A DNA stretch of 18,124 nt from Thiotrichaceae bacterium (GTDB taxonomy: Bacteria > Pseudomonadota > Gammaproteobacteria > Thiotrichales > Thiotrichaceae): positions 1 through 18,124 of the forward strand of contig JALVDQ010000014.1 in NCBI GenBank assembly GCA_027008885.1, given 5' to 3'. A program made the translations under genes and the position numbers. The notes beneath the pieces are model-generated. The model did no database searches. It was not told the DNA's origin and saw only the letters and a list, made by a program, of their open reading frames with translations. Positions 1 through 18,124 of this stretch are shown here, in pieces; positions within the stretch are counted from its first letter, which is position 1; each line of letters opens with the position of its first letter.

Positions 1-1071
1 TCCGCCAAAAATATTGATGATGGGAGCAGCCCTGGGATTGGCCCTGTCTACTCGCAAGACATAATCACGGGTGGCTTCTTGTGCCTTTGATGCGCCATCG
101 TTATACAGCGAACGTACTCCGGAAAAGGTGCCGACTATGTCTTTTGCTGTTATTTTATGCTTGAAGTAGCCATTCGCAGACTCACATAAATAATCAATTT
201 CTTCTTTGGTAATATGGGTTTTGCGTGGATCACCCTGATATTCATGGTCAGTTGTGCCAATTAGGGTAAAGTTATCCTGGTAGGGAATTGCAAAAATAAT
301 GCGATTGTCCCTGTTTTGAAAGATGTAGCATTTTTTGTGTTTATATATTTTGGGAACAATAATATGGCTACCCTGTACCAGGCGAATATTCTTGACTTTT
401 GTGGATGGGTTTAGTGTTGCAAGAACCTCGTCAGCCCAGGGACCACTGGCATTAATCAGAACTTTGGCTGTGATCCCGGTTTGTTTTCTGCTGATCTGGT
501 CTTCCACGGTTATATTCCAGAGACCTTCTTTGGTTTGCATTTTGATGCATTTGCTGCGTGTATTTATGCTGGCTCCGCGTTCGGCAGCATCCAGTGCGTT
601 AAGAATCACAAGACGGGCATCGTCTACAGCACAATCTGAATATTCAAAGCCTTTTTTATAGTTCTGGCTTAAAGGTTCTCCTGCCTGATCTGTTTTTAAG
701 TCGAGCGTCGTTGTCGCGGGTAATTTTTTTCTTCCGCCAATATGATCATACAGAAACAAGCCCAGACGCAGTAGCCAGGCAGGTCGCAAATCCTTGTGAT
801 GAGGCAATATAAAGCGCAGGGGATGAATGATATGCGGCGCAATCTTCCATAATATTTCACGTTCTGTGAGTGCTTCATGCACCAGGCGAAATTCATAATA
901 TTCAAGGTAACGTAAGCCGCCGTGAATAAGTTTGGTTGACTGGGAAGAAGTCCCGCTTGCAAGGTCACCGGACTCACACAGATAGACGGAATAGCCCCGA
1001 CCTGCGGCATCACGAGCAACACCGCAACCATTGATACCGCCTCCAATGATAAAGATATCGTAATTGTTCAT
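1..1071 (-). CDS. glpD: Aerobic glycerol-3-phosphate dehydrogenase, FAD-dependent (C-terminus beyond the window)
   Basis: Oxidises sn-glycerol 3-phosphate to dihydroxyacetone phosphate at the inner membrane and passes electrons to ubiquinone. The reading frame opens with ATG at 1069-1071 and stays open to base 1, giving the first 357 residues of a protein usually about 500 long. The N-terminus carries the FAD-binding Rossmann motif GGGINGCG (residues 10-17), then SSQSTKLIHGGLRYLE (about 42-57), a hallmark of GlpD. Further on are VLINASGPWAD (about 204-214), IGTTDHEY (281-288) and FSGVRSLYND (about 326-335), all typical of the family. Only a weak ribosome-binding site (TGGA) precedes the ATG. 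The 126-bp gap upstream leads to another minus-strand gene, so it may have its own promoter or be read through. Family assignment is strong; the left boundary is imposed by the window, not by a stop. Confidence 0.94.
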   Translation of the reverse strand, partial: MNNYDIFIIGGGINGCGVARDAAGRGYSVYLCESGDLASGTSSQSTKLIHGGLRYLEYYEFRLVHEALTEREILWKIAPHIIHPLRFILPHHKDLRPAWLLRLGLFLYDHIGGRKKLPATTTLDLKTDQAGEPLSQNYKKGFEYSDCAVDDARLVILNALDAAERGASINTRSKCIKMQTKEGLWNITVEDQISRKQTGITAKVLINASGPWADEVLATLNPSTKVKNIRLVQGSHIIVPKIYKHKKCYIFQNRDNRIIFAIPYQDNFTLIGTTDHEYQGDPRKTHITKEEIDYLCESANGYFKHKITAKDIVGTFSGVRSLYNDGASKAQEATRDYVLRVDRANPRAAPIINIFGG

Positions 1072-1197
1072 TGTTATTATTCCACGTTATTTTTATACAA
1101 CAGCAACAATTTATTTGCTTTGAGTGTAGTCTTAAAAAAGATAAAGTGGAAAGACAGTGTAGAGTTGTTTGTTCTTTTGGTTGTGATTTGATAACAA

Positions 1198-1521
1198 TTA
1201 TCGGGTTTCCAGATCATATAATGTCATGTCACCTTCCAGGTTTAAGTGCATCGCATAGGCATTGGGAACTCGTGCAAGAATATAGGCTGCCATAAGTGTA
1301 CCTGTTTCCTTATTATCATTTTCAAGGGCAGTTAAAATTCGGTCAGAGACTATTTGACAGCGTTGCAGCGTATCAGGCTTCTCTACCCAGGTACGGCTCA
1401 TCTGGTAGCCCTGATCCATATCTCTATCCAGCATGTCGAAATAATCAGTTGCGTCTTGAATAATTTCATCGGGAACATTGATGTCATACTCGTGTTCATC
1501 AACAAAGATTTTTAGAATCAT
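1198..1521 (-). CDS. Conserved-looking small hypothetical protein (107 aa)
   Basis: I do not know a function for this 107-residue protein. It has no signal peptide or membrane segment and looks like a soluble alpha/beta protein: a short beta-like start (MILKIFVDEHEYDINVP), an acidic helix (DEIIQDATDYFDMLDRDMDQG), the motif MSRTWVEKPDTLQRCQ (about 41-56), and a long helix ending LMAAYILARVPNA (about 76-88). The compositional regularity, the ATG start with AGGA about 7 bases upstream, and the clean TAA stop argue for a real gene. From general memory, small proteins with the DRDMDQGxQMSRTW pattern are common in gammaproteobacteria as uncharacterised single-domain proteins; I could not verify this here. 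It lies 126 bp upstream of glpD on the same strand and is divergent from the PKHD hydroxylase gene. Confidence 0.8.
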   Translation of the reverse strand: MILKIFVDEHEYDINVPDEIIQDATDYFDMLDRDMDQGYQMSRTWVEKPDTLQRCQIVSDRILTALENDNKETGTLMAAYILARVPNAYAMHLNLEGDMTLYDLETR

Positions 1522-1595
1522 AGATCATTCCTGAAAAGAGAGATAAATTGAAAGTTATTTATGGGGAGTTTATAACGTATTGGTACGCTGATAAA

Positions 1596-1624
1596 TTGTA
1601 TTGACGCTAAATCCATCAATACAA
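1596..1624. promoter_or_regulatory. Perfect 9+9 bp inverted repeat in a divergent intergenic region
   Basis: TTGTATTGA (1596-1604) and its exact reverse complement TCAATACAA (1616-1624) are separated by 11 bases. The dyad lies 75 bp upstream of the minus-strand hypothetical gene and about 190 bp upstream of the plus-strand hydroxylase. No T-run follows on either strand, so an operator is more likely than a terminator. The regulator is unknown. Confidence 0.4.
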
Positions 1625-1650
1625 CGCGGTCAGTGTACTAGATTATTTTT

Positions 1651-1740
1651 ATGATAGAAACCATTAAAGCTCAGGATTTGATCCAAATTGTCATTTTTGC
1701 ATCTATATTTGCTTTTTTATTTTTAAGGATTGCTAATTAG
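1651..1740 (+). CDS. Possible 29-residue single-pass membrane peptide
   Basis: A short open frame runs from ATG at 1651 to TAG at 1738-1740. It has an amphipathic start (MIETIKAQDL) and then a continuous hydrophobic segment (IQIVIFASIFAFLFLRI), the layout of a one-helix membrane small protein. There is no recognisable ribosome-binding site, since the bases just upstream are AT-rich, and AT-rich DNA easily produces Phe/Ile-rich frames by chance. I list it because it is the only structured frame in this 296-bp gap and lies directly between the dyad and the hydroxylase gene. Confidence 0.25.
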   Translation: MIETIKAQDLIQIVIFASIFAFLFLRIAN

Positions 1741-1771
1741 CTATTGTGCTTTTATTGTTGTACTGCCTCTA

Positions 1772-1785
1772 TCGGACAGACTCCT
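1772..1785 (-). repeat. Dispersed intergenic repeat, copy 1 (core AGGAGTCTGTCCGA on minus)
   Basis: On the minus strand this reads AGGAGTCTGTCCGA, matching the cores found at 12844-12860, 17151-17166 and 18028-18044 and, more loosely, at 12705-12721. It is short and lies 32 bp upstream of the hydroxylase start. Confidence 0.4.
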
Positions 1786-1817
1786 AATGCTTACTTATTT
1801 TATAGTGGGATAACAAT

Positions 1818-2486
1818 ATGCTATTAGCCATAAAAAATGTGTTAAATCAAAACCAGTTAAAAGTCATCAGAACATTACTAAAAAATGCTGAATTTGTAGA
1901 TGGAAAATTGTCAGCAGGAAAGGAAGCAAGCCAGGTAAAGAATAATTTGGAGCTTGATCAGCAAAGCCCCCTGCATGAACAGCTTAATCAGATGGTCATG
2001 CCAGCTTTATTAAATCACCCTGAATATCAGGAGTTTGCCTTTCCGCTAAAAGTTGCTACCCCGTTTTATGCGCGTTACACAGAAGGAATGACTTACGGCT
2101 TTCATGTGGATGATCCGATCATGGGTCCTATGAATGGGCGTTATCGCACGGATGTGTCGACTACTATATTTTTGAATGATGAGTATGAAGGCGGCGAATT
2201 GGCAATAAAAACATCCTATGGAGTGCAGCGTCTGAAATTAAATGCGGGCGATGCGGTTGTTTATCCATCGACAAGCTGGCATCAGGTTGATCCGGTTACT
2301 CAGGGTGAACGCCTGGTTGCCGTCATCTGGGCACAAAGCATGATAAAAGACCCACTACAGCGTGAACTTCTGCATGAACTGGGGCAGGCAAGAAATATTT
2401 TGATTGATGAGCGCGCAAAATCTGATGAAACTGCCCATGTGAGCAATGTGTATGCCAATTTGCTCAGACGCTGGAGCGAGTTATAA
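1818..2486 (+). CDS. PKHD-type Fe(II)/2-oxoglutarate dioxygenase (YbiX/PiuC family)
   Basis: Predicted cytoplasmic non-haem iron dioxygenase using 2-oxoglutarate and O2; the substrate of this bacterial prolyl-4-hydroxylase-like family is not established. The 222-residue length matches YbiX/PiuC proteins (about 225). The double-stranded beta-helix core shows the iron ligands H96 and D98 in YGFHVDDP and the distal H155 in STSWHQVDPV, with R165 in GERLVAVIWAQS placed to bind 2-oxoglutarate. Other family signatures are RTDVSTTIFLND (110-121) and EGGEL (124-128). The C-terminal helix (KDPLQRELLHEL onward) is also typical. ATG at 1818 follows GGGA with about 8-base spacing. Family members are often near iron-uptake genes and Fur-controlled; here no siderophore receptor is adjacent and I see no clear Fur box, so iron regulation is inference only. 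Confidence 0.93.
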   Translation: MLLAIKNVLNQNQLKVIRTLLKNAEFVDGKLSAGKEASQVKNNLELDQQSPLHEQLNQMVMPALLNHPEYQEFAFPLKVATPFYARYTEGMTYGFHVDDPIMGPMNGRYRTDVSTTIFLNDEYEGGELAIKTSYGVQRLKLNAGDAVVYPSTSWHQVDPVTQGERLVAVIWAQSMIKDPLQRELLHELGQARNILIDERAKSDETAHVSNVYANLLRRWSEL

Positions 2487-2557
2487 GTACCCAGACAAAA
2501 TTTCGTTTTCTGTTTTTTGATATTCAAGGCAATAACGAAGAAGATCAGAAAACAGGG

Positions 2558-2580
2558 GCTAAATATTTAGCTTGATTTTT
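2558..2580. terminator. Weak candidate terminator between convergent genes
   Basis: A 14-base perfect palindrome GCTAAATATTTAGC (2558-2571) is followed on the plus strand by TTGATTTTT. The stem is short and AT-rich. A second pairing, GTTTTCTG (2505-2512) with CAGAAAAC (2546-2553), could form a larger structure in the same gap. The position, between the ends of the hydroxylase gene and the converging transporter/acyltransferase gene, suits a bidirectional terminator. Confidence 0.35.
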
Positions 2581-5500
2581 AGCGGGTACTTGAGTCTTCA
2601 AGCTCTATCGCAATCTTTCGAGATGCGGCAAAGTCGGTTTTACCACTGCCCAATTTGGGTACAGCATTTACGTTCGTGATCTTTGCCGGAATCATTAAAG
2701 GGTTCATTTCAGATTCAAGCAGTTTTTGCTTTATCTCTTTGGCTGTCATGTCGTTGGCAATGAGTAAAATGACCTTTTCGCCTTTTTTGTCATCAGGAAG
2801 ATTGACTGCGACCAGATCAAGATCAGGATCGCCTCCTAGTGCTTTGCGGATGCTCTCCTCGACAGCAGACAGGCTAACCATTTCTCCTCCCAGCTTGGCA
2901 AAACGTGAATAGCGATCTACGATAGTTAAAAAGCCGTCACTATCAAGATGTCCCTTGTCGCCACTGCGATACCAGCGTTGCCTGTCCATTTCTACAATTA
3001 CTTCGGCTGTTTTCTCGGGGTCATGCAAATAGCCTTTCATAACCTGTGGACCGCCAATCAGGATCAGACCATCCTCACCGGTAGGTAACTCTTCCAGTGT
3101 ATCGGGGTCGACAATTCGAAAGCTGGTTCCAGGCAAAGGCATTCCCACCGTTCCAAACTTGTTTCCCTGCTGTGTTTTCCAGTAATTTGTGTCAAGTTCA
3201 TCAGGAATGTTGACACTGGCAACAGGTGAGGTCTCAGTTGCACCATAGCCTTCAAGAATGGGTTTGTTGAATTTCAGCGTAAAGGCTTCTCTGGTGTCAG
3301 GATTAAGCCGTTCGGCACCAGCAATAACCATTCGCAGTGACTTTAACATGAGAGGATGTACCTTGCGATTCAAGGTATACAGACGTAAAAACGTGGATGT
3401 ACCAAACAGCAGGGTTGCCTGATTTCTGGCGATACCTTTTGCAATGCTTAATACGTCGGTTGGATCTGGGTGACAAACAATCGGGATACCCTCTGACAAA
3501 GGCATAAAGGTCGTTGCCAGAAGTCCGAAAGCATGGAAAGTTGGCAAAGTTGACATGATAATATCGTTTTCACGGGTATTTAGCATATCGGCAACCTGAC
3601 GTGAATTTGCTGCCAGATTCAAGTGACTTAATTCCACTCCCTTAGGGGTTCCCTCGCTACCACTGGAAAACAGAATTGCTGCGGTATCATCCAGCTTTGC
3701 GCGTTTTATATATATCAATGATAATAGACTGGCAGGTAGCAACATTGATATTGACAGTGTGAATAACATCTTGATTTTGGGTAGTTCTTTTTTAAAGTCT
3801 TCAAGATAAACCAGCCTGGTATTAGGCAGAATTTCTTTAATATTGATACCGCGGTTTTTTAATTTGTGCAAAAACTTTCTGGATGTATAAACCGTTTTTA
3901 TGTCTGCTTTTTTTACAGCTCCCTGGATTGCTTCCTTGCTGGATGTAAAGTTGAGATTGACGGCAGTCTTGCCGAGCGCTAAAACTGCCATATTTGTAAT
4001 TGCGCCCGCCACACTTGCTGGAACGAGTATGCCAATATTTTGTTCCGGGCTTTTTTTGGCGATTAAACCGGAAAAAGCAAATACCGCAGTAATAAACTTA
4101 TGGTGACTCACTGGCTCACCCGTAATATCAGTTGCTGCCATCTGAAAGCTCATGCGTTTTGCTGTTTTAAGCCATGATACAGGTATTGTATCCAGTGTTT
4201 TTGCATAGTCTTGCCATGAGGTAAAAGACAGGTCAAAAATACGGCGTTTGAGTTCATCAGGGTTGGTATTTGCCGGTAGGGGCTTGCCAAAGGCTACGAT
4301 AATATCCCGCTTAAAACCAGATTGCCTTGCTTCCTTGAGAAATCCACTGGAGCGCGAGAAACGGCTTCCCCAGAGCCCATGAAGATAAAAGGGGACGATT
4401 TTCGCTTTGCTTCCTTCAATTGCTTTTTGGTAGCCTCGCTTAAATTCAGAGAGCTGTCCGGTGCGACTAATGGTACCTTCAGGAAAAAGACAGACTGCTT
4501 TACCTTCTTTTAATAGCCGGTTTATTGTTTCAAGAGAACCTGCACTACCACCACTACTGATAGGTATGGCGCCAAATAGATCAAGAAAGCCTTTAAGATA
4601 CCAGCGTTCATAATAACCACTTTCGATAACAAAATTTAGGGGTCTGGGGCTGGCGATCTGTACCAGTGCCCAGTCAACCCAACTGATGTGGTTACCTAAT
4701 AGCAGAATACCTCCTGAATGTGGCAAATCCTCGAAACCCAGCACTTTCATCCGGTAGCGTGCGGCAAACAGTCGGGAGATAATAAAGCGTAATAAAGATT
4801 CAGGAATTTTTATAATGGTGTAGATTGTACCTGCGAGTCCAACCAGAAAGAGCATCCAGAGTATTGTGGTACTGCCAACCTTGTAATAACTGAGCAGCGT
4901 AGTAATCACCAGAAATACCAGCATGATGCTAAACTGGATCAGATTATTAGAGGCGAGAACGCGCCCTAACTGGCTATTCTTGGCATGGTATTGCATCAGT
5001 GCATTAAGTGGCACAACAAAAAAACCACCCATCACACCAAGAAAGAAAAAGTTGAGTGCCTGTAAAATAGTGGAATCAAAAACCCTGATTAACAAGATCG
5101 AGATGGTAACGCCAATTGCACCAACAGGAACCAGACCGGTTTCAATGTGGTTGCGTGAGATACGTCCAGCCAGTATTGAACCTGCCATAATGCCAATCCC
5201 TGCAAAAGCCATCATGCCCTGTACTACGGCGGTATTGCCAATACCCAGGTATTCCTTGGCATAGGCAGGATAGGATGCCAATAAAACCTGGGAAATCGCC
5301 CAAAATACGGCAAGTCCCAAAATGGACAGCCAGATGTAAGGATGGCGTCTGACCAAACGCAGATTTTTTAGCTGGGTTCTGCCATGAAAATAGTCACTCC
5401 AGTTAAATTTTACCCGTTTCTTTTCAATGCTAACCTGGGGTAACTGATAAGCGAGAAACACCTCCAGTGCGGTAAAGGCAACAAGCGCCCAACCCAGTGG

Positions 5501-6046
5501 TGCGATCATTTTTATCAGGGAATCTTTATCTGTGATTTCAAATCCGACGATGATTTTTTCAAAGAATACAGAGAAGAAGAAGGTTCCCAGTAAAATACCT
5601 GTGGTAGTGGCGGCTTGCAGTAAACCATTTGCCTGAGCCAGACGGCGGTCACCCACCAGTTCCTTTACATAGCCATATTTGGCGGGTGAATAAAAGGCGC
5701 TTTGTAATGCAAGTAAAAACGTCATCCCGAAAGCAAACCAGAACCAGCCCTGATAATAACTGTAGGTAATTAGAAGTGTAATTCCAAGTGCAATCCAGGC
5801 GCTTACACGCATGATTTTATTTTTGGGATATTTGTCCGAGATATAGCCTGTAGGTGTAAACAAAAGAATAAATGGCAATAAAATCAGAGCATTAACAATA
5901 GAGCTCAATACAATAAGTTCGGCACCATCGTAGTTTTTAAAGATGGTATTCTGAATAATAATTTTATGCCCCAAATCCACAAAAGCATTTAGAAATGCAA
6001 CAATTAAAAAGGTAAAAAGACCACTTACTTTCAGGGCATTTTTCAT
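2579..6046 (-). CDS. aas: Fused lysophospholipid transporter / 2-acyl-GPE acyltransferase / acyl-ACP synthetase
   Basis: Inner-membrane protein for phospholipid repair: imports lysophospholipid and re-acylates it using an acyl-ACP made in situ. Three parts are visible in 1155 residues. Residues 1-420 are a major-facilitator transporter like LplT, with many hydrophobic helices and signatures such as FVDLGHKI (22-29) and YISDKYPKNK (68-77). Residues 430-630 are a PlsC-type acyltransferase with the HX4D catalytic motif (H453, D458 in NHISWVD) and FPEGTIS (521-527). Residues 640-1150 are an AMP-forming ligase with the P-loop SSGSEGTPKG (794-803), GYGATET (933-939), YRSGD (1026-1030) and the C-terminal lysine K1136 in GSGKTD. 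In E. coli LplT and Aas are separate neighbouring genes; here they are one frame, an arrangement known in other proteobacteria. ATG at 6046 follows AAGGA with 7-base spacing. No motif is missing, so all three activities look intact. Confidence 0.93.
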   Translation of the reverse strand: MKNALKVSGLFTFLIVAFLNAFVDLGHKIIIQNTIFKNYDGAELIVLSSIVNALILLPFILLFTPTGYISDKYPKNKIMRVSAWIALGITLLITYSYYQGWFWFAFGMTFLLALQSAFYSPAKYGYVKELVGDRRLAQANGLLQAATTTGILLGTFFFSVFFEKIIVGFEITDKDSLIKMIAPLGWALVAFTALEVFLAYQLPQVSIEKKRVKFNWSDYFHGRTQLKNLRLVRRHPYIWLSILGLAVFWAISQVLLASYPAYAKEYLGIGNTAVVQGMMAFAGIGIMAGSILAGRISRNHIETGLVPVGAIGVTISILLIRVFDSTILQALNFFFLGVMGGFFVVPLNALMQYHAKNSQLGRVLASNNLIQFSIMLVFLVITTLLSYYKVGSTTILWMLFLVGLAGTIYTIIKIPESLLRFIISRLFAARYRMKVLGFEDLPHSGGILLLGNHISWVDWALVQIASPRPLNFVIESGYYERWYLKGFLDLFGAIPISSGGSAGSLETINRLLKEGKAVCLFPEGTISRTGQLSEFKRGYQKAIEGSKAKIVPFYLHGLWGSRFSRSSGFLKEARQSGFKRDIIVAFGKPLPANTNPDELKRRIFDLSFTSWQDYAKTLDTIPVSWLKTAKRMSFQMAATDITGEPVSHHKFITAVFAFSGLIAKKSPEQNIGILVPASVAGAITNMAVLALGKTAVNLNFTSSKEAIQGAVKKADIKTVYTSRKFLHKLKNRGINIKEILPNTRLVYLEDFKKELPKIKMLFTLSISMLLPASLLSLIYIKRAKLDDTAAILFSSGSEGTPKGVELSHLNLAANSRQVADMLNTRENDIIMSTLPTFHAFGLLATTFMPLSEGIPIVCHPDPTDVLSIAKGIARNQATLLFGTSTFLRLYTLNRKVHPLMLKSLRMVIAGAERLNPDTREAFTLKFNKPILEGYGATETSPVASVNIPDELDTNYWKTQQGNKFGTVGMPLPGTSFRIVDPDTLEELPTGEDGLILIGGPQVMKGYLHDPEKTAEVIVEMDRQRWYRSGDKGHLDSDGFLTIVDRYSRFAKLGGEMVSLSAVEESIRKALGGDPDLDLVAVNLPDDKKGEKVILLIANDMTAKEIKQKLLESEMNPLMIPAKITNVNAVPKLGSGKTDFAASRKIAIELEDSSTR

Positions 6047-6421
6047 ACATTATCCTTGGTGTTTCATTACTTTGTAGTGCTTAAGACTTGTCTGGATTTC
6101 AGAATTATTGTCTCAAGTTTCGGGGTTCAAATCTACCTGAATTAGTCTGTTAAAAAGCAGCTCTCTGAAATATGCCAAAAGACAGGTGTTACGCAGAGAA
6201 ACACAAGGTATTTGCAGAGAACCGCAAAAGTGTTTTGAAGCCAAAACTTTAGCTGGTTACAAACTTGTTTTATTTATTGGTGACTCTTGGTCTTTATCTC
6301 TTTAGGTTTCTGATATTTCGTTATTTTATTAAAATATCTTTATTTTTATTAAGTTATGCTGTAAAACTAAGGCAGATTCTGATATTGTTTCTCACAGGGC
6401 GTATAAAAAGCAATCACTATT
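6047..6421. other. 375-bp divergent intergenic region, no supported gene
   Basis: Very AT-rich gap between two divergent genes, so it must hold two promoters, but I cannot place either with confidence. A short direct repeat of GCAGAGAA occurs near 6195 and 6216. A hydrophobic 62-codon frame that begins with TTG at 6265 is probably chance. A GGTTCAAATC string near 6124 resembles a tRNA T-loop but has no cloverleaf around it. Confidence 0.5.
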
Positions 6422-8443
6422 ATGAACAATATGAAATATTTCAATTTTTCTGATTACCTGGTTTACTATCTGAAATTACTAATATTCTTGCTTGCGATCA
6501 GTTGCCTGACTGTAGTAGATGCCGTACCACTTTCTTCTCCACTGGGTATCAATACCAATGAGATTATGGAGAATGATGCGAGTGTTCCTTTTGTTGATCT
6601 TATGAAAATGTCAATGCCTTTTGAGGAGGCGCGCCCCTGGTTGACCAAAGGTACAGTCAGATATGATAAAAATGGCTGGCCTACATTCATTGCAAGGGGA
6701 GCGCAGGTGGGTACGCGATTTCTCAATGATCTGCCCGCGGGAACCCTGCCTGATGGTCTTTATACGGTGTTGTATGAGGGTGAAGGAAAACTTGAATATA
6801 ATCACGATGCGCGCCTGATACAACGCTCGGCAGGTCGTGATCTTATTGAGATTAAGGCAGGTAAGGACAGAATATTGCGTGCCATTTTAAAAATTAAGGC
6901 AACTAATCCAGATAATCCGCTGCGCAATATTCGTATTCTTCTGCCGGGTGGTATTTGTGAAAATAACCAGTTTAAACGGGTTGGTAGTCCCAAAGATTGC
7001 CCGCGTTCGCGTTTTTTACCCTTTGAACGCGAATACACCGGTATCGTTTTTAATCCGGATTACTTAAGTTATCTGCGTGATTTTAAAGTGATTCGCTTTA
7101 TGAATATGTCCGGCATTACGCGCAATCCAGTCACTCGGTGGTCACAGCGAAATACAGTTGACAAGCAAACCTGGTCGGGCAAATCGGGTGTGCGCGGAGC
7201 ACCTGTTGAAATTATGGTGGCACTTGCCAACAAGCTCGGAGCTGATCCATGGTTTAATATGCCCCACAGGGCAGATGATGATTATATTCGTCAATTTGCA
7301 AATACGGTAAAACAGAATCTTGCTCCAAATCTGAAAGTTTATATTGAATACACCAATGAGGCATGGAACGGCGTATTTAACCAGACTGAATATGTAAAAC
7401 AGAAGGGTCTGGCGCTTAAACTGGACAAAAACAAACACAAGGCAGGTTATAAATATTATTCGATGCGCAGTGTGCAAATATTCGATATTTGGGAGTCTGT
7501 ATTTGGCAATACCGACAACCTGATACGTGTTATGGGTGCCTGGACACCTTATGAGCGTCTTACCGATATGCTTCTATCCTACAGGGATGCCTATAAAAAA
7601 ACCGATGTACTGGCAATTGCACCTTATTTTTATCCGAAGTTGACGACTGCCAGAAGAGCACGTTCAGTCAGTGATATTTTTGCCAGTCTGTATGATCCGA
7701 AAGAGCCTAATTCAATTCCCAATGTGATCAAAATGATTAGGGCGCAGGCTGAGAAAGCCAGAAAATATGGGGTGCAACTGGTTGCCTATGAGGGTGGGCA
7801 ACACCTGGTTGACTGGGATAACCGTAATACCAAACTTAATCCGACCAGGCTGTTTATTCAGGCAAATAAAAGCCAGAGAATGGAAAAAGCCTACACCGAT
7901 TTACTTAGAGGCTGGCGGGATGCGGGTGGTACCCTGTTTGTCAATTTTTCTGCACCACGAACACCTGCCTGGTACGGTAGCTGGGGAACCAAGGAATATC
8001 TGACACAACCTTTGAATCTTGCGCCGAAGCATCGTAGTATTCTTGCATTTATTCGGCATTCTCCCTGCTGGTGGGAGTCTTGTGCGAATGGCTATATTGC
8101 CCGTCTGAATAAACCTGCTGAGAATCCAGGCAAAGATGCCTATAATTTTGTGAGCAGGACGGCTGTTGCCAGCAATACTATTCAGGCAAGGGCAATCAAG
8201 GTTAAGGAGGAAGTATTGAGACGTCGTAAACTTGCTGCAAAGCGTATTGAAACAGCCCGCCGCCTGGATATATTGCGTAATGTTGAACAGAGCAGGCGTA
8301 AAAAGAAAGCGCAGGCATTAACGCTTGCACGCGCCAAGACGTTCAAGATCAACCGCCAGCAGCGTTTGCAAATGCGTCAGCGTCAGGTCAGACGCCAGAG
8401 AGCAATGCGCAGACCTGCAAGACGCCACAGGCAGCGTCGCTAA
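6422..8443 (+). CDS. Secreted clan GH-A-like glycoside hydrolase with a highly basic C-terminal tail
   Basis: Predicted exported polysaccharide-active protein; substrate unknown. Residues 13-34 form a signal peptide (hydrophobic LLIFLLAIS core) with likely cleavage after VVDA. C28 is not in a good lipobox. A beta-rich N-terminal part (about 60-160) precedes a probable TIM-barrel catalytic region (about 205-545). There, YIEYTNEAWNG places E313 after Asn as a clan GH-A acid/base, and LVAYEGGQH places E457 as the nucleophile, 144 residues later. The W/F-rich segments (FRWMN-like VIRFMNMSG, VMGAWTP) suit a glycosidase cleft. Cysteine pairs C179/C193 and C549/C554 could be disulfides, fitting export. 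Residues 591-673 hold 33 Lys/Arg among 83, first as a helix likely to form a coiled coil, then as an Arg/Gln-rich end. ATG at 6422 lacks a clear ribosome-binding site, and M4 (6431) is an alternative. The exact GH family is not identifiable by eye. Confidence 0.75.
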   Translation: MNNMKYFNFSDYLVYYLKLLIFLLAISCLTVVDAVPLSSPLGINTNEIMENDASVPFVDLMKMSMPFEEARPWLTKGTVRYDKNGWPTFIARGAQVGTRFLNDLPAGTLPDGLYTVLYEGEGKLEYNHDARLIQRSAGRDLIEIKAGKDRILRAILKIKATNPDNPLRNIRILLPGGICENNQFKRVGSPKDCPRSRFLPFEREYTGIVFNPDYLSYLRDFKVIRFMNMSGITRNPVTRWSQRNTVDKQTWSGKSGVRGAPVEIMVALANKLGADPWFNMPHRADDDYIRQFANTVKQNLAPNLKVYIEYTNEAWNGVFNQTEYVKQKGLALKLDKNKHKAGYKYYSMRSVQIFDIWESVFGNTDNLIRVMGAWTPYERLTDMLLSYRDAYKKTDVLAIAPYFYPKLTTARRARSVSDIFASLYDPKEPNSIPNVIKMIRAQAEKARKYGVQLVAYEGGQHLVDWDNRNTKLNPTRLFIQANKSQRMEKAYTDLLRGWRDAGGTLFVNFSAPRTPAWYGSWGTKEYLTQPLNLAPKHRSILAFIRHSPCWWESCANGYIARLNKPAENPGKDAYNFVSRTAVASNTIQARAIKVKEEVLRRRKLAAKRIETARRLDILRNVEQSRRKKKAQALTLARAKTFKINRQQRLQMRQRQVRRQRAMRRPARRHRQRR

Positions 8444-8495
8444 TATTTGATGGACAATTAAGTCTTTAGTCTTGTTGTCGCGCTCCCCGCTTCCC

Positions 8496-8554
8496 GCTTG
8501 GTATTTTGTAGAGCAAGCCGCGATTATGGCTGGTTTCGCAAGGTTGTACCAAGC
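8496..8554. repeat. Inverted repeat with nested hairpin between convergent genes
   Basis: GCTTGGTA (8496-8503) and its exact reverse complement TACCAAGC (8547-8554) flank 43 bases that contain a smaller AGCC/GGCT pair. Just before it, CCCGCTT is tandemly duplicated (8486-8499). It lies between the ends of the glycosidase gene and fur. It could form a termination structure, but no T-run follows on either strand. Confidence 0.4.
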
Positions 8555-8568
8555 TCGCTACTGGCTAA

Positions 8569-8979
8569 TTAGTCCTCAAGAGGTTCCGCATAGAGAATAA
8601 AACAATGGTCAATGAGCCTGTAACCATGCTGTTTGGCTATTTCTTCCTGGCGTTTTTCGATGATTTCATCCTGAAACTCTATGATTTTGCCTGATTTCAT
8701 ATCAACAATATGGTCATGGTGTTCGCCACTATCTAGTTCAAATACTGCCTGACCCCCTTCAAAATTATGCCGAATCACCAAGCCTGCTGCTTCAAACTGG
8801 GTAAGTACCCGGTAGATTGTTGCCAGTCCGATGCCTGAATTGTCCTCTTCATTGCTGAGAATGTGGAACAGCTCTTCAGCACTAAAATGCTTTTGCGCGG
8901 ATGATTCCAGGATATTAAGAATGCGCATGCGTGGCTTGGTGATTTTTAGACCCGCTTCTTTAATGTCTTCTTTATTCAT
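8569..8979 (-). CDS. fur: Ferric uptake regulator Fur
   Basis: Iron-responsive DNA-binding repressor of iron uptake and related genes, acting as a cytoplasmic dimer. The 136 residues fit the family (about 135-150). The winged-helix domain contains KITKPRMRILNIL (12-24) and the recognition helix region GLATIYRVLTQFEAAGLVIRH (51-71, given here as landmarks); the dimerisation domain begins with the metal-binding HHDH at 87-90. Residues corresponding to the CxxC that many Fur proteins carry just after HHDH are D93 and S96 (IVDMKSGKIIEF), so that structural zinc site is absent; the only cysteine is C126. ATG at 8979 lies 39 bp after the stop of the LTA-synthase-like gene on the same strand, so it may be co-transcribed as well as having its own promoter. 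No strong ribosome-binding site is seen. Confidence 0.95.
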   Translation of the reverse strand: MNKEDIKEAGLKITKPRMRILNILESSAQKHFSAEELFHILSNEEDNSGIGLATIYRVLTQFEAAGLVIRHNFEGGQAVFELDSGEHHDHIVDMKSGKIIEFQDEIIEKRQEEIAKQHGYRLIDHCFILYAEPLED

Positions 8980-9018
8980 AATTATTTCAGTGACGCTAAG
9001 GGCTAATGCGACTAATGC

Positions 9019-10587
9019 TCAATTATTGTTTTCCTCGTCCATGAATTTACAGACAGGTTCTAACAAGGTTTGGGCAAGGTTTTCAATAGTAATAGTGTGT
9101 TGTTGTGTATCCTGCGATTTACTGTTTGTCCAGATTATATAGTCAGAATCATGGTTGTCATATTTTGTTTCTTCATATACCTCCGGCATACTGGGGATGT
9201 GATCACCATAAAAACATAATACATGTTTTTTGTCTGTGTGCCTAAAGGCATCGGTAAGTTGTTTTAGCATGTTATCGGCATTTTTTAAATGTCTCAAATA
9301 AACAGTAAGGTCATTAATCTTTTCAAGATTGGCTGATTTTGGATAGTCTTCCAGATAGTCATGCTGCTCTGCCGGGCTGGTTTTTTCAAGATGCAAAGGA
9401 CCATGATTTTCCATGGTGATGCTAAAAATAAACAAGGGTCTGTCACTGTATTTGTGTGTGATTTGCAGTATTTTTTCGCTAACGGACTGATCTGAAATAT
9501 AGGGACCGAATTTTTGCGCATCAGCAAAATCCTCAATGTCAATAAATTCATCAAAACCCAGCCTGGGAAATAAGCGCTCACGACCAAAGAAGGAGGCAGG
9601 ATGCGGATGAATACAGACACAGTAATATCCCAATGATTGCAGTAATGAGGCAATTGAAGTTACAGGGTATTTATTTAAAAACTGGTATGGGTAGAAACGA
9701 AACAGCTGCAGTTTTTTATTTTTAATACCGCTGAGAAAGGCAAACTCACTGCGCATGGTGTTGGCACCCCAGGCGGGAACTTTGAGTTGTCCGTACTGTA
9801 GTGATTCGGCACAAATCTTGTCAAATGATTGAAGCACCTGTTTTTTTATGGACGGATGCAAACGTCGCGCATCAAAAAAGGATTCGCTTTGAATCACCGT
9901 AATATTGGGTTTGTTTTCTGATGCAGATAAAAAAGTATGTAAAAAGGGGGGGGATGGGTTGTTATCAGTAAAAAGCGGAGATTGAGCCAGTGCTTTTTTT
10001 ATTTTCTGCCGATGTTTGTCGCTAAATGCCTGTACTGCATAAATAAACAGACTGTTTTGCAATCCATATTGATGAATGTCCTCAGCAGGCTTCATTGTTA
10101 TTTGCATTGCCAAAGCCTGCTGTCTGGCAGAAATATAAAGCCCCAAAAGCAAACCAATACTTGGTGCAATTCGTTGCCAGCTAAATGGCAAGGCGGGTTC
10201 CAGTTTAAGCACAGTAATAATGAGTGCGATAATAAGCAGTGGTGCGAGAATAACTGGCACTAATCCCAGAAAAGGAAAATAAAGACGCGGATGTTTAAAC
10301 GCCTGAGAGAACATCGCAAAGTCTGAAAACACCATGGGTTCCCTGAGCGCCTTGTATTTTGCGTTGTTTACAGCGACCAGGATAATCAGAAAAACAAAAA
10401 TGGCTATGCCTGAAAAAACAGCGCGCTGCACAATCAGGGTGAGCGCAATAAATACCATACTCACCAGTGATATCTGCAATCTAAGTGACTTCAGATCAGG
10501 GCGAGCAGGTGCTTCAGGTTTAAGCCAGCGCTCAGGCAAAAAAGAAACTAAAATGGTCGCAAGCAGGGTTAAAACAAAAGATAGCAC
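9019..10587 (-). CDS. LTA-synthase-like membrane sulfatase-fold transferase
   Basis: Inner-membrane enzyme with an extracytoplasmic alkaline-phosphatase-superfamily domain, related to lipoteichoic acid synthase; probably transfers phosphoglycerol or another phospho-group to a surface polymer (inference from family and neighbours). With the GTG start at 10585-10587 the protein has 522 residues: about five hydrophobic segments in residues 1-155, then the catalytic domain. Key residues seen are E235 (QSESFFD), the nucleophile T277 (WGANTMRSEF), H395 (MENHGP) and D462/H463 (FYGDHIP). I chose the GTG because it overlaps the upstream TAG by one base (TTAGTG) and follows GGAG by about 9-10 bases; an upstream ATG at 10698 would overlap the dehydrogenase gene by 112 bases. 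A C8 tract (plus-strand G8 at 9946-9953) encodes part of residues 211-214 between the membrane and catalytic parts. Confidence 0.87.
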   Translation of the reverse strand: MLSFVLTLLATILVSFLPERWLKPEAPARPDLKSLRLQISLVSMVFIALTLIVQRAVFSGIAIFVFLIILVAVNNAKYKALREPMVFSDFAMFSQAFKHPRLYFPFLGLVPVILAPLLIIALIITVLKLEPALPFSWQRIAPSIGLLLGLYISARQQALAMQITMKPAEDIHQYGLQNSLFIYAVQAFSDKHRQKIKKALAQSPLFTDNNPSPPFLHTFLSASENKPNITVIQSESFFDARRLHPSIKKQVLQSFDKICAESLQYGQLKVPAWGANTMRSEFAFLSGIKNKKLQLFRFYPYQFLNKYPVTSIASLLQSLGYYCVCIHPHPASFFGRERLFPRLGFDEFIDIEDFADAQKFGPYISDQSVSEKILQITHKYSDRPLFIFSITMENHGPLHLEKTSPAEQHDYLEDYPKSANLEKINDLTVYLRHLKNADNMLKQLTDAFRHTDKKHVLCFYGDHIPSMPEVYEETKYDNHDSDYIIWTNSKSQDTQQHTITIENLAQTLLEPVCKFMDEENNN

Positions 10588-11357
10588 TAACGTCTTGCTC
10601 CATACGAAAACAGTCGCATAAACCAGTCTGAAATTGCCGCCGGCAATATTGCCAGAAACCACATACCAAGATTGAGTGGAAAAGGAAACGAGATGCACGC
10701 ACGATTTTTTGCAAGCCCCCGATAAATAATATCGGCGGCTTTTTCTGCTGAAATCATAAGTGGCTTGTCACCCTTAAATTTGGCGCTTAAATCAGATTCC
10801 ACAAACCCCGGGCAGATTGCATTAACCTGGATATTGTCTTCAGCGAGCCAGCCACGCAGTGCTTCGGCATAAGACTTTAGCGCAGCTTTACTGGCACAAT
10901 AGGCAGGTGTGATGGGCATCCCCCTATAAGCTGCGAGTGAGCTAACAATCGCAATCTGCCCCTGTTTGCGTTGTTGCATCCTGCTCAAGAGCGGATTCAG
11001 GCTTGCCAGAACGCCATACAAATTGGTGTCGATCACATGACAGATGGCTTCCCATGATTCTGCTTCGCCATTTTCACCAATGCTGCTGGTAACGCCGGCA
11101 TTGCAGATAATCAGGTCAATCGGTGTACTGGCATCAATGCTTGCAATCAAGCTCTGCAAAGCACTAAAGTCAGTAACATCAACAGAGTGATATTCGACAG
11201 TGGACTGTTTTGCCTCACACTGATTTGCAACTGCCTGGAGTTTTTGCCTGTTTCGGGCAAGCAGAATCAGGTGTTTGTCCTTGTCTGCATAGCGTTTTGC
11301 CAGGGCTGCGCCGATTCCGGCACTGGCTCCGGTAATCAGAATATTTTGTCCTGCCAT
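10587..11357 (-). CDS. Short-chain dehydrogenase/reductase
   Basis: NAD(P)-dependent oxidoreductase of the classical SDR family; substrate unknown. The 256 residues show the cofactor motif TGASAGIG (9-16), D60 after the fourth strand (YHSVDVTD), the CNAG version of NNAG (85-88), the catalytic serine around S139/S140 in IVSSLAAY, and Y153/K157 in YCASK. PGFVESD (183-189) is the usual segment after the active site. A hydrophobic C-terminal stretch (about 223-243, ending in a basic SYGARR) may anchor it at the membrane. Its ATG overlaps the last base of the KpsS-like stop codon (TAATG), and its TAG overlaps the GTG of the next gene, so the three genes are translationally coupled. Context suggests it modifies a capsule or surface-polymer precursor, or its lipid or sugar donor; this is inference. 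Confidence 0.9.
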   Translation of the reverse strand: MAGQNILITGASAGIGAALAKRYADKDKHLILLARNRQKLQAVANQCEAKQSTVEYHSVDVTDFSALQSLIASIDASTPIDLIICNAGVTSSIGENGEAESWEAICHVIDTNLYGVLASLNPLLSRMQQRKQGQIAIVSSLAAYRGMPITPAYCASKAALKSYAEALRGWLAEDNIQVNAICPGFVESDLSAKFKGDKPLMISAEKAADIIYRGLAKNRACISFPFPLNLGMWFLAILPAAISDWFMRLFSYGARR

Positions 11358-12652
11358 TACTCGCTCAGGAGACCATTGACTGTTTTTTGTGGATGGTGAG
11401 TTGTTGCCGTAGCATCATCGGCTTGTGCTATTGTTTTGGATTTCAGTTGAAATGCTTTGAGACTGCCTGCTACCGCCATTTTTATTGCCTGCTGATTATA
11501 GAAGCCCCCATTGATCTGGGTTTTTTCTATCACATAGGAATAAAAAGACTGAAACAGTGCCGGATTGGCGGGTGTTGCCTGCGTCCAGAAATCATCCAGT
11601 AAACCCTGGAAGGTTAGCCCCGGCATGTCGTAAATCGCTTTTCCCAGGGCAATAACGGGGCAGCCCAGACCCAGTGAGGTCATGCCTACGGTGCTATTAA
11701 CCAGTACCGTGCCTTTGGCTTTTTTAAGCAAGGCATCAAGATTACCTGCCTCAAGATAAACGATGCGACTGCTATGCAGTCCATTTTCTTCAGTAGCTTG
11801 TTTGATAATTTTTGGGTAATTGCTAAACCAGGGATCCAGCGGGTGGTTTTTTATGACCAGGATAGCGTTTTTATCGGCATGTTTGGCAAATGATTCAATC
11901 GTGACCTGGATGACCTCAGTGACACTGTCAACGGATGAATGTAATCTTATTTGAGAATCAGCATTAAGCTGTAAAGGGAGTATATAAAAAGGCTTGTCAC
12001 TGCTTAACAGAGTCTCGATCTGTTTTTTTGATTTATGGTTGTAGTAAAGCCACAAAGAGGGAAAGCGGCGCGCAAACCCCCAGTATTCACGCATAAAATG
12101 GTCGGGGCGATGACTGCGATAATGTGGAAACAACGGTTTTAGCAATGATTTTGCAATATGATAGCGGATATCATGCCAGCCGCGAATAGCCAGTTTGTAC
12201 GGTGCTTCTTCGCATTTTTTATCAGTCTGACAGTTATTTTTTAAATACCACTCAGGATCTTTGGGAAGGCAGGAGTGCGCGTTGACACCTTCGCTTTCCA
12301 GCGTCACCCAGTAGGGTCGCGCGTAGCCTTCTTCAAATACATGGATATTGATATTGTTCTGTTTTGCCAGTTGTATGGCTGGAGTGTGTACGGGGCGCGT
12401 GTCACCAAACAGAATAATGTCGCTAATCTGATATTTATCAAATACTTTTTGATAAAAGTCGGGAAGCTCTGAAATTTCCTTGCGGAAATTTATGTGTTTT
12501 AAAGCCGTTGAGAAAAAACGTCCAGAGAGTAAATCGCCCCCATTAAAATTTATTTTTAGTGCTTTTGCTCCCGCGTCATTCAGTGCCTTTTCAAGTTCTG
12601 AAAAGAATGGACTGGCTACACCCTGCAATAATAAAAATGAACGCTGATACAT
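11357..12652 (-). CDS. kpsS: KpsS-like capsule polysaccharide glycosyltransferase
   Basis: Member of the capsule-synthesis family that includes KpsS/LipB, which places the first Kdo residue of the poly-Kdo linker on a lysophosphatidylglycerol anchor for ABC-exported capsules. The 431 residues start with RSFLLLQGVASPFFSEL (4-20), the family's N-terminal signature, followed by INFNGGD (34-40), LFGDTRPVH (81-89), FEEGYARPYW (106-115), LPLQLNADSQIR (225-236), IKNHPLDP (267-274), LVNSTVGM (317-324) and YDMPGLTFQG (341-350). No signal peptide is seen, fitting a cytoplasmic enzyme. ATG is at 12650-12652. It is the first gene of the coupled three-gene set. KpsC and the export genes are not in the window, so whether a full capsule system exists cannot be judged. 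Somewhat longer than E. coli KpsS (about 390). Confidence 0.88.
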   Translation of the reverse strand: MYQRSFLLLQGVASPFFSELEKALNDAGAKALKINFNGGDLLSGRFFSTALKHINFRKEISELPDFYQKVFDKYQISDIILFGDTRPVHTPAIQLAKQNNINIHVFEEGYARPYWVTLESEGVNAHSCLPKDPEWYLKNNCQTDKKCEEAPYKLAIRGWHDIRYHIAKSLLKPLFPHYRSHRPDHFMREYWGFARRFPSLWLYYNHKSKKQIETLLSSDKPFYILPLQLNADSQIRLHSSVDSVTEVIQVTIESFAKHADKNAILVIKNHPLDPWFSNYPKIIKQATEENGLHSSRIVYLEAGNLDALLKKAKGTVLVNSTVGMTSLGLGCPVIALGKAIYDMPGLTFQGLLDDFWTQATPANPALFQSFYSYVIEKTQINGGFYNQQAIKMAVAGSLKAFQLKSKTIAQADDATATTHHPQKTVNGLLSE

Positions 12653-12704
12653 ATTTTAGTTTTTTTTAGTGAAGTTTATGGGTATCCCGATTAATACATG
12701 CCCC

Positions 12705-12721
12705 GGAAGCCTGCCCGAAAA
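12705..12721 (+). repeat. Dispersed intergenic repeat, degenerate copy 2
   Basis: GGAAGCCTGCCCGAAAA resembles the GGAGCYTGTCCGAGAA core with substitutions. Together with the opposite-strand copy at 12844-12860 it brackets about 120 bp of the region upstream of the KpsS-like gene. Sequence outside each core also looks alike (GGGTA ... TTAATACAT versus GGGTA ... TAATTTAT), so the pair may be the degenerate ends of one small inverted-repeat element. Confidence 0.35.
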
Positions 12722-12807
12722 TAGTGAGCCTACTGTGGAAAAGCTGAATTTGGCTAGATTTTTCCCGTTAAATAGAGCAACAATTAGCCTCTCTTGATAA
12801 ACTCACC

Positions 12808-12837
12808 TTATAACAATTCTGAAATTTTCGTTTTCAA
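12808..12837 (-). promoter_or_regulatory. Candidate sigma-70 promoter for the KpsS-SDR-LtaS-like operon
   Basis: On the minus strand TTGAAA (12837-12832) is followed after 18 bases by TTATAA (12813-12808). Transcription would start near 12800, giving a leader of about 150 bases before the KpsS-like ATG at 12652. It is the best -35/-10 pair I found in the 350-bp gap, but it is not proven. Confidence 0.35.
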
Positions 12838-12843
12838 TCCCAG

Positions 12844-12860
12844 CTTCCGGACAGGCTCCT
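12844..12860 (-). repeat. Dispersed intergenic repeat, copy 3
   Basis: The minus strand reads AGGAGCCTGTCCGGAAG, then about 20 bases later AAAATTT. The same core followed by AAAATTT at similar spacing recurs at 17151-17186 and 18028-18062. This copy sits immediately upstream of the candidate promoter at 12808-12837. Confidence 0.45.
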
Positions 12861-13002
12861 GATAAATTAGTAGCGTACCCTGCGTTTATTATACCCATCC
12901 CCCCCTTTTTTTGCATGTTTTTATTCATAACTATTTAGTTTACCCGCTATTTTTCTCAATAGCATGGCTTTACTTCGCAGCGGAAACCGCAGAGGATGTT
13001 TT

Positions 13003-13581
13003 TTAATTTGTAAATTGCACCCAGGGATATTTTTTATCATCCTTGACGCGACTCCAGAACAGGGTACCAGAGTGTCTCCACGGATCGAGTACGATGCCGG
13101 TTTCAAAAGGCTGTCCTTTTGCAGTTACAACCAGTGTATTGTGTTCTCTCCAGTAATTTCGACGGAATGCGACACCATGATAAAACTGCAAGGATTTCAT
13201 TGGTCTGTTGATTTGTTCTGCCATGTCATGGGTCCACTGATAGCAGAGTCCACGAGGTCTGTAGCCATAGTTTACAAGTACATTGTGATACAGTGGCGGG
13301 CTGGTTAGCTGATAACGATTGGCAAGAACTTTGGGGTAAAGAACGGCTTCTCTGGCGACAAAGCGGGCTTCAGAAGGGATGATGTTTGGACCAAGCGACA
13401 TGATTGCCTGATACAAATCGTTAATTTTTTTTTCGTCTGCGGGATTAATGGCGGGAACCACAGTGCTGCCTTTGTTGTTAACATAAGCTCCATCGTAATG
13501 TATGCTGGAACAGGCGCTCAAAAAAATCATCGCCAGGCTTGCAAGCAGCAGATAGACTGTTTTTTTAGTATTATTTCTCAT
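13003..13581 (-). CDS. Lipoprotein with predicted transglutaminase/papain-like Cys-His-Asp set (paralogue B)
   Basis: Not a family I can name. The 192 residues open with a lipoprotein signal peptide whose lipobox is LSAC, so C24 would be lipidated and the protein anchored in the envelope. After a helical segment (NDLYQAIMSLGPNI, about 54-67) and AREAVLYPKVLANRYQL (76-92) come three islands shared with the next gene: GLCYQW (C113), EHNTLVV (H147) and VLDPWRH (D166). Cys at a helix start before Trp, then His-Asn, then Asp-Pro-Trp, with 34 and 19 residue spacing, resembles the catalytic triad order of transglutaminase-like cysteine enzymes. This is inference from motif layout. The start at 13581 has AAGGAG with 9-base spacing. 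It lies 20 bp after its paralogue in an apparent operon. The protein ends soon after the Asp island. Confidence 0.8.
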   Translation of the reverse strand: MRNNTKKTVYLLLASLAMIFLSACSSIHYDGAYVNNKGSTVVPAINPADEKKINDLYQAIMSLGPNIIPSEARFVAREAVLYPKVLANRYQLTSPPLYHNVLVNYGYRPRGLCYQWTHDMAEQINRPMKSLQFYHGVAFRRNYWREHNTLVVTAKGQPFETGIVLDPWRHSGTLFWSRVKDDKKYPWVQFTN

Positions 13582-13601
13582 TCGTATAAACTCCTTGTTT
13601 C

Positions 13602-14258
13602 TCAGTTAATCTGGCTTTGCTGCTCGTCAGTTTTTTGCAGTTTGTCGTTATGGGGTACATAAGTTTTGCTGCCATCAGCATTCAGGATATAAGTTCTTGG
13701 ATAATATTTTTTCCACTGATAATTTGGATCATCTTTGGTTTTTACCCAGTACAGAATACTGTTGTGTCGCCAGGGATCAAGTATAATCGCATCTTCTATG
13801 CCCTTACCCAGTGCCGCAACAGTAAGAACATTGTGTTCATACATGCCTCCCTGGTTGGCAACAGCGCGTTGTAGAGTGAGTGTCTTGTAGTGTCGCTTGC
13901 CGATATGAGCAGTCATATCGCGCGCCCATTGAAAACACAAGCCTTTTTCACGTCTGCCGGTATTGACCAGGACATTCTGATAATTGGGCGGCCACATCAG
14001 TCGATACTGATTCGCAAGATATTTAGGGTAAAGAACTGCCTCGCGTGCTACCCAGGCAGCTTCATCAGGGTCAATATTCGGTCCAAGATTCATGATTGCT
14101 TTGGTCAGATCCCTGATTTTTACCTGATCACCTCCCTCTATAGCGGTGACTGTGGTGATTTTTTTTTCCTTGTCAAATCCAATATTATCATAGTGAACGC
14201 TACAGCCTGAAAATATCAGGGCAGACAGAATTAGCAGGGTTAAAAATATTTTTCTCAT
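13602..14258 (-). CDS. Lipoprotein with predicted transglutaminase/papain-like Cys-His-Asp set (paralogue A)
   Basis: A 218-residue paralogue of the downstream gene. The signal peptide ends in the lipobox FSGC, so C19 would carry the lipid. Shared blocks include IMNLGPNIDPDEAAWVAREA (55-74), LYPKYLANQYRL (76-87), NVLVNTGRREKGLCFQW (95-111), YEHNVLTVAA (140-149) and AIILDPWRHNSILYW (157-171). The candidate catalytic residues C108, H142 and D161 are 34 and 19 residues apart, exactly as in the neighbour. It differs by a C-terminal extension of about 30 hydrophilic residues (YPRTYILNADGSKTYVPHN and on). The ATG at 14256-14258 has no strong ribosome-binding site. It lies 92 bp downstream of ubiG on the same strand. 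A role in envelope protein or peptide processing or crosslinking is possible, but no substrate is suggested by the context. Confidence 0.82.
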   Translation of the reverse strand: MRKIFLTLLILSALIFSGCSVHYDNIGFDKEKKITTVTAIEGGDQVKIRDLTKAIMNLGPNIDPDEAAWVAREAVLYPKYLANQYRLMWPPNYQNVLVNTGRREKGLCFQWARDMTAHIGKRHYKTLTLQRAVANQGGMYEHNVLTVAALGKGIEDAIILDPWRHNSILYWVKTKDDPNYQWKKYYPRTYILNADGSKTYVPHNDKLQKTDEQQSQIN

Positions 14259-14350
14259 CTTTTGTTAGTGTTTGCCTGGTCTTTAATTGGTTTTTTAATC
14301 GTCTGAATCTGTGACTTCAGTAAGGCACGGTGAAGTTACGGGTTCAGGTA

Positions 14351-15091
14351 TCAGTTTTTGCTAAAATACATCATATAATTTATGCTGACATCGTTACCTA
14401 GCTTGTAACTTTGCAGCAGCGGGTTATATGTCATACCGCTTATGTTTTCAAGATGCAAGCCCGCTTTTCTTGCTGCATTCTCAAGTTCAGACGGACGGAT
14501 AAATTTGCCGTATTCATGGGTACCTCTGGGTAGCATTTTCAAAAGGTATTCCGCCCCAATAATCGCCAGCGCAAAGGATTTTGGATTTCTGTTAATGGTG
14601 GAAAAAAATACATGACCCCCAGTTTTTACCAGTTTTGCACAGGACTGAATAATTGAAGCAGGATCAGGCACATGCTCCAGCATTTCCATACAGGTAACGA
14701 CATCAAATTGCCCGCTTTGTTCCTCGGCTATCTCTTCTACTGTAACCTGACGGTACTCAATATTGTTTATACCAGACTCCAGTGCATGCAGTTCAGCCAC
14801 TGATAAAGGTGCTTCACCCATATCAATACCGAGTGTTCTGGCGCCTCGAAGTGTGATGCTTTCAGAGAGGATTCCACCACCACAGCCGACATCAATTACT
14901 TTCTTGCCTTTTAAACCACCGCAATGCTCGTCAATATAATTGAGTCGCAGCGGATTTATATCGTGCAGTGGTTTAAATTCGCTTTCCCTGTCCCACCAGC
15001 GGTGCGCCAGATCGGCAAATTTTTTTATCTCGTTTGCATCGACATTAGGTGCCTGTTTGCTTTCAGTTTTGTGCTGAACCTGGGCGTGCAT
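14351..15091 (-). CDS. ubiG: Ubiquinone biosynthesis O-methyltransferase
   Basis: SAM-dependent methyltransferase that carries out both O-methylation steps of ubiquinone synthesis at the cytoplasmic side of the membrane. The 246 residues match UbiG length. Near the N-terminus [19 protein letters not shown] (25-43) and INPLRLNYI (45-53) are diagnostic. Motif I is [13 protein letters not shown] (65-77), the acidic residue after strand 2 is D90 in LGIDMGEAP, and [11 protein letters not shown] (134-144) is the post-motif region. [14 protein letters not shown] (190-203) and GMTYNPL near the end are also typical. ATG at 15091 is preceded by AGGTAA about 6 bases upstream. It is divergent from a small membrane protein gene, with 69 bp between the starts. 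Confidence 0.96.
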
Positions 15092-15126
15092 GTGATTACC
15101 TGTTCGTTTATCAAAATTAGTACGCT

Positions 15127-15132
15127 ATTATA
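15127..15132 (-). promoter_or_regulatory. Candidate -10 element for ubiG
   Basis: TATAAT on the minus strand, 36 bases before the ubiG start, in the 69-bp divergent gap. No good -35 sits at the expected distance, so support is limited to the -10 match. Confidence 0.3.
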
Positions 15133-15160
15133 TAGAATCTGGATTCAAAAATTTAATTAA

Positions 15161-15709
15161 ATGATTCGATTCTTACCTGGTATTTTGATTATACAAATAG
15201 CTACCGCAGCACTGGTTATGCTGGCGCCTGAAAACCTGCAAGGACTTGCCTGGCTACGCCTGTTGATTCCCTTGTTAGTCGTAGGGTTTTTCTCGGCTTT
15301 CTGGTTCTCGTCCATTGCAAAACATAGTAGCAAAGATGAAATTTCACGCTTGCAGGAGCAACATGCACGAGAGCGTGAAAAATTGCAAATCAATGCAGAA
15401 AGAGCCAAAACCCGCATAATCAAAAAAACCCAGCAACAAATTGCCAGAGAATCCAGATTAACGCATGGCAAGGCGAATTTTAAGGTGGGTGCTGCACTGG
15501 CAGGTGTGATAGGCTTTGGCGCATTAATGTTATTGACCCAGTTTTTAACCCTGGGAGTCGTGACATTAACCACAGCAGGCGGTGCGCTCGGCGGCTATTT
15601 TTATCGTGTCCGCAAGGAAAAAAACAGTCGCTTGCTCGAGCCTGGAAAAAGTGGTCAGCCTAAAGTCATTCCTGCCGAAAAATCAGGAAAAAAATTACTC
15701 AAGCGTTAA
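15161..15709 (+). CDS. Membrane protein with a central coiled coil (hypothetical)
   Basis: Function unknown. The 182 residues contain two hydrophobic segments at the N-terminus (about 4-22 and 30-50), a charged helical stretch with coiled-coil character (about 55-100: EISRLQEQHAREREKLQ, then RAKTRIIKKTQQQIARES), a Gly/Ala-rich hydrophobic hairpin (about 107-148, including GGALGGYF) and a basic tail ending in KKLLKR. The likely topology is an inner-membrane protein with the coil on one face. ATG at 15161 is the first start in frame and directly follows the divergent promoter region, but no ribosome-binding site is recognisable. It is divergent from ubiG and followed by a convincing terminator, so it is probably transcribed alone. 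No catalytic motif is apparent. Confidence 0.72.
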   Translation: MIRFLPGILIIQIATAALVMLAPENLQGLAWLRLLIPLLVVGFFSAFWFSSIAKHSSKDEISRLQEQHAREREKLQINAERAKTRIIKKTQQQIARESRLTHGKANFKVGAALAGVIGFGALMLLTQFLTLGVVTLTTAGGALGGYFYRVRKEKNSRLLEPGKSGQPKVIPAEKSGKKLLKR

Positions 15710-15715
15710 TTATAT

Positions 15716-15736
15716 CTTGTGCCCGGGCAAGTTTTT
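15716..15736 (+). terminator. Rho-independent terminator
   Basis: CTTGT GCCCGG GCAAG (15716-15731) forms a 5-bp stem, including one T-G pair, and is followed directly by TTTTT. It starts 7 bp after the stop of the plus-strand membrane protein gene, between it and the converging rfbB. Confidence 0.6.
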
Positions 15737-15779
15737 GAAATACCGCTAAAATCCGTTATGGCTGTTAATTTATTTTAAT

Positions 15780-16850
15780 TTAATTTATTAATAAAGGTCT
15801 CCACCAGTCTTCATTTTGCAGATACCAGTCAATGGTTTTTTCAATGCCGGTTTCAAAGGTTTCCTGAGGCTCATAGCCCAGTTCTTTTCTAAATTTGCTG
15901 GCATCAATAGCATAGCGCCAGTCATGTCCAGCCCTGTCTTCTACAAAGGTGATCAGGTCGGCTGATTTTTTGCCATTAGCGGGAGCTGCTTTGGGGTACT
16001 GTCTGGATAACTCCGGGTTTTCAGCAAAACGTCGATCCATGGATTCGCATAACAGGTTAATAATATCCATATTATTCCATTCATTATTACCGCCGATATT
16101 ATAGATTTCGCCAACCTTGCCTTTTTCCAGGATCAGGTCAATGCCACGGGCATGGTCATCGACATACAGCCAGTCACGCACATTTTTACCAGTGCCATAA
16201 ACAGGTAGTGGTTTGTTACGCAATATATTGGTGAGAAACAGTGGAATCAGTTTTTCAGGGTACTGGTACGGACCGTAGTTATTGGAGCAGTTTGTTGTAG
16301 TTACATTCAAGCCGAAAGTATGGTGATAGGCACGCACGATATGATCAGAAGATGCCTTGCTGGCAGAGTAGGGGGAGTTAGGTGCATAAACATGATCTTC
16401 AGTAAAACCTGGTGAATCATCATCCAGCTCACCATAGACTTCATCCGTAGATACATGATGGAAGCGGTGCTCAGAATTGGCTGTTTTCTTGTTTTCTATC
16501 CACACGCTTCGGGCTGCCTTGAGAAGGTTGTGTGTACCAATAACATTGGTTTCCAGAAAAATATCCGGTCCTGAAATTGAACGGTCAACATGGCTTTCTG
16601 CCGCAAAGTTGACAATCGTATCCAGGTCTTCTTCGACGAGTAATTTTTCAACCAGAGGCTGGTCTGCGATACTTCCTTTGACAAACTTGAAATTTGCTTT
16701 GTCTTTAAGTGCATCCAGACTTGGCTCATTGCCTGCATAAGTGAGTGCATCCAGTACCACAACGTGATCTTGCGGGTGAGTACGCAGCCAGTAATACACA
16801 AAATTAGCACCAATAAAACCGGCACCTCCAGTTACTAATAGTCTTCTCAT
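15780..16850 (-). CDS. rfbB: dTDP-glucose 4,6-dehydratase
   Basis: Also called rmlB. Converts dTDP-glucose to dTDP-4-keto-6-deoxyglucose, a precursor of dTDP-rhamnose and other deoxysugars for O-antigen or capsule. The 356 residues are full length. The NAD-binding motif is TGGAGFIG (7-14); LDALTYAGN (33-41) and AAESHVDRSI (83-92) are family signatures. Catalytic residues are T135, D136 and E137 in STDEVYG and Y161/K165 in YSASK. NNYGPYQYPEKLIPL (190-204) and GTGKNVRDWLYVDDH follow as in characterised enzymes. The ATG at 16850 follows GAGAAC. The usual partners rmlA, rmlC and rmlD are not adjacent in this window: downstream is a convergent gene and upstream a divergent one, so it is monocistronic here. 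A hairpin lies about 50 bp upstream of its start. Confidence 0.96.
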   Translation of the reverse strand: MRRLLVTGGAGFIGANFVYYWLRTHPQDHVVVLDALTYAGNEPSLDALKDKANFKFVKGSIADQPLVEKLLVEEDLDTIVNFAAESHVDRSISGPDIFLETNVIGTHNLLKAARSVWIENKKTANSEHRFHHVSTDEVYGELDDDSPGFTEDHVYAPNSPYSASKASSDHIVRAYHHTFGLNVTTTNCSNNYGPYQYPEKLIPLFLTNILRNKPLPVYGTGKNVRDWLYVDDHARGIDLILEKGKVGEIYNIGGNNEWNNMDIINLLCESMDRRFAENPELSRQYPKAAPANGKKSADLITFVEDRAGHDWRYAIDASKFRKELGYEPQETFETGIEKTIDWYLQNEDWWRPLLIN

Positions 16851-16900
16851 ATTTTGTTCTCTTTAATCGTCCGTTTTTATCTGATTGAAATATCTTGAAA

Positions 16901-16939
16901 AATTGCGCAAGCAAGAGATGCTTTGCAGTTCGCGCAATT
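16901..16939 (-). promoter_or_regulatory. Hairpin in the rfbB leader (dyad AATTGCGC/GCGCAATT), possible attenuator or operator
   Basis: AATTGCGC (16901-16908) pairs with GCGCAATT (16932-16939); inside, AAGCA pairs with TGCTT. Read on the minus strand, the direction of rfbB, the stem is followed by TTTC so that the transcript ends GCGCAATTTTTC, like an intrinsic terminator 50 bp before the rfbB start. It could attenuate rfbB, stop upstream transcripts, or be a DNA operator. Confidence 0.45.
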
Positions 16940-17150
16940 CTATCATGTTTTTTTAAGACTCTTTTTATTATTTTCAGGATCTGGGAGGATATAGCGGTCA
17001 AGAATACTCATGTTTTGGAGTTCAAATTAGTCAACAGTGTAGAGAACCGCGCGGAATTAGTATGCAAACCAGCTGAGAGCCAAATTATATCGGATTTTCT
17101 TCTTTTGTATTTTTGGCTTTACTATCTATGCTATTCTTAAACAGGCTTCC

Positions 17151-17186
17151 GGGAGCTGTCCGAGAAAGCAGAAATACGCAAAATTT
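17151..17186 (+). repeat. Dispersed intergenic repeat, copy 4
   Basis: Core GGGAGCTGTCCGAGAA (17151-17166), followed 13 bases later by AAAATTT (17180-17186). Same orientation as the copy at 18028-18062, with the duplicated-repeat gene between them. Confidence 0.5.
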
Positions 17187-17276
17187 AGGGGTCAAAATGA
17201 ACACAATAAAAAAGACATATAACATTGCCATCCTTTCAACGAAGCTTTCTACTAATCAAAGTTAGGAATTGTGAAT

Positions 17277-17918
17277 ATGACAAACAAGAAATCTACTCTG
17301 CTCGTGTGTTGGTTTAAAGAGCATCAATGGGATCATTTAAAACAGATCGTTTCTGACTCAGAAAATTTAGGTGAAACTTACGCCGACTGGAAAAAAGGTG
17401 CAGAGCAACAAATTAGCCTGTTTAGAAAACAACAAGGCACAGTTGTAAAAATGAGTGCTGATTCAGAGAAAATGCTTCAATGGGCAAAAGAAAATAATAT
17501 AGAACTGAGCAGTGCAAACCTGTCGCAATACGCATTCCACCTGTTTGAGGACAAATATCCCACAATGGTTGTCTGTTGGTACAAAAAGGAACAATGGGAT
17601 CACTTGAAAGAAATAGTTTCTGACCCAAAAAAACTGGGCGATACTTATGAAGAATGGGAAAAGAAAGCAGAACAAGACATCAATATGTTCCGCAATAAAG
17701 GGCAAAGGGTTAAAAAAATACCTATTGACACAGAGCAAATGCAGCAATGGGCTAATCAAAATAACCTATCGCTGGATAGCTCAAATCTCTCAGACTACGC
17801 AGCGTATCTTTTTGAAAAGGATTACAGACCAAAGACACAAAAGGCAAAGAAAAAGAAACAGGCAAAGAAAAAGAAACGAATAAAAAATAAATACGGAAAT
17901 AACTTTTATAATATTTAG
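17277..17918 (+). CDS. Protein of two tandem 87-residue repeats plus a Lys-rich tail (unknown function)
   Basis: I do not recognise the family. With the ATG at 17277, which has AGGA 9 bases upstream (the in-frame GTG at 17271 is only 3 bases from it), the product has 213 residues. Residues 8-94 and 97-183 are the same unit at an 89-residue period, about 47 of 87 positions identical. Shared landmarks are VCW (C11, C100), QWDHLK (17-22, 106-111), IVSD (24-27, 113-116), the TY..W block, QWA (68-70, 157-159), NLS and YA..LF near the unit end. The unit looks alpha-helical with a beta-like start. Residues 187-204 are almost all Lys/Arg/Gln/Ala, a typical nucleic-acid or polyanion binding tail. No signal peptide or membrane segment. 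The gene is AT-rich, stands alone, and is bracketed by two direct copies of an intergenic repeat, which hints at acquisition as a unit. Confidence 0.75.
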   Translation: MTNKKSTLLVCWFKEHQWDHLKQIVSDSENLGETYADWKKGAEQQISLFRKQQGTVVKMSADSEKMLQWAKENNIELSSANLSQYAFHLFEDKYPTMVVCWYKKEQWDHLKEIVSDPKKLGDTYEEWEKKAEQDINMFRNKGQRVKKIPIDTEQMQQWANQNNLSLDSSNLSDYAAYLFEKDYRPKTQKAKKKKQAKKKKRIKNKYGNNFYNI

Positions 17919-18027
17919 ACAGTTTCTTATTAGGAATGTCCCGGATACTCTGCGCTGATGATGCTAATGGTTGGTTGATATTGATCTGCAGCTGGTGATA
18001 ATTTGACGCAAGTTCAGTGGAGGTGCT

Positions 18028-18062
18028 AGGAGCTTGTCCGAGAACTAAGTTTTTAAAAATTT
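18028..18062 (+). repeat. Dispersed intergenic repeat, copy 5
   Basis: Core AGGAGCTTGTCCGAGAA (18028-18044), then AAAATTT at 18056-18062. A looser match, AGGAATGTCCCGGA, lies at 17932-17945 just after the repeat-protein gene. This copy is followed within 5 bases by a long hairpin. Confidence 0.5.
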
Positions 18063-18066
18063 CAAT

Positions 18067-18108
18067 CAATATATAGTGGTTTTCGCATTAAGAAAACACT
18101 ATATATTG
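18067..18108. repeat. Long AT-rich hairpin at the right edge
   Basis: The 18-base left arm (18067-18084, starting CAATATATAGTG) pairs with the 17-base right arm (18092-18108) over 17 bp with a single bulged G, around a 7-base loop. A TGTGATCACA palindrome overlaps its right end (18107-18116), then TTTTTT follows. It may be a terminator, or the end of an element that continues beyond the window. Confidence 0.55.
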
Positions 18109-18124
18109 TGATCACATTTTTTGG

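Follow-up and report, generated by a model that had tools for sequence, protein, structure and literature searches.

A tandem pair of lipoproteins from a Thiotrichaceae bacterium in an apparently undescribed family of likely cysteine peptidases

Two adjacent lipoprotein genes, on contig C14 of a Cocleimonas-like Thiotrichaceae genome, raise the question of what two such similar proteins, each carrying a Cys, a His and an Asp in the same order, might do. In the window (the whole stretch of 18,124 nucleotides that was analysed), the long copy (13602..14258, minus strand; 218 aa; lipobox FSGC19; predicted catalytic residues C108/H142/D161) and the short copy (13003..13581, minus strand; 192 aa; lipobox LSAC24; predicted catalytic residues C113/H147/D166) are separated by a gap of 20 nt. 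Both have 34 residues from Cys to His and 19 from His to Asp; both contain the motifs GLC[YF]QW, EHN.L.V and [VI]LDPWRH; and the mature proteins are identical at 85 of 167 aligned positions (51%). The coordinates, residues, spacings and motifs given by a sequence-only reading of this DNA were all exact on re-checking of both ORFs, and the lipid anchoring that it claimed is borne out by the apparent signal peptide and lipobox.

Our comparison of homologues indicates that the shared Cys-His-Asp set is more than chance, as its spacing is nearly constant in 96 ORFs from 86 sources (the window and loci L045-L129; 93 distinct strings) and its residues are invariant across 316 aligned rows that combine these ORFs with 220 listed proteins (312 distinct strings; eight of the proteins lie inside ORF rows). 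A sequence search with conservation scoring found none of the three residues replaced in any of the 316 rows, and the reading of them as a catalytic set stands. The Cys-His distance is 34 in 53 ORFs, 35 in 36, 36 in five and 33 in two; the His-Asp distance is 19 in 92, 20 in three and 29 in one. C19, N95, N99, G106, C108, H142, D161 and W163 (long-copy numbering) are unchanged in 96/96 ORFs, E141 is Glu in 94/96, and N95 is Asn in 302/316 rows. Exactly two cysteines are found from the lipobox onward in 89/96 ORFs, a count that favours a free thiol over a disulfide.

Predicted models of the two lipoproteins (pLDDT 93.1 for the long copy and 94.7 for the short copy) place these residues in a recognisable context. 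PMC10318531 describes the papain-like fold by a Cys that opens the core helix at its N terminus, a His on β2 and a polar residue on β3, and both models follow this arrangement: C108 starts helix 108-120, H142 starts strand 142-149 and D161 ends strand 158-161 in the long copy; C113 starts helix 113-124, H147 starts strand 147-154 and D166 ends strand 163-166 in the short copy. The transglutaminase/papain-like core proposed by the sequence-only reading is thus supported by the predicted models, with canonical placement of the triad, and we regard this fold class as highly probable. A lipoprotein without enzymatic activity, whose conserved residues bind a metal or only serve to stabilise the fold, would account for N99, G106 and W163 being as invariant as the triad in the 316 rows, and Cys, His and Asp could in principle be metal ligands, the catalytic reading being based on sequence and models; however, the order of the residues and their secondary-structure placement fit a papain/transglutaminase triad, and nearly all fold neighbours shown for both models belong to the papain/transglutaminase superfamily, so that we consider such a role very unlikely.

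Given the predicted fold and the invariant Cys-His-Asp set, we propose, with somewhat better than even confidence, that the members of this unnamed family are likely cysteine peptidases (or amidases), anchored in the outer membrane and facing the periplasm; the likely role of both lipoproteins of the window would then be to cleave or modify proteins within the envelope. The lipobox Cys is present in 316/316 rows, and the +2 residue that follows it is S, A, T, G, M, I, K or V in all 96 ORFs and Asp in none of them. Under the Lol sorting rule, lipoproteins without Asp at +2 go to the outer membrane, which is therefore the likely destination. From this outer-membrane anchor the predicted enzyme would face the periplasm; the Cys that begins the core helix would act as nucleophile, the His on strand 2 as base, and the Asp on strand 3 would orient the His. 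An envelope protein would be bound as a thioester through a peptide or Gln amide, and resolution of this thioester by water would give cleavage rather than crosslinking; by analogy with LapG, the substrate may be an envelope or surface protein.

Hydrolase and transferase are indistinguishable by fold alone. A strict transglutaminase would use the same fold and triad with an amine resolving the thioester, and the lipoprotein would then crosslink or amidate envelope proteins. The family does resemble Transglut_core (PF01841) in its G[LF]C motif at the helix start followed by His and then Asp, whereas Transglut_core has HAW...DPT where the lipoproteins have EHN...LDPWR. Alignment by hhalign of the family with 17 Transglut_core domains (A5; 17 of 24 rows passing the motif filter, from 25 loci) covered the Cys region only, with Cys in register (P 0.016). 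However, Pfam Transglut_core matches 0/126 members at E ≤ 0.1, for which we rejected membership, and a protease, LapG, ranks first, though tied, in the fold search with both models; a strict transglutaminase is therefore unlikely in our judgement. The single PF01841 match in the own genome is a different gene, on C223.

To our knowledge, rather few cysteine proteases of the Gram-negative periplasm have been described, LapG and MepS being the familiar ones. MepS is a lipoprotein with a papain-like core, and an NlpC/P60-type cell-wall amidase or endopeptidase (PF00877) would share both features with the window's proteins. The third triad residue of NLPC_P60 is His (C-H-H) according to PMC10318531, whereas it is Asp in 316/316 rows here; no NlpC_P60 match was found among 126 members at E ≤ 0.1; and the structural score is low, with a Z below that of LapG. 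Membership was rejected on the residue and the absent match, and we hold an enzyme of this type to be quite improbable.

The closest known counterparts of the likely cysteine peptidases are LapG and its relatives (BTLCP; PF06035, Peptidase_C93; including the Caulobacter protein HvyA and the Desulfovibrio protein DvhG), LapG being the first, though tied, structural neighbour of both copies. They are likewise periplasmic Cys-His-Asp enzymes, a trait that is predicted from sequence for the family studied here. The spacings are similar: 35 and 17 in the LapG reference (C130/H165/D182, alignment A4) and 34 and 15 in HvyA. In hhalign the lipoprotein family aligned with 25 LapG-type proteins with Cys, His and Asp in register (P 0.043); these make up A4, drawn from 32 fetched PF06035 loci, of which 27 passed a D/E-C-D/E filter and two long ones were dropped, so that the D/E-C-D/E motif is present in A4 by selection. 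Column shuffles outscored the LapG alignment in 3/100 cases and the Transglut_core alignment in 1/100, and homology in sequence to either is therefore suggestive only; the two yardsticks, LapG and Transglut_core, aligned with each other at P 0.0013.

The family also differs from LapG, being lipid-anchored as judged from its sequence and having a Cys without flanking acidic residues. Acidic calcium ligands flank the Cys of DvhG and LapG, and D316/E318 are needed in DvhG, according to PMC13090378. In 0/316 rows did we find Asp or Glu at position 107 or 109; position 107 is Leu in 295 rows, His in 19, Tyr in one and Phe in one, and position 109 is Tyr, Trp, Phe, Val, Thr, His or Arg. Pfam PF06035 matches none of 126 members (E ≤ 0.1) and was found in 0/24 same-family genomes, the own genome included; the LapD domain PF16448 was found in 0/24 same-family genomes (own included) vs. 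5/15 other genomes of the class. Some BTLCP enzymes work without LapD, and its absence is a weak criterion. Taken together, the missing PF06035 match, D-C-E ligands and LapD led us to reject LapG/C93 membership: the lipoproteins may work like LapG, but are not LapG.

Sequence searches outline an apparently undescribed family inside a known superfamily, rather than a new kind of system. The long copy matched 171 proteins in phmmer (E ≤ 0.001) and profile searches matched 729 and 438, the best 120 of each search being listed. Alignment A3 (126 rows) leaves out L063, a twin of L062, and further near-duplicates were left out of A6. At E ≤ 0.1, 21 Pfam families matched among the 126 members, namely the lipoprotein-attachment model in seven members and twenty others in one member each (best E 0.0028); at E ≤ 0.01, four NCBIfam models matched one member each (E 0.0005 to 0.007; e.g. 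MG095-family lipoprotein, LolB). No Pfam or NCBIfam model thus claims the family, in agreement with the earlier remark that no named family was recognised. A literature search found no name for it in the accessible parts of the sources, which is not proof of absence from print; searches of PDB sequences and of a viral fold library returned nothing useful.

The family is present in 34 of 57 genomes of relatives, comprising 34/36 from the same taxonomic family and 0/21 from outside it. At class level it was found in 6/274 genomes (the own genome and a weak match at L048 counted), and at phylum level 12/398 genomes were tallied, 11 of which (own included) matched over most of the domain and one, G536, over its first third only; partial matches of about the first 70 positions (G321:C11, G327:C2 and G536) were not counted as members. 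When contigs from 84,980 species were scanned with a single degenerate pattern, 169 stretches matched, of which 164 were confirmed and 80 kept. The kept loci come from Thiotrichaceae, Thiofilaceae, Campylobacterota (Sulfurospirillum, Sulfurovum, Arcobacter), Roseobacteraceae, one Desulfobacteraceae MAG and MAGs labelled Verrucomicrobiota, Aquificaceae and others; the family was also found in Thiothrix and Leucothrix. Two contigs labelled Aquificaceae MAG 28 (L057, L071) carry copies that nest within Thiotrichaceae in the tree, and this is likely a mislabelled bin. The top match of the family profile, a 388-aa protein (P0121), is filed under the sea spider Nymphon striatum and is probably encoded by bacterial DNA within that assembly.

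The history of the tandem pair can be read from a tree of 89 rows, the 126 of A3 less 37 P proteins. Long copies form one clade of 10 rows (100/99), which also includes both L060 copies, and short copies form another of 8 rows (98/93), which stands beside Thiotrichaceae proteins with a single copy at the locus (94/89); the fork uniting these groups is weak (89/68). The separation of the clades implies that the duplication is probably older than the tandem genomes sampled, in which neither copy has been lost and each retains its triad. As the pair is adjacent on one contig in 11 of the 12 genus genomes searched (own included; the exception is G010), the two copies probably act on different substrates. 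The sequence-only reading had placed a specialisation of the longer copy in its extra C-terminal 30 residues. This is sustained in part: the model predicts a hairpin at residues 189-201 that has no counterpart in the short copy. On the other side, the last 18 residues of the long copy are modelled with low confidence (block means 66 and 56), the tail after W182 spans anything from 3 to 36 residues in the 96 ORFs, and the copies fall into two separate clades, each kept across tandem genomes.

The gene neighbourhoods compared revealed no universal partner, and Pfam scans of selected neighbours gave no lead to function; the tally covers 80 loci, without L043 and L044 (repeats of the window and L026) and L049. 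A methyltransferase gene (14351..15091, minus strand; best Pfam match Methyltransf_23), presumably of UbiG type, lies 92 nt upstream of the long copy on the same strand and is a possible operon partner by position only. The UbiG-type cluster (assigned by BLAST) is found just upstream on the same strand at 37/80 loci besides the window, in several cases overlapping by 4 nt. Being restricted to Thiotrichaceae-like loci, it looks like inherited gene order and was rejected as a functional clue. In Thiothrix fructosivorans (L100) the lipoprotein gene and its UbiG-type neighbour are on a record titled plasmid pTfr446, and in Leucothrix pacifica (L059:3786-5882) a gene for a DsbD-type thiol-disulfide protein lies directly upstream of the lipoprotein gene, a single case.

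Proteases recur at other loci. At 11/80 a rhomboid gene lies directly upstream and overlaps the lipoprotein start as called (identified by Pfam PF01694 for L126 and by BLAST cluster for the remainder). Ten of these loci are labelled Campylobacterota and one is unplaced; farther out, the Sulfurovum group has different surroundings from the others. The tree puts all 11 into a single clade of 12, whose remaining member, L123, has no rhomboid, and this common placement weakens the case for a protease partnership. A Deg-type trypsin (identified by Pfam scan of L104 and L109) is a neighbour at 5/80 loci, divergent in L104, L107, L117 and L120, which form one clade, and co-directional in L109; L069 has a sixth at a distance of about 4 kb. 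Ten further loci and wider cuts of L045-L047 have other neighbours, with no Deg-type trypsin near the gene; in L200 and L208 the ORF picker masked the lipoprotein gene itself. A metallophosphoesterase gene lies upstream at nine Sulfurospirillum-type loci (L085 being the one scanned). In the window, Capsule_synth (PF05159), short-chain dehydrogenase and sulfatase-type genes (9019-12652, minus strand) come after the lipoprotein pair. In Caulobacter, capsule formation is restrained by HvyA, a LapG-family protein (PMC4241560); a capsule neighbour occurs in only two loci besides the window, and we therefore claim no capsule link.

Locus L048, which the main-family search had picked up weakly (E 3.5e-4), led to a sister family. 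A search seeded with it found matches in 8/229 class genomes, one being a fragment with stops, and eight members (L048:1300-1836 and L189-L195) align with GN...N, GLCY.W, EHHAV and D.W invariant. The sister family has a lipobox and shares N...N, GLCY.W, EHH and D.W with the main family (hhalign probability 98%, P 8.5e-14, from the Asn motif through D.WR), whereas its N-terminal part is shorter (58 residues from lipobox to Cys in L048 vs. 89 in the long copy) and its His-Asp distance is 29 vs. 19. It has no Pfam or NCBIfam match at E ≤ 0.01, and its alignment with LapG gave nothing (P 0.1). Among ten neighbours scanned were GATase (two loci), DUF4126 (two), Sel1-repeat proteins (two), glutamate-cysteine ligase (one) and gamma-glutamyltranspeptidase (one).

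A wider picture can be drawn only tentatively, at less than even confidence: across Proteobacteria and Campylobacterota, cysteine proteases anchored in the outer membrane might make up two linked and as yet undescribed families that process the envelope from the outer-membrane side, with the gene in some Campylobacterota coupled to that of a rhomboid (11 loci) and the Cocleimonas pair splitting two substrates. A lipid-anchored family whose triad is never lost and which is unnamed in Pfam and NCBIfam is one for annotators to name, and the invariant Cys gives experimenters one residue to mutate. If these lipoproteins do process surface proteins, filamentous sulfur bacteria, which are without LapG and LapD in the 24 genomes searched, may have an alternative route to release or trim them.

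Three further ORFs of the window deserve mention. That at 2579-6046 (minus strand; 1155 aa) presumably encodes a fusion of transporter, acyltransferase and acyl-ligase (Aas/LplT-like). A 673-aa protein (6422-8443, plus strand) with no Pfam match at E ≤ 0.001 begins with a signal-like sequence and ends in a tail rich in Arg and Lys. A 215-aa protein (17271-17918, plus strand), for which Pfam matches are sub-threshold only, consists of two similar halves (..VCW[FY]K..QWDHLK.IVSD...LG.TY..W...AEQ.I..FR..).
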